Of a stretch of 64,000 nucleotides of DNA, positions 1 through 64,000 are shown in pieces; the first letter of the stretch is position 1, and each line of letters starts with the position of its first letter. The DNA is taken from contig NZ_CP108394.1 in the NCBI RefSeq assembly GCF_041435215.1, forward strand, positions 2,976,001 through 3,040,000, given 5' to 3'. The stretch is from Streptomyces sp. NBC_01314 (GTDB taxonomy: Bacteria > Actinomycetota > Actinomycetes > Streptomycetales > Streptomycetaceae). Under the pieces are notes generated by a model. That model searched no databases. It was given only the letters and a program-made list of their open reading frames with translations, and was not told the origin of the DNA. A program made the position numbers and the translations under genes.

Positions 1-58
1 CGGCCACCCCGGACCGGGCGACGGCCCTGTCGGGTGTCGCCTCCTCTGACGCAACGCA

Positions 59-83
59 GCGCCCCGGAGGAACTCCGGGGCGC
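59..83. terminator. Hairpin terminator after the lactonase-like gene
   Basis: Perfect 11-bp inverted repeat (59-69 with 73-83) and a 3-nt loop, lying 25 nt beyond the stop of the minus-strand gene ending at 108. There is no clear T-tract, as is usual for high-GC actinomycete terminators. Confidence 0.7.
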
Positions 84-107
84 CGCACCGCGGTGGCCGC
101 CTTCCCT

Positions 108-1322
108 TTACACCGCGGCGATGCCCTCCATGCCGGACTCGGCGAAGGCGGGTAGTCCCGTCGCGGTCGTGACCTTGGTGAGGGAGCCGTTCCTGCCGAC
201 GCGGAAGCCGTCGACCGTGCCGGAGACGGCGTTCTGCACGTACAGGAACTTCTCGTCCTCGGTCACGGCCAGGTCGATGACGCCCTGGGACAGGGCCGAC
301 GGCGGCGTCGCCACGCCGACGTCGTTGGTGAGCGCGAGGCGACCGCGCTTGTCCATGCGGTAGCCGCTGACCGTGGAGTTGCCGGTGTTGCCCCCATAGA
401 AGAAGTCACCGGCACGCTCCAGCCAGCACAGCGTCTCCTGGCCGTTGGCCAGCGGCCTCTGTACGACCTTCAGTGTGCCGTCGGCACGCACCTTGTACGT
501 ACTGACCGTCGACTTCTCCGCCTCGGCCACCAGCATCCGGCCGCCCTGGTCGAAGGTGATGGCGAACGGCACCCCACCGGCGGAGTCGTTGACGACCGGC
601 CGCCGCGCAGGGCGCCCGTCAGGCCGCAAGGGGAAGACCTCGACGGTGTTCGCGGACTTGGTGGTGACGACGAGCGCACGACCGTCCGGGGTGAACGCGA
701 CCTGGCCGGGCGAGCTACTGAACAGCGGCACCTTCTCGTTGTCCAGCCCGAGGGAGCGCTGCGAACCCCGCAGCGGCTTCAGCCCGTCGGCGGTGATCCG
801 GAAGCCCTGGACATTTCCCTCTCCGCCCGCGTTCATGACGTACGCCAGTTGGCCGGAGACGGCGATCGACGCCGGGAAGTCGCCCCCGGAAGCCACCATC
901 TGCCGGTCCGTCAGCTTCTGGCCCTCGACCCGGAACGAGGTCACCGTGCCGCTGCCCGCATTGACCGCCAGCAGCCGCCCCGACCGGTCGTCGTAGACGA
1001 GCGAGCCCTGGGAGGCGAGGGAGTCGGTCGGCGCGTCGATCTGGTCGCCGCCCTTGCCTCCGGTGGCGTATCGGCCCGCGGCGGTCAGCGTGCCGTCGTC
1101 GCCGCGCTTGAAGACGTGGATGGTGTTGCCGTCGAGTTCGTTGCCCTGCACGAACACGGCGTGATCGGCGCCGGCTTCCCCCGACCCCGCGTACCGGCGG
1201 CCGGTCTCCCCCGCCGAGGCGACGGTCACCGTGGCTACCGCCGCCGCCGCGGCGAGGACCGCGGCTGCACCGACGGTCAGCCGAACCTGTAGCGAGGACC
1301 TGCGCCTGGTGTGCCTGCTCAT
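108..1322 (-). CDS. Secreted lactonase-family beta-propeller protein
   Basis: A 404-aa protein with a basic N-terminus and one hydrophobic export segment (about residues 14-36). The rest consists of repeated propeller blades with motifs such as VYDDRSGRLLAVNAGSGTV and VAFTPDGRALVVTTKSANTV. This is the pattern of the lactonase family (PF10282, seven-bladed propeller, 6-phosphogluconolactonase-like fold). The frame could open 9 codons earlier, but the ATG at 1322 is preceded by GAGGAG at good spacing and is preferred. Many secreted actinomycete members have no proven substrate, so the fold is well supported and enzymatic activity is not. A strong hairpin follows the stop. It looks monocistronic. 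Confidence 0.85.
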   Translation of the reverse strand: MSRHTRRRSSLQVRLTVGAAAVLAAAAAVATVTVASAGETGRRYAGSGEAGADHAVFVQGNELDGNTIHVFKRGDDGTLTAAGRYATGGKGGDQIDAPTDSLASQGSLVYDDRSGRLLAVNAGSGTVTSFRVEGQKLTDRQMVASGGDFPASIAVSGQLAYVMNAGGEGNVQGFRITADGLKPLRGSQRSLGLDNEKVPLFSSSPGQVAFTPDGRALVVTTKSANTVEVFPLRPDGRPARRPVVNDSAGGVPFAITFDQGGRMLVAEAEKSTVSTYKVRADGTLKVVQRPLANGQETLCWLERAGDFFYGGNTGNSTVSGYRMDKRGRLALTNDVGVATPPSALSQGVIDLAVTEDEKFLYVQNAVSGTVDGFRVGRNGSLTKVTTATGLPAFAESGMEGIAAV

Positions 1323-1656
1323 ACGTCGCTCCTCAGACCCCTCCGCCACCCCGAACGGTGGTGGGCGGAGCCAGAGTTGCTGACGAGAGGCCTGTGGCTG
1401 AAGGGATTCCGACTCCGCGTCAGGTTCTCGTAATAACCCTGACGACTACGTGACGACCACTGCGGCCCATCGGGGCACCGCAGAGGCTCCGGCGCTGACG
1501 GTCACGCCCCTGGCGCCCCCCGTTTTGCGCTGTGCAATTATCTAGTGGGGGCCCATCCGGCGGCTCACCGCCCGGTGCCCAGGAGTGACGACGGCAGAAT
1601 ATCGAGGCGCAGGTCGGTGTGTCGGCCACCGGAACGCCGGACAGTAAGCCCCGCAT
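1323..1656. other. Intergenic region with no recognised gene
   Basis: Spacer between the lactonase gene and a short plus-strand frame. Several frames are open on both strands but none shows a family signature. The only notable site is the dyad at 1525-1537. Confidence 0.5.
1525..1537. promoter_or_regulatory. TTGC-N5-GCAA dyad
   Basis: The sequence TTGCGCTGTGCAA is a dyad with 4-bp arms. The same arm pattern recurs at 10155-10167 beside a MarR gene. Such AT-containing dyads are unusual in this G+C background, but 4-bp arms are short and the site could be chance. Confidence 0.25.
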
Positions 1657-1893
1657 GTGCGGCTGCCGTCGGCCCGGCCCGTCACCGCCCCGTCCGCCTG
1701 CCAGGACCTGACCCTGCCGGCGCCGGCTGGGGACGCGAGCCCTGTTACGGAAGACACGTTCCTGGGGTTCGGCCGCACCGCGGCCCTGGCCATGCTTGCG
1801 GTGGCGGTCGTCGTCATCGTGGGCGCGGGTGTCCTCACCGTGCGCACGCTCCGCGGAACCCGGACGGCGAAGGAGGAAAGGGCCACCGTGTGA
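1657..1893 (+). CDS. Possible small single-pass membrane protein
   Basis: A 78-aa frame from GTG at 1657. Residues about 37-63 form a hydrophobic helix (TAALAMLAVAVVVIVGAGVL) followed by a basic tail (RTLRGTRTAKEERATV), an orientation consistent with a membrane anchor and cytoplasmic tail. No convincing ribosome binding site precedes the GTG, so the true start may be later. A perfect hairpin begins 51 nt after the stop. No family is recognised, and it may be spurious. Confidence 0.35.
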   Translation: MRLPSARPVTAPSACQDLTLPAPAGDASPVTEDTFLGFGRTAALAMLAVAVVVIVGAGVLTVRTLRGTRTAKEERATV

Positions 1894-1944
1894 CACCGGC
1901 GCACACCGAGCGAACCGACTCCAGGCGACCGGATAGGAGAGGCC

Positions 1945-1967
1945 CGGCCCGGCGAACAGCCGGGCCG
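1945..1967. terminator. Hairpin between convergent genes
   Basis: Perfect 9-bp G/C stem (1945-1953 with 1959-1967) and a 5-nt loop, placed between the small plus-strand frame and the 3' end of the minus-strand DM13 gene. It could serve either direction. Confidence 0.6.
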
Positions 1968-2046
1968 GTGCCCAGCCGTGCAGTCGGTACCGCTCCACGG
2001 CTGATTCACGCCGGCACGCCGCACAGCCCGCGGACGAGTAACGCGG

Positions 2047-2619
2047 TCAGGCGTCGGCCAGTTCGGCGGCGCCGAAGGACACGTCGAAACGGTCGCACCA
2101 GATGCTGACGCTGGTGTAGCGGGAAGGGTCGACGTCGGGGGGCACGGTGTAGTTCTGACTGCCCTTGTTGCCTTTGAGCTTGCCGAGGTTGACGTACTCG
2201 CCGTCGTCGAAGACGCGCCAGCCGGCTGTGCCCTCCTTCACCTGTGCGTCGGTCAGCCACACGCGCAGGTCCGGGCCGTTGCTGGTGTCGAGGTTCTCCA
2301 GCCGTACGACGTGGGAGCCGTCGGCCAGCCGTACGAGCTTCACCGTGCCCGAGGTGGCGTGCTCGTGGCTGATCAGCTCACCGCTCGCCAGCGTCTGCGG
2401 CCCGGGAACCGGTGAGGGCGACATGGAGGGGGATGCCGAGGGCCCGGCCGTGGGTGAGGCCGACGTGGCCACGGCACCGGGCAGCGCCTCCTCCACGGTC
2501 TCGTCCTGCCACAGCTTCCACGGCTGGAACCAGTACAGCCCGAGACCGACGCCGACGACCGCCAGCACCAGGCCCCCGATGACCAACGGCCTGCCCAGCA
2601 GCTTCCGCACACGTTCCAT
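2047..2619 (-). CDS. Membrane-anchored DM13-domain protein
   Basis: A 190-aa protein. Residues about 8-30 form a transmembrane segment (RPLVIGGLVLAVVGVGLGLY). A Ser/Pro-rich linker follows (about 45-72), then a C-terminal domain beginning GELISHEHATSGTVKLV, containing GPDLRVWLTDA and ending in IWCDRFDVSFGAAEL. These match the DM13 domain, which is found in extracytoplasmic proteins and has been proposed to act in electron transfer, with a conserved Cys late in the domain (the IWC here). The ATG at 2619 is chosen because an in-frame ATG 13 codons upstream has no ribosome binding site and would add a polar stretch. The partner and substrate are unknown. Confidence 0.8.
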   Translation of the reverse strand: MERVRKLLGRPLVIGGLVLAVVGVGLGLYWFQPWKLWQDETVEEALPGAVATSASPTAGPSASPSMSPSPVPGPQTLASGELISHEHATSGTVKLVRLADGSHVVRLENLDTSNGPDLRVWLTDAQVKEGTAGWRVFDDGEYVNLGKLKGNKGSQNYTVPPDVDPSRYTSVSIWCDRFDVSFGAAELADA

Positions 2620-3078
2620 GCCCGCCCCGTTTCCAGAGAACTTTCCGTCGCTCCCCATTCAACGGGCCAGGAAGACGCCATGAAACCCGCGAGAGATGAC
2701 GGAACACTTACGTCGCCGCGGCCGTGCCCCATTGCACGTGCCCATCCCGTAGATGTCCGGTGAACGGTTCTCGACCTCCGCATAACGGTCCGATCTCGCT
2801 CGCTGGCAGTTTCGGCGGTAACCGCAGGTTACGTGATCCGCGTCACTAAAGAGTGAGTAAAGGGCGTGGTAGAACTGCGCAACTCCGCAGGTGGCGTCGC
2901 TCGTCGCCGCAGCGCGGAGCGGTCGGCATGCACCGGCAGCACGACCAGGGCGTTCACGATCCGCATGCGCGGATCGCAGGCCCAGCGTCGCCGATCGGAC
3001 GACGACGTTCGTTCAGAGACCGCCCGCCAACCGACGGCACTCCCCGTGCCCCGGTCCCGCACCATCGAGGTAGCCACC

Positions 3079-4614
3079 GTGTCACTCGACTCCGTCACCC
3101 AGTCCGTCGACGAAGCCGTCAGCGACTTCTTCGAACCCATAGCCAAGTGGCTCGGGGAAGTCGTCTTCTACGCCGTTCCCGTCGGCGGAACGGACCTGCC
3201 CCTCATCGTCGCCTGGCTCGTCGTCGCCGGCCTGGTCTTCACCGGCTGGTTCGGGTTCGTGCAGGTCCGCAAGTTCAGACTCGCCGTCGACGTGGTGCGC
3301 GGGAAGTACGACGAGAAGGGGTCGGCCGGCGAGGTCAACCACTTCCAGGCGCTGACCGCCGCCGTCTCCGGCACGGTCGGCCTCGGCAACATCGCCGGTG
3401 TAGCCGTCGCCGTCTCCATCGGCGGTCCCGGCGCGACGTTCTGGATGATCCTGTGCGGCCTGCTCGGCATGGCCACCAAGTTCGTCGAGGTCACCCTCGG
3501 CGTGAAGTACCGCGAGGTGCACGCCGACGGCACGGTCTCCGGCGGCCCGATGCACTACCTGCCCAAGGGCCTCGCCGACCGATTCGGCGCCAACGGCAAG
3601 AAGCTCGGCAAGGTCCTCGCGGTCCTCGCCTCCTTCATGATCCTCTTCTTCGGACTCTTCGGTGGCAACCTCTTCCAGGTCAACCAGTCCTACGCGCAGC
3701 TGGTCTCCGTCACGGGCGGCGAGGACGGCCTGATCGGCTCCTCCGCCGGCGCCTTGTTCTTCGGCATCCTCGTCGCCGCGCTCGTCGGCATCGTGTTGCT
3801 CGGCGGCATCCGCTCCATCGCCAACGTCACCAGCAGGCTCGTGCCCGCCATGGCCGGCATCTACATCGCGGCCTGCCTGGTCGTCATCCTGGTGCACGTC
3901 ACCGACGTCCCGTCCGCGATCGGCACGATCATCGAGGGCGCCTTCAACCCGGAGGGTGTCGCCGGCGGCGTACTCGGCGCGCTGATCATCGGCTTCAAGC
4001 GGGCCGCGTTCTCCAACGAGGCGGGGCTGGGCTCCGCGCCGATCGCCCACTCCGCGGTGAAGACCAAGCACCCTGCCAGCGAGGGCCTGGTCGCCCTGCT
4101 GGAGCCGTTCATCGACACCGTCGTCATCTGCACGATGACCGCGCTCACCATCGTCATCGCCAACCCGGCCAGTTGGGCCGAGGCCCGCACCGACAACTCC
4201 ATCGGCGGCGTCACCATCACCTCCGACGCCTTCGAGACGGTCCTGCCCTGGTTCCCCTACATCCTCACCGTCGCGGTGATGCTGTTCGCCATCTCCACCG
4301 TGCTGACGTGGGGCTACTACGGCCTCAAGGCATGGACGTACCTCTTCGGCCGCAGCAGGGCCAGCGAGCTGACGTACAAGGTCGTCTACACCCTGTTCGC
4401 GATCACCGGTTCGCTGCTGACCCTGCAGACCCTCATCGACATGGCCGACGCGGTGCTCTTCATGCTCGCCGTCATCAACATCATCGGCCTGTACCTCCTC
4501 GCCCCCGTCGTCAAGCGCGAGCTCAACTCCTTCCTGGAGTTCGTCCGCGCCCGCGACGCCGGTGAGATCACCGATGGCGACGATGACCAGGAGTCGGTGA
4601 AGACCACCGTCTGA
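3079..4614 (+). CDS. AGCS-family sodium:alanine symporter
   Basis: A 511-aa polytopic membrane protein. The segment GTVGLGNIAGVAVAVSIGGP followed by GATFWMI is the signature of the alanine or glycine:cation symporter family (AlsT/DagA type), and many further hydrophobic helices extend to about residue 480. FSNEAGLGSAPIAHSA is another conserved family block. The frame is open upstream to 2866, but GTG at 3079 has GAGGTAGCCACC in front and begins with the expected amphipathic N-terminus. It should import L-alanine or glycine with Na+ at the cytoplasmic membrane. The C-terminus is acidic (DGDDDQESVK). It appears monocistronic. Confidence 0.93.
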   Translation: MSLDSVTQSVDEAVSDFFEPIAKWLGEVVFYAVPVGGTDLPLIVAWLVVAGLVFTGWFGFVQVRKFRLAVDVVRGKYDEKGSAGEVNHFQALTAAVSGTVGLGNIAGVAVAVSIGGPGATFWMILCGLLGMATKFVEVTLGVKYREVHADGTVSGGPMHYLPKGLADRFGANGKKLGKVLAVLASFMILFFGLFGGNLFQVNQSYAQLVSVTGGEDGLIGSSAGALFFGILVAALVGIVLLGGIRSIANVTSRLVPAMAGIYIAACLVVILVHVTDVPSAIGTIIEGAFNPEGVAGGVLGALIIGFKRAAFSNEAGLGSAPIAHSAVKTKHPASEGLVALLEPFIDTVVICTMTALTIVIANPASWAEARTDNSIGGVTITSDAFETVLPWFPYILTVAVMLFAISTVLTWGYYGLKAWTYLFGRSRASELTYKVVYTLFAITGSLLTLQTLIDMADAVLFMLAVINIIGLYLLAPVVKRELNSFLEFVRARDAGEITDGDDDQESVKTTV

Positions 4615-4631
4615 CCGCCCCTGCGGCCCGG

Positions 4632-4680
4632 CTCCCGAGCGAAGCGAGATGGGGGCCCCGGCCGAAGGCTGGGGGAGGGT
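4632..4680. repeat. Dispersed intergenic hairpin downstream of the symporter
   Basis: An imperfect inverted repeat beginning CTCCCGAGCGAAGCGAG and closing GGCTGGGGGAGGG. It resembles the short G/C-rich hairpin elements common between Streptomyces genes. It may terminate the symporter transcript. The rest of 4615-5032 shows no recognisable gene. Confidence 0.5.
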
Positions 4681-5032
4681 CCGTGCACATCGCGCCTTGG
4701 TTGTGTACGGACCCGCTCGTTGTACGGGCCTGTTCGGCGGACCGCCGGCCGGCCAGAACACCTACCCGGACCGTGGCTGAGGACCAGCAGCCGGGCCGCC
4801 TCTTCCACCTCACCAACGTCCAGCGCGCCGTCGCTGAGCTTGGAGAGCGCGTTGAACCACTGAGGGGCCAGGTCCGCATCGGCCATCGCTGATGGCTCAG
4901 CAGCTCCAGCCGCTCCGAAGCGACGCACACCTGCGGATCATAAGATGAGCCTCACAATCCGGATCCGGTCACTCTTCAGGGCGGCTTCCGCACGCGAGCC
5001 GCGAGGAACGCCGCCGACAGAAGGGGGAGAGC

Positions 5033-5518
5033 ATGGGCGCGCCACGCCTGAGCAGCACACCGTTGCCGGGAATCGGTGTCCGCTACGACCTGACGACGCG
5101 GGAGAACCGCCGCCTGTCCGTGGTCGCCCACCGGGACGGGCCGCGCACGATCAGCGCGTACCGGGAGGACGACCCGGACGCGTGCGCCCTGTCCGTACAG
5201 CTGACCGCCGAGGAGGCGGAAGCCCTCATCGACGCTCTGATGCCGGCCCACCACAACCCGAACCTGCTGTCCACCACCGGCCTGGGGCTCGTGGCCGAGC
5301 GCATCGAGCTGACGGCCGCATCGCACTGGAACGGGCGCCTGCTGGGCGAGACCCGGATGCGCACCGAGACCGGCGCCTCGATCGTTGCCGTGCTGCGCCG
5401 GGCCGAGGCCATTCCCTCCCCCACACCGGGCTTCCGGCTCGCTGGCGGTGACACGCTCATCGTCATCGGCACCCGCGAAGGCGTGGAGACGGCCGCCGCG
5501 ATACTCGGGCGGGAGTGA
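5033..5518 (+). CDS. RCK-C regulatory subunit of a cation/proton antiporter (KhtT/CpeA-like)
   Basis: A 161-aa soluble protein. The N-terminal half (about 10-75) is a small alpha/beta domain. The C-terminal half, ending GFRLAGGDTLIVIGTREGVE and TAAAILGRE, is an RCK-C (TrkA-C) ligand-binding domain. Its stop overlaps the start of the antiporter gene (GTGA), which indicates translational coupling and a shared complex. This arrangement is that of Bacillus KhtT-KhtU and of Streptomyces CpeA-CpeB, where the RCK-C subunit binds cyclic di-AMP and activates the exchanger. Binding of c-di-AMP here is inferred from that homology. The ATG at 5033 follows GGGGGAGAGC. Confidence 0.85.
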   Translation: MGAPRLSSTPLPGIGVRYDLTTRENRRLSVVAHRDGPRTISAYREDDPDACALSVQLTAEEAEALIDALMPAHHNPNLLSTTGLGLVAERIELTAASHWNGRLLGETRMRTETGASIVAVLRRAEAIPSPTPGFRLAGGDTLIVIGTREGVETAAAILGRE

Positions 5519-6777
5519 CCGTCGTGCACTCCTCCGCGGTCTTCCTGATCGAGTTCGGCTGCATCATCCTGGCCCTCGGGCTGCTCGGCCGGTTCGCCGG
5601 ACGCTTCCGGTTCTCCCCGATTCCGCTGTACCTGCTGGCCGGACTCGCCTTCGGCAACGGCGGGCTGCTGCCGCTGGGGTCCAGCGAGGAGTTCGTTGCC
5701 ATCGGCGCCGAGATCGGCGTCATCCTGCTGCTGCTCATGCTGGGCCTGGAGTACACCGCCAGCGACCTGGTCTCCAACCTCAAGACCCACTACCCCGCCG
5801 GTCTCGTCGACGCCCTCCTCAACGCCCTGCCCGGCGCCGCCATGGCGTTGCTGCTGGGCTGGGGGCCGGTCGCCGCCGTCGTCCTGGCCGGCGTCACCTG
5901 GGTCTCCTCCTCCGGCGTCATCGCCAAGGTCCTCGGCGACCTCGGCCGCCTGGGCAACCGCGAAACCCCGACCGTCCTGAGCATCCTCGTCCTCGAAGAC
6001 CTCTCCATGGCGGTCTACCTGCCCATCCTCACCGCCCTGCTGGCCGGGGCCGGCCTGGCGGCAGGCAGCGTCACACTCGCCATCGCCCTCGGCGCGGCTG
6101 CCCTCGTCCTGGTCCTCGCGGTCCGCTACGGCCGCCACATCTCCCGCTTCGTCTCCAGCGACGACCCCGAGAAGCTCCTCCTCGTGGTCCTGGGCCTGAC
6201 CCTGGTGATCGCCGGACTCGCCCAGCAGCTGAACGTGTCCGCCGCCGTGGGCTCCTTCCTCGTCGGCATCGCCCTGTCCGGCGAGGTCGCCGACGGCGCG
6301 CACAGCCTCCTGGCCCCGCTGCGGGACCTGTTCGCCGCGGTGTTCTTCGTCTTCTTCGGCTTGAACACCGACCCCGCCAGCATCCCGCCCGTCCTGCTGC
6401 CCGCCCTCGCCCTGGCCGTCGTCACCGCCTGCACGAAGATCGCCACCGGCTACTGGGCCGCCAAACGTGCCGGCATCGCCGCCAAGGGCCGCTGGCGAGC
6501 CGGCGGCGCCCTCGTCGCGCGCGGCGAGTTCTCCATCGTGATCGCCGGACTCGCCGTCGCCGCCGGCATCGAACGGTCCCTCGGCCCGCTGGCCACCGCC
6601 TACGTCCTGATCCTCGTCCTCCTCGGCCCACTCACCGCCCGCTACACCGAACCGCTGGCCACACGTCTGCTCAGGCATCGCCGCCCACGACCCGCCCCGA
6701 AGCCCGACGACACCACACCGCCGCCGGCGGACGCGTACGAGACCATCAGCGATCAGGACGCCGTCGGCCACGCGTGA
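5515..6777 (+). CDS. CPA2-type cation/proton antiporter (KhtU/CpeB-like)
   Basis: A 420-aa protein with about 12 hydrophobic helices and no attached RCK domain, as expected when the regulatory subunit is separate. Conserved CPA2 features include the early motif GRFAGRFRFSPIPLYLLAGL, EIGVILLLLMLGLEYT, GVTWVSSSGVIAKVL and LVARGEFSIVIAG near the end. Together with the upstream RCK-C subunit it should exchange K+ or Na+ for H+ across the cytoplasmic membrane. The GTG at 5515 overlaps the upstream stop. GTG at 5524 is an equally possible start. The last 35 residues are a polar Pro/Asp-rich tail. Confidence 0.9.
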   Translation: MTVVHSSAVFLIEFGCIILALGLLGRFAGRFRFSPIPLYLLAGLAFGNGGLLPLGSSEEFVAIGAEIGVILLLLMLGLEYTASDLVSNLKTHYPAGLVDALLNALPGAAMALLLGWGPVAAVVLAGVTWVSSSGVIAKVLGDLGRLGNRETPTVLSILVLEDLSMAVYLPILTALLAGAGLAAGSVTLAIALGAAALVLVLAVRYGRHISRFVSSDDPEKLLLVVLGLTLVIAGLAQQLNVSAAVGSFLVGIALSGEVADGAHSLLAPLRDLFAAVFFVFFGLNTDPASIPPVLLPALALAVVTACTKIATGYWAAKRAGIAAKGRWRAGGALVARGEFSIVIAGLAVAAGIERSLGPLATAYVLILVLLGPLTARYTEPLATRLLRHRRPRPAPKPDDTTPPPADAYETISDQDAVGHA

Positions 6778-6879
6778 CGATCGCGCGTGGGACTGCTTGC
6801 AGCAGACAAGCCCGAGCCTCAGGCCGCGGACTCCAGGCCGTCATTTCACAGAGATCGATGCGACCACGCAGATGGATCC

Positions 6880-7198
6880 CACCAGCACTCCGGACAGCAA
6901 CCATGCGCTGTTGGATGGTTGCGTTCGCCAAACCCGTTTCGGTCCGAGGCGGAGCTTTCAACGGCCGATGCGATGTCCGGTCCAGCATGTGCCTGATCCA
7001 GGCAGCGATGGTGTCCGCGCGGGCCGGCAGCGGGTCCGTTCCTTCCGCTGCACAGAACCGCAGGTGGTCCTCGACCGCCCGCCCGTATGCGTCGTTCGTG
7101 TTGGGTGCTCGCCCGATGTTGGCTGTGAACTGCAGCCACCGGCGAGCCAGTTGATGCTCTGCGACAGTGGGGAACTTGCCCCACGGGATAGGGGCCAT
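6880..7198 (-). pseudogene. Remnant of a tyrosine integrase, N-terminal SAM-like domain
   Basis: Starting at ATG 7198 the translation contains TVAEHQLARRWLQFTANIGR, APNTNDAYGRAVEDHLRFC and ATIQQRMVAVRS. This is the SAM-like core-binding domain of phage-type site-specific integrases. The frame then loses similarity near 6890 and the catalytic domain is absent. No attachment site is visible. Two further integrase remnants occur at 32.7-33.0 and 45.4-46.1 kb. The gene is non-functional. Confidence 0.65.
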
Positions 7199-7271
7199 AA
7201 CTGCACGGTAAGGGCTTGTAGCCGTGACCGCGCGTAGCTGACAGGATCTGACTCATCGAGCGCGAGGAGGC

Positions 7272-7526
7272 ATGAAGATGAACCATCGGGACCGCGCGAT
7301 AGCCCGATCCGTAGCTCGCTACTGGGCACAGCGGCTGTTCGGAATAGTCGCCATCGGTTCCTTGACACTGTTGGGCCTGGTCGCGCTGACGAACGGACCC
7401 GAGACGTTCATCTTCTTCCTCAAGCGAGGCAGCCTGTCGCCACTCATCGAGATCTTCGTTGTAGCGACGTCGGCATGGCTGCTCCTGATGGCTGGGGCGC
7501 GCGCCAATCGACACGAAACGGCCTAA
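7272..7526 (+). CDS. Small two-helix membrane protein
   Basis: An 84-aa protein with a basic N-terminus and two hydrophobic segments (about 22-43 and 58-76). The ATG at 7272 has an excellent ribosome binding site (GAGGAGGC directly upstream). A second ATG two codons later is also possible. G+C is a little lower than in its neighbours, and it lies between two mobile-element remnants. It is not recognised as a known family and its function is unknown. Confidence 0.55.
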   Translation: MKMNHRDRAIARSVARYWAQRLFGIVAIGSLTLLGLVALTNGPETFIFFLKRGSLSPLIEIFVVATSAWLLLMAGARANRHETA

Positions 7527-7599
7527 TTCTGAGCTGCCCGTGGACGCCAAGATGATCTCTACCTTCGAATGCGTACTCGTAGCCGACCCGCATGAAGCA

Positions 7600-7990
7600 T
7601 CCGGAGTTCTCGGCTCCGGCGCGGTGTATTGGGCGTCCTGGGCGAGGAGGTAGTCGGCACGCTCGCGCTGGGTGCCGTCCACCGCGAAGCCGCGCAGCCC
7701 GGTAGCCTTCGGGCGGCGGTCTGCGAGCCCACTCCCGATAGCCAGGTCCAGCACGTCGCCGTCGAGGCGGGCCAGCAGTCGGCGGAACGAGATCTCGGCG
7801 GGCAGGACCCGCCTGGGGCAGAAGCGGATCGAGGTCGGCACCGACCTGTTCCAGCCCAAACCCAGGCGCATCAGCGGTCCATTCGCCGACCGCCGACAGC
7901 GAGGTCGCTGCACCCAACGCGCGTGCGGTGAGAGCGAGCACGACGGCCAAACGGTGGCGCACCCCTCAGGGGTCAACACTTCGGCCGCAC
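7600..7990 (-). pseudogene. Remnant of an ISAs1-family transposase, N-terminal part, frameshifted
   Basis: Two minus-strand frames together give an ISAs1-type N-terminus. One reads RGVRHRLAVVLALTARALGA and SLSAVGEWTADAP. The other continues with LPAEISFRRLLARLDGDVLD and GLRGFAVDGTQRERA, corresponding to the usual FRR.L.RLDGD.LD and VAVDGKTLRGAR blocks. The frame change near 7870 and loss of the rest of the gene show it is dead. Confidence 0.6.
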
Positions 7991-8472
7991 CCGCCGCCAA
8001 TTGACACCGAACCCTGCTCCTGCCGACGGCCTCGTCGCCGCCTTCGGCTCCGACACCCTCTTCTCCTGCAAGGCCGACGCCCGTCCCTGCCCTTTGGAAC
8101 ACGGCGTCAAGGTGTATCCCGACCCCCACCGCAGCGACGGGCCACGCCTGTCACCCGACACTCGGGAAACGGTCGAGCACGGCGGCAACCTCGCCCTGCG
8201 CACCGGGACACCCGGCGGCGGATCAGCCCGGGACGGCCCGTTCGAGGCGACAGGGGCTCGAACGGGTAGAGGGACGGCCATTCCGCGTTCTCGCAGGTCG
8301 GAGCGGATCGCGTTCTGGCCGCAACGCGCCCAGCCCGAGCACACTGCAAATTTTACCCAGCGCAATGATTCATTCGCCCGTCCCGTCCGTATCTCCTGGC
8401 GACCCAGCCGCACGGCGAGTCCGGCACACCACGTCGGACTCGCCGTGCGGCCACCCGCAGCCAGGAGATGCC
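7991..8472. other. Intergenic region with no recognised gene
   Basis: Several frames are open by composition, but no motif, ribosome binding site or hydrophobic pattern supports a gene. It probably includes degraded sequence adjoining the ISAs1 remnant and the promoter of the downstream DUF4142 gene. Confidence 0.4.
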
Positions 8473-9231
8473 ATGAGTCGTACGTGGAGCATCGGAACGA
8501 TCTTCGTGAGTGGTGGTCTCCTGCTGACCGTCGCCGCGCTCGCCTACCCCGCCATGGTGGGGGTCGAGAAAGCGGCCACGGGCTCGGACCGGATCATCGC
8601 CAACACCCGGTACGGCCCGCTGACGGAGGCCGACCGGGACTTCGTCGTCAAGGTGCGTGCCGCCGGGCTGTGGGAGTACCCGCTCGGCGAGATGGCCATG
8701 GAGCGTGGTACGACGCCGGAGATGAAGGAGGCCGGCAAGCATCTGGTCGTCGGGCACGCCGGCCTCGACGAGCTGTGCCGCAAGATCGCTCCCGAGCTGA
8801 ACATCACCCTCAACAACCAGGCGAGCCCGCAACAGCAGCAGTTCGTGGCGACCGTCGACGCGGCCACCGGCAAGGAGTTCGACTCCACCGCGGTGCAGAT
8901 CATGCGCGTCACGCACGGTCAGATCTTCCCGACCATCGCCAAGATCCGGGCCAGCACGAGGAACACCATGGTGCGCCAGCTCGCCGACCTGGCCAACGAC
9001 ACCGTGCTCGACCACATCACCGTGCTGGAGAAGACCGGTCTCGTGAACCACGACCAGGTCAACTACCAGCAGACCAACCCGCCGAAGATCCCCAGCGAGC
9101 AGGCCACCCCGCCCGTGCCCCAGCAGGGAGCCCCGATGGTCGTCCTGACGCCTCGCCCGGACCTCAACGTGCAGACCGCCGCCCCGACGGCCAGTCCGAC
9201 AGCCGGCGCGTCGCCGTCGCCGGCGGAGTGA
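8473..9231 (+). CDS. Secreted or membrane-anchored DUF4142 protein
   Basis: A 252-aa protein. An N-terminal hydrophobic export or anchor segment (about 7-25) is followed by LTEADRDFVVKVRAAGLWEY, PLGEMAMERGTTPEMKEAGK and HLVVGHAGLDELCRKIA. This is the DUF4142 pattern (PF13628, a ferritin-like four-helix bundle, extracytoplasmic in most members). The C-terminal 50 residues are a Pro/Ser/Thr-rich tail. The ATG at 8473 follows CCAGGAG; the frame extends upstream without support. Members are often stress-associated but the biochemical role is unknown. Confidence 0.85.
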   Translation: MSRTWSIGTIFVSGGLLLTVAALAYPAMVGVEKAATGSDRIIANTRYGPLTEADRDFVVKVRAAGLWEYPLGEMAMERGTTPEMKEAGKHLVVGHAGLDELCRKIAPELNITLNNQASPQQQQFVATVDAATGKEFDSTAVQIMRVTHGQIFPTIAKIRASTRNTMVRQLADLANDTVLDHITVLEKTGLVNHDQVNYQQTNPPKIPSEQATPPVPQQGAPMVVLTPRPDLNVQTAAPTASPTAGASPSPAE

Positions 9232-9252
9232 CACGGCCACCGGTTCACCGCG

Positions 9253-9289
9253 CCGGCCTCGTCCTCAATCGGCTGGAGGACGAGGCCGG
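9253..9289. terminator. Bidirectional terminator between convergent genes
   Basis: Perfect 14-bp inverted repeat (9253-9266 with 9276-9289) with a 9-nt loop, 21 nt after the DUF4142 stop. It overlaps the last codons of the opposing gene at 9265. Confidence 0.8.
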
Positions 9290-9936
9290 ATCCCCGTTGC
9301 CGTAGGGGCGGGGCCCAGCCGGAAGGAGCGCACGACCGCGACCGCGCACCCGACGACCAGCGCGCAGGCCAGGGCAGCGACGCCCGCCAGTCGGCCACGC
9401 TCCGTCTCCAGATCCACGCCGCGGGGCACAACCTTGCCCTCCGGGTCGTAGGCGACCATGAGCCCGTCCCCCGGCCGGGTCGATCCCCCGCAGCCCCGCC
9501 AGATCCTCGTACTGAGAGGAACGCCCTCGGAGCTGGTCACCGAGCACAGGTAGCGGCCGTCCCGGGTGCCCGCACCCGGCCCGCCCTCGACCGAGGTCAC
9601 CACCACCGGCCGCACCCGGCCGCGTTGCTCCAGCACCAGTCCCGCGGCGGCCTGCGGAGTCAGCAGTGCCAGGCACACCCCGAGCACCGTGACGATCCCG
9701 ACGAGCGCCCGTCCGGCCCCGGTGACGAGCAGATACACGCCCAGCGCGGCGGCGGCGACCAGCCCTGCCTCCCCACTGGCGAGGGCCGGCCGCCCGGTCC
9801 ACACCCCCCACGTCCCCACACCGACGATCGCGCCGGACGCCAGGAGCCCCGCGAACAGTCCTTCGGCGAGGAGCCACCACGGCGGCAGGCCGACGAACTC
9901 GGCGGGCCCCCACACGGCAGTCCTCAGATGGGACAT
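9265..9936 (-). CDS. Membrane protein of unknown function
   Basis: A 223-aa protein. There are three hydrophobic segments in the first 100 residues. A soluble loop of about 85 residues follows, with two Cys (YLCSV and RGCGG) and the motif RPGDGLMVAYDPEGKVVPRG. One final helix (about 184-205) ends the protein. The extracytoplasmic-looking loop with PGDG...YDP resembles the DUF3592-like small domain seen in membrane proteins, but the match is loose. ATG 9936 is used; the frame is open 38 codons further. Two inverted-repeat sites (10095 and 10155) lie in its upstream region. Confidence 0.6.
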   Translation of the reverse strand: MSHLRTAVWGPAEFVGLPPWWLLAEGLFAGLLASGAIVGVGTWGVWTGRPALASGEAGLVAAAALGVYLLVTGAGRALVGIVTVLGVCLALLTPQAAAGLVLEQRGRVRPVVVTSVEGGPGAGTRDGRYLCSVTSSEGVPLSTRIWRGCGGSTRPGDGLMVAYDPEGKVVPRGVDLETERGRLAGVAALACALVVGCAVAVVRSFRLGPAPTATGIRPRPPAD

Positions 9937-10094
9937 CAGTCCCGCTTCCGCCACGGAGGGTTGCCGACACAGTCTGTGCATCCGCCACTCCACCCCCGGG
10001 TCGTCCACTGTCCGCGAATCGCGACGCCCCATCGTGGCGCCCAGGGGCAACGGCCCGCACCGTCTTCACCAGCACATACGGGAACGGCCTACGC

Positions 10095-10109
10095 TGCCGG
10101 GCTCCGGCA
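10095..10109. promoter_or_regulatory. Palindrome TGCCGG-N3-CCGGCA, copy 1
   Basis: A 15-bp perfect-armed palindrome in the gap upstream of the minus-strand membrane protein gene (start 9936). Identical arms recur at 15727, 22058 and 23444, always between genes. Confidence 0.45.
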
Positions 10110-10154
10110 ACCAAACCCCGCACCGCCATCCCCCAGCCACCCTTCACGACTCTC

Positions 10155-10167
10155 TTGCATTATGCAA
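10155..10167. promoter_or_regulatory. Candidate MarR-type operator TTGCATTATGCAA
   Basis: A dyad with 6-bp arms, TTGCAT-T-ATGCAA, downstream of the MarR gene and upstream of the minus-strand gene starting at 9936. Its AT-rich sequence stands out sharply from the background. A MarR protein is encoded 76 nt away. Binding is an inference. Confidence 0.4.
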
Positions 10168-10242
10168 AATCTGTCATCGGGCGGGGCGGGGGCGGCCCAC
10201 ACACGTCGAACGGCGGCAGGAGCCGGGGATGATGACGCGCCC

Positions 10243-10776
10243 TCAGGCGTCGCGCCCCACCGCCGTGTCCACCCAGCCCAGCGGATACGGCTCCGCGTCG
10301 TCCGCCGCCGGAGCCGGTGGCTCCCCGCCCGCCTCGTTGAACGCGGTGAGCGCCCCGACGAGCGCCGACCGCTGGTCCGGAGCGATCCGCTCGACGATCG
10401 CCGCGATCTCGGCACGACGCCGGGCGGTGACGTCCGCGACGGTGCGCCGCCCCTCCTCCGTGAGCTGGAGCATGGTCTCGCGGCGGTTGTCCGGGTTGAC
10501 CTGACGGTCGGCGAGCCCGGCCGCGATCAGCCGGTCGACCATGCGCATGGCCGTCGACGGCGCCACCTGGAGCAGGTCCGCGAGGACGACCAGTTTCGTG
10601 GCACCACGGGTGGACAACACCACCAGCATGCGGAACTGCGGCAGCGTCACCCGCTCCTCGACCTCGGCCAGGGAGCGCGCCGAGACCGCCACCAACAACC
10701 GCGACGCGGTCAGCACCGCACGAGTCACCGCATCGACATCATCCACGTCCCCCACAGGGGCCTTACGCTCCGCCAT
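10243..10776 (-). CDS. MarR-family transcriptional regulator
   Basis: A 177-aa protein. The core VTLPQFRMLVVLSTRGATKL, LADLLQVAPSTAMRMVDRLI and GLADRQVNPDNRRETMLQLT is a MarR winged helix (recognition helix about 73-87, wing with DNRRE). The helical C-terminus is the dimerisation part. ATG 10776 is preceded by AGGGAGG at close spacing. The frame is open far upstream but overlaps the PP2C gene there. MarR proteins generally repress neighbouring or own promoters and respond to phenolic ligands, oxidants or drugs. The candidate dyad at 10155 lies on its 3' side. It lies 34 nt downstream of the PP2C gene and may be cotranscribed with it. Confidence 0.88.
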   Translation of the reverse strand: MAERKAPVGDVDDVDAVTRAVLTASRLLVAVSARSLAEVEERVTLPQFRMLVVLSTRGATKLVVLADLLQVAPSTAMRMVDRLIAAGLADRQVNPDNRRETMLQLTEEGRRTVADVTARRRAEIAAIVERIAPDQRSALVGALTAFNEAGGEPPAPAADDAEPYPLGWVDTAVGRDA

Positions 10777-10810
10777 GCCTCCCTTTCTACGCGCCGAGGC
10801 ACCCGTGCGC

Positions 10811-11515
10811 TCAATCGGCCGGAACAGATTTTCCCTTTCCATGACCGTGGTGGCGCAGCGGGAGGTCTGCCCGGTCGGCGAGCGGGCAGAACGAGCCGTG
10901 CTCGTCGCGGGCCTCGGCGACACCGCCGGTGCACAGCAGCAGCTGCTCACCGGGCTGGAACGCCACCGGGTACGGTTTCGGGCCATCGCCTCCATGGGCA
11001 CCCAACCCGAGCGGTAAGGCGTAGGAGGGCGGCTCTGGGAAGTCGACGGTGCCGTCCCGGCGTACGCGCGTCGGGGCCGGATGGCCGTAGTTGAGGAACA
11101 CGATCTCGCGGTCGGAGCCGAACTCGGCGAGGACCGCCGTGACGAACTTCTCCCTCTCCGACTCCCGGCCCACACTGCGCTCCCGCCGCTCGCCGAGCCC
11201 CACCGGGGCGGGTTCGTCGTGGGCGGCCTCACAGAAGGCGCCGAGCACCACGGCGGCCGTCTCGACCGCGGCCAGTCCCTTGCCCTGCACATCGCCGACG
11301 ATCGCCCGGAGGCCGTGCGGCGAGGCGACCACCTCGTACAGATCGCCACCGATCCGCGCCTCGGCGACGGCGGAGGTGTCCGACACCGCCACCTGCAGCG
11401 GACCCGTCGTCAGGGGCACGGTCCGCAGCACCCACTGGGCGATCTCGGCGAGAGAACCACGCCCGTCCAGCTCCGGCTCCGTGCGGCCGTCACCCTGCCC
11501 AGCGGTGGCTCGCAT
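10811..11515 (-). CDS. Truncated PP2C (SpoIIE-type) phosphatase, possibly inactive
   Basis: A 234-aa protein carrying the SpoIIE/PP2C core: ARIGGDLYEVVASPHGLRAI, VGDVQGKGLAAVETAAVVLG and NYGHPAPTRV. Actinomycete homologues usually have N-terminal transmembrane or sensor parts and continue about 60 residues further. This one starts directly with the catalytic domain and its C-terminus dissolves after EARDEHGSFCPLADRA. The metal-binding Asp in the usual YTDGV.EARD motif is Gly here (LCTGGVAEARD), so catalysis is doubtful. Such phosphatases normally dephosphorylate STAS antagonists, and a STAS gene lies 4 kb away. ATG 11515 has GGAGG upstream; an earlier ATG is at 11569. Confidence 0.7.
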   Translation of the reverse strand: MRATAGQGDGRTEPELDGRGSLAEIAQWVLRTVPLTTGPLQVAVSDTSAVAEARIGGDLYEVVASPHGLRAIVGDVQGKGLAAVETAAVVLGAFCEAAHDEPAPVGLGERRERSVGRESEREKFVTAVLAEFGSDREIVFLNYGHPAPTRVRRDGTVDFPEPPSYALPLGLGAHGGDGPKPYPVAFQPGEQLLLCTGGVAEARDEHGSFCPLADRADLPLRHHGHGKGKSVPAD

Positions 11516-11699
11516 GGACCCTCCGGCCGAGACGCGGTACGGCCCGCACTCCGGGCCGACCGTACGCATCGATCACGCCTCGCCCGACTCCGGACGGGCA
11601 GCAGATCGTGAGCCTTCATCACACCGGCCCGTCGGCTCCTCGCACTCGCCGAAGCATCCGCATCCACCCCCGCAACGCCGATAGGCCAGAGACCAGGCC

Positions 11700-11966
11700 C
11701 TACGTGCGAGGCGGATCCAGGAGGAAGGCGACCAGACCGCCCGCCAGCAGCGCCCACGCAAGGATCGCGGCCCCGGCCTGCTGCCAGCCCATCACGGCGA
11801 TGACCAATGTCGTGGCCAACCCTGCGGTCATGGCGCGGCCACTGGCGACGAACGCCCACTGTTTCCGTGCGCTGCCCGGTCTGCGGATCTCGCCGATCGC
11901 GGTCCTGATCACCAGTGCGGCGATGACGACGACCACCGGCATCAGTGACGTCGCGGCCGGGTTCAC
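11700..11966 (-). CDS. Small membrane protein, third gene of the nhaA operon
   Basis: An 88-aa protein with three hydrophobic segments (about 7-22, 42-60 and 62-82) and a basic loop (EIRRPGSARKQ). Its GTG at 11966 overlaps the stop of the upstream CBS gene (GTGA), so translation is coupled to it. Co-transcription with nhaA and the CBS gene suggests an accessory role in ion transport, which is inference. No family is recognised. Confidence 0.6.
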   Translation of the reverse strand: MNPAATSLMPVVVVIAALVIRTAIGEIRRPGSARKQWAFVASGRAMTAGLATTLVIAVMGWQQAGAAILAWALLAGGLVAFLLDPPRT

Positions 11967-12423
11967 GGCGTGCCTTCGAGGAAGTGCCGCATGCGTCGGG
12001 CGGCAGTGACCATGCCGAGCCGCGTCACGTTCATGCCCTCGCGTTCGACGACGGCGACCAGGGGGCTGTGGGTGCGGGCCATGAGGGCGGCTACCTCCAA
12101 GGGGCGGGCGTCGGGGCCGACGACGGAAGGTGGGTACAGGCGACGTGGCGCCCGTTCCGCCGCGGTGAGTCCGACCAGCCGTTCGGCGAGTTCGGCATCA
12201 TGCTGTTCGCCTGAGACTCGGGCGAGTGTCGGGTCCTCGGCGACGTGGACGGGGATGAGCGCCCGGTGAGCTGGGAGCCGGGCACCAAGGCGTACGGCTG
12301 TCCGTCGGTGTCGAGGACCGGCAGGGCCGGCAGCGGCTGCTCGGGCGGCGGGCGGGCCTCGCTCGTCGCGTCGTCGTCCGTGGTCACGAAGGGGCAGGGC
12401 TCGGCGAGATCCCGTGCGCTCAT
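11963..12423 (-). pseudogene. CBS-domain protein paired with NhaA, frameshifted
   Basis: The N-terminal half (MSARDLAEPCPFVTTDDDAT to PYALVPGSQLTG) and the C-terminal half (HVAEDPTLARVSGEQHDAEL, VVGPDARPLEVAALMARTHS, VTAARRMRHFLEGTP) lie in different frames joined near 12268. The intact paralogue at 17108-17563 aligns throughout and reads QLVGRLLP at this point, so a single missing base explains the break. Both copies are two-CBS proteins, which typically bind adenine nucleotides. The start is 9 nt after the nhaA stop. It could be a sequencing error or a true pseudogene. Confidence 0.75.
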
Positions 12424-12432
12424 GGCCGTCCT

Positions 12433-13749
12433 TCAGGCTGTGCCCTCGCCGCCGTCGCGGCAGGGGGCTGTGTGCTGGTAGATGTCGGGGATGCCGTCTG
12501 CGTCCTCGTCCCGTGTCTCGTCCTCCCACAGGCGGCGGTAGATCCCGTTGCGGCGTTTGACCAGCCCCGCCGCGAGCGTCGCGGCGATCAGTGAGCCGAG
12601 CAGCACCGCGGCCTTGATGTGCTCGGCGTCGGCCGGGTCGGGGAAGGAGAGTTCGCCGATCAGCAGGGCGACGGTGAAGCCGATGCCTGCCAGCACCGCC
12701 AACGCGAACACGTCCGCCCACGCCAGGTCTGGGTTGAGTCGGGCCCGGGTGAACCGGGCCGCCAGGTAGGTGGCCGCGAAAATCCCCACCGTCTTGCCCA
12801 CGACCAGACCGAGCACCACCCCCAGCGGCTCCGGACGCGTGAACACCTCACCCACCGCGCCGGCCGACACGCTCACCCCGGCGGCGAACAGCGCGAACAG
12901 CGGCACCGCCACCCCGGCCGAGACCGGCCTCAGCAGATGCTCGGTCCGCTCCCCGGGCGAGGCGTCCTCGCCCTCGTCGCGGACGGTCCGCAGGATCAGG
13001 CCCATCGCCACACCGGCGACCGTGGCGTGCACGCCGCCGTTGTACATCAGCGCCCAGGTCACCACGCCGAGGGGTACGTACCACCACCAGCCGCGTACCC
13101 GGAACCGCTGCAGCACGTAGAACACGACCAGCCCGGCCACGGCCCCGGCGAGCGCGGCCGAGTTCAGGTCACTGCTGAAGAAGACCGCGATCACCAGGAT
13201 CGCGCCCAGATCGTCGACCACCGCGAGGGTCAGCAGGAAGGCCCGCAAGGCCGAGGGCAGGTGGGTGGAGAGCACCGCGAGGACGGCGAGTGCGAAGGCG
13301 ATGTCCGTGGCCATCGGCACCGCCCAGCCCTGACCGCTCCCCCCGCCGAGCCCGGTGGTGGCCAGGTAGACGGCGGCGGGCACCGCCATGCCGCACAGGG
13401 CGGCGATCACGGGCAGGGCGGCGGTGGCCGGGGTCCGCAGTTCGCCGACGACCAGTTCACGCTTCAGCTCGATCCCGGCGACCAGGAAGAAGACGGTCAG
13501 CAGCCCGTCACTGGTCCAGTGCCCCACCGACAGATCCAGGCCGAGCGCGGATATCCCGAAGTGGAAGTCGCGGATGTCCTCGTAGGTGCCGCTCCACGGG
13601 GTGTTCGCCCAGACCAGCGCCACCACGGCCGCCGCCAGGAGCACCAGCCCGCCGACCGTCTCCGTGCGCAGGGCCCGGGCCACCCGCATCTGCTCCGGCC
13701 AAGGCAGCAGGCCGAGGAAGACGGAACGCTCGCGGCGGGGGACGGTCAT
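12433..13749 (-). CDS. nhaA: Na+/H+ antiporter NhaA
   Basis: A 438-aa protein with about 12 transmembrane segments. NhaA hallmarks are FFLVAGIELKREL in the early part, PMATDIAFALAVLA, and the paired aspartates in FLLTLAVVDDLGAILVIAVF that bind the ion in Escherichia coli NhaA. GIGFTVALLIGELSF is a further conserved block. The extension DADGIPDIYQ near the end resembles a calcium-binding loop. ATG 13749 has GGAGG upstream. The leader contains the conserved 24-nt element at 13797-13820 and a GGGCACGTGTGCCC palindrome. It is the first gene of an operon with a CBS protein and a small membrane protein. Confidence 0.95.
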   Translation of the reverse strand: MTVPRRERSVFLGLLPWPEQMRVARALRTETVGGLVLLAAAVVALVWANTPWSGTYEDIRDFHFGISALGLDLSVGHWTSDGLLTVFFLVAGIELKRELVVGELRTPATAALPVIAALCGMAVPAAVYLATTGLGGGSGQGWAVPMATDIAFALAVLAVLSTHLPSALRAFLLTLAVVDDLGAILVIAVFFSSDLNSAALAGAVAGLVVFYVLQRFRVRGWWWYVPLGVVTWALMYNGGVHATVAGVAMGLILRTVRDEGEDASPGERTEHLLRPVSAGVAVPLFALFAAGVSVSAGAVGEVFTRPEPLGVVLGLVVGKTVGIFAATYLAARFTRARLNPDLAWADVFALAVLAGIGFTVALLIGELSFPDPADAEHIKAAVLLGSLIAATLAAGLVKRRNGIYRRLWEDETRDEDADGIPDIYQHTAPCRDGGEGTA

Positions 13750-13796
13750 CCGGGGGCCTCCGTGGCATCGGGATTCGGGCACACGTGCCCCTTCGA

Positions 13797-13820
13797 CGCC
13801 GACCAGACTTCCCGGCACAC
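13797..13820 (-). promoter_or_regulatory. Conserved leader element, copy A (nhaA)
   Basis: Minus-strand sequence GTGTGCCGGGAAGTCTGGTC plus GGCG, ending 47 nt before the nhaA start codon. It is identical to copies B, C and D except at one pyrimidine. GCCG and CGGC at its ends can pair around an 11-nt loop, suggesting a structured RNA. Confidence 0.65.
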
Positions 13821-14094
13821 CCCGCGCCTCTTTGACGCGTTCTTTACACACTATCCGCCCATAGCGGCGGGCATGCGGCGGGGGCGCTCCCGATGAGGGG
13901 TCGCCCGCTGCGATCATCATCACGTTTGAGGGGTCGTCGATAACTGTGGCTTCCGGGACCCCGCAGGTCGCGCGGAACGCCGTCGTCCTGGGGGCGCCCG
14001 GGGAAGCCGGCCTCGGCCGCGTACATCCCCGTACTCGATCGCACATCCGAACCGGCGCAGGCCGACAGCCTCGCGGTTCGCAGGTCAGAAGGGC

Positions 14095-15165
14095 TCAGAA
14101 GGGCTTCGTCGGCCAGTCCAGCAGCCGGGCCCCGATCACCGCCGTCTGCAGGGTGTAGCGGTGCACCGGGTCGGACGGGTCGGCGCCGGTGAGCTTGTGG
14201 ATGCGTTCCAGGCGGTAGGTGAAGGCGCGCACGCTCAGCGACAGCCGCCGGGCCGCCTCCGCGGAGACGCAGCCGGAGTCGAAGTAGGCGGTGAGGGTGT
14301 CGAGGAGCGGCTGGGCGCCGCCGCGGGCCTCGCGCAGCGGGCCGAGGGCGCTCGCCACCAGGTCGGCCATGGCCTGCCGGTCGCGGGTGAGGACGGGGTA
14401 GACGAGGAGGTCGGCGGCGCGCAGCACCGGCTCGTCGATCTCCAGGCGTTCGGCCAGGTCGAGGGCGTTCAGCGCCTCCTCGTAGGACTGGACGACACCC
14501 GCCGCGCCGGGCTGCGGACGGCCGATCGCCACCTGGCCTCCCCCCATGGCAGCGAACGCCTGCTTGGCGAAGTACGCGAGAACGTCGCCCTGGTCTCCGG
14601 GGGCGATGCACACGAGCCGCCCGGCCTTGGTGGTGAGCAGGATGCTGCGGTCGCCGAACCGGCCGATCAGCGCCCGCTCCACCTCCCGCAGGACCGGATC
14701 GCCCTCGTCGTACGCGGCCTCGCCGCGCGCCACGGCGACGGCGTGCTCGTACGACAGGCGCAGTCCGTAGCGTTCCGCGCGCTGGGCGAGTCTGCCCAGG
14801 TCGCTGCGGCCGTACAGCAGGTCGTCGACGAACTCCCGGCGGGCGGCCTCCTCCTGGCGGACGGCGAGCCGCTGGGCCCGCTCGTAGCCCTCGGCGAACG
14901 CGTCCAGGGCCTGGGCCGCCGCCGCGAGCATGTCGTCCACGGACCGGTCCTCACCGGTGGGCCAGGTCGACCGCGTCGCGGCCATATGGGCACTGACCAG
15001 GGCACGCAGCCCGACACCGGCTTCCGCGGCCTGCTCACCCAGGGCACGGCGCGAATCGAGTTCCTCCCGGGTCAGCCGGCGGCCGGTCGCCGGAGCATCC
15101 TCGATGATGCCGGCGTACCCCTCCAGGTACTTCGCGTACTCCGCCGCCACGTCCCGCCCTGCCAT
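14095..15165 (-). CDS. PucR-family transcriptional regulator
   Basis: A 356-aa protein. Residues about 1-130 are helical (sensor-like, SRRALGEQAAEAGVGLRALV). The middle is a GGDEF-like domain typical of CdaR/PucR regulators. The C-terminal LLDTLTAYFDSGCVSAEAAR, RLSLSVRAFTYRLERIHKLT and GADPSDPVHRYTLQTAVIGA is the PucR helix-turn-helix (HTH_30). It is monocistronic, convergent with no partner, and divergent from the STAS gene. ATG 15165 begins MAGRDVAAEY; a different-frame ATG sits 4 nt upstream. No effector can be deduced. Confidence 0.88.
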   Translation of the reverse strand: MAGRDVAAEYAKYLEGYAGIIEDAPATGRRLTREELDSRRALGEQAAEAGVGLRALVSAHMAATRSTWPTGEDRSVDDMLAAAAQALDAFAEGYERAQRLAVRQEEAARREFVDDLLYGRSDLGRLAQRAERYGLRLSYEHAVAVARGEAAYDEGDPVLREVERALIGRFGDRSILLTTKAGRLVCIAPGDQGDVLAYFAKQAFAAMGGGQVAIGRPQPGAAGVVQSYEEALNALDLAERLEIDEPVLRAADLLVYPVLTRDRQAMADLVASALGPLREARGGAQPLLDTLTAYFDSGCVSAEAARRLSLSVRAFTYRLERIHKLTGADPSDPVHRYTLQTAVIGARLLDWPTKPF

Positions 15166-15306
15166 CCATGCCCCCGAATGCCGATGCGCCGTTGACGCCT
15201 TTCTAACGCATGAGCCCCTGGGCGGGACGGGCAGGGACGGTGTCCCTGCCCGTCTCCGGCAGTTCCCGGAGGCGGTGCCGGGCATGTGCCGATACGCTGC
15301 CCTCAG

Positions 15307-15330
15307 GTGTGCCGGGAAGCCTGGTCGGCG
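15307..15330 (+). promoter_or_regulatory. Conserved leader element, copy B (STAS gene)
   Basis: The 24-nt element with C at the variable pyrimidine (GCCGGGAAGCCTGGTCGGC core), ending 30 nt before the GTG of the STAS gene. Confidence 0.65.
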
Positions 15331-15360
15331 GATGTTTCCCTCTGCCCCCGGGAGCCGCTC

Positions 15361-15705
15361 GTGCACCTCTTCCCCTTCCGTCACCGCCCACGCCCCGGAC
15401 CGCAGCGCCCCCACGGACATGAGGTGGTCCAGCTGCACGGCGACCTGGACGTGCGCAGCGCCGCGGCGACGGGCAGACGTCTCGTACGGCTGATCCACAC
15501 CGGGCCGGGCGTCCTGGAAGTGGACCTGGCGGACGTGCCGCACCTCAGCCCCACCGGGTGCGCGGCGCTCTTCACCGCGCTCCGCGCCGCCCGCGCACAC
15601 GGCACACGGCTGGTCCTCACCCATCCCAACGAGCAGGTGCGGGTGATGCTGCGGCAGATCGGTCTCACCCGGGCTCTCGCCGGGGGAAAAGACAGCACGG
15701 AGTGA
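15361..15705 (+). CDS. STAS-domain anti-sigma-factor antagonist
   Basis: A 114-aa protein. HEVVQLHGDLDVRSAAATGR, GVLEVDLADVPHLSPTGCAA and RLVLTHPNEQVRVMLRQIGL follow the SpoIIAA/STAS fold. At the usual phosphorylation loop (DSSG) it reads SPTG, leaving Thr as the only hydroxyl at the canonical position. GTG 15361 follows CGGGAG; an upstream in-frame ATG would place the conserved leader element inside the coding region and is disfavoured. STAS antagonists are controlled by kinase and PP2C partners. The only PP2C gene nearby lacks a metal ligand. Confidence 0.8.
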   Translation: MHLFPFRHRPRPGPQRPHGHEVVQLHGDLDVRSAAATGRRLVRLIHTGPGVLEVDLADVPHLSPTGCAALFTALRAARAHGTRLVLTHPNEQVRVMLRQIGLTRALAGGKDSTE

Positions 15706-15726
15706 CGTGCCCCGAAGAACGCGCGT

Positions 15727-15741
15727 TGCCGGACACCGGCA
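15727..15741. promoter_or_regulatory. Palindrome TGCCGG-N3-CCGGCA, copy 2
   Basis: TGCCGGACACCGGCA between the STAS stop and the antiporter leader, 145 nt upstream of the antiporter start. It could be an operator or the base of a weak terminator for the STAS gene. Confidence 0.45.
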
Positions 15742-15812
15742 GCACACGGGCTCCGGAGTTGCGTGCCAAGGACCTGTCAAAGCCGCGTAAAGGACGGGTA
15801 GGGTTCCCCGCG

Positions 15813-15836
15813 GTGTGCCGGGAAGTCTGGTCGGCG
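15813..15836 (+). promoter_or_regulatory. Conserved leader element, copy C (CPA1 antiporter)
   Basis: The 24-nt element with T at the variable pyrimidine, ending 49 nt before the antiporter ATG. It is preceded by GGTTCCCC, which can pair with GGGAA inside the element and would compete with the internal stem. A perfect palindrome AGAGAGCTCTCT (15844-15855) follows before the start codon. Confidence 0.65.
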
Positions 15837-15885
15837 GTCTGGAGAGAGCTCTCTTCGGACTCCTTGCCGATCGGGGGTCTTGGTC

Positions 15886-17121
15886 ATGGTGCTTGTCGTG
15901 GTCTTCGGGGTGGCGCTGCTGATCGCGGTGCTGTTGTCGGGTCTCGCCGCCCGGACCGTTCTGTCGACGTCGCTTCTCTTCCTGGTCGGTGGCGCGCTGG
16001 TCAGTGACGGTTTCCTGGGCCTGATCCACATCACGCCGGACAGCGAGATGGTCTCCGTGACGGCCGACCTGGCACTGTTCGCGGTTCTGTTCACCGACGG
16101 CATGCACGTCTCCTTCCCCAAACTGCGACAGAACTGGCGCAACCCGGCCCGCGCGCTCGGCCTCGGCATGCCGCTGGCCTTCGTCGGCATGGCGCTCCTC
16201 ACGCACTACCTGGTGGGCCTGGACTGGACGACGTCCTTCCTCGTCTGCGCCGTGCTCGCGCCCACCGACCCGGTGTTCGCCTCCGCGATCGTCGGGCGCA
16301 AGGAAGTCCCGTCGAAGCTGCGGCAGTTGCTGAACGTGGAGAGCGGGATCAACGACGGGCTCGCCCTGCCGGTCGTCCTCATCCTGATCGCCGCGGCCGG
16401 GCCGACCTCCGGGCACGCCGAGGCTTCCCTGGGGAAGATCGCACTGGAGCTGGTCCTCGGTCTGGTCTTCGGTGTGGTCCTGCCGTTCGTGGTGATCGAG
16501 CTCGTACGGTTCAGGCTGCTGGGCGCCGAGCCCAAGCTGCAGCCGCTGCTGCCACTGGCGATCGGCGTGATCCTCTACGCGGTCTGCCACCTCACGCACG
16601 CCAACCCCTACCTCGCCGCGTTCTCCGCCGGCGCCGTGCTCACCGCGCGCTCGATCGAAGCGAAGGAGGCGTTCGAGCCACTCGGAGAGGCACTCGCGGA
16701 GCTGGCCAAGTTCGCGGCCCTGCTGGTGTTCGGCGCGCTGCTGACGCCGCAGTTGTTCGGCGATCTGCCCTTCGGCGGCTACATCGCGGTCGTCCTCGCC
16801 ATCGTGCTGATCCGCCCCGCCTCGCTGCTGCTGTCGCTGCTCGGCACCCGGTTCACCCGTCAGGAGAAGCTGGTCGCGGCCTGGTTCGGACCGAAGGGCT
16901 TCGCGTCCGTGGTGTACGGGCTGCTGGTGCTGCAGGCCGGGATCCCGCAGGGCGAGGAGGCGTTCACGCTCATCGCCGTGTGCATCGCCTTCTCCATCGT
17001 CGCGCACAGCTCCACCGACGTACCGATCGCCCGTCTCTTCCACGTCGAGGCCCTCGCGGGCGTGCCCGGCGGCGATGCCTCGCCCCCTACCGCCGAGGAG
17101 GCCGACCGTGTCGGCACGTGA
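15886..17121 (+). CDS. CPA1-type cation/proton antiporter
   Basis: A 411-aa protein with about 12 hydrophobic segments. Typical CPA1 blocks are LALFAVLFTDGMHVSFPKLR, VCAVLAPTDPVFASAIVGRK and RQLLNVESGINDGLALPVVL (the ND motif with ion-binding Asp), then WFGPKGFASVVYGL. It should exchange Na+ or K+ for H+ at the cytoplasmic membrane. ATG 15886 is used; a TTG lies two codons upstream. Its 3' end overlaps the CBS gene at 17108, so the two are cotranslated, mirroring the nhaA-CBS arrangement. Confidence 0.92.
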   Translation: MVLVVVFGVALLIAVLLSGLAARTVLSTSLLFLVGGALVSDGFLGLIHITPDSEMVSVTADLALFAVLFTDGMHVSFPKLRQNWRNPARALGLGMPLAFVGMALLTHYLVGLDWTTSFLVCAVLAPTDPVFASAIVGRKEVPSKLRQLLNVESGINDGLALPVVLILIAAAGPTSGHAEASLGKIALELVLGLVFGVVLPFVVIELVRFRLLGAEPKLQPLLPLAIGVILYAVCHLTHANPYLAAFSAGAVLTARSIEAKEAFEPLGEALAELAKFAALLVFGALLTPQLFGDLPFGGYIAVVLAIVLIRPASLLLSLLGTRFTRQEKLVAAWFGPKGFASVVYGLLVLQAGIPQGEEAFTLIAVCIAFSIVAHSSTDVPIARLFHVEALAGVPGGDASPPTAEEADRVGT

Positions 17122-17563
17122 ACTCGCCGAGCCCTACCCGTACGTGACCACCGACGAGGACGCCGCCCAGGCGCTCCGGCTGCTGGCCCTGCACAGGCTG
17201 CCCGCGCTCCTGGTCGTCGACGCCGACGCCAAGCCGTACGCCGTCGTGCCCTGCGCCCAACTCGTCGGACGGCTCCTGCCGGGGTACACGCGGGAGAGCC
17301 CACCGATCACCGCCGTGAGCGGCGGCGGCAAGGCGGGTGGCGAGGTGCGAAGACAGGTCGAAGGGCTCACAGTCGAGGAGCTACTGCCGCCATGCTCGCT
17401 TGAGCCCCCGACCGTCGGACCGGACGCGAGTGCCACGCAGATCGCGGCCCTCATGGCACGGACGGGCTGTCCGTTGGTCGTCGTCGTCGAACACGACGGC
17501 GACCAGGCATGGTTGGCGGGCGCCGTGACGGCCGCCCGCCTGCTGCGACAACTCGTCGAATGA
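17108..17563 (+). CDS. CBS-domain protein, antiporter partner
   Basis: A 151-aa soluble protein with two CBS motifs: PYPYVTTDEDAAQALRLLAL, RLPALLVVDADAKPYAVVP, then TVGPDASATQIAALMARTGC and PLVVVVEHDGDQAWLAGAVT. CBS pairs usually sense ATP, ADP or AMP. The GTG at 17108 has GAGGAG at 7 nt and overlaps the antiporter stop by 14 nt, implying coupled translation and a regulatory role on the exchanger. The frameshifted paralogue at 11963-12423 sits downstream of nhaA. Regulation of the antiporter is an inference from context. Confidence 0.85.
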   Translation: MSARELAEPYPYVTTDEDAAQALRLLALHRLPALLVVDADAKPYAVVPCAQLVGRLLPGYTRESPPITAVSGGGKAGGEVRRQVEGLTVEELLPPCSLEPPTVGPDASATQIAALMARTGCPLVVVVEHDGDQAWLAGAVTAARLLRQLVE

Positions 17564-17683
17564 TCGTGAGCGGCCGGACGACCGGACCGATACGGCCGTC
17601 GTGACCGCGTGGCCGGCCCGGGCGTCAACGCCAGCGCTCGCGCGGCGGTCTCGGCCACGAACGCATGACCGCACCGCATCACC

Positions 17684-17773
17684 CATGCCCCTGCCCATGC
17701 CCCTGCCCCTGCCCTTGCCCCTGCCCCTGCCCCTGCCCTTGCCCTTGCCCTTGCCCTTGCCCTTGCCCTTGCC
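17684..17773 (+). repeat. Hexanucleotide tandem repeat, 15 copies of CNTGCC
   Basis: Fifteen uninterrupted hexamers of CCTGCC, CTTGCC or CATGCC. The last six units are identical CTTGCC. The array ends directly at GGAGAGG, the ribosome binding site of the gene starting at 17789. Slippage would change the 5' leader length. In one frame the array encodes alternating Leu-Pro. Confidence 0.9.
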
Positions 17774-17792
17774 GGAGAGGACGGCCCCATGA
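17685..17792 (+). CDS. Possible Leu-Pro repeat leader peptide
   Basis: A 35-codon frame entirely made of the hexamer array: MPLPMPLPLP continuing as Leu-Pro to LPERTAP. Its TGA overlaps the next gene's ATG (ATGA), the arrangement expected for translational coupling. No clear ribosome binding site precedes the first ATG, so translation is unproven and the frame may be a by-product of the repeat. Confidence 0.25.
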   Translation: MPLPMPLPLPLPLPLPLPLPLPLPLPLPLPERTAP

Positions 17793-19723
17793 CGGTGTTC
17801 CCTCAGCCCACACGCGGTGTTCCCCAGTCCGGCCACATGATCGTGGCCGGTGACGACGCGCTCGCCGAGCGGCTGGCGGGCGAACTGACAAAGGTGTACC
17901 GGGAGCGGGTCACCCTCGTCGTACCGACCGCGCGACACGCCGTCCCCGACGGGCGGGGGCGTGCCTCGGCCTTCCTCGGCCGGGTGCAGGCCGTCGTGAA
18001 CCGTACGGACGGGGATGTCGGTGCTCCGCAGGTCCTCGAAGCCGCCGAGCTGGACGCGAGCGTGCTGGCCGAGGCCGGTGTACGCGGGGCCGCCGCGCTG
18101 GCCCTGGTACATGACGACGACGAGACCAACATCCGTACCGCGCTGGCCGCCCGGCGCCTCAACCCCCGGCTGCGCCTGGTCATCCGTCTCTACAACCGCA
18201 AGCTCGGCCAGCACCTGGAGGAGCTCCTCGACCAGGCCGCCGCCCTCGCCGTCCCCGGCCTGGACCCGGCCGCCCTGGACACCTCCACCACCGTCCTGTC
18301 CGACGCCGACACGGCCGCCCCCGCCCTCGCGGCCACCGCCGTCGCGGGCACCAGCAAGGTCGTCCAGGCCGACGGGCTGCTCCTGCGGGCGGTGGAGCGC
18401 ACCCCGCCAGGGCAGGGCGAGGTCGCCGATCCCGGACTGTGCACGCTCGCCCTGCTGTCGTCGACCACCAACGACCCGGCGGGCACGGAGGGTTCGGACG
18501 CCAGCGGCCGGGAAGGGCCGACGCTGCTGCCCGACGACGAGACCGTGGCCGCCGCCACCGGACGCGGCACCGTCGTACTGGAGACCGTCACGCACACCGG
18601 CGTCGCTCCCCCGCCCCGCCGCCTCGCAGGACGAGGGCTGCCGCTCGGCTCGCTGTTCTCACGCAGGTTGCGCTGGTCGCTGGCCGGACTCATGGCGTGC
18701 GTGGTCGGCCTGGCCGTCGCGACCTGGGTGACCACCGGCGGCCACCCGCTGCACGCCGCCTACCTCACCCTGCTCGACCTCTTCGCCATCAACGACCCCG
18801 CACTCGACGAGCCCACGACCCGCCAGGTGCTCCAACTCCTGGCCGGACTGGCCGGATTACTGTTCCTGCCCGTGCTGCTGGCCGCCGCCCTGGAGGCGTA
18901 CGGCACCTTCCGCACCGCCTCCGCCCTGCGCCGCCCGCCCCGCGGCCTGTCCGACCACGTCGTCCTGCTCGGCCTCGGCAAGATCGGCACTCGGGTCCTG
19001 GCCCGGCTGACGGAACTCGGCATCCCCGTGGTGTGTGTGGAGGAGGATCCCGAGGCACGCGGCATCCCGCTCGCCCGCCGCCTGCGCGTGCCCACCGTCA
19101 TCGGCGACGTCACCCAGGAAGGCGTCCTGGAAGCCGCCAAGATCCACCGCGCCCACGCCCTGCTCGCCCTCACCAGCATCGACACCACCAACCTCGAAGC
19201 GGCCCTGTACGCCCGCTCCGTCAAACCGGACCTACGCGTCGCGCTGCGCCTGTACGACGACGACTTCGCCACCGCCGTCCACCGCACCCTGCGCGCCGCC
19301 CACCCCCACGCGCTCACCCGCAGCCGCAGCGTCTCGACCCTCGCCGCGCCCGCCTTCGCCGGGGCCATGATGGGCCGCCAGATCCTGGGCGCGATCCCCG
19401 TCGAACGCCGGGTCCTCCTCTTCGCCGCCCTGGACGTCGCCGGTCATCCGCAGCTCGAAGGCCGCACCATCACCGAGTCCTTCCGTGCCGGCGCCTGGCG
19501 GGTCATCGCCCTGGACACCGCCGCCCCCGGCGACCGGATGCCCGACCTCGCCTCCACTCCGGCCCACGACGAGATCGACCACCCCGCCGGACTCGTCTGG
19601 GACCTCCACCCCGGCTACGTCCTCCGACCGCAGGACCGCGTCGTACTCGCCACAACCCGGCAAGGTCTCGCCGAACTCCTCGGCCGACAGCCCCGGCTCC
19701 GGGCACGGTCCTCCGACGTCTAG
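17789..19723 (+). CDS. Two-RCK-domain, channel-like NAD-binding membrane protein
   Basis: A 644-aa protein. Residues about 15-160 are a first Rossmann-like TrkA-N domain with a degenerate glycine motif (MIVAGDDALAERL). Two transmembrane helices flank a short loop at about 288-310 and 345-367, reminiscent of the pore region of K+ channels or CASTOR/POLLUX-type proteins. A second TrkA-N domain starts VVLLGLGKIGTRVLARLTEL, with DVTQEGVLEAAKI later, followed by a TrkA-C-like end. It probably gates or forms an ion conduction path responsive to NAD(H) or nucleotides. ATG 17789 follows GGAGAGG. The loop lacks an obvious TVGYG filter, so K+ selectivity is unproven. Confidence 0.82.
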   Translation: MTVFPQPTRGVPQSGHMIVAGDDALAERLAGELTKVYRERVTLVVPTARHAVPDGRGRASAFLGRVQAVVNRTDGDVGAPQVLEAAELDASVLAEAGVRGAAALALVHDDDETNIRTALAARRLNPRLRLVIRLYNRKLGQHLEELLDQAAALAVPGLDPAALDTSTTVLSDADTAAPALAATAVAGTSKVVQADGLLLRAVERTPPGQGEVADPGLCTLALLSSTTNDPAGTEGSDASGREGPTLLPDDETVAAATGRGTVVLETVTHTGVAPPPRRLAGRGLPLGSLFSRRLRWSLAGLMACVVGLAVATWVTTGGHPLHAAYLTLLDLFAINDPALDEPTTRQVLQLLAGLAGLLFLPVLLAAALEAYGTFRTASALRRPPRGLSDHVVLLGLGKIGTRVLARLTELGIPVVCVEEDPEARGIPLARRLRVPTVIGDVTQEGVLEAAKIHRAHALLALTSIDTTNLEAALYARSVKPDLRVALRLYDDDFATAVHRTLRAAHPHALTRSRSVSTLAAPAFAGAMMGRQILGAIPVERRVLLFAALDVAGHPQLEGRTITESFRAGAWRVIALDTAAPGDRMPDLASTPAHDEIDHPAGLVWDLHPGYVLRPQDRVVLATTRQGLAELLGRQPRLRARSSDV

Positions 19724-19812
19724 AGCGAGCCTCAACGGAAGTCGGCAGCAGCAGCCCCGCACGAGCATCCAGGACATACGGGAGCCGACCCACGAGACAC
19801 ACATGATGCGCC

Positions 19813-19847
19813 AGAAGCCCGGACGGCTGTCTGCCGTCCGGGCTTCT
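19813..19847. terminator. Bidirectional terminator
   Basis: Perfect 15-bp inverted repeat (19813-19827 with 19833-19847) and a 5-nt loop between the convergent RCK gene and the flotillin gene, with TTCT at the plus-strand 3' side. Confidence 0.88.
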
Positions 19848-19903
19848 CCGATGCCGCAGGTGCGGTCACTCGGGCTTACTTGGTCAATCGGACTGACTCG
19901 GGC

Positions 19904-21331
19904 TCACTCGGTGATTTCGACCTTGCCGTTGGCTGTCACGGTGGCCGCGCTCGTCTTCGCCGTCCGTCCTTGGGTGAGTCCCTGGAGGAGTTGGGCGAGG
20001 TCGACTCCGGTGGTGGAGCTGAGGAGTTCCATGCCCTGGGCGACGTTGTCGGCGACGGCGCGCGGGAGCTGTCCGGCACCGTCGGTGGAGATGATGGTCA
20101 GCTTGTCCACGGCCGCCAGCGGCTCGGCGGCCTTGGCGACGACCTGCGGCAGCACCTCGACCAGCATCTGGAGCACGGCCGCGTCGCCGTACCGCTCGAA
20201 GGCGTCGGCCTTCTTGTGCATGGCCCCGGCCTCGGCCGCGCCCTTGGCGGCGATGGCTGCCGCTTCCGCGTCACCTTCGAGGCGTACGGCATCGGCGAGC
20301 GCCGCACGGTGTGCCTTCTCGCCCTCACCGGTGAGCCGGGCCCGCTCGGCCTCCGCCTCCGCCTCCTTGACCAGGGCGATACGGCGGCCTTCGGCCTCCT
20401 GCTCGGCCTGGTAGCGGGCGGCGTCGGCGGGCTTGCGGACCTTGGTGTCCAGCTCACGGTCGGTCAGCTCGGCCTGGCGGGCGGCGACCTTCTCCTGCTC
20501 GCTGAGGACTTCCTGCTCGCGGGCGGCTTCGGCGAGAGGGCCTGCCGCGTTGGCGCGGGCAGCCGCCTCGTCCGTCTCGGCCTTGATCTCGGCCTGCTTC
20601 AGGGCGAAGGTCCGCTGCGCGATGGCGATCTCCTCCTCCGCCTTGAGGCGGGCCTGCTCGGAGGCGCGCCGGGCGACGGCCTCAGCGATGTCCGCCTCCT
20701 GCTTGGCGCGAGCCGCCTCGGGCCGCCCGAGGTCCTCCAGGTAGGAGCCCTCGGTGGTGATGTCCTGGATCTGGAAGGCGTCCAGCACGAGTCCCTGCCC
20801 CGACAGGCTGGCCTCGGCCTCCTCGGCCACCTGACCGGCGAACGCGGCACGGTCGCGGATGATGTCCTCCACCGACATCCGGCCGACGATGGAGCGCAGC
20901 GCGCCGGACAGCACCTCCTGGGTGAACCCGACGATGCCGTCCTGCTGCATCAGGAACCGCTGGGCGGCGGCGCGTATGGAGTCCTCGGTGCCGCCGACCT
21001 TGACGATCGCGACGCCCTCCAGATTGGCCTTGACCCCGCGCAGGGTGACCGCGCCCCGCACGGCGATCGGAATGTGCCGGCTGGACAGGTCCAGGGTGAA
21101 CTTCTGCTGCACGAAGGGCACGACGAAGACACCGCCGCCGACCACGACCTTCTGACCGCTGTTGTCGGTGAACACCCGCCCGGTCTCCGGGTCGGTGGAC
21201 TTCTTGCCGCGCCGCCCGGTGACGATGAACGCCTCACTGGGCCCCGCGACCTTGTAGCGGGTGACCACCACCAGGGCCAGCAGGACCAGGAGTACGACGA
21301 CTCCCGCCACCGCGACGAGTACAGGGCTCAT
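19904..21331 (-). CDS. Flotillin-like SPFH protein
   Basis: A 475-aa protein. An N-terminal hydrophobic anchor (about 4-24) is followed by the SPFH/band-7 domain (SEAFIVTGRRGKKSTDPETG to about 200, including QDGIVGFTQEVLSGALRSIV and MSVEDIIRDRAAFAGQV). A long Ala/Glu-rich coiled coil (about 210-400) and a flotillin-type C-terminus (QMLVEVLPQVVAKAAEPLAA) complete it. Flotillins organise membrane microdomains. The NfeD-like gene upstream (21480-21989) is the usual partner and is transcribed in the same direction. ATG 21331 follows GAGAGGA. Confidence 0.92.
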   Translation of the reverse strand: MSPVLVAVAGVVVLLVLLALVVVTRYKVAGPSEAFIVTGRRGKKSTDPETGRVFTDNSGQKVVVGGGVFVVPFVQQKFTLDLSSRHIPIAVRGAVTLRGVKANLEGVAIVKVGGTEDSIRAAAQRFLMQQDGIVGFTQEVLSGALRSIVGRMSVEDIIRDRAAFAGQVAEEAEASLSGQGLVLDAFQIQDITTEGSYLEDLGRPEAARAKQEADIAEAVARRASEQARLKAEEEIAIAQRTFALKQAEIKAETDEAAARANAAGPLAEAAREQEVLSEQEKVAARQAELTDRELDTKVRKPADAARYQAEQEAEGRRIALVKEAEAEAERARLTGEGEKAHRAALADAVRLEGDAEAAAIAAKGAAEAGAMHKKADAFERYGDAAVLQMLVEVLPQVVAKAAEPLAAVDKLTIISTDGAGQLPRAVADNVAQGMELLSSTTGVDLAQLLQGLTQGRTAKTSAATVTANGKVEITE

Positions 21332-21422
21332 GGTGAATATCCTCTCAGCCGTCCCCCGAGGGCGGCGAAATGAAATCGGATCAGGAACGCAGATTGAGAT
21401 CAGGAGCAGATGCAGATACAGA

Positions 21423-21441
21423 CAGGCAGGCAGGCAGGCAG
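21423..21441 (+). repeat. Short tetranucleotide repeat CAGG
   Basis: Four full CAGG units plus a partial unit in the AG-rich spacer between the flotillin and NfeD-like genes. Function unknown. Confidence 0.7.
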
Positions 21442-21479
21442 ACAAAGGGCCCGGTCTGCCGGAAGACGCGGCGTGGCGG

Positions 21480-21989
21480 TCAGCGCTCGACGAGCCGGAC
21501 CTGGACGGACGTCTCCGACAGCGACGCCTCGACCCACACTTCGGCGCCTCGCGGGACATGCACATGGCTCCTGGCGGCGAGCTTCAGCGGCTGCCCGGCG
21601 AGATACACCAGCACCTCGCCGTACCCCTCGGCCGGAATGGCCGTGACCACGGAGCCGGAACTGCCGATGAGGTCGCCGCCGCGTGGAGCGGCCGCGGTCC
21701 GATCACTCATCAGTGCGCGGCTGAACCGATACGTCCCCCAGCCCGCGCCGACGCCCGCCACCACCCCCACACCGGTGGCCCCCGCGGCCCCCAGCCCGGT
21801 GGTGCCGAGCACGATCGCGCCGCTGAAGCCCAACATCGACACGAACCCGGCAATGACCGGCAGCGACAGCAAGCCGTCGAAGACACCGTCCAGCACTCCG
21901 TCGAGCACCCCTTCGAGGAGCCCGTCGAAGATCAACGAGAAGGCGAGCAGCACCAGCCCCGCGATACCGAGACCCAGAAACCAGCTCAT
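21480..21989 (-). CDS. NfeD-like (YuaF-type) membrane protein
   Basis: A 169-aa protein. Three hydrophobic segments occupy the first half. The first loop carries a heptad-like repetition (LLEGVLDGVLDGVFDGLL), and Gly/Ala-rich helices follow. The C-terminal soluble part (IGSSGSVVTAIPAEGYGEVL, VYLAGQPLKLAARS, VPRGAEVWVE) fits the OB-fold domain of NfeD proteins that accompany flotillins, as in Bacillus YuaF-FloT. ATG 21989 has a strong AAGGAGGGG site. Transcribed into the flotillin gene with a 148-nt spacer. Confidence 0.78.
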   Translation of the reverse strand: MSWFLGLGIAGLVLLAFSLIFDGLLEGVLDGVLDGVFDGLLSLPVIAGFVSMLGFSGAIVLGTTGLGAAGATGVGVVAGVGAGWGTYRFSRALMSDRTAAAPRGGDLIGSSGSVVTAIPAEGYGEVLVYLAGQPLKLAARSHVHVPRGAEVWVEASLSETSVQVRLVER

Positions 21990-22057
21990 ACGGGCCCCTC
22001 CTTCGTACGACGACCCCCTGCGCACGAATGTTCCCATACAGCCCCGGCGCGCCACAC

Positions 22058-22072
22058 TGCCGGACTCCGGCA
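22058..22072. promoter_or_regulatory. Palindrome TGCCGG-N3-CCGGCA, copy 3
   Basis: TGCCGGACTCCGGCA in the gap between the divergent NfeD-like gene (69 nt upstream of its start) and the PH-domain gene. Confidence 0.45.
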
Positions 22073-22274
22073 ATCTTTACGCGGTCTTCATGCTCGTCTT
22101 CTGCAGCCGCCGACGGGCCGGCGTCCCTCGGGCCATCGCCCGGCGCCCGCCGACCCGCACTCGCCCTCCAGGTCGACCCTGCCTGCCATGCCGGTCCCCG
22201 GCAGCATCCCAGCAGCCACAGTGCGCCCCTTGGACCTGTTGTCGGCGGACGAGGGCCATGTACGGTTCCCCTCG

Positions 22275-22298
22275 GTGTGCCGGGAAGCCTGGTCGGCG
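22275..22298 (+). promoter_or_regulatory. Conserved leader element, copy D (PH-domain gene)
   Basis: The 24-nt element with C at the variable pyrimidine, ending 30 nt before GTG 22329. As in copy C it is preceded by GGTTCCCC at the same distance, so similarity extends over about 35 nt. Confidence 0.65.
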
Positions 22299-22328
22299 GT
22301 CCGCTTCGATCTGCCCCGGAGGCATCCA

Positions 22329-22988
22329 GTGACCATCCCCGGCCTCGCCGCGTACCTGCGGACGCGGCGCACCGCACACAGAGACAACAGACGCCGGCGG
22401 CACCTGATCCGTGAACAGCGGCTCGACGCGCTGGCCCGAGAGACGGCACCACCGCCGACGCCGCCGAGCTGGCGCGCCGGCCGGGGTGGACGCGTTCTCG
22501 CCGTCCTCTGGGGTGCACAGTTTCTGTGGTTCGTCGTGCGTCCGGCCGCAGAGGAGGAGGCCCGCGCCACTCCGGGTGACTGGATCTTCCTGTTCTGGGC
22601 GTCGCTGGTCGCCACATGGGTGGGTTGCCGCCTGGGAATGTGGCGAGTCACCGCAGGCCGCAGTGGTGTGTGGATACGGCGGTTCCGAACCGTCGTGTTT
22701 CTTCCCTGGCAGGAGATCAGCCGTGTGGACATGCGGCGGGATGGCTTGCTGGAGTTCTTCGACGGTCACAGACAACCCATGGCCGGGCTGTACGGCCCAG
22801 CGTGGCTGAACCGGATCCTCCGCCGTCCCGATGCCGGACAGCGGACGGCCGACCTCCTGACGGTCATGGCCCGGCACCCTCGCCTGCGCCCGGGCACGGA
22901 TCCCGACCGGCGGCTCAGGAGCCGGCCGTTCGCCGTGTGGTCGCCCCTGACCATGTGCGTCATCGCCATGGCGGGCCTGATCTCCTGA
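22329..22988 (+). CDS. PH-domain membrane protein
   Basis: A 219-aa protein. A basic N-terminus (RTRRTAHRDNRRRRHLIREQ) precedes two membrane segments (about 62-80 and 92-115). The next part, VTAGRSGVWIRRFRTVVFLP, WQEISRVDMRRDGLLEFFDG, fits the small bacterial PH domain of PF10756 proteins. A last hydrophobic segment closes the protein. GTG 22329 follows CCGGAGG. The function of this family is unknown. The gene shares the conserved leader element with two antiporters, suggesting common control. Confidence 0.65.
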   Translation: MTIPGLAAYLRTRRTAHRDNRRRRHLIREQRLDALARETAPPPTPPSWRAGRGGRVLAVLWGAQFLWFVVRPAAEEEARATPGDWIFLFWASLVATWVGCRLGMWRVTAGRSGVWIRRFRTVVFLPWQEISRVDMRRDGLLEFFDGHRQPMAGLYGPAWLNRILRRPDAGQRTADLLTVMARHPRLRPGTDPDRRLRSRPFAVWSPLTMCVIAMAGLIS

Positions 22989-23049
22989 CGGCGACGCCAG
23001 CCTGGCCCCGGGCAGGCGGCTCTCGGCAGCGTTAGCTCTTCCGGAGTTG

Positions 23050-23358
23050 TCAGCCCCGGGCCCGGTTGTCCTTGAGCGCGGACAACAGAAACAGAACGCC
23101 CGCGGAGACGAAGGATCCGATACCGAAAGCCGCGCTGACCATGACCACGTCGTACGAGGCGTTCGCCAGGCGGGGCACACCGTTGGCCAACATGCCCCCG
23201 TACAGGCACAGAAGTCCGTAGGCACGGGGGCGCAGGCCGCCGGTGTGCCGGCGCATCCACGGCGGAACCCATCCAGACAAGATCGCGATCGCCGGCACCA
23301 ATATCAGAACGCTGGAAATGGCCAGAGCGATCCAGTGGTAGAGCGGATTACCGTGCAC
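23050..23358 (-). CDS. Small membrane protein
   Basis: A 102-aa protein with three hydrophobic segments (about 8-28, 45-60 and 70-92) and a basic C-terminus. GTG 23358 follows GTGAGG at normal spacing. A TGCCGG palindrome lies 86 nt upstream. No family recognised. Confidence 0.6.
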   Translation of the reverse strand: MHGNPLYHWIALAISSVLILVPAIAILSGWVPPWMRRHTGGLRPRAYGLLCLYGGMLANGVPRLANASYDVVMVSAAFGIGSFVSAGVLFLLSALKDNRARG

Positions 23359-23443
23359 GAGTCCTCACCTTCTCTCTGACCGTCGCGCGTGGTCCGCCCC
23401 CGGCAGCGCGGTCGACGATAGAGCCACTCCACGACGGCCGCCA

Positions 23444-23458
23444 TGCCGGATTCCGGCA
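23444..23458. promoter_or_regulatory. Palindrome TGCCGG-N3-CCGGCA, copy 4
   Basis: TGCCGGATTCCGGCA in the divergent spacer between the small membrane gene and the TerD gene. Confidence 0.45.
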
Positions 23459-23679
23459 GTCCTGGATACGCTTCGCTGCTTGGTGCCGCCATGCGGCAGG
23501 GCTGATCGGCAGACCGCCAGGCCCAGTGACACGACGCGAGCAGCGGAGGACAGCAGGCCGACGCCCCACCCCACGCATTCGGGCCCGGCTACGCCTGCTT
23601 CAACAGCTCGGCCGAGAGCCATACTTGACCACGCGGGGAGAAGCCCGTGGTGGCCAGATGCGGGAGAGGCAGCGATCCG

Positions 23680-24213
23680 GTGAGCAGCGACAGCGTGGGC
23701 GTGGGAAAGGTCGGGGTGCGGATCAAGTGGGACCCCAGCCACTGGAACGAGCCACCCCACCATCTCGACATCATCGCCGCGACCTACTCGTCGGACGCGC
23801 CCCATGGGCGGCCCGAGTACGTCGTCCACTTCGACAGCCGCTCACCGGACGGCACCATCAACATGGCCCGGCACAGCCAGACCGGTCAGGGCTTCGGCTA
23901 CGTCGAGGAGATGACCCTGGAACTCGATCGCCTCGCCCCCTCCTTCGCGCGGGTGGTCGTCGGAGTCGCGATCCACCAGAACAGCGGCCACAAGACCTTC
24001 GGCGACATGTCGAACGCCGGAGTACTGGTCGTCGAGGGTTACCGCGAACTGCTGAAGGACGACTTCTCGCAGGTCGCCGGATCCACTGCCGCAACGGTCG
24101 CGGAGTTCACAAGAACCGCTTCGGGGGCGTGGGAGTTTCAGGAGATGATCCGGGGGTTCGACACCGAACCGGGGGTCTTCACCGCTGAGATGGGCGGCGC
24201 TCCACAGCCGTGA
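23680..24213 (+). CDS. TerD-family protein
   Basis: About 177 aa. VGVRIKWDPSHWNEPPHHLD, EEMTLELDRLAPSFARVVVG and IHQNSGHKTFGDMSNAGVLV, then FQEMIRGFDTEPGVF, is the TerD/CABP fold. Homologues bind Ca2+ and are linked to tellurite resistance and stress or differentiation in Streptomyces. The first acidic calcium site (usually DLD near the N-terminus) is weak here (KWDP). GTG 23680 is preferred over GTG 23647 because GGAGAGG precedes it. A decayed partial copy lies at 27815-28080. Confidence 0.8.
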   Translation: MSSDSVGVGKVGVRIKWDPSHWNEPPHHLDIIAATYSSDAPHGRPEYVVHFDSRSPDGTINMARHSQTGQGFGYVEEMTLELDRLAPSFARVVVGVAIHQNSGHKTFGDMSNAGVLVVEGYRELLKDDFSQVAGSTAATVAEFTRTASGAWEFQEMIRGFDTEPGVFTAEMGGAPQP

Positions 24214-24285
24214 CAGCCTCGTCACCGCTCACAGCCATCGCCGCGCAACGGGGGCACAGCTCACCACTCGGCTGGACCAACCAGT

Positions 24286-24423
24286 GTGTGGCTCACGCTC
24301 CGGCTGACCGCCGCGGACAGACTCGCCGATGCCGGCCTCGACCTGGACGCGGCCCGCACCGCCGTTTCCGACGGTTTCCCCGGCTATGCCCTGCCGGTCC
24401 CGGAGAAGCCCCACACGGTGTAG
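24286..24423 (+). pseudogene. Short coding remnant, family unknown
   Basis: A 45-codon stretch, VWLTLRLTAADRLADAGLDL through GYALPVPEKPHTV, has protein-like composition but no start signal and no recognisable family. It is likely the tail of a lost gene. Confidence 0.3.
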
Positions 24424-24445
24424 GCCGGTCACCTGCTGCGCGAAG

Positions 24446-25519
24446 CTACGGCTTGACGTCGTAGAGGACGTTGAAGGGATCGTCCGCAGTGGACCGGGCC
24501 ACCTCCCTGAAGCCCGCTTCGGCACACAGATCGCGTACGACAGCCTCGGGCATACCGCACGTTCCAAGGGCGGCTCCGCCGCTCGCGAGGGACGTGGTCA
24601 TGCAGGAGGAGACGCTGAAGCCATAGAACATCGATGCGACCGGGCCCACGTTGTCCTCGGGGCGGTTCTCGGAGTTGATCTCGAGCATCAGGTAGTCGCC
24701 GTCGTCCTTGACCGCGGCCCGGACGGCGGCAAGAAGCCGCGTCGGTTCCGCCGAGTCGTGGATGACGTCGAAGGTGGTGACAAGGTCGTAGCGCCCGGGA
24801 AGCCCCTGGGCCGCGTCGACCGTCTCGAACGTCACGCGGTCTGCGACACCGGCCCGCTCCGCGTTCGCCCTGGCACGTTCCACCTGCCCCGGGAAGTTGT
24901 CGAGCCCCGTGAAGCGGGAGCGGGGAAACCTCTTGGCGAGCACGATCAGGGCACGGCCCGCACCACACCCCACGTCCGCGACGTCGATGCCCCGCTCCAG
25001 CTTGTCGACGACGTGAGGGAAGGTGCTCAGCCAGTCGTCGACCATCACGCTCTCGAACCAACTGCCGGTGAAACGGCTCATGCCGTCCCACAGGGTCTCC
25101 GGGTAGTCGCTCTGCCTCACGCCTCCCCCGTTCCGAAACGCCTCGATCAGTCGTTCGTACGGTGCCAGGGCAGCGGGCATCATCTGGTAGACGCCGCCGA
25201 GGAACATGGGCCCTTGCTCGTCAGCCAGCGCGGGAACGTGTTCGGCCGGAAGCGCGAAGCTCCCGGGCTCCGGTTCCTCCAGATAACCCGCAGCCGTCAG
25301 ACCGCGCAGCCACTCGCGTACGTAACGCTCGTTCAGGTCCAGACGGTCCGCGAGTTCCTGGCTTCCGACAGGGCCGCCCGCCGCGAGGGCGTCGAACAGG
25401 CCCAGCCGGTCGCCCAGGTGACACAGACCGACGGCCATCATCCCGCTGATGTCCCCGAGCGCCTTCTCCATGAAGGCTTCGACCTTCGCTTCGTCCAGTC
25501 CCTGCTGCGCCGCCGCCAT
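24446..25519 (-). CDS. Winged-helix class I SAM-dependent methyltransferase
   Basis: A 357-aa protein. Residues about 15-100 are a winged-helix module (GSQELADRLDLNERYVREWL, RGLTAAGYLEE). The rest is a Rossmann methyltransferase with motif I VADVGCGAGRALIVLAKRFP and the post-I segment FTGLDNFPGQVERARANAER, then TTFDVIHDSAEPTRLLAAVR. The architecture matches mycobacterial Rv2258c-type O-methyltransferases, whose substrates are unknown. ATG 25519 follows AGGAGGGACACC. The gene stands alone with no biosynthetic neighbours. Confidence 0.85.
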   Translation of the reverse strand: MAAAQQGLDEAKVEAFMEKALGDISGMMAVGLCHLGDRLGLFDALAAGGPVGSQELADRLDLNERYVREWLRGLTAAGYLEEPEPGSFALPAEHVPALADEQGPMFLGGVYQMMPAALAPYERLIEAFRNGGGVRQSDYPETLWDGMSRFTGSWFESVMVDDWLSTFPHVVDKLERGIDVADVGCGAGRALIVLAKRFPRSRFTGLDNFPGQVERARANAERAGVADRVTFETVDAAQGLPGRYDLVTTFDVIHDSAEPTRLLAAVRAAVKDDGDYLMLEINSENRPEDNVGPVASMFYGFSVSSCMTTSLASGGAALGTCGMPEAVVRDLCAEAGFREVARSTADDPFNVLYDVKP

Positions 25520-26063
25520 GGTGTCCCTCCTGACCCAGCACGATCGCGGCATGCGACCGGCCCGGCAAGCCAAACACCGCGCTGCTCCCCCTCGTCGCCG
25601 CCACGGCGGACGGGGGCACTCGGGGCCGGTTCGCCCCACCCGGTCCGAGTAGCGAACGCGCACCCTGCGGCTCACCGGACGACGCCACGTACACCCTCCG
25701 CGTGGGCGCGTGGCGTACTACGGCTGGGACGAGATCCGCCTCCAGCGACCCGATACGGTCGGGATCGGTCGTCGACGCGACCGGCGCCGTCCAGCGCTTC
25801 GGCACGGAGTTCCTGGAGGCCGTCGGACCCGCGACCGTCGCAGTCCTCCCGTCGTACTGCCGGCCTTGCCAACAGCCATCACCGGCCGGCGGCGGGCCCG
25901 CCGGGCGCGCTACGGAAACCGGCGGCCGGCGTCGGCCGCTCCTCCTGACGCGCGATCGGCGAGAGTCCTTGCCACAAGGGCTGCCGCCTGCTCCGGCTCG
26001 GCCGTCGATGCGACCCCGTGCTGCGGACACCCGACGAGCCGAGTCGGCGAGATGGCCGAGACG
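25520..26063. other. Intergenic region with no recognised gene
   Basis: About 540 nt between two minus-strand genes. One plus-strand stretch near 25750-25860 (VVDATGAVQRFGTEFLEAVG) looks protein-like but has no start, ribosome binding site or identifiable family, so it is not called. Confidence 0.4.
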
Positions 26064-27560
26064 TCAGACGGCGATGGTCGTGCCGTCGAACCGGCTGAGA
26101 GTGAACACCGCCTCCTCCAGGGTGACTTCCTTCGCCTCGCGCAGCACGCCGATGGCGATCTCCTCACCCAGCCGTACCGCCTCCGTGAAGTCGGTACGCC
26201 AGTGCACACCGGCCATGTTGCGGCCGGTGGCGATGTTCGCGGCGACCTTGTTGAGCTCGCCGCCGACGGTGAGCCGCCCGGCGTCGGGGCCCGTGTACGG
26301 CTCCAGGGCGGTGCCGTCGGTGGTGGGCACGACCGGGTGGGGCAGGATGTGCGATTCGTCGAACCACGCCTTGAGGATGGTCACGCACGCACCGGCCACC
26401 GTGGCGTGTCCGGAGCCGTAGGAGGGATGGGTCGGGCTGCCCTCCGGGAACGCCTGTGGCAGCAGGTAGCTGCCGTACTTCTCGAAGATCCGCTTGACCG
26501 CGACGGAGTCCAGCACCTCGCTGTCGATGGGGTACTCGCGCTGCCCGCGCAGCTGCTGGTGGACCCGGCCGCCGAACTCCTCCGGCCGCAGCCGCCGGTG
26601 CACGTACCACTTCTGGAACCACACCGCCTTCAGGGCACGCGTGGCCACCTCGGTGACGAGCGAGAGGATGTGCGGCCCGCCGTACGTCCCGAAGCCGATC
26701 TGGTTGCGCGAGAAGTTGTACGGGTTGCCCGGGTCCGCCGGTGCGTTCAGTCCCAGCAGGATGAGGGTGGCGTTGAGATACGCCTCGTACAGCGCGTCGA
26801 AGTGGACGTAGTGCGCCAGGTCGCGCGGGGTCTGGATGTACCGCCTGGCCGTGAAGTCCCGCTCGTCCGGCTCGGGTTCGGAGCCGTTCTGCATCTCCAG
26901 CCAGTCGCCCCAGGTGGTCAGGTGGTCGACCGGGCGGACCAGGGTGTCCTGCCGCTGCGGGATCAGCAGCGTGCCGTACGGGATGTCCTTGAGCAGGAAC
27001 TGCGAGACGTACGGCCCGGCCAGGTCTCCACGGGTGTTCCCACGGAAGATGGTCTGCGCGGTGACCTGGCCGTTCTGCTTGGGTGCCCGGAAGTCCGACA
27101 GCCCGCTGAGTTCGGTGGCCGCCTCGGCGACCAGCTCGCTGTCGCCGAACCGCGTGAACAGCACGTCGCGCACCAGTGCCATCCAGTACAGCTCCACCGC
27201 CTCGGCGGAGTTCTCCGCGCTGTCGATACGCGGCGCCGGCCTGATGGTCAGCGCCTGACCGTCAGGGCCCTCAAGGTCGAAGGACAGACCGGCCTGCGGG
27301 TTGACCAGCTTGCGCGTGTCACCGAGCGGGATCCGCTCGAAGTCCTCGTAGCTCCCGGTGGCCAGCGCCCGGCGCAGCAGATGGTAGGCGGCCGGGTCGA
27401 CCTCACCGAACTTGTTGTGCGGCAGCGCCTTCGAGTAGTTGGCCACGAACGGGTGGTCGGTCTCCTCCCCGTTGGCGGCCTGGACCGGGATGTCGCGCTC
27501 GAACTCGACCTCGGCAGCCCGGATCCGCGCGTCGCGCGCGGCAAATCGACGATCACTCAT
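26064..27560 (-). CDS. Vanadium-dependent haloperoxidase-like protein
   Basis: A 498-aa protein. The vanadate pocket of the PAP2/haloperoxidase superfamily is complete: KWYVHRRLRPEEFGG (Lys and Arg), PTHPSYGSGHATVAGA (Ser-Gly-His-Ala) and GRNMAGVHWRTD (Arg and axial His). HRRLRPE and the length resemble the algal and cyanobacterial bromoperoxidase branch. The expected reaction is H2O2-dependent halide oxidation. No halogenated natural-product genes adjoin it. ATG 27560 starts MSDRRFAARDARIRA. No signal peptide is seen, so a cytoplasmic location is likely. Confidence 0.88.
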   Translation of the reverse strand: MSDRRFAARDARIRAAEVEFERDIPVQAANGEETDHPFVANYSKALPHNKFGEVDPAAYHLLRRALATGSYEDFERIPLGDTRKLVNPQAGLSFDLEGPDGQALTIRPAPRIDSAENSAEAVELYWMALVRDVLFTRFGDSELVAEAATELSGLSDFRAPKQNGQVTAQTIFRGNTRGDLAGPYVSQFLLKDIPYGTLLIPQRQDTLVRPVDHLTTWGDWLEMQNGSEPEPDERDFTARRYIQTPRDLAHYVHFDALYEAYLNATLILLGLNAPADPGNPYNFSRNQIGFGTYGGPHILSLVTEVATRALKAVWFQKWYVHRRLRPEEFGGRVHQQLRGQREYPIDSEVLDSVAVKRIFEKYGSYLLPQAFPEGSPTHPSYGSGHATVAGACVTILKAWFDESHILPHPVVPTTDGTALEPYTGPDAGRLTVGGELNKVAANIATGRNMAGVHWRTDFTEAVRLGEEIAIGVLREAKEVTLEEAVFTLSRFDGTTIAV

Positions 27561-27814
27561 GCGATTCCCCCGTGATTCCCCGTTGTTCCCCGTGAAAGGT
27601 GCGAAGCACCCCACAACCCATGAGACGTCAGGAGCCGCAGGACCGTTGCAAGAAACAGGCAATCACGGAGATCTGCACATGTGCTTCCCAAGCTTCCGAA
27701 TGCCATCGAAACATTCTTCCGTTCCCGGGAGGCCATCCGAAGCGCCCATCACGTGCTCGAGGCGCCATGCGATCAAGATGGGGGAAGTTGAGCCGACGGT
27801 CTGCCGTTATCTGG

Positions 27815-28080
27815 CGCCCAGGAGTGACACTGGCCGCGATCCACCAGAACAGCGGTCCCAAGACCTTCGGTGACATATCGAACGCCGGAATGCTGGTTTT
27901 CGAGGGGCACAAGGAGCTACTGAAGGACGACTTCGCGCAGGTCACAGGATCCAGCGCCGCCACCGTCGCAGAGTTCCCCCGGGAAGCCTCGTCGGCTGGG
28001 AGTTTCACGAGATGATCCGAGAATTCGACAGCGCCCCCGTGGTCTTCGCTGCGGAAATAAGCAACGCCCTATGGCACTGA
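27815..28080 (+). pseudogene. Decayed partial copy of a TerD gene
   Basis: AAIHQNSGPKTFGDISNAGM and LLKDDFAQVTGSSAATVAEF match the intact TerD at 23680-24213 almost word for word, and the DNA is also similar. The N-terminal half is missing and a frameshift near 27990 moves the tail (FHEMIREFDSAPVVFAAEIS) to another frame. The surrounding gap 27561-28347 has no other recognisable gene. Confidence 0.75.
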
Positions 28081-28347
28081 CCGTCAGCAACGCTGAAACG
28101 TACGGCCGATCACGGTGGCTCCTTCATGCGTTCCTGAAAACGGAGCGGCAGGCATTCCGAAGGCGTTGCTGTCTCGCCCCCGGCGGTGCTCGTCCGACTC
28201 GGGCGGCTGCCTGTAGGCGCCATGTGGATATCTCGGCATGAGTGCAGCCAACAAACGGCGCAGGGTTGATGAGCGGCGATTGCCAGATGGGCATCGGCTC
28301 GGAGGCTTCCGGTGTGCGAGTCGCGCCGCCTGAGAGTCCGCCCGCCG

Positions 28348-29385
28348 TCAGCGAAGCGGGTGAGACGGGAGGGCATCGGGGGTGGCGCCCTCGGCCTTGG
28401 CCGCGTCGGCGAGGGCCGCGGCAGCGGCTTCTTCGGCCTGAGCCTTGTCGTTGGCGGCCTGGGCAACCATGTCGTCCGGGGGCTTCTCGCGGGTGGCGGG
28501 CGACTGGGGCAGGACCTCGGTGAAGGCGCGGGACATGCTTTGGAGTGCGGAGGTGATCTCGCTGGGGATGACCCAGAAGTTGTTGCCGGAGCCCTGCGCG
28601 AGCTGGGGCAGCGTCTGGAGGTACTGGTAGGCGAGCAGCTTGGGGTCGGGGTCGTTGCGATGTACGGCCTGGAACACCTCGTCGATGGCCCGGGACTGGC
28701 CCTCGGCCTGGAGGATCGCAGCGGTACGGTTACCCTCCGCGCGCAGGACAGCGGCCTGTTTGTCGCCTTCGGCGGTGAGGATCTGCGACTGGCGCTGCCC
28801 CTCGGCCCCGAGAATCGCGGCCCGCTTGTCCCGCTCGGCCCGCATCTGCTTCTGCATCGCGTCCTTGATGGACTGCGGAGGGTCGATGGCCTTGATCTCC
28901 ACCCGGTTGACCCTCAGCCCCCACTTGCCGGTGGCCTCGTCCAGCACACCGCGGAGCTGGCTGTTGATGGTGTCCCGCGAGGTGAGCGTCTTTTCCAGGT
29001 CCATGGAGCCCACGACGTTGCGCAGGGTGGTGACGGTGAGCTGTTCGACTGCCTGAAGGAAGTTCGCGATCTCGTAGAACGCCGCTCGTGGGTCGGTGAC
29101 CTGGAAGTACAGGACGGTGTCGATCTCGACGACGAGATTGTCCTCGGTGATGACCGGCTGCGGTTTGAAGGAGACGACCTGTTCCCGCAGGTCGATCACC
29201 GGATGGACGCGGTCGATGTAGGGGATGACGAGGCTGAGGCCGGGAGTCAGGGTCCGGTGGTAGCGGCCGAGCCGCTCGACATTACGAGCGCGCGCCTGGG
29301 GCACGATCCGGACCGCCCGCACCACGGTGAAAACCGCGATCAGCGCGACGACCAGGCCGGCAATGAGGAACGCCGAGGTTTCCAT
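28348..29385 (-). CDS. Stomatin/QmcA-type SPFH protein
   Basis: A 345-aa protein. An N-terminal anchor (about 5-24) precedes the SPFH domain with the classic ERLGRYHRTLTPGLSLVIPY, IDREVQVVSF-like region (VIDLREQVVSFKPQPVITED), and AVEQLTVTTLRNVVGSMDLE. The coiled-coil end includes GNRTAAILQAEGQSRAI and ALLAYQYLQTLP-like LLAYQYLQTLPQLAQGSGNN. It is the partner of the NfeD gene 4 nt upstream. Such pairs are implicated in membrane quality control. ATG 29385. A tail rich in Ala and Lys ends the protein. Confidence 0.92.
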   Translation of the reverse strand: METSAFLIAGLVVALIAVFTVVRAVRIVPQARARNVERLGRYHRTLTPGLSLVIPYIDRVHPVIDLREQVVSFKPQPVITEDNLVVEIDTVLYFQVTDPRAAFYEIANFLQAVEQLTVTTLRNVVGSMDLEKTLTSRDTINSQLRGVLDEATGKWGLRVNRVEIKAIDPPQSIKDAMQKQMRAERDKRAAILGAEGQRQSQILTAEGDKQAAVLRAEGNRTAAILQAEGQSRAIDEVFQAVHRNDPDPKLLAYQYLQTLPQLAQGSGNNFWVIPSEITSALQSMSRAFTEVLPQSPATREKPPDDMVAQAANDKAQAEEAAAAALADAAKAEGATPDALPSHPLR

Positions 29386-29389
29386 GGTT

Positions 29390-29821
29390 TCAGTCCCGTG
29401 GGTAGACGATCGCGGTGGCGCCGCTGATCTCCATGACGTCGACGGTCTTTCCGGCAGGAATCACCAGCGTCTCGTCATAGGCGCGGGCCGTCCATTCCTC
29501 GCCGTCGATACGGACCCTGCCGCCCAGGCCCGTCACCTCCGACACGACATACGCACCCTTGCCGACCAGCGCGTCCACGCCGAACCGCTCCACTTGGGGC
29601 TGGAGGACGTGGCGCAGCGCAATGGGGCGCACGAAAAGCACGGTGACTGTGGCGACGACGGTGAACACCAAGAATTGCCACGGCAATGGCAGCCCGACCG
29701 CGGCGGACCCTGCCGTGACCAACGCGGCCGCACTCAGCATTCCGAGCGCAGCGGTAAGGGTGAAGATCTCCGCCACAGCCAACACAGCTGCGATGATCAA
29801 CCAGATCAGCCATTGATCCAT
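29390..29821 (-). CDS. NfeD-family membrane protein
   Basis: A 143-aa protein with three or four membrane helices (WLIWLIIAAVLAVAEIFTLT start) and a C-terminal OB-fold domain (VDALVGKGAYVVSEVTGLGG, RVRIDGEEWTARAYDETL, PAGKTVDVMEI), the defining NfeD pattern. ATG 29821. It is immediately upstream of the stomatin-like gene in an operon. This is the second SPFH-NfeD pair in the window, and gene order is the same as in the first (NfeD upstream). Confidence 0.92.
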   Translation of the reverse strand: MDQWLIWLIIAAVLAVAEIFTLTAALGMLSAAALVTAGSAAVGLPLPWQFLVFTVVATVTVLFVRPIALRHVLQPQVERFGVDALVGKGAYVVSEVTGLGGRVRIDGEEWTARAYDETLVIPAGKTVDVMEISGATAIVYPRD

Positions 29822-30109
29822 TGCGTGCCTCTTCTGACCGGTGCGGGCGCGAAGGGACTGACTCCCACTATTGGACCCCGATACGGAACAGTCGCGATAC
29901 CCCCGGGAGAGGAAACCCTGCCGAACGATCGAATATGTACTGGTGCAATGCGCGCCCCGAAAAAGCCCACTCCAGACCTTTATGGCGATTTTACCCATAG
30001 GGGAAGATCCGCTAACTCCACAGCGCGGGCCATGCGGCGTGCGAGCAGGGCGCGCATCTCGTCGAGGGCTACCGATGCACAGCCGGCAAGGGAAGAGGAA
30101 AATCAGGGT

Positions 30110-31228
30110 ATGAGGCGTCGACTCGCCGATGTGAGCCGTCCCGCCCGGCTGGCCTCGTCCGGCGAGGGCTTGGGGCAGGACGAACTGGCGCTGGCCGCCC
30201 GCAATCACGGCCTGCCGCTGGAGGCCATGCGCCACGACGTCACCCCGCCCGGCCTGCACTACGTGCTGACGCACTACGACATCCCCCATGTACCGGACGG
30301 AGCCGCCTGGCGGCTGACGGTGAGCGGTCGCGTACGGCGCGCGCTCAGCCTCTCCCCCGCCCAGCTGCGCGCCTACCCCGCGGTCACTACGCGCGTGACG
30401 ATGGAGTGTGCGGGCAACGGCAGGGCTCTGCTGTCGCCACGGCCGGTGAGCCAGCCGTGGTTGGTCGAGGCGGTCGGCACGGCTGAATGGACGGGAGTGT
30501 CCCTGGGGCTGCTCCTCGACGAGGCCGGGGTCGAGTCCGGCGCGGTCGACGTCGTGTTCACCGGGGCGGACCACGGCGTGGAGCGCGGTGTCGAGCAGGA
30601 CTACCAGCGCGGCCTTCCCCTCGCCGTCGCCACGGGCGCCGAGCCCGAGGTCCTGGTGGCCTACGCGATGAACGGAGCACCTCTGCCGCCCCAGCACGGC
30701 AGCCCACTGCGCCTCGTGGTGCCCGGCTGGTACGGGATGGCCCAGGTGAAGTGGCTGCGGGACATCACGGTCGTCGACACACCGTTCACCGGCTTCCAGC
30801 AATCCGTGGCCTACCGGATCAGACGGGTACCCGAGGAGGCGGGCGAGCCGGTCACCCGCATCGCTCCCAGGGCGCTGCTGATCCCGCCGGGCTTTCCCGA
30901 CTTCATGTCCCGGACGCGGGTGGTGGCGCCGGGTCCGGTCCTGCTGGAGGGGCGGGCCTGGTCGGGACGCGCCCCGGTGACATCGGTGGAGGTGAGCACG
31001 GACGGCGGCCTGACGTGGCACAGAGCCCGACTCGAACCGGATCAGGGACACCGGTGGGCCTGGCGCCGATGGTCCTCCATGTGGTCCGCCGTCCCCGGCG
31101 ACCATGTCCTGAGCGCCCGTGCCCAAGACGAGGCGGAACACCCAGCCACTGGAACAGCCCTGGAACCTGGGCGGATTCGCCAGCAACCTCGTCCAGCGGG
31201 TGCCGGTTTTCTGCCCCGATCCCTCTGA
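30110..31228 (+). CDS. Sulfite-oxidase-type molybdopterin enzyme with altered C-terminus
   Basis: In-frame about 372 aa. The Mo-binding domain includes VTTRVTMECAGNGRALLSPR (Cys that ligates Mo), TAEWTGVSLGLLLDEAGVES and HGSPLRLVVPGWYGMAQVKW. The second, dimerisation domain is VEVSTDGGLTWHRARL. No Tat signal is seen, so it is probably cytoplasmic. After about residue 343 the frame departs from the family; the family-like end (EQPWNLGGFASNLVQRVPV) is in another frame up to 31238. A one-base indel near 31135 is the likely cause. Substrate may be sulfite or a related S- or N-oxide, unproven. Confidence 0.82.
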   Translation: MRRRLADVSRPARLASSGEGLGQDELALAARNHGLPLEAMRHDVTPPGLHYVLTHYDIPHVPDGAAWRLTVSGRVRRALSLSPAQLRAYPAVTTRVTMECAGNGRALLSPRPVSQPWLVEAVGTAEWTGVSLGLLLDEAGVESGAVDVVFTGADHGVERGVEQDYQRGLPLAVATGAEPEVLVAYAMNGAPLPPQHGSPLRLVVPGWYGMAQVKWLRDITVVDTPFTGFQQSVAYRIRRVPEEAGEPVTRIAPRALLIPPGFPDFMSRTRVVAPGPVLLEGRAWSGRAPVTSVEVSTDGGLTWHRARLEPDQGHRWAWRRWSSMWSAVPGDHVLSARAQDEAEHPATGTALEPGRIRQQPRPAGAGFLPRSL

Positions 31229-31335
31229 TACGGCATGAGCCCACGGCCCGGCTACGCCGCCCCCCAGCGCTTCATGGGCCCCGGTCACGGTCCCCGTCAG
31301 ATTCCCGGCCTCGGCGCCCGCACGGGAGCGCAGGA

Positions 31336-31515
31336 TCACCCTGTAGGCGAGCAGGGCCAGAAGATCGGCCACAGCCCCGCATCGGTTTCGGGTTTGCGCT
31401 GCCCCTTGGCCTCGGCGGCGACGAATGCCGTGCGCGGCGCCTTCCGCAGCTGCCGGAGGTGTCGGCCGAGGGCGGCCCGGACCTCGGCGGTCAATGCCTT
31501 TCGCACGCGCCCCAT
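31336..31515 (-). CDS. Small basic protein downstream of the flavodoxin-like gene
   Basis: A 59-aa frame (MGRVRKALTAEVRAALGRHL) with a very good ribosome binding site, AGGAGG 9 nt before the ATG. It begins 25 nt after the flavodoxin-like gene on the same strand. No family recognised. The C-terminus (WPIFWPCSPTG) may be altered by a frameshift. Confidence 0.45.
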   Translation of the reverse strand: MGRVRKALTAEVRAALGRHLRQLRKAPRTAFVAAEAKGQRKPETDAGLWPIFWPCSPTG

Positions 31516-31540
31516 CCCGGCTCGCCTCCTGCCCTCCCGC

Positions 31541-32278
31541 TCAACGGTGCTCCGGGTTGTCCGCCCCCGGGCGGCAGCCGACATCCCATTCCGTGCGCTG
31601 GTTGCCGTGGGCCGGAACGCCTCCGGCCCGTTTGAGCATGGCGGCCAGATGCATCAGGTTCCAGGTCATGAAGGTGGTGTTGCGGTTGGTGAAGTCGTTC
31701 TCCGGGCCGCCCGAACCGGGGTCCAGGTAGGAGGGGCCGGGACCCGCGGCGCCGATCCAGCCGGCGTCCGCCTGCGGTGGGATGGTGTAGCCGAGGTGCT
31801 GGAGGCTGTAGAGGATGTTCATGGCGCAGTGCTTGACGCCGTCCTCGTTGCCCGTGATCAGACACCCTCCGACCCGCCCGTAGTACGCGTACTGTCCCTG
31901 AGGGTTGAGCAGGCTGGAGCAGCTGTACAGGCGCTCGATGACCTGTTTGGTGACGGAGCTGTTGTCGCCCAGCCAGATGGGCCCGGCCAGGACCAGGATG
32001 TCCGCCGCCATCACCCGCTCGTACAGCGCCGGCCAGGCGTCCGTGGCGAAGCCGTGCTCCGTCATGTCCGGGTACACGCCGGGGGCGATGTCGTGGTCGA
32101 CGGCACGGATCTCGTCCGTGGTCATCCCCTGCGTGTCCATGATCGCCCGGCTTTTGTCGATGAGTCCCTGGGTGTGGCTGAGCCGGGGGAACGGTTTGAG
32201 CGTGCAGTTGATGAAGAGTGCGCGCAGGTCGTCGAAGCGGTATCCGTCCTCGGTGGACGGGGCCGGTGGTGCTGCCAT
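31541..32278 (-). CDS. Flavodoxin-like NAD(P)H-dependent FMN reductase
   Basis: A 245-aa protein. RALFINCTLKPFPRLSHTQG followed by a helix is the phosphate-binding start of flavodoxin-like reductases, MAADILVLAGPIWLGDNSSV is the second flavin loop, and YYGRVGGCLITGNEDGVKHC the third. It probably reduces quinones, azo or other oxidised compounds using bound FMN. ATG 32278. It is divergent from the broken SRPBCC gene at 32494. Confidence 0.82.
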   Translation of the reverse strand: MAAPPAPSTEDGYRFDDLRALFINCTLKPFPRLSHTQGLIDKSRAIMDTQGMTTDEIRAVDHDIAPGVYPDMTEHGFATDAWPALYERVMAADILVLAGPIWLGDNSSVTKQVIERLYSCSSLLNPQGQYAYYGRVGGCLITGNEDGVKHCAMNILYSLQHLGYTIPPQADAGWIGAAGPGPSYLDPGSGGPENDFTNRNTTFMTWNLMHLAAMLKRAGGVPAHGNQRTEWDVGCRPGADNPEHR

Positions 32279-32493
32279 GGCGGACTCCGGGGAGGTGAGC
32301 GGACAGGGGCGAGGGGTGGTGCCGGCGGCAGCGTCTCGCGGAAATCGCGCGCTGTCCCGTTACGACGCACCGGCACATGGTGGGTTCCAGGGGTGCTCGA
32401 CCGCTCGTCGTGCGTCGGCTTCCCGCCTCTCGGATCCTGGAGGCACCGGCCGGGCCCCGGATCCCGGCCGGCCGAGGACAAGGCGGCAGCGCC

Positions 32494-32680
32494 ATGACAA
32501 TCGATGTGTCCGCGGAGCGCGTGATCCCGCTCCCGCCCGAACGCGTGGCCGAGTACGCCATGAACTGGCGCCATGACGCCTGGGGGCACCTCCCATGCCC
32601 GTTCAGGGCTATGGGGGAGGACCCAGGCATTCCGCGTCGCGGAGCTGACCCGGGAGAGCGACCCCGGCCGGCTCCAGCCA
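32494..32680 (+). pseudogene. Disrupted SRPBCC-family gene, N-terminal part
   Basis: The start reads MTIDVSAERVIPLPPERVAE and YAMNWRHDA, typical of polyketide cyclase/SRPBCC proteins. The reading is then interrupted by the hairpin at 32578-32628, after which AFRVAELTRESDPGRL resumes family-like sequence in another frame. It ends where integrase-remnant DNA begins. Confidence 0.55.
32578..32628. repeat. 51-bp hairpin element inserted in the SRPBCC gene
   Basis: Nearly perfect inverted repeat: GCCTGGG at 32578-32584 pairs with CCCAGGC at 32622-32628, and inner arms CCTCCCAT and ATGGGGGAGG, GCCC and GGGC extend the stem around loop GTTCA. It has the look of a REP or miniature element and splits a coding region. 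Confidence 0.7.
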
Positions 32681-33055
32681 GGTGGGCAGGGCCGAGTGCC
32701 GCAAGTCGTATGGCCGTTTCGCGAGCGGGGTATTGGTGAGCGCGGGAGGCATGGCGAGGTCGCGGGTCTCGTGAAGAACAGTTCCGCCCGTCGTCGGCCG
32801 CCGAACGTGGCGACGTGCTCGTGCCTGAGGGCCGCCGGATGCGGCGGGAGCGGCGACGCCCGCGTCTCTCCCGGCGGGCGGTTCTGCCGCCCTCGTCGTG
32901 ATACTGGCCGGTGTCGGTCCACCGTTTGCCCGCCTGCGGCAGAGGGCAGTCCAGGAGCAACCGTCCCGAATCGGTGCTGGGGAGTCCGCAGTCCGGCAGG
33001 GCCACCGCAACCGCTTCTTCCGAGCCCAGGCCCGCGGAGAGCCCAATCTGAGTGG
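32680..33055 (-). pseudogene. Decayed tyrosine integrase, C-terminal part
   Basis: HETRDLAMPPALTNTPLAKR and PYDLRHSALPTWL align with the better-preserved copy at 45442-46142 (HETRALVLPPALANTPLAKR), including the R..H of the catalytic box. Several frameshifts and the loss of the tyrosine region show decay. Confidence 0.7.
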
Positions 33056-33078
33056 CACCAGCACAGGGCGGCGCACCC

Positions 33079-34559
33079 TTATGCGGCGATCGGCAGCCGC
33101 TCGCTCCGGCGCCGCGCCCTCCGGCGTGTCCGGTCGGAGCGCAGGCAAGCACCGAGGAGAACGGTGAGAGCGGCGGCGCCGTAGGCCCAGGTCTGAAGAG
33201 GGAAGCCGGGCAGTAGGCGTCCTGCGAGATAAAGGACGGTGCCAGCGAGGGTGACGGTCAGCCATCCCCAGCGGCCGTCCAAGGCGACGAGAGCGACGAC
33301 GAGGAGCGAGTACCAGGGGTAGCTGGGCGAGACCAGCAGCAGGACCGTGCCGGTCAGCAGCAGGGCGCCGCGCCAGGGGCGGGCGGGGTCGCCGCGCAGC
33401 CAGACGTACAGGGCGGTCAGGGCGAGGAGCACAGCCACGGTCACTCCGGCGGCGGCGTCAGGCAACAGCAGCCGCAGCCGCAGCCGGGCGAAGCGTCGTA
33501 CGTGGCCTGGTTCGTAACCCTCCTCGTGGAGGTAACCGGGCAGGTAGCCGAGGACGCCGGCGCCGGAGGCGGCGACGTAGGGCAGGTAGGCGAGCGCGAC
33601 CGCTGCGAGGACGGCCGAGAGCAGGAACGCGATGCGCTTCGGACTGCGCTGGCCGGACAGGGCGCCGGGCAGCATCAGGACGGGCAGGAGTTTCACGGCG
33701 ACGGCTGCGCCCAGCAGCGCGCCGCGGCGGGCGCCGGCGGTGGCGAGGGCGAGGACGGTGAGCAGGACGCCGAGCGTGTCGATATGGGCGTTGTTGACGG
33801 CTTCGAAGGGGACGGCCGGGCACCAGGCCCACAGGGCGGCGCGGGCCGGTGATCGCTGGGGGTCTCCGCGCCTGCGCAGCACGGCGAGAAGGGCCACGGT
33901 GGTGCCGAACGCCAGGACTGCGCCACCGACTTGGAACGGCTTGTGGCGGCTGTCCGGTGGGGAGACGGTGTGCACGGCGAGGTACCAGCCCTCGGCGACG
34001 GGCGGGTAGATGGTCGGGACGGTGGGGCGGTTGATGCGGACGCACAGGCCGCTGTCCGTCCGGGTCACCCCCCCAGTCCTTACAGGCGCCTTCGGTGGGG
34101 AAGAGCCTGTCGTCGCAGGTGGGCGAGTTCGGGGGCGGCGGGTGGGTGGGCGTAGGGGGAGATGCCGGCGGCTTGGACGCGGCCGTCCCAGGCGTAGCGG
34201 AACATGTCGGTGCTGGTGCGGGGCGAGGTGGCGAGCGCGGCCAGCGCGATGGCGGCCGACCCTGCCGGTACGAGACCGGTCGCGGTGCGGGCCGGGACCT
34301 TGCGGACCGTCCAGGCCGCCGCGGCGAACAGGGTCCAGGCGACGGCGTAACCGGCCAGTAGACGGCCGGATTCGCCCTGGTTGTCCCCCGCGCGGAGCGT
34401 GTCGACGACTGTAGCCGTGAGTACGGCGAGCAAGGTCGCGGTGACGCCGACGCGGATGCGTGTACGACGGCTGCCGCGGCTCGTCGGCCGTGGGGGCCGC
34501 TCTTGCGGGGACTCGCTCGGCATGGGTTGCGGCGGGTGGGGGGTGGCGGTGTCGGTCAT
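33079..34559 (-). pseudogene. GT87-type membrane glycosyltransferase, frameshifted twice
   Basis: The N-terminus (MTDTATPHPP..., RIRVGVTATLLAVLTATVVD, FRYAWDGRVQAAGISPYAHP) starts at ATG 34559 and overlaps the methyltransferase stop (ATGA). A middle stretch (DDRLFPTEGACKDWG) is in a second frame. The remainder (INRPTVPTIYPPVAEGWYLA, VNNAHIDTLGVLLTVLALAT, many helices) is in a third. Breaks lie near 34106 and at a seven-G run near 34070. Without them the protein would be a polytopic polyprenyl-phosphate-sugar mannosyl or glucosyl transferase. The homopolymer position suggests possible sequencing error. Confidence 0.75.
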
Positions 34560-35422
34560 GGGTGTGCGGGCTTTCCGGCGGGCGTGCGGTGTGCGTCGAC
34601 GTGCGTCGGTTTCGGACGGTGGAGTTCGAGGAAGGGGCGGCCATGAGCCGTCCACCGGCCGGTCAGGACCCAGCCGGTGGCGTCGGCGGCGTACAGCAGC
34701 GCGGTGGTGCCTATACGGGCCCAGGGGAACGGCCGGCCGTGCCGTCCCTGGCCGTCCTCGACGCGGACGGTGAGGCGTTCGTCCACGTCGTGCGGGGCGG
34801 CCTCGGCCAGCAGGCACCCGCCGGGAGCGACCAGTTCTCGCAGCCGGGTGAGCAGGGCGAGCGGGTCGCCGCCGATGCCGACGTTGCCGTCGATCAGCAG
34901 GGCGGTGCCCCAGCCGCCTTCCCCCGGCAGGCGGTCGAAGACGGACCGTCGTACGGCGGCACCCCCGTGGCGCCGGGTCCGGGTGACGGCGGCCGGGCTG
35001 ACGTCCGCACCCAGTGCCGGTACACCGCGGGCGGCCAGGGCGGCCACCAGACGTCCCGGCCCGCAGCCGACGTCCAGGACGGGACCTGTGCAGCGGCTCA
35101 GCACGCTGGTGTCGGCGGCGTCGGGGGGTGCGCACCAGCGCTCGACGTCCAACGGGAGCACCTCCTCGCTGAGGCCGTCCGGGTGATCGGGGGGTGACAG
35201 GCGGCGCAGGAACAGCGGGCCGCGGCCGGCGCGAAGGGCGTGGGCATAGGGGTCGTCGGTCCACGGCTCGCCCGGCTCTCGGGGTGCGAACAGATCCGTG
35301 GGTTGTGTCGGCGTGGGGGTCCGCGACGTGCGCGCCGTCAGGGTCTGGGGCTGCGGTCCCGTCGTGGCCGGCTCTGTCCACTCGGTCACGGCGGTGTCCA
35401 GGCCGGTCGCCGTCCCGCTCAT
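34556..35422 (-). CDS. Class I SAM-dependent methyltransferase
   Basis: A 288-aa protein. After a Thr/Pro-rich N-terminus (about 1-55), the SAM motif is CTGPVLDVGCGPGRLVAALA, then ALGADVSPAAVTRTRRHG, and LLIDGNVGIGGDPLALLTRL for the later strands. ATG 35422 follows GGAGG and overlaps the DUF2064 stop (ATGA), and its stop overlaps the GT87 start. The tight operon implies a role in modifying the same glycoconjugate. Confidence 0.85.
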   Translation of the reverse strand: MSGTATGLDTAVTEWTEPATTGPQPQTLTARTSRTPTPTQPTDLFAPREPGEPWTDDPYAHALRAGRGPLFLRRLSPPDHPDGLSEEVLPLDVERWCAPPDAADTSVLSRCTGPVLDVGCGPGRLVAALAARGVPALGADVSPAAVTRTRRHGGAAVRRSVFDRLPGEGGWGTALLIDGNVGIGGDPLALLTRLRELVAPGGCLLAEAAPHDVDERLTVRVEDGQGRHGRPFPWARIGTTALLYAADATGWVLTGRWTAHGRPFLELHRPKPTHVDAHRTPAGKPAHP

Positions 35423-36087
35423 CGGGCGACCTCCGCGAGCGAGGCCAGGGCGTCGGCGAAGCGGGAGCCGGGCGGACAGCAGGCGGCGACCTGTGCGGCG
35501 TCGGCGGCGGTGTCCACGTCGCGCAGCACCGGCAGATCGGCCACCGCCAGTCCCGCCTCCACCAGGCGCGACCGCTGGATCGCACCGGTGCGGTCCGTGG
35601 ACATCGGCACGCCCCGGACGACGGACCCCGCCCGCGCCGGATCGGCGAATCCCAGCGCCCAGAAGCCGCCGTCGGCGGCCGGACCGAACCAGGCATCGTG
35701 GCCGTCCCGGCCGACACCGGACAACAGCTCGGGAGTGAGCTGCGGGGTGTCCATGCCGACCAGAAGGGCCGGTCCGTCCTCGCACTGGGCGAAGGCGGCT
35801 GCGATCCGCTCGTCCAGACCGCCGTCCGCCTGCTGTACGACGTCGAAGCCGGGCGGCAGCCAGGGGCCGGGAGCCCCGGCGAGGACGAGGAGGCGGCGAC
35901 GGGCAGGGACGCTGAGCAGGGTGTGGAGGGTGTCGGCGAGGGCGACCTCGGCCAACATGGCGGCCTCCCGGGGCGTGTAGGGCGGCGTCAGCCGGGTCTT
36001 GACCCGGCCCGGCACCGGCTCCTTCGCGATGACCAGCAGGGTGGCCGCACCCCGGCCCGGGTGCCGGCCCGGGTGCCGGGCGCTCAT
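35419..36087 (-). CDS. DUF2064 (TIGR04282-type) glycosyltransferase-like protein
   Basis: A 222-aa protein. ATLLVIAKEPVPGRVKTRLT is the nucleotidyl/glycosyl transferase start shared by DUF2064 proteins. GPALLVGMDTPQLTPELLSG and WFGPAADGGFWALGF provide the DxD-like and active-site blocks. Family members co-occur with GT2 enzymes and radical or molybdo enzymes in sugar modification clusters. ATG 36087 has AGGAGG upstream. Overlaps both operon neighbours by 4 nt. Confidence 0.85.
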   Translation of the reverse strand: MSARHPGRHPGRGAATLLVIAKEPVPGRVKTRLTPPYTPREAAMLAEVALADTLHTLLSVPARRRLLVLAGAPGPWLPPGFDVVQQADGGLDERIAAAFAQCEDGPALLVGMDTPQLTPELLSGVGRDGHDAWFGPAADGGFWALGFADPARAGSVVRGVPMSTDRTGAIQRSRLVEAGLAVADLPVLRDVDTAADAAQVAACCPPGSRFADALASLAEVAR

Positions 36088-36821
36088 CGTCCGCCTCCTG
36101 GGACGGTGGTGGCCGTGACCGCCGATGCGGTGACGGACCGCTCGCCGAGGACGGCGCGCATGTCGCGTACCGCCTTCCAGGTGCCGCGCCAGGTGCCCGT
36201 CACCTTCGAGCGGCCGGTGCGCGGGTGGTACGGCACGTCCGTCTCCGTCACCCGCCAGCCGGCCTCGGCGGCACGGACCACCATCTGCAGCGGGTATCCG
36301 GAGCGCCGGTCGGTCAGATCCAGGGCCTGCAGCGCTTCGCGGCGGGCGGCGCGCATCGGGCCGAGGTCGTGCAGGCGCAGTCCGGTACGGCGGCGGATCA
36401 GGCGGGCCAGTTCCAGGTTGGCCAGGCGGGCGTGGGCCGGCCAGGCGCCCAGGGTCGTGGGCCGCCGTCGGCCCAGAACAAGGTCGGCGGAGCCGTCGAG
36501 GACGGGGCCGGCGACCTCGGGCAGCAGGGCGGGGTCGAGGGAGGCGTCGCAGTCGTTGAAGCAGACGACATCGGCGGTGGCGGCGGTCAGGCCCGCGTGA
36601 CAGGCGGCACCGAAGCCGCGGCGCGGCTCGTGGACGACGTACGCCCCGAGGTCGCGGGCGAGGTCGGCGGAGCCGTCGGTCGAGCCGTTGTCGACGACGA
36701 TCGCGCGCCAGCCGGCGGGGATCCGGTCCAGGACCCACGGCAGGGCCTCGGCCTCGTCCAGGCAGGGCAGCACCACGTCGACCCGGGCGGTGGAGGGGGA
36801 TGTCTCGATCACCCCACTCAC
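36084..36821 (-). CDS. GT2-family glycosyltransferase
   Basis: A 245-aa protein. RVDVVLPCLDEAEALPWVLD, AIVVDNGSTDGSADLARDLG and VVCFNDCDASLDPALLPEVA show the GT-A fold, nucleotide-sugar site and DxD-like motif. There is no transmembrane tail, unlike dolichol-phosphate mannose synthases with membrane domains. GTG 36821; GTG 36812 is also possible. It is the first gene of the four-gene operon, divergent from the response regulator. The likely product is a polyprenyl-phosphate sugar used by the GT87 enzyme (inference). Confidence 0.88.
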   Translation of the reverse strand: MSGVIETSPSTARVDVVLPCLDEAEALPWVLDRIPAGWRAIVVDNGSTDGSADLARDLGAYVVHEPRRGFGAACHAGLTAATADVVCFNDCDASLDPALLPEVAGPVLDGSADLVLGRRRPTTLGAWPAHARLANLELARLIRRRTGLRLHDLGPMRAARREALQALDLTDRRSGYPLQMVVRAAEAGWRVTETDVPYHPRTGRSKVTGTWRGTWKAVRDMRAVLGERSVTASAVTATTVPGGGR

Positions 36822-36925
36822 CCTACGAACCCGAAAGGGACATAAGGGATTTGGCGATCTTACGGATCGCTGACGTCCACCGCCGCTCCCGCCGCCGGCC
36901 GGACACCGGTGCGAGACTCACCGAC

Positions 36926-37645
36926 GTGAAACGCGTACTCGTCGTGGACGACGATCCCACCGTCTCCGAGGTCGTCGCCGGCTATCTGAACCGGGCGGGC
37001 TTCGCCGTCGACGTGGCCGCCGACGGCCCCACCGCCGTGGCCAAAGCCACCGCGCAGCCGCCGGACCTGGTGGTGCTGGACCTGATGCTGCCCGGCATGG
37101 ACGGGCTGGAGGTCTGCCGCCGCATCCGCGAGGACGGCCCGCTGCCGGTGATCATGCTGACCGCGCGGGGCGACGAGGAGGACCGTGTGCTCGGCCTGGA
37201 GGTCGGGGCGGACGACTATGTCACCAAGCCCTTCAGCCCCCGCGAACTGGTCCTGCGGGTGGAGTCGGTGCTGCGCCGCGCCGGGGCGGTGGCGGCCGCG
37301 CGGGCCGCACCCGCCGGGGCATGGCTGCGGGCGGGGCCGTTCGCCCTGGAACCCACCGCCCGCCGCGCCGTGCGCCACAACAATGAACTCGCCCTGACCA
37401 TAAGGGAGTTCGATCTGCTGGAATTCTTCCTGCGCAATCCCGGGCGGGCCACGAGCCGGGAGGAACTGATGCGCCAGGTGTGGGGCTGGGAGTTCGGCGA
37501 CCTGTCGACCGTGACCGTCCACGTGCGGCGGCTGCGCGGGAAGATCGAGGACGATCCGGCGCGCCCCCGACTGATCACCACCGTGTGGGGAGTGGGCTAC
37601 CGCTTCGACGTCCCCGGTACGAACGGAGGCGGCGATGCTGCCTGA
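36926..37645 (+). CDS. OmpR-family response regulator
   Basis: A 239-aa protein. VKRVLVVDDDPTVSEVVAGY starts the receiver, with phospho-acceptor Asp in DLVVLDLMLPGMDGLEVCRR and Lys in ADDYVTKPFSPREL. The C-terminal winged helix has REELMRQVWGWEFGDLSTVT, VHVRRLRGKIEDDP and TVWGVGYRFD. GTG 36926; the upstream ribosome binding site is weak. The kinase gene overlaps its end by 11 nt. Divergent transcription from the glycosyltransferase operon makes that operon a plausible target. Confidence 0.93.
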   Translation: MKRVLVVDDDPTVSEVVAGYLNRAGFAVDVAADGPTAVAKATAQPPDLVVLDLMLPGMDGLEVCRRIREDGPLPVIMLTARGDEEDRVLGLEVGADDYVTKPFSPRELVLRVESVLRRAGAVAAARAAPAGAWLRAGPFALEPTARRAVRHNNELALTIREFDLLEFFLRNPGRATSREELMRQVWGWEFGDLSTVTVHVRRLRGKIEDDPARPRLITTVWGVGYRFDVPGTNGGGDAA

Positions 37646-38747
37646 CACCCTCCTGATCGCGTTGTACGCGGCGATCGGCGCAGCCGCCGCCGGACTGCTC
37701 GGTGCCGCCGCCCTGCGGCTGCTGCGCCACCGTTCGGTCACGCTGTCGCTGGCCGTGGTCGCCGCCGTCACGGTCGCGGCGATGCTCGCCGGAACGATGC
37801 TGGTGGCCTGGGCGATGTTCCTGTCCGACCACGACCTCTGGGTCGTGACGATGGTGTGCTCCATGGCGGCCGTCGTCTCACTCGCCGTCGCCCTCCTCCT
37901 CGGCCGCAGCGTCGTCAAGGGCAGCCGGGCCCTGACCAGGGCCACACGCGCCCTCGGCGACGACGGCAGCTTCACTCCGCCCGCCACGGCACCCACGGCC
38001 GAACTCGCCGCACTCAGCCGCGAGTTGGCCGCCACGAGTGCGAAGCTCGCAGCGTCCCGGGAGCGGGAGCAGGCCCTGGACGCCTCCCGCCGCGAACTGG
38101 TCGCCTGGATCTCCCATGACCTGCGTACACCACTCGCCGGACTGCAGGCGATGACCGAGGCGCTGGAGGACGGCATGGTCGCCGACCCGCACGTCTACCA
38201 CGCCCGCATCCGCACGGAGGTCGAGCGGATGAGCGGCATGGTCGGCGACCTGTTCGAGCTCTCCCGCATCCAGGCCGGCGTCCTTGCCCTGAACACCGCC
38301 CGCATGTCGGTCTACGACCTGGTCGGCGACGCCATCGCGGGCGTCGACGCCCTCGCCAGGGAGCACGGCGTCTGGCTGGTGGGCGACGGGGTCGAGCCCG
38401 TGCCGATCGAGGTCGACGGCCGCGAGATGTCCCGCGTCCTGGCCAACCTGTTGGTCAACGCCATCCGCCGGACTCCCGCCGACGGCACGGTCGCCGTGTC
38501 CGCCCGCCGCGAGGCCGACAGCGTCGTCGTCTCCGTGACGGACGGCTGCGGCGGCATCCTGCCCGAGGACCTGCCTCGTGTCTTCGACACCGGCTGGCGC
38601 GGTACCCACGCTCGTACCCCGCCCGCCGGGGCCGGACTCGGCCTGGCGATCGTGCGCGGCATCGTCGAGGCCCACAGCGGACGCGCAGCGGTGAGCAACG
38701 TACCGGGCGGCTGCCGCTTCGAGGTCCACCTTCCCGCGGCTGTCTGA
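37635..38747 (+). CDS. Membrane sensor histidine kinase
   Basis: A 370-aa protein. Three membrane helices in the first 95 residues with little extracellular sequence. HAMP-like linker about 95-130. Phospho-acceptor His in RRELVAWISHDLRTPLAGLQ, N box in VLANLLVNAIRRTPADGTVA and ATPase G boxes VTDGCGGILPEDLPRVFDTG and AGLGLAIVRGIVEAH. ATG 37635 overlaps the regulator gene. With so small an exterior it may sense a membrane-embedded signal. Confidence 0.93.
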   Translation: MLPDTLLIALYAAIGAAAAGLLGAAALRLLRHRSVTLSLAVVAAVTVAAMLAGTMLVAWAMFLSDHDLWVVTMVCSMAAVVSLAVALLLGRSVVKGSRALTRATRALGDDGSFTPPATAPTAELAALSRELAATSAKLAASREREQALDASRRELVAWISHDLRTPLAGLQAMTEALEDGMVADPHVYHARIRTEVERMSGMVGDLFELSRIQAGVLALNTARMSVYDLVGDAIAGVDALAREHGVWLVGDGVEPVPIEVDGREMSRVLANLLVNAIRRTPADGTVAVSARREADSVVVSVTDGCGGILPEDLPRVFDTGWRGTHARTPPAGAGLGLAIVRGIVEAHSGRAAVSNVPGGCRFEVHLPAAV

Positions 38748-38758
38748 GCGGCCCGCAA

Positions 38759-38804
38759 GGCGAAGGACCGGCCCCGGCTCGTCCGCCGGGGCCGGTCCTT
38801 CGCC
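38759..38804. terminator. Bidirectional terminator
   Basis: Perfect 20-bp inverted repeat (38759-38778 with 38785-38804) and a 6-nt loop, between the kinase gene and the convergent epimerase gene. Confidence 0.9.
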
Positions 38805-38829
38805 TGCGGGGGCGTCCCAGGGCTGAACA

Positions 38830-39819
38830 TCAGCCCGCGCGCAGCGGCGCCGTCGCGAACTCCGCCATCCCCTCCACGAAGGAAACCTGCGCCGTCCACC
38901 CCAGTTCGTCGCGCAGCCGCTGCGAGGAGGCGGTGATGTGCCGGACGTCGCCGAGCCGGTACTCCCCCGTGACGACCAGCTTCTGCCCGGCGTGAGCCAT
39001 GGCCAGGGCGGCGGCCATCTCCCCCACGGTGTGCGGGTCACCGCTGCCCACGTTGTACGCCCGCAACGTGCCCTCCGGCAGGTCGTCCACCCCGGCCAGT
39101 GCGGTGGCGTTGGCCGCGGCGACGTCCCGGACGTGGATGAAGTCCCTCAGCTGGCCGCCGTCCTCGAAGACACGCGGGGCCTCGCCGCGCTCCAGCGCGG
39201 ACCGGAACAGGGAGGCGACGCCCGCGTAAGGGGTGTCGCGCGGCATACCGGGCCCGTACACGTTGTGGTAGCGCAGCGCCGCGACCCGGCCGCCCGTCGC
39301 CCGCGCCCACGCCCACGCGGCCGAGAGATGCTCCTGGGTGAGCTTGGTGGCCGCGTACACGTTGCGCGGTCGGCCGGCGCCTCCTCGGTCACCAGTCCCG
39401 GGGCGAGCGGGTCACCGCACTTCGGGCACGGTGGTTCGAAGCGGCCCTCCTCCAGGTCCGCCACCCGGCGCGGCCCCGACACCACGACACCGTGCCGGGA
39501 GCACTCGTACCTTCCCTCTCCGTACACCACCATCGAACTCGCCAGCACCAGCCGGCCCACCCCGGCCTGCACCATCCCGGCCAGGAGCACCGCCGTGCCC
39601 AGGTCGTTGCAGCCCACGTAGTCGGGAGCGTCGGCGAAGTCCTTGCCGGTCACGGACGTCGGCGTGCCGCCAGTCCACCCCGTCCGGAATCGGCGGAGGC
39701 GTACGGTGTGCGGCGGACAGCAACGAGTCGAGCACGCGCACCTCGTGTCCGGCACCGGCAAGGGCGGTGACGATGTGCGAGCCGATGAAGCCCGCACCTC
39801 CAGTGACCAGGATCAACAT
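38830..39819 (-). pseudogene. NAD-dependent epimerase/dehydratase, frameshifted with internal deletion
   Basis: Start MLILVTGGAGFIGSHIVTAL carries the NAD(P) glycine motif. Sequence then jumps from WRHADVRD to GKDFADAPDYVGCNDLGTAV in another frame, lacking about 25 residues that homologues have there (ALRGVDAVCHQAAMVGL region). A second one-base shift near 39390 leads to NVYAATKLTQEHLSAAWAWA, which carries the active-site Tyr-Lys (YAATK). The rest (YGPGMPRDTPYAGVASLFRS) is intact. The internal deletion argues for true inactivation, not only sequencing error. The expected role is nucleotide-sugar epimerisation for the adjacent glycosyltransferases. Confidence 0.82.
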
Positions 39820-39871
39820 GCCCCGACGCTACGACCGCGCACTCACCCACGGGCCCTGCGGCGGGGATCTG

Positions 39872-40264
39872 TCAGGAGTTCGTAAGGCTTCCCGCCGTGG
39901 CCCGCGTCCGCGGGACGTCACCGGTCCGGGACGCCACCAGCAAACCGAATCCCACCGCGAAGCTGAGCGTGGTCAACGTCCCCCGCTCCCAGAAGATGTG
40001 GCTGTCGACGAACGACGAGCACGCCCCGAGGACTGCCACGTCACCGGACAGCACCCGCACACCGTGGCGCCGCAGCGGCACCAGGCACGAGCATCCGGCC
40101 CACGCGAGCACGGTCAGTGCGCCTTCCACGTCATGCCCCGGCCTGCCCCCCAACGGGAGCAGCAGACCGAGGACCAGGAAGGGAAGGGCGGGCATCAGGA
40201 GGACGTACAGCCCGGCCCAGTGGTCGGCCGCCGCCAGGTGGCGTGGATGTGTCAGCCCCGCCAC
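39872..40264 (-). CDS. Membrane protein, shortened paralogue of the protein at 42050
   Basis: A 130-aa protein with three or four hydrophobic segments. VAGLTHPRHLAAADHWAGLY, LMPALPFLVLGLLLPLGG, and later SFVDSHIFWERGTLTTLSFA align with both ends of the 204-aa protein at 42050-42664 (GLAHPHGLTRETAADWERLH, SFVDSHIFWPRGVYTMLGFA). About 60 central residues are missing. It may be a natural short form or a deletion derivative. GTG 40264 is the only start available, and the N-terminus also seems cut. Downstream of 40291-40701 on the same strand. Confidence 0.55.
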   Translation of the reverse strand: MAGLTHPRHLAAADHWAGLYVLLMPALPFLVLGLLLPLGGRPGHDVEGALTVLAWAGCSCLVPLRRHGVRVLSGDVAVLGACSSFVDSHIFWERGTLTTLSFAVGFGLLVASRTGDVPRTRATAGSLTNS

Positions 40265-40290
40265 AGCCGCAGGCGCCAGTGGCGTCGGAG

Positions 40291-40701
40291 CTACGAAGGG
40301 GGCCGCCGCTGGATACGGCGGGTCCCCCGAACGGCCAGCAGGAAGGCCGTCACCGCCGCCACGGCCACCAGCGCCAGCAGCCAGTTGCGCGGGTAATCCA
40401 GCGGCAGCACCGAGGAGTTGGCCGACTTCCCCGGGCGCAGCAGCACCGGCAGCGCCACCGCCGTCAACGCGCCCGCGACCAGCAGCGCACCACGCACCGG
40501 ACCGCGCACACCACCACGTACCAGCACCAGCCCGATGAGCAGCACCAGTGGCGCGATCACCGCGTCGTGCAGAACCACGGCCCCGCCCAGCCAGACCAGC
40601 ACACCCGCCAGGTCGCGCACGTCCAGCAGCAAGGACGCGCCGACGCCCATCAGCGCCAGACCGGCCGCGCCGGTCATCACCCGCACCACGCTCACCCTCA
40701 T
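40291..40701 (-). CDS. Small polytopic membrane protein
   Basis: A 136-aa protein with four hydrophobic segments (MRVSVVRVMTGAAGLALMGV start). ATG 40701 overlaps the stop of the molybdo-oxidoreductase gene (ATGA), so it is cotranslated with it and may be its membrane or electron-transfer partner, although no haem-ligand pattern is clear. Family not recognised. Confidence 0.65.
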   Translation of the reverse strand: MRVSVVRVMTGAAGLALMGVGASLLLDVRDLAGVLVWLGGAVVLHDAVIAPLVLLIGLVLVRGGVRGPVRGALLVAGALTAVALPVLLRPGKSANSSVLPLDYPRNWLLALVAVAAVTAFLLAVRGTRRIQRRPPS

Positions 40702-41835
40702 GACAGCACCTCCAGCCGGCCGACCCACTTCGTCTGCAGCACCCCGGGCCGGTTCGGGGCGATCAGGCGCACCGGACAGCCGTGATCGGGGGAAAGCTCC
40801 TGACCGTTCAGGCGCAGCGCGAGCAGGGTCAGCGGGTCGCGGGCGTGCTCGTGCCCCATCTCCGAGACCCGGTAGCCGCCCCGGGTCTGCAACGACACCA
40901 CCCGCACCCGCGCATGCGGCGGGGCACCCGCCCGCTCCAGCAGGTCCACGACCCGCACGCCCCTCCAGTGCGCCGACTTGCTCCACCCCTCCACACAGGC
41001 GATCGGCAACTCCACCTCGTACTGCGGCAAGGCACGTAGCTCATCCAGCGTCAGCGTGTACGGCCGCGGTCCCGCGACCGTCAGGCGGTAACGCTCGGCT
41101 GGAATCAGTCCGACACCGGCCGCGGCGGCGGTGCGGTTGACCGGCAGGCGCTGCGGGCCGTGGTCCGGGTGGCGGGGCGCGAGCAGAGCGAGATCCTTCA
41201 GCGGGGTGAAGGACTGGCCCGCCGTGGTCACGGTGACCGCCCCCACCGCCGCGGCCACCGCGGTCAGCAGCGACCGCCGGTCCGCCCCGTCCTCCTCCGG
41301 CAGGGCCAGCGTCCCCGGCGACCGCCGGCTCCAGTGCGTCCGGATCTCGGGCGCCTTGACCGCGACATGCAGCACCAGCGCCCCGGCCAGCAACCAGGCC
41401 ACGGCATAGTGCACCGGCACGAAGGAGAACGGCCACGGATACCACTGGGCGGTGTTCAGCAGGCCGGTGACCACCTCGAAGACGGCCGCCGCCACCAGGA
41501 CAGCCACCGACAACCGCTCCAGCGCGTGCCGCACCGAACGCACCGGCGGCCAGGCGAACAGCCGCGGATACACCGTCCACAACTTGGCCAGCAGCAGCGG
41601 AACCGCCGCGATGCCGGACGCGACATGCAGCCCCTGCGTGAACCGATACCCCCCACGCCGGACGGCTGGGCAGGTCGTCGGCCAGCCATCCCGGCGGATG
41701 CTGCATCACGTGACTGATCAGACCGGTGACGAAGCACACCACGAAAGCGGAGCCGAGCCACCGCCCGATCGAGGTCGCCGTCCGGGCATCGTGCAGCCTG
41801 CCCCGGAAGACCGGCGGAAAGAAGCGCTGTTCCAT
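40698..41835 (-). pseudogene. Membrane-anchored molybdopterin oxidoreductase, frameshifted
   Basis: N-terminal frame: MEQRFFPPVFRGRLHDARTA, SAFVVCFVTGLISHVMQHPP. From about 41655 the continuation (YRFTQGLHVASGIAAVPLLL, LWTVYPRLFAWPPVRSVRHA) is in another frame owing to one extra G in a six-G run. Four membrane helices of a cytochrome-b561-like kind precede the sulfite-oxidase-type Mo domain (ELRALPQYEVELPIACVEGW, with Mo-ligand Cys, and LSPDHGCPVRLIAPNRPGVL). The frame intact from 41582 retains the whole Mo domain. Likely a redox enzyme facing outside. A homopolymer sequencing error is plausible. Confidence 0.8.
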
Positions 41836-42049
41836 GCACCTCATCCCACCCGCCGCCAGGCCCCTTCGGAACGCCCGAGCCCCTTACAGAACACGGACGT
41901 ATCCCTGACGGCAAAGCCCGGCAGGCGATCGGAAAACGGGCCCGGGGACAGACTCGGACACCGGCCGCGACAGCCTGCCCGGCATCGGCCCGAGCTCGCC
42001 GCTGAGTTCATCGCAACCACGCAATGCTCGGCACGGTCCGCGATCCGCC

Positions 42050-42664
42050 TCACTTCGAGGTTGTCGAAGGCCGGACCCGGCTCCTGTCGGCGCCCCAGTC
42101 AAGGAGGGCGAAGCCCAAGGCGAAACCCAGCATGGTGTACACGCCGCGCGGCCAGAAGATGTGGCTGTCGACGAAGGACCAGCCGGAGGCGAGGAGGACG
42201 GCCGTGCCGGGGACGACCCGGATGCCGTGCCGGGGGAACAGTGCGACGGCCGTGGCCAGGACGGCGACGATGAGGGCGTAGGCACCAGTCTGCCCGAGCG
42301 CTTCCCCCGTGTCGTAGAGCGGGCGTTTCAGTGGCCCCAGGCCGGCTTCCTCGTGGGCGTGTTCGACCGCGGTGCCGGCGGCGATGCCGGCGACGGCGTC
42401 GAGCCCGGTGTAGAAGGCGGCGTAGGCGAAGGCAGCCACCCAGGCCACCACCATGGCGCAGCCGGCTGTGTCGCGCCGGGGCCGTTGCCACACAGGCACC
42501 AGGAGCCCGATCGTGAGCAGCGGGAAGACCGGCAGGAGCAGGATGTGCAACCGTTCCCAGTCAGCGGCCGTCTCCCGGGTGAGGCCGTGCGGGTGGGCGA
42601 GGCCGGCCACGGCCAGCAGCAGGGGCGCGGCCGTGACGAGACAGGTGTTTCGGAAGGTCGCCAT
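42050..42664 (-). CDS. Polytopic membrane protein with FVDSHIFW motif
   Basis: A 204-aa protein with about six hydrophobic segments. Notable blocks are GLAHPHGLTRETAADWERLH in the first loop and WSFVDSHIFWPRGVYTMLGF near the end. Conserved His in both positions could bind metal or haem. It is paralogous to 39872-40264 and belongs to the sugar/redox island. ATG 42664. No named family could be assigned. The 41836-42049 gap has no gene. Confidence 0.7.
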   Translation of the reverse strand: MATFRNTCLVTAAPLLLAVAGLAHPHGLTRETAADWERLHILLLPVFPLLTIGLLVPVWQRPRRDTAGCAMVVAWVAAFAYAAFYTGLDAVAGIAAGTAVEHAHEEAGLGPLKRPLYDTGEALGQTGAYALIVAVLATAVALFPRHGIRVVPGTAVLLASGWSFVDSHIFWPRGVYTMLGFALGFALLDWGADRSRVRPSTTSK

Positions 42665-42882
42665 GCGGCGATCGTAGGTACGCGCAGATACCCGGTCCGG
42701 GCACGTTCCGCACCACGTAAGACGTTCGTAAGGCTTCCGGTCGTTGGCCCGGTGGTCACCCGAGACGGTGGCGCCCGTCCGAGCCCGGGAGCCGTCACGC
42801 GGAGCAACTGACGCAAGCGCGGGCCTGCCCGCGGTAGGTGGTGGCCGCAGACAGGCCCGGGCGGTGGCTCAGCGCGTCACCG

Positions 42883-44391
42883 TCACTGGCATTCCTGGCC
42901 GGTGTTGATGCACTCGACCATGGTGTTCATCAGCTGCCCGTCAAAGACGTTGACGAAGTCTCCGTGGTCGGTGATCGGCTTGTGCATCTGCTCCGGGAAG
43001 CCGTCCACCGCGTAGAAGGCGCTCGACCGGCCGTTGTCGTTCAGGCTGGGCGCGTCCACGTCGTACACCAGGCGCTGCACCAGCTGCGGAATGGCCTGGA
43101 AGCCGTTCGGGCAGGCCCCGGTCTTCGGGTCGGCGAACGCGACGTGATCACGGTGGTTGGCGCTGTCGATGTTCTGGCCGTCCCAGCAGCTCTGGAACTT
43201 GGATGTCCGGACCAGACTGCTGCCGTCGGGACAGATCGGGTACTTGTCCGTCAGCTGCCGGTCCTCGAAGCCCGTGCAGCTCCATGCGGCGTTGGCATTG
43301 ACCGTTCCGTTGGTGAACGCCTTGGCGTCTCCGGTGATGATCCGCAGGAACTTGGGCATCGCCACGACCTTGCTGCTCGGATTGCCCACGTATTCCAGGG
43401 TCACCTGCGAGGCCGTGAGGATCTTGCCCACATTGCCCTCGGCACCACCGCCCGGCTGGTCGGCGTCGAACTCCTTCGTGCCGTCCTGCAGGCGGAGAAC
43501 CGGCCAGTAGTACGACGATTTGTCACCCTGGTTCTGGCAGGTGGTCTCGCCCGCCGCGAAGTCCTCGTTGTCGGCGAAGGCATCGTTGGCCTGGTTGCCG
43601 ACATAGTCGTGCGTGTGGTGCGCCCCGTTGTCCACACCGGGCGCGACGATGATGTTGTCGCTGTTGTACAGCTTGTTCGCGTTCACGCCGCAATCGGTGG
43701 TGAACTTCCCGAGCGAGGCGTTCTGTTGCTGCTGAGGGCCGTTGACGTTGGGCTGGACGGTGGTGATGTCCACGAAGTCGGCGGCGACCGGACCGTTGCC
43801 TGCCTGTCCATTGTTGGCGGGCTCCTCTTGCCCGTTACCTGCGTCCTGGTCCTGGTCGTTCTGGTTGTCGCCACCCTCGCCATCGCCGGTGCCGACCGGG
43901 TTCCCGGCGGCGCGGAGTGTGCAGGCTGCGAGTGACTCCAGGCCCTGCGGCCGGTCGGCCGTACGGCCGATGGCGATCGCGATGCGGTCGATGGTCGCAG
44001 TCCGCTTGTCCTTGAGCGGTCCCATGATCGCGTTGTTGGCGAAGTTGCTGTCCTGCCGTATGGCCTGGGCCGAGTTCTGCAACCGCTGGTAGGCATCCGC
44101 GACTTGTTGGTCCAGCAGCGCGAGGTTCCTGTCGACCTCAGCCCTGGCCTGGTCAGGCACCTGCCGCAGCCGGGTACCGACATCGGGGCAGTCGATGGTG
44201 GCGGCCCCCGCCGCCAAGGCTTGGTTCGTTTGATCCTGGGCCGAGCTCTTGGTGGTGTCGCCACCCCCGCTCTCATCGGCCGAGGCGTACACATTCGCCG
44301 CTACCAGTCCTCCTGCCCCCAGGGCAGTCGCCGCCACGGCCGCGATGGCCCGGCGGGTCGTCTTCGATCGCTTACGTGTGTTACGTCGCAT
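42883..44391 (-). CDS. Secreted DUF1996 protein
   Basis: A 502-aa protein. A twin-arginine-rich signal ([20 protein letters not shown]) is followed by a helical region (about 60-165) and an acidic Asn/Gln/Gly-rich linker ([18 protein letters not shown]). The DUF1996 domain (about 225-495) has [37 protein letters not shown], and [20 protein letters not shown]. Its many His, Asp and paired Cys suggest metal binding. Homologues are found in actinomycetes and fungi with no established activity. ATG 44391 follows AGAGGAG. Confidence 0.9.
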
Positions 44392-44789
44392 GGGACTCCT
44401 CTGAGATCTCTGGGTCGAGCGCCGCTTCGGTTCCGCTTCCGCTCACCGCAGCTGCTCGCTCGATGCCGATGCCGTTCGTGGGCAAGGCCCCAGCCGCACC
44501 CTCTGAACGACAGCCGGGCACCATGGGGGTACCGCAGACGAAGTCACAAGCGCCCTCCCGGCGGCAGCCGGCGCGGGGTGCCCCGGGCGAGCCCGACAAG
44601 GGAAAGCCTCGGCAGGGCTCGTGGACACCGGCCGCGTGCTGCGCGTGACCACTGATGGCTCCTCGGAATCCTCAAGTGCCGCCGCCCTGATGCGACTTCG
44701 TCACCAGAGTTACGGATGGGACAAGCGCCATGAGAGGACTCGGGGTACCTCGTCAGGCTCTCGTAAGGATTCGCGCGACCGGGCGGTGT

Positions 44790-44945
44790 CCGCCTCCACA
44801 AAGCGGAAACACACGCTGGACATGTCCCGCTGCGACCTCGTCGCCCGGATCGCGCAGGATCTCAGCACTCCGCTCGCCGGGCCGCGCCATACCCGAAGCA
44901 CGCTGACGGCGTCGTCACCGACACCACCCGGAAGACCGGCCGACT
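44790..44945 (+). pseudogene. Histidine-kinase remnant
   Basis: SRCDLVARIAQDLSTPLAGP resembles the phospho-acceptor segment of the kinase at 37635 (SRRELVAWISHDLRTPLAGL) with His replaced by Gln, and flanking homology quickly fades. It is a short fragment with weak support. The rest of 44392-45054 shows no recognisable gene. Confidence 0.35.
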
Positions 44946-45054
44946 GCGGCCCCCGCCCCGCCGAACAGGACTCCGGGCCGGTGCCGACCGCTCGTCCCCC
45001 GTGTTGGGCCGCACGTCGCCAAGCCGGACCAACCAGTAAAGCCGGGTCGCCGCC

Positions 45055-45400
45055 TTCGGCGTCGTGGGCCGGCTCGCCCTGGCCCGCGCCGACGATCTGC
45101 GGGTGATCACGTCTGCGGCCACCTGGTGGAGATGGTCCACCCACGGACCAATCGCCCGGCGCTGGAGTGGACTCTGTCCCGACTCGTCGTCGAACCGGTC
45201 ACCGAGCCGATCGCCAGCCACGCCGCCGTGCTCCTCACCCACGCGGCCCGCACGGCCACAAGTGCGCCATCGACGCCATGCTCAGTGCCACCGCCCTCGC
45301 CAGCCCCGGCCCCGGCCCCGGCCCCGTCACGATCCTCACCTCGGATCCAGAGGACCTGACCGCGCTGTGCGGCGGACGAGCCACCGGGATCAAGGTCTGA
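45055..45400 (+). pseudogene. PIN-domain (VapC-like) toxin remnant
   Basis: DLRVITSAATWWRW and EWTLSRLVVEPVTEPIASHA in two frames, followed after a shift by GHKCAIDAMLSATALASPGP and VTILTSDPEDLTALCGG, reproduce the second half of actinobacterial PIN-domain proteins, including the Asp of IDAM and the SDPEDL end. The N-terminus is lost. No antitoxin gene is seen. Confidence 0.6.
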
Positions 45401-45441
45401 GCCGACCCTCGTCGATGGAGCCGCGTGGTTCGGCCCAGTCG

Positions 45442-46142
45442 CTACTGGTCCAGGTCGGGCGGCTGGTCGTAGGCGCTCAGGAGCCCCTCGATGCACTGGT
45501 TGTTGATGGACTGCCGGTCGTACAGGCACTTCGCGTACCGAGACAGCAGAACCTCGACGCTGTTCCCCGCCCGCTGGGCGACCTCGGCCGGATCCGCCCC
45601 GGCGCACAGCCACGTGGACAGGGCTGAGTGCCGCAGGTCGTACGGCCGTTTCGCGAGCGGAGTGTTGGCGAGGGCGGGCGGCAGGACGAGGGCGCGGGTC
45701 TCGTGCCAGACCCGGTTGTAGGTGGTGTAAGTGATGATCCGGCCCTGCTCGGTGAAGAACAGTCGGCCGTCGTCGGCCGTGCCGAACGTGGCGACGTGAT
45801 CCCTCCACATCGTCACCAGGTGCGGCGGCAACGGCACCACCCGCGTCTCGCCCGGCGGGCGATTCTTCAGCCCACGCTCATCGTGGAACTTGCCGGTGTC
45901 GGTCCACCGCTTGCCCGCCTGCGGCAGAGTGCGATGCAAGATCAATCGACCCCACAGCCGGTGCGGGGCAGGCGGCAGTCCGGCAATGCCACCGCCACCG
46001 CCTCCTCGGGGCGCAGGCCCGCGTAGTACATGCCAGCGAAGAACCCGACCAGCCGATAGCCGCCCGCATATGAGACGGCGCCCAGCAGATCCCGCGCCTG
46101 GCGAGGGTTGGCCACCACCCGCGGATCCACCGCAACCGCCGG
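45442..46142 (-). pseudogene. Tyrosine integrase cut by an insertion sequence
   Basis: The catalytic half is well preserved: DPRVVANPRQARDLLGAVSY and YYAGLRPEEAVAVALP (first Arg), then, after a shift near 45945, HETRALVLPPALANTPLAKR, PYDLRHSALSTWL (R..H box) and SVEVLLSRYAKCLYDRQ (Tyr). The 5' part ends exactly at the left inverted repeat of the IS at 46143, and no N-terminal half is found beyond its right end. Confidence 0.78.
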
Positions 46143-47733
46143 CTTAGCTTGGCGTTTATCCTCGCTGCTGTTTCAGGCGGACGTGTTCGGTGAGGGTTTC
46201 TGCTCGTTTCACGGTCTTTCCGGGCTCGTAGCGTGGCGCTGGCCTGCGGTTTTTGGAGCCGGGTGGGCGTCCGGGGCCAGGCCGGGAGGGTTTCGGCACG
46301 GCTGTGGGACGGGCGGCTGTCTCGCGGAGGTGACGGAACCCCCGGCGGACCCGGGCGGGGGTGAGCCGGCGGGGTTCGGTGGCCCGTTCCCAGGGGCGCC
46401 GGAGGTCCTCGGCGAGGGGGCGGGCGAGGCGGAGCTGGGTGTGGGCGGCGATGATCAGCCAGGTCCACAGGTCGGCGGTGTGCGGGTCGCGGACCTTCGG
46501 CACGGTCCAGCCGAGCGTCTGCTTGAACAGGCGGAAAGTGTGCTCCAGGTCGAATCTGCGGAGGAACGCCTGCCAACGAAGGTTGACGTCCTCGCCGGTC
46601 ATCGCGGTGCGTGAGGACCACAGCCAGACCGGTTTCGGGTCGCGGTCGCCGGGCAGATGATCGACGTTCAGCCGGATCAACGTGCCGTGGATCAGAGGCA
46701 GTTCACCGCTGTGGTCGAGCCAGGGGCCACGGGCAGTCAGGCGGGGGTGCATCCGGTCCCAGGCGAACGCTTCGGCCGTGCCGTAGCGGGTGGTGCCGGA
46801 GGTGGTGGCCTGGTCGGGGACGTGCCAGGACTCCGGCTTGGCGAAGGTGAGGACACCGCCGTGCTTGCGGGGCTGCCCGCCGCGCGGGGTGGAACGGCGC
46901 GGGCCGGCGTCGCGGAGCATGACCCGGTCCGAGCGCAGTCGGCCGACCAGCTCGACGGGCAGGTCCGCCAGGACGTAAGCGAGCCGGGTGACGTCGTAGC
47001 CCGAGTCCATGACAACGAGAATGTCCTGGTCATCAGGTTTCCACTGTCCCGCTCGCACGAGCCGGCCAACTACATCGCGCAGCTGGGCGGCGGTCACGGC
47101 GGTGGCGTCGTCGGCCGGACCCAGCCGGACCGCGTCCAGCATGGCCGTCCACGAGGTGCGTCCGGTTTCCAGCGCGGCGACGAAGGAGTAGGGCCAGCCG
47201 GGGATCATCTGGTCGGCGCTGCGACCTCGACCGTAGACGTGGCAGAACAGCAGGTCCGGGCTGGTAGGGGCGTCGGGACGCAGCCAGTTGCTCACGTCGA
47301 CCGCAAGGACGATCCGCCCGTCGGCCGCCCTCGGCAACGGCGTGGAGGCAAGCAGCCGCCGCAGGCGGCGCGGCTCGAGCCAGCCGCGGTTGACCGCGCC
47401 GTACATCGCACCGTGCCCACGCCGGTGCTCGACCGCCAGCGTCAACTCGACCAGCGACTTGACCGGCCCGTCCGCGCACAGCACCGCGTCGGCGAGCTCG
47501 AAGAGCGCATCCGCACGGGCGTAAAGGCAGTCGTAGAACTCGACACGAAAGTGGGACAGCACGCCCAGTGCGGCGTCAGCGGGACCTGCACAAGCCAGAC
47601 TCTTCACAGCGGCCGTTCCTTCACGCGACGTTGCTCGACACCTCGAAGCGTGAAGAACGGCCGTCCTGCTGTCTCAGGAAGAAGCCAAGATCAGCAGGAC
47701 AGGTGACCCGGCGAGGTTAAACGCCAAGCTAAG
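46143..47733 (-). mobile_element. Complete insertion sequence with 23-bp inverted repeats
   Basis: The left end begins CTTAGCTTGGCGTTTA at 46143-46165 and the right end at 47711-47733 is its reverse complement with one mismatch over 23 bp. One transposase gene fills it. It interrupts the integrase remnant. No clear target duplication was found. Length 1,591 bp. Confidence 0.88.
46156..47607 (-). CDS. DDE transposase of the IS (IS701/IS4-like, NF041680-type)
   Basis: A 483-aa protein. LAVDVSNWLRPDAPTSPDLL (first Asp), DILVVMDSGYDVTRLAYVLA (second Asp) and RRFDLEHTFRLFKQTLGWT (Glu in the YREK-like helix) form the expected DDE set. The C-terminus has a basic tail (RPGPGRPPGSKNRRP). The stop codon lies inside the left inverted repeat, showing the element is compact and complete. 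Probably active or recently active. Confidence 0.88.
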   Translation of the reverse strand: MKSLACAGPADAALGVLSHFRVEFYDCLYARADALFELADAVLCADGPVKSLVELTLAVEHRRGHGAMYGAVNRGWLEPRRLRRLLASTPLPRAADGRIVLAVDVSNWLRPDAPTSPDLLFCHVYGRGRSADQMIPGWPYSFVAALETGRTSWTAMLDAVRLGPADDATAVTAAQLRDVVGRLVRAGQWKPDDQDILVVMDSGYDVTRLAYVLADLPVELVGRLRSDRVMLRDAGPRRSTPRGGQPRKHGGVLTFAKPESWHVPDQATTSGTTRYGTAEAFAWDRMHPRLTARGPWLDHSGELPLIHGTLIRLNVDHLPGDRDPKPVWLWSSRTAMTGEDVNLRWQAFLRRFDLEHTFRLFKQTLGWTVPKVRDPHTADLWTWLIIAAHTQLRLARPLAEDLRRPWERATEPRRLTPARVRRGFRHLRETAARPTAVPKPSRPGPGRPPGSKNRRPAPRYEPGKTVKRAETLTEHVRLKQQRG

Positions 47734-47807
47734 AGGCTGTTGTCGTTCCGATCTTGAGGGGTGTGGACCGAACGGGAGTTTCGATCGGGTGAGCTAGCCT
47801 GTCCGCC

Positions 47808-48017
47808 GTGGACCACGCCCCCGAGCCGCTGAACTGCCCTGACTGCGGGCGCGTGATGAAGAGCCTGGGCCTTGTCCTGTCTCTCCGCGATGAGGACAAG
47901 CAGCGTGTGTGCCGACACGCCTGGAGGTGCCCGGAGGGTCACACCTGGTGGCACTGGGCGGATCGGCCGGCTGAGCCCCTGGATGTCTGCCCCTACCCCC
48001 AGCTGTTCCGGCGATGA
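47808..48017 (+). CDS. Small zinc-ribbon-like protein
   Basis: A 69-aa protein from GTG 47808. Two Cys clusters, LNCPDCGRVM and CRHAWRCPEGHTWWHW, could bind one zinc ion. No strong ribosome binding site. Lies between two insertion sequences. Role unknown. Confidence 0.5.
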   Translation: MDHAPEPLNCPDCGRVMKSLGLVLSLRDEDKQRVCRHAWRCPEGHTWWHWADRPAEPLDVCPYPQLFRR

Positions 48018-48145
48018 CGGCGACCTGCTGTCGCCTGCCCGCGGCCTTCGGCTCACGAGCTCGGTGGCTGTCGCCGGCCCGATCCTGATCGGTATCGGTC
48101 GGCCGGAGTCTCAATCGGGTGACTGCGGCGGCCGACGCGCATGAG

Positions 48146-49123
48146 AACAGGGCCTCTTGGTAGCTCAAAGGGTGTCTACGCCAAAAAGCTGTCCAGGAGG
48201 CCCTGTTGTCGCAGTTCTACGACATCATGTGGGTGGAGTCCACTTCGACCACCCTTGCGTGTGACTGCCTGGCTCACCGGTTCGGGAACGCCGGCGACCA
48301 CCCGGTGCGCGAGCGCCGCTACCCGACCGACATGTCGGAGGCGGAGTGGGCGGTGGTGAGACCGTTGCTGCCGGTGCCGGGCTGGCTGCGCGGGCGGGGC
48401 GGGCAGCCGGAGGCGTACTGCCACCGCGCGACACTGGACGCGATCCGCTACCTGGTCGACAACGCCATCAAGTGGCGGGCCATGCCGGCCGACTTCCCGC
48501 CGTGGGACCGGGTCTACGCTTTCTTCCGCCGCTGGCGCGACCACGGCATGGTCAAGGAGTTCCACGACCGCCTCCGCCGCAAGGTCCGCGAGCAGGCAGG
48601 GCGGGCCCCGGAGCCGAGCGCGGGGGTCATCGACTCACAGTCGGTCAAGGCGGACGCCGTCGTCGGCGCCGGCACCCGCGGCTTCGACGGCGGCAAGCTC
48701 ATCAACGGCCGCAAGCGGCACGCCGTGGTCGACACCCTCGGCCTCCTGCTCACGGTGATGGTCACCAGCGCGGATGTCGGGGACCGTGCGGCGGCCCAGG
48801 TCCTGCTGGCCCAGGTCGCCGCCGCGCATCACCTGCTGGCCCTGGTCTGGGCCGACGGCGGTTACACCGGCAGCCTCGTCGAACACTGTCTCGCCGCCCT
48901 CGCCCTGGTCCTCACCATCGTCAAGCGCAGCGACGACATGCGCGGCTTCGTCGTGCTGCCCAAGCGCTGGATCGTGGAGCGGTTCTTTGCCCATCTGATG
49001 CAAAGCCGCCGCCTCGTGCGGGACTTCGAGCGGTCCACCAGCAGTGCGGAGGCGATGGTCTACTGGTCGATGACGCGGCTCATGACCCGCCGCCTGGCCC
49101 GGCCACGCTCTTCGCGAGCGTGA
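48146..49123 (+). mobile_element. IS5-type element, right end not defined
   Basis: Contains an intact IS5-type transposase. A 12-bp inverted repeat (48146-48157 with 48193-48204) lies just before the gene and could be a leader hairpin or part of the left end. No matching right terminal repeat was found. Its 3' end overlaps the last 44 nt of a host-like gene. Confidence 0.6.
48206..49123 (+). CDS. IS5-family transposase
   Basis: Up to 305 aa from TTG 48206; ATG 48331 (MSEAEWAVVRPLLPVPGWLR) gives the usual family N-terminus. Catalytic residues are visible: GVIDSQSVKADAV (Asp), LVWADGGYTGSLVE (Asp) and IVERFFAHLMQSRRLVRDFE (Glu). The frame is uninterrupted, so it may be functional. The product moves or moved the surrounding element. 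Confidence 0.88.
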   Translation: MSQFYDIMWVESTSTTLACDCLAHRFGNAGDHPVRERRYPTDMSEAEWAVVRPLLPVPGWLRGRGGQPEAYCHRATLDAIRYLVDNAIKWRAMPADFPPWDRVYAFFRRWRDHGMVKEFHDRLRRKVREQAGRAPEPSAGVIDSQSVKADAVVGAGTRGFDGGKLINGRKRHAVVDTLGLLLTVMVTSADVGDRAAAQVLLAQVAAAHHLLALVWADGGYTGSLVEHCLAALALVLTIVKRSDDMRGFVVLPKRWIVERFFAHLMQSRRLVRDFERSTSSAEAMVYWSMTRLMTRRLARPRSSRA

Positions 49124-49622
49124 ACCGGCCCGGCGCCGACTCGACCAGCCAGCCCCGGGCCACCAGCCGCTTCGCCTTCGACCGCAACGCCTCGATCTTC
49201 GCGGGCACCGGGTCCAGGCCGAAGCAGGCGGCCATCTCCTGGCAGGTCAACGGTCCTTGACCGAGACGGTTCCGGTCCGCGAGAACCTGAAGGATCCGCT
49301 GGTAGTCCGCCGACAGTGCCGACCAGACCAGTCCCGCACGCCACATCGGCACCACCGATTTCGGCTTCGCGGCCCCCGAGGTCCCAGGCGCTGCCGGCAG
49401 ATCACCGCGATCCGACCGCTCCTCGCAGGCGCCGGAGCCGGCATCGTCATCGCCCGGGGCCAGGACCTCGCCGACACGCGAGCGGGCGATGACCCACTCG
49501 TTCCACTCCCGCTCGACCACGACCAGCTCAGCCTGGATGCGGTCGGCCTCCTCCCGCAGCTCGTCCATACGACGGCGAGCGGTCAGCTCACGCTGTTCCA
49601 GCAGCCCCACGACCGACGGCAT
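49080..49622 (-). CDS. Coiled-coil and winged-helix-like hypothetical protein
   Basis: A 180-aa protein. The N-terminal third is a coiled coil (RRRMDELREEADRIQAELVV, EREWNEWVIA). The C-terminal third (LTCQEMAACFGLDPVPAKIE, ALRSKAKRLVARGWLVESAP, GRFTL) looks like a winged helix. Proteins of this kind are often found beside Streptomyces transposons, and a DNA-binding accessory role is possible. Its 3' end overlaps the IS5 transposase gene by 44 nt, so the original C-terminus may have been replaced. Confidence 0.6.
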   Translation of the reverse strand: MPSVVGLLEQRELTARRRMDELREEADRIQAELVVVEREWNEWVIARSRVGEVLAPGDDDAGSGACEERSDRGDLPAAPGTSGAAKPKSVVPMWRAGLVWSALSADYQRILQVLADRNRLGQGPLTCQEMAACFGLDPVPAKIEALRSKAKRLVARGWLVESAPGRFTLAKSVAGPGGGS

Positions 49623-49739
49623 CCCCGACCTCCACCTGAGCGACGACTCGACACGTCACCACTCCCCGAGACCCCCGACCCCACGCCCGACCAGCGGAAA
49701 CGCAACCCTCAACGCCGGAACGACAACAACCACTCAGGG

Positions 49740-49871
49740 CTGGCCACGAGCTGGCTGATGCCCGCACTCCTTGAGCAGCACCAGCGGGCCGACGGCACGG
49801 TGGTGCTGCCGGAGGTTCTTCGGGAGTGGATCCAGAGCGGAGTCCTGGCGGCACTGACTCCTACCCGTTGA
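49740..49871 (+). pseudogene. C-terminal fragment resembling seryl-tRNA synthetase
   Basis: LMPALLEQHQRADGTVVLPE followed by VLREWIQSG matches the pattern at the C-terminus of class II seryl-tRNA synthetases (ALLENHQ..DG.V.VPE.LRPY). Only about 40 codons remain. Confidence 0.5.
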
Positions 49872-49962
49872 CCTAAGCGGGAATGACCGGCGTGGGCAGG
49901 CAGACTCGTCGCTAACGTCGCGGTACTACAGCCGAGGAGCCGTATGACAGCCCAGGGCTTGA

Positions 49963-50730
49963 TCAAGTTCCGTAGGTGTCCGGATCGTTGGTGATGCCCA
50001 GGATGGGGAGTGCTCGTTGGGGCTCGTCGCGGATCGCGCGGGTGGTCTTGGCGATGTTGTCGGCTCCGAGGGTTTTCAGCACGCCGATGGCGAGGTTGCG
50101 GAGCAGGTCGAAGTTGGCCCGGCCGAGCATCTGGCGTTTCAGCATGATCTTGTTGTTGTGGCCTTCGACGGCGCCGGAGCTGTAGCGCAGGTTGAGGCCG
50201 GCGACGACGGCGTCGAGGTCCTGGCCGAGGCCGGTGACGAAGGTGTACAGGGCGGGAAGGTCGTCGGACTGAACGCCGGTGATCCACTGGCTCAGGTCCC
50301 GGCCTTGACGGTTGTTCATGAGCTCGGCGAACGCGCGGACGTGGTCGGCGGTGCGGTCGAGTGCGGGGCAGCGGGCCAGGATCGCCTTGAGTCGCTGGGC
50401 CTGCACTGCCTGCAGGCCGGCACTTCGCCGCCCGTGCCGGAAGGTCAGCCCGTCGACCTGCTCAGCGAACGTTGCCTGCTCACAGGCACGTTCGCCGCAT
50501 CGGAACCGCCGTACCTGTAACTCGATCAGCACCGGACGCCCACCGATCGCGCTGTCGGCGAGCCTACGTACGTATCAGCTGTGCAGCCGAGCCGACAACG
50601 TCCTGCATGCCGGACACCCGGCCCGTTCCACGGCCGTCCGGGCCCGCACGTACACCAACTCGCCTTCGGACACGACGTTTTCGATCACGACACCGTCGAC
50701 CTGGTGGAACCACAGGTCCTGGAGGAGCAC
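49963..50730 (-). pseudogene. ISL3-family transposase remnant
   Basis: The N-terminal zinc-ribbon part (VYVRARTAVERAGCPACRTL, then LIELQVRRFRCGERACEQAT) is broken by a stop or frameshift near 50577. It then joins directly to C-terminal blocks (AVQAQRLKAILARCPALDRT, LRYSSGAVEGHNNKIMLKRQ, MLGRANFDLLRNLAI), missing the central catalytic region. It is a deletion derivative and inactive. Confidence 0.78.
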
Positions 50731-50857
50731 ATCACCCACGGCCGTTCATGATCGCGGTTTCGGTGACCCTCCGTGGGCCCCAGCACTGAAAGTGATCCAG
50801 AACCAGGATTCAACCGCCGCCGACAGGCGGTGCCAGAGCTGATGGTGCAAGCACTCG

Positions 50858-50893
50858 GCAGTGCCCCGCTCGCGATATGAAGTGGGGCACTGC
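50858..50893. other. Inverted repeat in a gene-free gap
   Basis: 10-bp perfect arms (GCAGTGCCCC and GGGGCACTGC) with a 16-nt loop. It lies in the 50731-51071 gap, which contains no recognised gene. It may be a terminator or the end of a lost element. Confidence 0.45.
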
Positions 50894-51071
50894 TGATGCA
50901 TGCGGAGGGGACGTCGGCGGCTTGCCGGGCGCGGGCCGAAGTTGCAGAGCAACGTCTCCACGCTTCGATTTCGAAGGGATTGACAGAGGGCATCCGCGCC
51001 CTCATGCCCAGGCTCTGATCCGGCTGTTGATAGGAGGACCGGGACTCGGTCGGCCGCACTCGGGACAAGCC

Positions 51072-52271
51072 TCAGAGGAAGGAGGAAACACCGTCGAGGA
51101 GCCTGTCCACATCGTCGGCGGTGTTGTACGGCGCCAGGCCCACCCGCAGGGCGGGGTCCTGCAGCTTCAGGGCTGCGAAGGGCTCATACGCGTAGAACGA
51201 CCCAGCGGGGGCCAGGACGTCGCGTGCGGCCAGGTGCACCTGGGCCTCGCGGGCGTCGCGGCCTTCGAGGGTCATCAGGAGGGTCGGGGTACGGTCGGCC
51301 GCCTTCGAGTGCACGGTGACGAGATCGCCCAGAGCGCGCAGACCGTCTTGCATCCTTGTACGCAGCGCCCACTCGTGCTTGTGCAGAGAGCCCAGCGAAC
51401 GTGAGAGCCGCTGCCTGCGCGTGGCGCCCCCGCCCGGGTCGATCGCGGCGAGGAACTCCACGGCGGCTGTGGCACCCGCCAGGATTTCGTAGGGCAGCGT
51501 GCCGAACTCGAAGCGCTCCGGCACGGTGTCGGGGGACGGCAGCAGCTTGTCCGGCTGGAGGGTTGCGAGGAGTTCGGGCGCTCCCGCGAGCACGCCGCAG
51601 TGCGGTCCGAGGAACTTGTACGGCGAGCAGACGAACAGGTCCGCACCCATCGCGGGCACGTCCACCAAGTGGTGGGCGGCGTAGTGCACCCCGTCCACGT
51701 ACACCAGGGCGCCGACCTCGTGCGCCCGGTCGGCGATCCGGCGTACGGGCGGCTTGGTGCCCAGCACGTTCGAGGCCGCCGTGACCGCGACCAGCCGGGT
51801 ACGAGGCGACAGCGCCCGCTCGAACGAATCGAGGTCCAGCTCCGTCGTCCCGGCGTCGATCTCGATCCAACGGACCGTCACTCCGGCGCGCTCGGCCGCC
51901 TGGACCCAGGGACGGACGTTGCAGTCGTGGTCCAGGCGGCTGAGGACGATCTCGTCACCCGCCTTCCAGCCCTTGGCCAGGTGACGGGAGAAGTCGTACG
52001 TGAGCTGGGTGGCGCTGCGCCCGTGGACGATGCCGCCGGCGGGCACGCTGAGCAGGTCGGCGTAAGCGGCGCGGAACTCCGTGACGGCGCGCTCGGCGTT
52101 CAGCTCGGACGGGCTGACAACACCCCGGTTGGAAAGGGGGCCGGTCAGCGTCGCGGTGATGGCGTCGGCGACCGGGCGGGGGGTCTGGGTCCCGCCCGGG
52201 CCGTCGAAGAAGGCGAGACCGTGCTCGAGGGAGGGGAAGTGGGCCCGGAGGGCGGTCAGGTCGATGGCCAC
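51072..52271 (-). CDS. Cysteine-desulfurase-like PLP aminotransferase (class V)
   Basis: A 399-aa protein. FFDGPGGTQTPRPVADAIT, SATQLTYDFSRHLAKGW and DEIVLSRLDHDCNVRPWVQA are typical of the cysteine desulfurase-like subfamily. The PLP Lys is in LFVCSPYKFLGPHCGVLAG, preceded by the cofactor Asp-His (VYVDGVHYAAH). It lacks an evident catalytic Cys loop of IscS/SufS, so desulfurase activity is uncertain. GTG 52271 is used. It is divergent from the LysR gene, which probably controls it. Confidence 0.85.
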   Translation of the reverse strand: MAIDLTALRAHFPSLEHGLAFFDGPGGTQTPRPVADAITATLTGPLSNRGVVSPSELNAERAVTEFRAAYADLLSVPAGGIVHGRSATQLTYDFSRHLAKGWKAGDEIVLSRLDHDCNVRPWVQAAERAGVTVRWIEIDAGTTELDLDSFERALSPRTRLVAVTAASNVLGTKPPVRRIADRAHEVGALVYVDGVHYAAHHLVDVPAMGADLFVCSPYKFLGPHCGVLAGAPELLATLQPDKLLPSPDTVPERFEFGTLPYEILAGATAAVEFLAAIDPGGGATRRQRLSRSLGSLHKHEWALRTRMQDGLRALGDLVTVHSKAADRTPTLLMTLEGRDAREAQVHLAARDVLAPAGSFYAYEPFAALKLQDPALRVGLAPYNTADDVDRLLDGVSSFL

Positions 52272-52443
52272 GGCCTCGGCTTTCTGCAGAAGTGGGGACC
52301 GATCCTGCGAACGGCTGCCGACGGTCGGCGACGGCGCGGACGACAGCGCAGGTGGGGCGCGTCCTTGCGGCCGGTTGCCTAGACTCTGGCACCGGCGACA
52401 GAACACGTAAAGCGATGGATCGAGAAGAGAAAGTTCACGAGTC

Positions 52444-53367
52444 ATGAAGTCCCAGCCGGATCTGAAGCTTTTGTCCACGTTCATGGCCGTGGTGGACCGT
52501 GGCTCCATGGCCGAGGCCGCGGCGGCCCTCGGCTACGTACCCTCCGCGGTGTCCCAGCACATCGCCGCCCTGGAGCGTGACATGGGCATCGAGCTGGTCG
52601 TCCGCCGCCCCGGCAGCCGGCTGATCCTGACCGCGGCCGGCCGCTCCCTCGCGCAAGCGACCGAGACGCTCTTCGATGCGACCGCCCGATTCCAGGACGC
52701 TGCCAACGGCATCTCGAACCATGTAATCGCCGAATTGCGCGTCGGCGCCTACCCCAGCGCGATGAGCCACCTGCTCCCCGCAATTCTGTCCGCTCTCAAG
52801 CCCCGCGGCCGTGGCCCCCGCATCCGCCTCATCATCGTGGAGACGGACAAAGGGTTGCCTAAGGTCAAATCAGGAGACCTCGACCTGCTCATCGCCTACC
52901 GATACCTGCCCGAGGACCCACCGGCCGATTCCGGAGAATGGACCATCACCCCCCTGGGGCACGAGCCGCTGGTCCTCGTCACGGGCACACGGCCGGGCCG
53001 TCGCCCGTTGGAACTGGCGGAATGCCTTGAGATGGAATGGACCTCGGGCCACGCACACAGCCCCGATCGGCGTCTGCTGCATCGCTGGGCCGGAGAACTG
53101 GGGATCTCTCCCGACGTCACGCTGGAAACCGAGGACCTGCACAGCATGCTGGCCATGATCAGAGCCGGTCTGGCGGTGGGCCTGATCCCTGCCACTCTCA
53201 TCAGCCCAGAGAGCGACCGGTCCGGAGCCGAACGGGTGGTCCTTCCACCCGGAGCCACGCCCCTGCACCGCGAGATCCTCGCCGTGAGCAGACCCGGAAC
53301 CCGCCCCCCGATCACCAACGAGTTGGTCACGCTGCTGATCGAGGCTTTGAAGAGCGTGCAGTTGTAG
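52444..53367 (+). CDS. LysR-family transcriptional regulator
   Basis: A 307-aa protein. LKLLSTFMAVVDRGSMAEAA, AALGYVPSAVSQHIAALERD is the LysR winged helix. The rest is the effector domain (LLIAYRYLPEDP, LVTGTRPGRRPLELAECLEM, AMIRAGLAVGLIPATLI). ATG 52444. It is divergent from the aminotransferase gene across 172 nt, the standard LysR-target arrangement. The inducer is unknown. The 53368-53614 gap downstream has no gene. Confidence 0.9.
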   Translation: MKSQPDLKLLSTFMAVVDRGSMAEAAAALGYVPSAVSQHIAALERDMGIELVVRRPGSRLILTAAGRSLAQATETLFDATARFQDAANGISNHVIAELRVGAYPSAMSHLLPAILSALKPRGRGPRIRLIIVETDKGLPKVKSGDLDLLIAYRYLPEDPPADSGEWTITPLGHEPLVLVTGTRPGRRPLELAECLEMEWTSGHAHSPDRRLLHRWAGELGISPDVTLETEDLHSMLAMIRAGLAVGLIPATLISPESDRSGAERVVLPPGATPLHREILAVSRPGTRPPITNELVTLLIEALKSVQL

Positions 53368-53614
53368 AGATCGAGAAGGAACCCGCAGGTCAGACCAGGA
53401 CTCGTCCCGGCACAGCGCGACGAAGCAGGAAGCCACGGATTCCCCTCCGAACCCCGTGCCGCGTAGCGGCACAGCAACAGACGGGAAGGCCAGAATCCTC
53501 GGGCTTCAGCCCGAGAAGCAGTCAACAAGTGACCCTCCAAACAGAAGGAGCAGCCTGACCAGCGGCTACAGACACAGGACGGGGAATTTCGAATCAGGCG
53601 TGGAGGGGTGGGAC

Positions 53615-53648
53615 GGGGCGGCTGCCAGGGGGAAGTGGCAGCCGCCCC
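53615..53648 (-). terminator. Terminator of the GH43-RICIN gene
   Basis: Perfect 13-bp inverted repeat (53615-53627 with 53636-53648) with an 8-nt loop, 9 nt past the stop of the minus-strand gene. Confidence 0.88.
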
Positions 53649-53657
53649 TCGGGGGAC

Positions 53658-55145
53658 TCAGGCGACGGGCCTGAGCTGCCATTGCTGGCAGTTGTTGTTC
53701 AGCCAGGTCCACTGGCGGATGTCGGTGCCGTTGGCGGTGCCGCAGTTGGCGACGTCGGCGACCTTGCCGGTGGCCTGGTTGACGATCCGGACGTAGTCGC
53801 CGGCGGCCGTGTACACGAGGCGGTACTTCTGGCAGTTGTTGTTCAGCCAGGTCCACTGGCGGATGTCGGTGCCGTCGGCGGAGCCGCAGCCGGCGATGTC
53901 CATGACCTTGCCGGTGGCGACGTTCACGAGCCGACTGGTGTCGTTGCCCTGGTCCTCGATGCGCCACTTCTGGTTGGCGCCGGTGTGGCAGGCCCACTGC
54001 TGGATGTTGGTGCCGTCGGCGGTGTCGCCGTTCGCGACGTCCAGGCACTTGCCGCTGTTGCGGTTGACGAGCTGGTAGGCGGTGGGAGTGGCCGCCGTCT
54101 CGCCGGAGGGTCCGGGCAGGGTCGTACCGAGGGCGACCGGGGTGCCGAAGTCCGGGGTGCCGTCGGCGTTCCAGGTGAACTTCTGGGCGCGGGTGGTGCG
54201 GCCGTTGCCGCAGCCGCCGTTCGCGGTGTTGTTGGCGTGGTAGACGATCCAGTTCTCGGTGCCGTCCGGAGAGGTGAAGAACCCATTGTGGCCGGGGGCG
54301 TAGACGCCCGCCGCGTCATCGCGCTGGAAGACCGGGGTCTGCTTCTTCGTCCAGGACGACGCCAGCAGCGGATCGCTGCCGGTGAGCTCCAGTTGGCCCA
54401 GCTTGTAGTCCGGGGTGGAGCAGGAGCTCGCGGAGAAGGAGAGGAACGTGCGGCCGTCGTGGTAAAGCGGCTCGGGACCCTCGTTGACGGGTGAGCCTGA
54501 GGTCTCCCAGCTCAGGGTGGGGCTGGAGATGACGGTGAAGGTCTGACTGGCGAGCGTGTAGGGGTTGCTCATGGGGGCGATGACCAGGCTCTGCTTGCTG
54601 CCGCCGATGAAGCCGCTGCCCACGAGGTAGAGCTTGTCGTCGTGTCGCAGGACGGAGGCGTCGATGAGCCAGCCGCCCGGGGTGAGGTTGGAGCCGGTGA
54701 GGGTGTTCTTGTAGGTGTACGGACCCATGGGGTCACTGCCGGCGCTCTCCAGGACATGCGTGCGCTGGGAGTCGCAGCAGGCGACTCCGGCGCGGGCGGC
54801 GGAGTAGTAGAGGTACCACTTGCCGTCGATGAAGTGCATCTCGGGGGCCCAGATGTTGTTGTTCCGGGCCGGATCGGTGTCGCTCCAGACCTGGACGCTG
54901 GGGGCGGTGGAGAGCCCGGCCAGGGTCGGCGACTTACGCATGGTCAGGACGCCGGTGAAGGTCGTGGTGATCAGGTAGTAGTTGCCGTCGTGGTACTCCA
55001 GCCATGGGTCGGCGCCCTTCTGCGACTTGACCGGGTTGGTGAACGGCCGGCCGTCGGCGGCGCCGGCGGGCTGCGTGGTGACGAGCGGCGCGAGCAGGGC
55101 CAGCAGAGCTGCCCAGAGTATGAGCCAGTGACGGGTGCGAAGCAC
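53658..55145 (-). CDS. Secreted GH43 glycosidase with RICIN-type lectin domain
   Basis: About 495 aa. A signal peptide (HWLILWAALLALLAPLVTTQ, AGAA cleavage). The five-bladed GH43 domain has the base Asp in KGADPWLEYHDGNYYLITTT, the modulator Asp in WLIDASVLRHDD and the acid Glu in SPVNEGPEPLYHDGRTF. Residues about 355-495 are a RICIN (CBM13) trefoil with QxW repeats (GTNIQQWACH, GTDIRQWTW twice). Likely an alpha-L-arabinofuranosidase or related exo-enzyme on plant polysaccharide. GTG 55145 follows AAGGGGA; ATG 55175 is an alternative. Confidence 0.88.
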   Translation of the reverse strand: MLRTRHWLILWAALLALLAPLVTTQPAGAADGRPFTNPVKSQKGADPWLEYHDGNYYLITTTFTGVLTMRKSPTLAGLSTAPSVQVWSDTDPARNNNIWAPEMHFIDGKWYLYYSAARAGVACCDSQRTHVLESAGSDPMGPYTYKNTLTGSNLTPGGWLIDASVLRHDDKLYLVGSGFIGGSKQSLVIAPMSNPYTLASQTFTVISSPTLSWETSGSPVNEGPEPLYHDGRTFLSFSASSCSTPDYKLGQLELTGSDPLLASSWTKKQTPVFQRDDAAGVYAPGHNGFFTSPDGTENWIVYHANNTANGGCGNGRTTRAQKFTWNADGTPDFGTPVALGTTLPGPSGETAATPTAYQLVNRNSGKCLDVANGDTADGTNIQQWACHTGANQKWRIEDQGNDTSRLVNVATGKVMDIAGCGSADGTDIRQWTWLNNNCQKYRLVYTAAGDYVRIVNQATGKVADVANCGTANGTDIRQWTWLNNNCQQWQLRPVA

Positions 55146-55242
55146 GTGAGTCCCCTTCGGCAACAGCGAGTTCATGACGACAGGCACCGCCCCGCCGCGT
55201 GGTGACGGCCGGGCGGTCGGGCACGGCGGGCTCATGCGGGGC

Positions 55243-56637
55243 TCAGTGGACGATGTTGAACGTGGCGTCGGCGCGGCCCGTCGCGGTCGAGATCTCGTCG
55301 AGCCGCAGCACGAAGGCCGAGTGCCGGAGGTAGCGCGTCGGGAACCTGGCCGAGCGGAACGACGACCAGTTCCCGTCGGCGAGGCCGGCGACGCGGGTGA
55401 AGGTGGCGTCGGTGGCGAAGCCCGCCGTGCCGTCGTCGCGGACCACCTTGATCGCGAAGTTCTCCTGCTTCATGTAGTAGCCGGGGAAGTTGACCGACTC
55501 GAAGGACACACCGTCGGTGTCGGACAGGCCGGGTCGCAGCCGCCACTGCGCGTCCTGATAGGGGTCGAAGGGCAGCTCGCTGATGCGGCCGGCGAAGGAC
55601 GCGTGGCGGGCGTAGTGGCCGGGGAAGTTGTACGACTTCAGGAGGTTCCAGCTCGTGCCGCCGTACCGGGCCAGGAGGCGGTCGCGGTCGGCGGCGGTGA
55701 TCGGCTGGACGGTGTTGTGCTTGGCGTTCAGCGGCGCGGTGTACGACTGGCGGCCGACCTTGGTCCACGCTCCCGACACCAGGTCGCCCTGCCACAGGTC
55801 GAACTTCGCGTTGGGGCAGTAGGTGTCACCCCACAGAGACCAGGTGGACGAGGTGAGCGACTTCACCAGCGTGGGGGCCTCGGTGCACCGGTTCTCGGCG
55901 ACGCCCTCGGTGTACTTGGTGAAGCTGCCCGGTTCCACCGACGTCGACCGCGCCCCGGCCAGCCGGCCCGTCGCGTTGCTCTTGTAGTACAGGTAGTTCT
56001 GGCCGTTGACGCCGGTGACGACGTGGGAGTCGAGGATGCCGGAGCCCGTGTCGTAGAACACCACGGGGTCGGTGGCGGTGACGAAGTCGGTCGTGTAGGC
56101 GGCGGCGATCACCGAGTACGAGGAGCCCTCGGGGATGGTGGTGAACGTGATGCCGTAGGCGCTGCGGACCGGGTCCCAGTGGACGGCCGGGGCCCAGCTG
56201 AACGAGTTCGGGTTGGTGCCGTTGACCTTGAGCAGCCGGTCCGCCGACCAGTTCACCAGATCCGGCGAGGTCCAGACGTGGACATTCGGGTTGGCCTTGG
56301 CGAAGCTGCCGCCCACGGCGATGTCGGTCGCGAGCGCGACCCAGCTGCCGTCACGCAGCCGGTACAGGAACGGGTCACGGATGCCTTTGGTGCCCGCGGT
56401 GGGAGTGAGGATCACGTTGTTGTCGTTGAGTGGCGTCCACTCCCGGCCGTCGTCGCTGACGGCGAGGTGCAGGGCGTTGACATTGCCCGCGCCACTGATC
56501 GACTCCTTGAAGTAGCCCATGACGTAGGCGGAGTCGGCGTCCGCCGCTGCGGCCGGCTGCGCGGGTACGGCCACACCCGTGGCCAGCGCCACCAGGGCGA
56601 TCAGGAACGCAGATCTTCGGATCAATCGTGGCAACAT
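55243..56637 (-). CDS. Secreted GH43-like enzyme with AbfB (CBM42) domain
   Basis: A 464-aa protein. Signal peptide (LIRRSAFLIALVALATGVAV, AAAADA). The propeller part includes GTKGIRDPFLYRLRDGSWVA, FSWAPAVHWDPVRSAYGITF and AENRCTEAPTLVKSL. The AbfB trefoil (about 325-464) repeats SYNFPGHYARHASF, SVNFPGYYMKQENF and SARFPTRYLRHSAF, the arabinofuranose-binding CBM42 pattern. It acts outside the cell on arabinose-bearing glycans. ATG 56637 has AGGAGGAAAG. Paralogue of 56841-58271 and in the same orientation. Confidence 0.87.
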   Translation of the reverse strand: MLPRLIRRSAFLIALVALATGVAVPAQPAAAADADSAYVMGYFKESISGAGNVNALHLAVSDDGREWTPLNDNNVILTPTAGTKGIRDPFLYRLRDGSWVALATDIAVGGSFAKANPNVHVWTSPDLVNWSADRLLKVNGTNPNSFSWAPAVHWDPVRSAYGITFTTIPEGSSYSVIAAAYTTDFVTATDPVVFYDTGSGILDSHVVTGVNGQNYLYYKSNATGRLAGARSTSVEPGSFTKYTEGVAENRCTEAPTLVKSLTSSTWSLWGDTYCPNAKFDLWQGDLVSGAWTKVGRQSYTAPLNAKHNTVQPITAADRDRLLARYGGTSWNLLKSYNFPGHYARHASFAGRISELPFDPYQDAQWRLRPGLSDTDGVSFESVNFPGYYMKQENFAIKVVRDDGTAGFATDATFTRVAGLADGNWSSFRSARFPTRYLRHSAFVLRLDEISTATGRADATFNIVH

Positions 56638-56762
56638 ATGCGCTTTCCTCCTGAGAGGCGGTTCATGACGGCCGCGGCGGCGCTGGACCGTGGGCTGCCG
56701 GGACGTGAGAGAAGGTCGGGAAACGGGCGGTGTTTCACTCGCCCGGCATGGCGAGGCGGTGG

Positions 56763-56833
56763 GGGATACCGGCGCCTCCGCCCGCTGGAGGACGGGGGCG
56801 GGTGAGAGGTCGTGGTGAGGGCGCCGGTATCCC
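56763..56833 (-). terminator. Long hairpin after the second AbfB gene
   Basis: A perfect 14-bp outer stem (56763-56776 with 56820-56833) with partly paired G/C-rich interior, starting 8 nt after the stop of the gene ending at 56841. Confidence 0.75.
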
Positions 56834-56840
56834 GGTCGGG

Positions 56841-58271
56841 TCAGCTCGTCAGACGGAAGGTGGCGTCGCCACGTGCTGTCGCGGTGGTGATCGTTGCGAG
56901 CTTCAGCTGGTACGCGTAGTGGCGGATGTACCGGTCGGGGTGGTTGTACGACTGGAAGGAGGACCATGTCGAGTCGGCGAGTCCGGCGACCTGGTTGAAG
57001 GTGGCGTCCTCGGCGAACTGGGTGGTGCGGTCGTTGTAGACGAGCTGGAAGTCGGCTCCGTCGCTGCGCAGGTAGTAGCCGGGGAAGTTGACCGACTCGA
57101 AGGAGACGGTGCCGGAGCCTGCCAGGCCGGGGCGCGGGCGGAACTTGGCGTCGTCGTTGGTGATGCTCTGGTCGATGCGCACGTCGAAGTTGGTGTGCCG
57201 TACGTAGCGGTCCTGGAAGTTGAAGGACTGCAGCCGCTTGGCCGGGACGTTGGCCCAGCGGGCCTGGATCCGGGCGTCCTCGGCGGCCGTCAGGTTCAGG
57301 ATCGAGCCGTGGCGCTTCTTGTTGCCGCCCAGGGAGTACGTTCCCGACGTGGGGAGCTGGTAGCTGCTGGAGACGGACGGGTTGGTCGTCGAGACCGGCA
57401 TGTATCCCTTCCCGGCCGCGTACTGGTCGAGGTAGAGGGTCCACTCGTTGCGGTCGCGGAACTTCATCCACATCGGGCCCTCGACCTGGGAACCGGTCAG
57501 GCCGATGCCGGAGAGGTTGCCGAGGCTGGTCCAGGTGCCCAGGATCGAGTTGCTGCCTTCGAGGGTGATCTGGCCGTCGCCGGAGGCACGCACGTAGCGG
57601 TAGTTGCCGACGCCGGAGGGGACCTCGACGATCTGGGTGTCGATGATGCCCTGGGTGCCGGCGCGGTCGATGTAGAGCTGCGGGGTGGTGATGGTCTGGA
57701 AGTCGGTGGTGCGGGCGTAGTAGATGCGGTGCTTCAGTACGCCGTTGAGGGTGGCGTTGGTCGCCCAGTACAGGACGTAGTCGTTGGTGGCCGGGTTCCA
57801 GATCGCTTCCGGCGCCCAGGCGTTGCGTCCGTCGGGGATGGCGCCGGCGACGTTGAGCAGCCGCGGTGCGGACCAGGTGACCAGGTCGGTGGACTCCCAC
57901 ACCACGAGGTTGCGGCTGCCGTTGGTCATGGAGTCCGACCACGTCTGCCCGCAGCTGATGCACAGGTCGGTCGCGATGATCCAGTACTTGCTGCCGTCGG
58001 GTGAGCGCACCAGTGCGGGGTCGCGCACACCGCGCGTGCCCACGGTCGAGCGCAGGGTCATCCCGCCGCCGTTGAGGTCGGTCCAGTTCAGACCGTCCGC
58101 GCTGTACGAGAAGTACATCTGCTGGCCGGTCGAGCCCTCCCCGATGAAGTGTGTCATCAGGTACCCCGGGTCCGCGGCGGCGGCCCGTTGAGGTGTGGTC
58201 ACGACTTGGGCGGTGAGGAGCAGGCAGGCGGCGACGAATACCGCCGCCAGCCGAGCGAGGACCGCGCGCAT
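56841..58271 (-). CDS. Secreted GH43-like enzyme with AbfB (CBM42) domain, paralogue
   Basis: A 476-aa protein. Signal peptide (VLARLAAVFVAACLLLTAQV). The propeller shows GTRGVRDPALVRSPDGSKYW, GRNAWAPEAIWNPATNDYVL and GSQVEGPMWMKFRDRNEWTL (acid Glu region). The AbfB trefoil repeats SFNFQDRYVRHTNF, SVNFPGYYLRSDGA and SYNHPDRYIRHYAY. Closely related in design to 55243-56637, probably by duplication and divergence. ATG 58271. Divergent from the GH78 gene over an 892-nt spacer that carries two palindromes. Confidence 0.87.
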   Translation of the reverse strand: MRAVLARLAAVFVAACLLLTAQVVTTPQRAAAADPGYLMTHFIGEGSTGQQMYFSYSADGLNWTDLNGGGMTLRSTVGTRGVRDPALVRSPDGSKYWIIATDLCISCGQTWSDSMTNGSRNLVVWESTDLVTWSAPRLLNVAGAIPDGRNAWAPEAIWNPATNDYVLYWATNATLNGVLKHRIYYARTTDFQTITTPQLYIDRAGTQGIIDTQIVEVPSGVGNYRYVRASGDGQITLEGSNSILGTWTSLGNLSGIGLTGSQVEGPMWMKFRDRNEWTLYLDQYAAGKGYMPVSTTNPSVSSSYQLPTSGTYSLGGNKKRHGSILNLTAAEDARIQARWANVPAKRLQSFNFQDRYVRHTNFDVRIDQSITNDDAKFRPRPGLAGSGTVSFESVNFPGYYLRSDGADFQLVYNDRTTQFAEDATFNQVAGLADSTWSSFQSYNHPDRYIRHYAYQLKLATITTATARGDATFRLTS

Positions 58272-58528
58272 ATGTGTTCCTGTCTTTGTGGAGTGCCATG
58301 ATCAGGTGTGCGTGAGGTCGAGGGTGAGGCCCGGCCTGCATGCCGCCGGGGCAGGACCGGATCCCGCGCGAGGTGGGATGTCGCATAGTTCCGGTCAGCG
58401 ACCGAGGAGTCGCGGTTTCCGCCTGAGCGTGGCAGCGACCGGCCCTCGCAGTGACGGGCCGGGTGGCGAAGGCGAAGAGGGCCGGCAGAGCTGTTTCAGG
58501 GGTGAGCCAATCCCCTTCCACGGCCATG

Positions 58529-58544
58529 GTTCGAAAAATCGAAC
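58529..58544. promoter_or_regulatory. Palindrome GTTCGA-AAAA-TCGAAC
   Basis: Perfect 6-bp arms around AAAA, about 258 nt upstream of the GH43 paralogue start, followed by further TTCG repeats. A candidate operator for a sugar-responsive repressor. Confidence 0.4.
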
Positions 58545-59062
58545 ACCGTTCGCAAGTTCGAGCAGAAGATAGATGTCAGCCAAGAACACGTCAATGGAAC
58601 CGGCCGGTTCGATTCATGATTCCGGTGCACCGAGCACCACGGTTCCCGACAGGAAGGGCCGGGCAAGCCTGGTCGTGGTGGCTGTCCGTCCGCATGCCAG
58701 GCTGTTGGCCGAGGTCTCGCCCACTGCCGGGCCGAGATGCACAGCCGGATGGTCCGCGGGGCTGTGCACAGTCCGACCGTAGGCCGCGATCGTCGAACCG
58801 TTCCGCGCCGTTGAGTCGATCACGGAGGTCACGGAAGTCGCGGGTGGCGAACTCGTCGCGGCCATGTCGACCGCCGAGCCGCTGGAGGTCGCGCATCGCA
58901 CGGTCGGCGGCGACACAGGCATCGGTGCGAGGTGTTCCATTCTCCACCCTCTTGAAGTGCGGAGATTTCCCCGCGCGCTCGGGCCGCTCGCGAGAACGCC
59001 GACTGCGCAACCATTGACACAGCGCTGCGAACAGGACAAAGATCTCGCCTGCAACCACGTTA

Positions 59063-59076
59063 TTGAATCGTTTCAA
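59063..59076. promoter_or_regulatory. LacI-type operator TTGAATCGTTTCAA
   Basis: A near-palindrome centred on CG, matching the LacI/GalR operator form TTGAAACGTTTCAA apart from one position, 88 nt upstream of the GH78 start. No LacI gene lies in the window, so the regulator would be encoded elsewhere. Confidence 0.5.
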
Positions 59077-59163
59077 AAGCGCGGAATCTATAATTCCGAT
59101 TCCTCCCCCTCCGGGCTGCCGACGCGGTTGCCACCCTCCCCGCACCTCTCCTAGGAGCCCGCG

Positions 59164-62100
59164 ATGCACGATGTGACGCGCCGGTCCGCTCTGCGTTCGG
59201 CCATAGCCGTGGCCCTGGCCCCCACCCTGGGCTCACTCGTCCTGCCCGGCTTCGCGCCCACCGCGTCCGCCGCGGTCTCGTGGACCGCCAAGTGGATCTG
59301 GGCATCCTCCAGCTCGGCGAACCAGTGGGTGGCCTTCCGCAGAACGATCACCCTGGACTCCGCGCCCTCGAAGGCCGTGACCCAGATCGCGGCGGACTCG
59401 AAGTACTGGCTGTGGGTCAACGGCACCCTCGTCGTCTTCGAAGGCGGCCTCAAGCGCGGCCCGAACCGTACGGACACGTACTACGACGAGATCGACCTCG
59501 CCCCGTACCTGACCAGCGGCAGCAACACGGTGGCGCTGCTGGTCACGTACTTCGGAAAGCAGGGCTTCTCGCACAGCAGCAGCGGCAAGGGCGGACTGCT
59601 GTTCCAGTCCGACATCGAGACCGGTTCGACCACCACCCGGCTGGTCAGCAACACCGGCTGGAAGCACAAGGTCCACCCGGGCTACTCGAACAACACCAGC
59701 GGCACCCAGGTCAACTTCCGGCTGCCGGAATCGAACGTCTACTACGACGCCCGCAACGCCACCGCCATGGCCGACTGGCAGTCCTCCGGCTTCGACGACA
59801 GCTCCTGGAGCGCACCCACCGACTTCGGCGCCGCCGGCGCCGCGCCCTGGAACGGCCTCGTCGAACGGCCGATCCCGCAGATCCGCTACTCCGGCCTGAA
59901 GTCCTACACCAACAACGCCTCGCTCCCGGCCACCGGCCAGGGTTCCACCGCGATCTGGGCCACCCTGCCCTCCAACATCCAGGTCACCCCCTACCTGAAG
60001 GTCGACGCCCCGGCCGGCACCGTGATCGGAATCCAGACCGACCACTACGACGACGGCAAGGGCCTGGTCGGCATCGACCAGGCCACCATCTTCAACGTCC
60101 GCGCCACCTACGTCTGCACCGGCGGAGTCCAGGAGTTCGAGGCGCTGGCCTGGATGAGCGGTACCGCCGTGCGGTACATCATCCCGGCGGGCGTGACCAT
60201 CATCGACCTCAAATACCGGGAGTCCGGCTACGACACCGACTTCGACGGCTCGTTCACCAGCAACGACGCCTTCCTCGACACCGTGTGGACCAAGGCCGCC
60301 CGCACCATGTACGTCAACATGCGGGACAACTACATGGACTGCCCCACCCGCGAGCGTGCCCAGTGGTGGGGCGATGTGGTCAACCAGCTGAAGGAAGGCT
60401 TCTACACCTTCGACACCAACTCCCACGCCCTGGGCAAGAAGGCCATCGCGCAGCTGGCCTCCTGGGCGAAGGACAGCGGAGCGCTCTACTCCCCGATGCC
60501 CTCGACCATCTGGACCGCCGAACTGCCCAACCAGATGCTCGCCTCGGTATGGTCGTTCTGGACCTTCCACCTCTACACCGGCGACACCAGCACCGTCACC
60601 GCCGCCTACCCGGCGGTCAAGAAGTACATGGACCTGTGGAGCCTGGGCAGCGACGGCCTGGTCGCCCACCGCACCGGGGACTGGGACTGGCAGGACTGGG
60701 GCACCAACATCGACACCCGCGTCCTGAACAACGCCTGGTACTACCTGGCCCTGGACACCGCCGCCAAGCTCGCCGACCTCAGCGGCAACACCGCTGACGT
60801 CGCCGGATGGCAGGCCCAGCGCGCCAGCATCAAGGCCAACTTCGACACCCTGCTGTGGAACTCCACGAAGAACGAGTACCGCTCACCCGCCTACAACGGC
60901 GACACCGACGACCGCGCCAACGCCCTCGCCGTCGTCGCGGGCCTGGCCACCCCCAGCCACCACCCGGCGATCACCAACGTGCTGCGCACCCACCGCAATG
61001 CCAGCCCGTACATGGAGTTCTACGTCCTGGAAGCGTTGTACCTGATGGGTGCGGCCACCGTCGCGGAGGAGCGGATGCGCAACCGCTTCGCCGCCCAGGT
61101 CGCCGACCCCGCCTGCCACACCCTGTGGGAGGTGTGGGTCAAGTCGCAAGGCACCGACAACCACGCCTGGAACGGCGGCCCGCTGTACGCCCTGTCCGCC
61201 TACGCCGCGGGTGTGCGCCCCACCACAGCGGGTTGGGAAACCTACGAGGTCATCCCGCAGACCGGCACCCTCACGAAGATCAACACAGTGACGCCGACCG
61301 TCGAGGGAACCATCCGCTTCGGTATCGAGCGCGACGGCACTCAGGTGACCCTCACCCTCACCTCGCCCAGTGGGACGACGGCCCGTGTCGGTGTGCCCAC
61401 CTACGGCGGCTCCCAGCCCGTCATCAAGGCCAACGGCACCACCGTCTTCACCGGCGGCTCCTCCACGGGCAGCGTCAGCGGTCTGAGCTACGACGGCAAG
61501 GACTCCTCGTACGTCTACTTCAAGGTCCAGCCGGGCACCTGGACGTTCACGGCCACAGGCACCGGCCGCCTGGACAACCTGGCCCTGGGCCGGACGGTCA
61601 CCAGCAGCAACAGCCTGGAGAACACCAACTGGGGCAAGAGCCGGCTCACCGACGGCAAACTCACCAGCGTCAGCGGCGCCAGGGGCTACACCAGCAACGA
61701 CTTCGCCTCCGCCGACGTCAGCGCCACCCCCGTCTGGGTCGAGATCGACCTCGGCGCCGACACCGACCTCGACGCCGTACGCCTCTTCCCCCGCACCGAC
61801 ACCCAGGCGGCCGGGGGTGGTACCGCGGGCTTCCCCGTCGACTTCACGATCCAGACCCGCCCCGACGGCTCCAGCACCTACACCACCGCCCGCACCGTCA
61901 CCGCCCAGGCCAACCCCCAGGGGCTCGTCCAGACGTACGGCTTCAAGACCACCACCGCCCGATACGTCCGCCTGCAGGCCACCAAGCTCGGCACCCCCGC
62001 CACCGACGAGTCCACCAAGTTCCGCCTCCAGCTCGCCGAACTCACCGTCCCCACCGCCGCGACGGCCGTCACGGCCAACTACACGCTGGAGAACAGCGAC

Positions 62101-62526
62101 TGGGGCAAGACCCGGATCCTGGAGGGCACCACCACCAGCGTCAGCGGTGGCAAGGGCTTCACCAGCATCGACTTCCCCGCCGCCAACGTCAGCGACACAC
62201 CCGTGTGGATCGAGGTCGACCTCGGCGCCGACCGCTCCGTCGACTCCGTCACCCTCCACCCGCGCACCGACGCGAGCGGAGCCGGCGGCGGCTCGGCGGG
62301 CTTCCCCGCCGACTTCACGATCCAGACCCGCCCCGACGGCTCCAGCACCTACACCACCGCCCGCACCGTCACCGGCCAGGCCAACCCCAGCGGAGCCGCC
62401 CAGACCTACACCCTCACCTCCACCACCGGCCGCTACCTGCGCCTGACCGCGACCAAGCTCGGCACCCCCGCCTCCGACGAGTCCACCAAGTTCCGTCTGC
62501 AGCTGGCCGAGATCGTCATCAAGTAA
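59164..62526 (+). CDS. Secreted GH78 alpha-L-rhamnosidase with two F5/8C domains
   Basis: A 1,120-aa protein. A Tat-like signal (TRRSALRSAIAVALAPTLGS, APTASA). An N-terminal beta-sandwich (TAKWIWASSSSANQWVAFRR) is followed by the (alpha/alpha)6 catalytic domain with DNYMDCPTRERAQWWGDVVN, WTAELPNQMLASVWSFWTFH and TLWEVWVKSQGTDNHAWNGG, all characteristic of GH78. Two discoidin-like repeats (about 805-955 and 960-1120) share PVWVEIDLGAD, FTIQTRPDGSSTYTTARTVT and TKLGTP. It should remove terminal rhamnose from plant glycans. ATG 59164. Terminator at 62545. Confidence 0.92.
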   Translation: MHDVTRRSALRSAIAVALAPTLGSLVLPGFAPTASAAVSWTAKWIWASSSSANQWVAFRRTITLDSAPSKAVTQIAADSKYWLWVNGTLVVFEGGLKRGPNRTDTYYDEIDLAPYLTSGSNTVALLVTYFGKQGFSHSSSGKGGLLFQSDIETGSTTTRLVSNTGWKHKVHPGYSNNTSGTQVNFRLPESNVYYDARNATAMADWQSSGFDDSSWSAPTDFGAAGAAPWNGLVERPIPQIRYSGLKSYTNNASLPATGQGSTAIWATLPSNIQVTPYLKVDAPAGTVIGIQTDHYDDGKGLVGIDQATIFNVRATYVCTGGVQEFEALAWMSGTAVRYIIPAGVTIIDLKYRESGYDTDFDGSFTSNDAFLDTVWTKAARTMYVNMRDNYMDCPTRERAQWWGDVVNQLKEGFYTFDTNSHALGKKAIAQLASWAKDSGALYSPMPSTIWTAELPNQMLASVWSFWTFHLYTGDTSTVTAAYPAVKKYMDLWSLGSDGLVAHRTGDWDWQDWGTNIDTRVLNNAWYYLALDTAAKLADLSGNTADVAGWQAQRASIKANFDTLLWNSTKNEYRSPAYNGDTDDRANALAVVAGLATPSHHPAITNVLRTHRNASPYMEFYVLEALYLMGAATVAEERMRNRFAAQVADPACHTLWEVWVKSQGTDNHAWNGGPLYALSAYAAGVRPTTAGWETYEVIPQTGTLTKINTVTPTVEGTIRFGIERDGTQVTLTLTSPSGTTARVGVPTYGGSQPVIKANGTTVFTGGSSTGSVSGLSYDGKDSSYVYFKVQPGTWTFTATGTGRLDNLALGRTVTSSNSLENTNWGKSRLTDGKLTSVSGARGYTSNDFASADVSATPVWVEIDLGADTDLDAVRLFPRTDTQAAGGGTAGFPVDFTIQTRPDGSSTYTTARTVTAQANPQGLVQTYGFKTTTARYVRLQATKLGTPATDESTKFRLQLAELTVPTAATAVTANYTLENSDWGKTRILEGTTTSVSGGKGFTSIDFPAANVSDTPVWIEVDLGADRSVDSVTLHPRTDASGAGGGSAGFPADFTIQTRPDGSSTYTTARTVTGQANPSGAAQTYTLTSTTGRYLRLTATKLGTPASDESTKFRLQLAEIVIK

Positions 62527-62544
62527 CACGCCCCACAGCCGACA

Positions 62545-62584
62545 GCGGCCCGCCCCAGCACACCCACGTGCCGGGACGGGCCGC
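62545..62584 (+). terminator. Terminator of the GH78 gene
   Basis: 8-bp perfect outer stem (62545-62552 with 62577-62584) with additional pairing inside (CCC and GGG, GCAC and GTGC), 18 nt past the stop. Confidence 0.8.
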
Positions 62585-62789
62585 CCGGTGAACAGCGACC
62601 ACTGGATGAACGAGTTCGGCTCAGGCCGGGGTCCTGCCGCTGTGCCGTTCCGGGCTGAGCCGGCCTTCGAGCATGTCGATGACGGTCTTGATCCACTGGC
62701 GGCCGCTTCGACAGTCTCGAGGCAGGCGGGGACGGTCTCGCGGAAGGCGGGGCAGGGGAGTAGGGCGGAGTCGATCCGACGGAGGCTTC

Positions 62790-62979
62790 CGTGCCAGGTC
62801 GGAAGTCCCGGAACAACACCTTCCGCAAGCAGCAGTGGAACGTCGACGCGGACGGCACCGTCACCCCCGTGAACGGCGGCCTCTGCCTCGCCTCCACCGG
62901 CGCGGGAACCGCCAACGGCATCCAGCTGGTCCCGTGGATCCGTGACGGCGGCAACGAACAGGAGCGGACACGGTCGTAG
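62790..62979 (+). pseudogene. RICIN-domain fragment of a lost lectin or glycosidase
   Basis: QQWNVDADGTVTPVNGGLCL and ASTGAGTANGIQLVPW are RICIN repeat motifs, but there is no start, the QxW spacing fails at the end and the frame stops at 62979. A perfect terminator hairpin lies 22 nt later, consistent with the 3' end of a former gene. The rest of 62585-63278 has no gene. Confidence 0.6.
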
Positions 62980-63000
62980 TCCGCACGGCGGTGTGAAGCG

Positions 63001-63030
63001 AGGGCCCGATCCGAACGCGGATCGGGCCCT
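63001..63030 (+). terminator. Perfect terminator hairpin
   Basis: 13-bp inverted repeat (63001-63013 with 63018-63030), loop AACG, followed by TCGC. It follows the RICIN fragment. Confidence 0.85.
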
Positions 63031-63278
63031 TCGCAGTCCCCGGCCGTGAACGGGGAGCGGGGTCGCCGCGCAGCCGCCCCTCTCCGCGCCGCTGCTCGAT
63101 GGTGCTCCTGACCTGGCGGCGGTCGCATCCTGCGGGGGCAACCGCCCTGGGCCGGTCCGGGAGCAGGACATGGCAGCCGGTCGTCTCCTCGTGATCGTCC
63201 GGGCCGGCGACGGCTCCGGCTGGAGAACCGCGCTGGTGACCGCGGCATACCGATGTCGACCCGATCTGTTACAGAGTA

Positions 63279-63306
63279 TTGACGTTGCGCTGAAAAATTG
63301 TAGATT
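63279..63306 (+). promoter_or_regulatory. Vegetative-type promoter of the ABC binding protein gene
   Basis: TTGACG at 63279-63284, a 16-nt spacer and TAGATT at 63301-63306, 43 nt before the start codon. The AT-rich stretch is clear against the background. Confidence 0.6.
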
Positions 63307-63348
63307 CTGCCCCAACCTTTCCGCCCCGGGCCCACCTCAGGAGATGCC

Positions 63349-64000
63349 ATGGGTGCTGTCTCTGCTTTCCCTCTGTCCAGAACCGTCGCGCTGTCCAGAA
63401 CCGTCGCAGGGCTCGCCCTGGGCGCCCTGGTGCTGTCGGGCTGCGGGTCGAGCCTCGACGAGTCCACCGGGAGCGGAACCGAAGAGGACCGGTCCGGCGG
63501 CAACGTCAAGATCGGGCTGCTGGTGCCCCTGTCGGGCGTCTACGCGCCGCTCGGCGAGGACATGAAGGCGGGCTTCGAGCTCTACCTCGACCAGCACGAC
63601 GGCAAGCTCGGCGGGCGCAAGGTCGACCTCGTGACCGCCGACGAGGGTGAAAGTCCGCAGACCGGCGTGCCCGCAGCCCAGAAGCTCGTCACGCAGGACC
63701 AGGTCACCGCAGTCGCCGGGGTGGTCAACTCGGCCACCGCACTCGGTCTGCGGGACTTCTTCGACGAGTCGAAGAAGCCGCTGCTGGTCGCCAACGCCGG
63801 AGCCGATGACATCACCGGGGCCCGCAAGTCCGAGTACGTGTGGCGGACGAGTTTCAGCAACGGGGGGGTGTCCGGTGCCCTGGGGCAGGCCGTCGCCGAT
63901 GAGGTCAAGGGCGGTGTCTACCTCATCGCGGCCGACTACGCCGCCGGCAAGGAGATGGTCGCGGGCTTCCGTAAGACCTTCGAGGCGGCCGGCGGCAAGG
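63349..64000 (+). CDS. ABC transporter substrate-binding lipoprotein (Leu/Ile/Val-binding type), partial
   Basis: An open frame of 217 codons running off the window. Lipoprotein signal ending LGALVLSGC (Cys about residue 32). The periplasmic-binding type 1 fold starts NVKIGLLVPLSGVYAPLGED and continues GFELYLDQHDGKLGGRKVDL, VAGVVNSATALGLRDFF, GVYLIAADYAAGKEMVAGF. ATG 63349 has AGGAG at 6 nt. The signal contains a duplicated 17-nt segment giving LSRTVA twice. It is expected to deliver amino acids, amides or urea to an ABC importer, whose genes would follow outside the window. Confidence 0.9.
   Translation, partial: MGAVSAFPLSRTVALSRTVAGLALGALVLSGCGSSLDESTGSGTEEDRSGGNVKIGLLVPLSGVYAPLGEDMKAGFELYLDQHDGKLGGRKVDLVTADEGESPQTGVPAAQKLVTQDQVTAVAGVVNSATALGLRDFFDESKKPLLVANAGADDITGARKSEYVWRTSFSNGGVSGALGQAVADEVKGGVYLIAADYAAGKEMVAGFRKTFEAAGGK

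What the first reader, a model, noticed from the sequence alone, without database searches (positions are those of the whole stretch)
13797..22298. A 24-nt leader element shared by four unrelated genes, two of them antiporters
Seen directly: copies at 13797-13820 (minus), 15307-15330, 15813-15836 and 22275-22298 are identical except for one C/T position (core GCCGGGAAGYCTGGTCGGC). They end 47, 30, 49 and 30 nt before the start codons of nhaA, a STAS factor, a CPA1 antiporter and a PH-domain membrane protein, always in the sense orientation. The coding sequences are unrelated, so conservation must lie in the DNA or RNA. GCCG and CGGC can pair, and two copies carry GGTTCCCC upstream that could pair with GGGAA instead, a switch-like option. 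The gene set suggests response to ions, pH or osmotic stress. I do not recognise it as a known riboswitch class.
Basis: partly seen in the sequence, partly recalled or inferred. Interest (0 to 1): 0.82.

Follow-up and report, generated by a model that had tools for sequence, protein, structure and literature searches.

The report
Tiny RNA switch before sodium pumps
A 25-letter RNA hairpin sits at or near the predicted start of messages for several unrelated kinds of sodium and proton pumps across actinobacteria, and its sequence pattern looks like a very small, undescribed RNA switch that senses a cation-related signal and turns the pumps on.

Summary
Four copies of GGTGTGCCGGGAAGYCTGGTCGGCG lie in sense before nhaA, a STAS gene, a CPA1 antiporter and an unclassified gene; the genome's one other copy precedes a second nhaA. 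A model finds the element in 277 of 394 class genomes (E<=0.05), mostly before antiporters of unrelated families (NhaA, CPA, Mrp) and some other transporters. A -10 box often sits 13 nt upstream, so the element is usually the predicted mRNA 5' end. It behaves as an RNA hairpin: in 266 genomes, 18 loci have an altered left stem arm; the 9 with a promoter and a transporter are all complementary, the other 9 are not. Two copies elsewhere break one pair. Position -1/19 is U.G or C.A in 160 of 218, Watson-Crick in 19. In predicted folds the element pairs with the ribosome-binding site; forcing its hairpin opens the site in 86 of 145 leaders against 45 of 212 controls. Best reading: a minimal 5'-terminal ON riboswitch for Na+ or a related cation/pH signal. 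Ligand and direct binding are inferred; a protein-bound leader is the main rival. No Rfam match; ten paper searches found no description.

The parts
13797..13821 (-). element copy 1 (25 nt), leader of nhaA
13823..13839 (-). short hairpin CGCGTCAAAGAGGCGCG between a more distant candidate promoter and copy 1
   Evidence: predicted fold; that it is the mRNA 5' end is inference
13848..13853 (-). candidate -10 box TAGTGT of nhaA
   Evidence: read by eye; not tested
12433..13749 (-). nhaA, Na+/H+ antiporter (PF06965)
   Evidence: start codon chosen by Shine-Dalgarno position
15293..15298 (+). candidate -10 box TACGCT, 13 nt before copy 2
   Evidence: offset as
15306..15330 (+). element copy 2, leader of the STAS gene
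15361..15705 (+). STAS-domain protein (anti-sigma-factor antagonist type)
   Evidence: offset as
15812..15836 (+). element copy 3, leader of the CPA1 antiporter
15866..15877 (+). GCCGATCGGGGG, pairs with CTGGTCGGC of copy 3 in the predicted free fold and includes the ribosome-binding region
15886..17121 (+). CPA1-type Na+(K+)/H+ antiporter (PF00999)
22261..22266 (+). candidate -10 box TACGGT, 13 nt before copy 4
   Evidence: offset as
22274..22298 (+). element copy 4

Best explanation
The element is a cis-regulatory RNA that forms, in most copies, the predicted 5' end of the mRNA: GGNG, a closing wobble position (-1/19), a 4-bp stem (positions 0-3 with 15-18) and an almost invariant 11-nt loop GGAAGNCUGGU. 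I think it is the aptamer of a minimal riboswitch that activates translation. Without signal, the element, mainly its 3' half (CUGGUCGGC), pairs with the region of the ribosome-binding site and shuts it. When the signal (most likely raised Na+, or a related monovalent cation or alkaline pH) is bound, the element folds on itself and frees the site, so antiporters are made. Shown by computation: conservation, preferred position next to a promoter-like box, stem covariation, gene association, and predicted pairing with the ribosome-binding site. Inferred: real transcription starts, direct ligand binding, the ligand, and the ON direction.
For: Spread: 197 of 296 class genomes at up to 1 mismatch; the reversed pattern matches in about 20 of 296 (my count of rows). 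277 of 394 with a covariance model that includes the -10 box, E<=0.05. In the phylum sample 45 of 149; of the 137 genomes outside the class 33 match and 29 of these have an exact match (my count). Position: TANNNT begins at -18 in 83 of 193 sites against a mean of 1.5 per offset further upstream. G-5, G-4 and G-2 are 99-100% conserved in 192 sites, although the patterns that brought L036-L184 did not contain them. RNA stem: three searches over the same 266 genomes for an altered left arm (loop exact, position 19 not T) gave 18 loci; 9 have a fully complementary right arm and all 9 have TANNNT at the usual offset and a gene for NhaA (4), an ABC ATPase (4) or MrpA (1); the other 9 are not complementary, have no such box, and none of the 8 downstream frames found there matched a transporter family. 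Alignment A1: 3 of 4 stem pairs change on both sides, 0 of 500 shuffles reach the covariation score. -1/19 is the strongest column pair (0.47 bits): U.G 94, C.A 66, Watson-Crick 19 of 218. Genes: 150 of 188 called leaders have a cation or cation/H+ transporter-type gene as first gene or within about 1.2 kb, and 5 more an ABC ATPase. Platform: ribosome-site pairing with the element 0.52 in 145 native leaders against 0.19 when the element is grafted on 212 other genes; forcing the hairpin raises site openness by more than 0.1 in 86 of 145 against 45 of 212.
Against: No binding or expression data. The aptamer would be only about 25 nt. Two copies with a promoter-like box break a stem pair: L217 (C1.A17, CPA antiporter) and L218 (C2.A16, also G-2 to A, no Pfam family downstream); copies changed only in the right arm were not searched for as such. 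One complementary match, L242, has no promoter or transporter. The four TCC/GGA copies are one genus and probably one event. Some genes behind the element are not ion transporters (PEP-synthase-like, hydrolase, STAS, the 219-aa protein), and that the CitMHS and ABC (DrrA-type by NCBIfam, below cut-off) systems move Na+ was not tested. Forcing the hairpin with the loop and GGNG unpaired costs 11.4 kcal/mol on average in native leaders and 7.6 in controls, a large price for a small ion to pay. Of six sequences folded only the leader of copy 3 was clearly more stable than shuffles. In 55 of 193 sites no xAnnnT box begins at -19 to -17.
Confidence: 0.55

Rival explanations
1. The hairpin is the binding site of an RNA-binding protein (or other trans factor) that blocks or opens translation, as the iron-responsive element does in animals (recalled). 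Sensing is done by the protein.
For: A short stem with a nearly invariant loop is typical of protein-bound hairpins (established knowledge); conservation, covariation and position fit equally well.
Against: No candidate protein was identified, and none was searched for; such a partner would have to be conserved wherever the element occurs, including outside the class; the predicted pairing with the ribosome-binding site gives a simpler built-in switch.
Confidence: 0.22
2. It is a DNA operator over the first transcribed bases, bound by a cation- or pH-responsive repressor.
For: Its preferred place just downstream of the -10 box is a classic repressor site; T..G and C..A at -1/19 are reverse complements of each other, as two unequal half-sites in either order would give.
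Against: Outside the 4-bp arms it is not palindromic, and it keeps one orientation relative to the -10 box and gene where these were found (genes were looked for on the sense side only); the arms change to TCC/GGA, GTC/GAC and GCT/AGC while staying complementary, which a base-reading protein would hardly tolerate; perfect palindromes at -1/19 are rare (19 of 218); the leaders downstream are matched to the element.
Confidence: 0.12
3. It is a constitutive 5'-end feature (mRNA stability or initial transcription) of a promoter type, without sensing.
For: It often sits at the predicted start of transcription.
Against: It marks mainly transporter genes and has 1 to 9 copies per matching genome in the rows listed, and its loop is almost invariant (the loop was part of the search patterns).
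Confidence: 0.08
4. It is a mobile or REP-type repeat.
For: Four copies lie within 8.5 kb of the window; copies 3 and 4 share some flanking bases (GGTTCCCC before, GGTC after).
Against: Only 5 copies in 11.3 Mb, each in front of an open reading frame; other flanks differ; many copies in other genomes have a -10-like box at one offset.
Confidence: 0.01

Closest known systems
Li+-I / Li+-II riboswitches (nhaA-I, nhaA-II motifs) and Na+-I (DUF1646 motif), Na+-II (nhaA-I variants)
   Same: lie before nhaA and other monovalent cation transporter genes; the published Li+ reporter fusions are activated by Li+ (PMC9646797 and PMC9337991, passages read)
   Different: described as multi-stem aptamers (P1, P2; a construct is named '73 nhaA'); 'Streptomyces' and 'Actinobacteria' occur in neither main text; no Rfam match here
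preQ1-I riboswitch
   Same: very small aptamer whose fold controls access to the ribosome-binding site (recalled; a reference title in PMC10043782 speaks of an 'unusually small aptamer domain')
   Different: larger than 25 nt, pseudoknotted, other ligand and genes (recalled)
dauA motif (Streptomyces, STAS gene)
   Same: leader of a STAS gene in Streptomyces (PMC11109978, passages read)
   Different: described as a three-stem junction with 57 representatives from Streptomyces; its alignment was not available, so overlap was not tested
Iron-responsive-element type protein-bound hairpins
   Same: short 5' leader hairpin with invariant loop controlling transport genes (recalled)
   Different: eukaryotic, protein partner known (recalled); none known here

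Membership tests
riboswitch (kind) | conserved structured RNA in the 5' leader of functionally related genes | tested here: met
riboswitch (kind) | expression platform that competes with the conserved fold | tested here: inconclusive
   supported by folding prediction only: 120 of 146, 0.52 against 0.19, 86 of 145 against 45 of 212
riboswitch (kind) | direct ligand binding without protein | not testable with these tools
   needs probing of purified RNA
Li+-I / Li+-II / Na+-I classes | match to their covariance models in Rfam (that the library holds them is recalled, not shown by a call) | tested here: not met
   whole window at gathering score, 0 matches; at E<=10 one leader gave only ROSE_3 and che1 far below their cut-offs and another gave nothing
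Li+-I / Li+-II / Na+-I classes | association with nhaA and other cation transporter genes | tested here: met
dimeric DNA operator | two-fold symmetric site | tested here: not met
   symmetry limited to the 4-bp arms
REP / mobile repeat | many scattered copies without regard to promoters | tested here: not met

The most novel reading that the evidence does not exclude
A roughly 25-nt RNA at the very 5' end of the mRNA is by itself a selective sensor of Na+ (or another monovalent cation or pH) and is the general regulator of Na+/H+ antiporters of unrelated families across Actinomycetota: the smallest natural riboswitch aptamer known (comparison recalled) and a widespread bacterial sodium sensor that escaped structure-based searches because its stem has only four pairs.
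Probability: 0.4. Interest if true: 0.93.

Novelty: new variant of a known kind. Interest (0 to 1): 0.83.

Why it matters
I found no description of how actinobacteria sense sodium in my ten paper searches, which were narrow, and PMC9337991 states that only one bacterial protein had been shown to sense Na+ selectively and control genes. A sensor this small, present in 93 of the 137 genera sampled in the class, could be tested directly by in-line probing of a 25-80 nt RNA, would explain common control of NhaA, CPA, Mrp and other systems, and would set a new lower bound for natural aptamers (recalled comparison). It would also show that short 5'-terminal RNAs with few pairs can escape covariation-based discovery.

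Tried and rejected
Inner CCGG/CUGG hairpin preferred by folding of the isolated element: no compensatory change. Two-tier G-quadruplex of the GG pairs: rejected because G16 and G17 change to A together with their stem partners. Pairing of the 5' GGN with a downstream NCC: no matching preference for position -3. REP or mobile repeat: too few copies. Rfam: only two matches far below cut-off. Literature: ten searches gave no description of this element; subscription journals, preprints and supplements were not searched. Hairpin upstream of copies without a near -10 box: mean fold z -0.88 in 59 such sites against -0.16 in 159 others; suggestive only. Rows dropped before counts: A1 used 40 of the 58 sequences printed (12 of its 13 variant rows; the rest had been picked among sites with TANNNT at exactly -18); L208 and L213 had been left out as lying in coding sequence without a promoter but are in the 218; L218 fell outside the pattern. 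The platform tests kept 146 of 188 leaders (distance 18-110 nt, gene clusters 0-7), then 145 with at least 22 nt. Gene calls were made by a crude script; at least three first genes were mis-called or preceded an antiporter.
Full report
What is there. The window is part of an 11.3-Mb genome in which five copies of a 25-nt element were found at up to 3 mismatches: four in the window (nhaA 13797-13821 minus, STAS 15306-15330, CPA1 antiporter 15812-15836, a 219-aa unclassified protein 22274-22298) and one 2 Mb away upstream of a second nhaA. Shuffles predict 0.11 matches to the core in the window; 6 were found, 4 of them exact. No call names the organism; I take it to be a Streptomyces.

Spread. 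In 296 genomes of the class, 197 have a match to the 19-nt core at up to 1 mismatch; the reversed pattern matches in about 20. A covariance model that includes the -10 box finds the element in 277 of 394 class genomes at E<=0.05, a few of them with weak scores. In 149 genomes of the phylum sample 45 match at up to 2 mismatches; outside the class 33 of 137 do, 29 with an exact match (my count). All 101 genomes of the own genus have a match at up to 3 mismatches, but at that looseness the reversed control also matches often, so I rely.

Position. Over 193 unique sites TANNNT starts at -18 in 83, at -19 in 21 and at -17 in 8, against 1.5 per offset further upstream. With the usual 6-8 nt from the -10 box to the start (established knowledge), the mRNA begins at or next to the invariant GG. 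In 55 of 193 sites, many of them nhaA leaders of the own genus, no xAnnnT box begins there; in several of these a small hairpin such as GCGTC..GACGC sits between a more distant box and the element, including copy 1 of the window.

RNA, not DNA. In alignment A1 the stem 0-3/15-18 has changes on both sides at three of four pairs, 7 cells, against 0.6 in shuffles. A1 was enriched in variants by choice, so I also searched 266 genomes for every copy in which left-arm position 0, 1 or 2 departs from consensus, with the loop exact and the right arm free. Of 18 loci, 9 are fully complementary (TCC/GGA four times in one genus, GTC/GAC in three families, GCT/AGC in two families). All 9 carry TANNNT at the usual offset and precede NhaA (4), an ABC-transporter ATPase (4) or MrpA (1), each confirmed by Pfam. 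The 9 others have no such box; 8 of them have a downstream frame, and Pfam finds no transporter in these 8. Against this: L217 and L218 have a promoter-like box and break one pair, copies changed only in the right arm were not searched for systematically, and L242, a complementary match, has no promoter. Position -1 against 19 is the strongest pair of columns in the region: U.G 94, C.A 66, Watson-Crick 19 of 218; in the 159 sites with a near box, 68, 45 and 11. U.G and C.A+ wobble pairs have the same shape (established knowledge), which fits an RNA closing pair. Two unequal DNA half-sites would give the same letters, but arms that change freely while staying complementary do not fit a protein reading DNA.

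Genes. Of 188 sites with a gene call, cluster 0 (NhaA) holds 114 and cluster 1 (PF00999) 20. Adding genes within about 1.2 kb and mis-called first genes I count NhaA 117, CPA 20, CitMHS superfamily 9 (six behind a small CBS gene), and one each of MrpA, Na/Ca exchanger, TrkH and an RCK-domain protein: 150 of 188. Five more have an ABC ATPase of the DrrA/NatA type; the link to Na+ export is by analogy with NatA (recalled), and the NCBIfam match is to DrrA below its cut-off. Others include a permease without Pfam family (5), SulP (2), DUF2254 (2), PEP-synthase-like (3) and hydrolases. The first 35 loci are all from the own genus, so counts lean to it. Families rest on Pfam scans of representatives.

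Platform. The predicted free fold of native leaders pairs the element, mostly positions 4-5 and 9-16, with the region of the ribosome-binding site; native exceeds shuffled element in 120 of 146. Grafting the same element on 212 other genes gives 0.19 against 0.52 in 145 native leaders. CGACC, the complement of GGUCG, occurs within 41 nt in 69 of 191 leaders against 28.5 expected. Forcing the element hairpin opens the site by more than 0.1 in 86 of 145 native leaders and 45 of 212 controls, at a mean cost of 11.4 and 7.6 kcal/mol. In copy 3 the free fold is 4.5 standard deviations more stable than shuffles; the other five sequences folded in that call were not clearly more stable. This points to an ON switch; the direction is inferred.

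Signal. The genes point to Na+, Li+, K+ or pH. In the literature I saw only indirect hints: the S. coelicolor nhaA SCO3564 is said to be involved in the response to alkaline stress (PMC12892944, passage). Its S. venezuelae counterpart and a second antiporter rise about 7-fold on nitrogen starvation (ammonium withdrawal) and fall 4.6- and 4.1-fold on ammonium return, and the first no longer responds in a glnR mutant, which points to control at the promoter as well (PMC3087709, sections 6, 7, 9, 25). That the distant nhaA of this genome corresponds to SCO3564 is recalled from gene order and was not tested, nor whether those genes carry the element.

Comparison. Li+ and Na+ riboswitches lie before the same kind of genes, and the Li+ ones are ON switches (PMC9646797, PMC9337991, passages), but no Rfam model matches here. 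I therefore call this an undescribed RNA class that probably works like an ion riboswitch, without claiming membership in any known class.

Noticed in passing
L209-L212 (same sites as L224-L226, L228): A subclass with stem TCC/GGA, found only in one genus (g4, family f4) among 266 genomes, lies before an ABC ATPase gene; a stretch TGAAAGTT (TGAAACTT in L211) precedes its -10 box in all four.
   Followed up: partly
L189, L190, L222, L223: A subclass with U11 changed to G in families f24, f58 and f67, before nhaA (L222), an ABC ATPase (L223) and Mrp-type antiporter genes (L189, L190).
   Followed up: partly
L086, L095, L135, L145, L243: Two copies facing away from each other within about 100-850 bases, probably serving divergent genes.
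   Followed up: no
L039, L079, L094, L157, L166, L180: A small CBS-domain gene sits between the element and a CitMHS transporter in 6 of 7 such loci; possibly a nucleotide-sensing subunit.
   Followed up: partly
window about 14095-15160 (minus): A PucR-type regulator (GGDEF_2 and HTH_30 domains) lies between the divergent nhaA and STAS leaders (extent estimated).
   Followed up: no
L105, L133, L145: PEP-synthase/rifampicin-phosphotransferase-like genes follow the element in three loci; why an ion-linked leader would sit there is unexplained.
   Followed up: no
window 27978-27996 and 35042-35060: Weaker matches with 2 and 3 mismatches, probably chance; context not examined.
   Followed up: no
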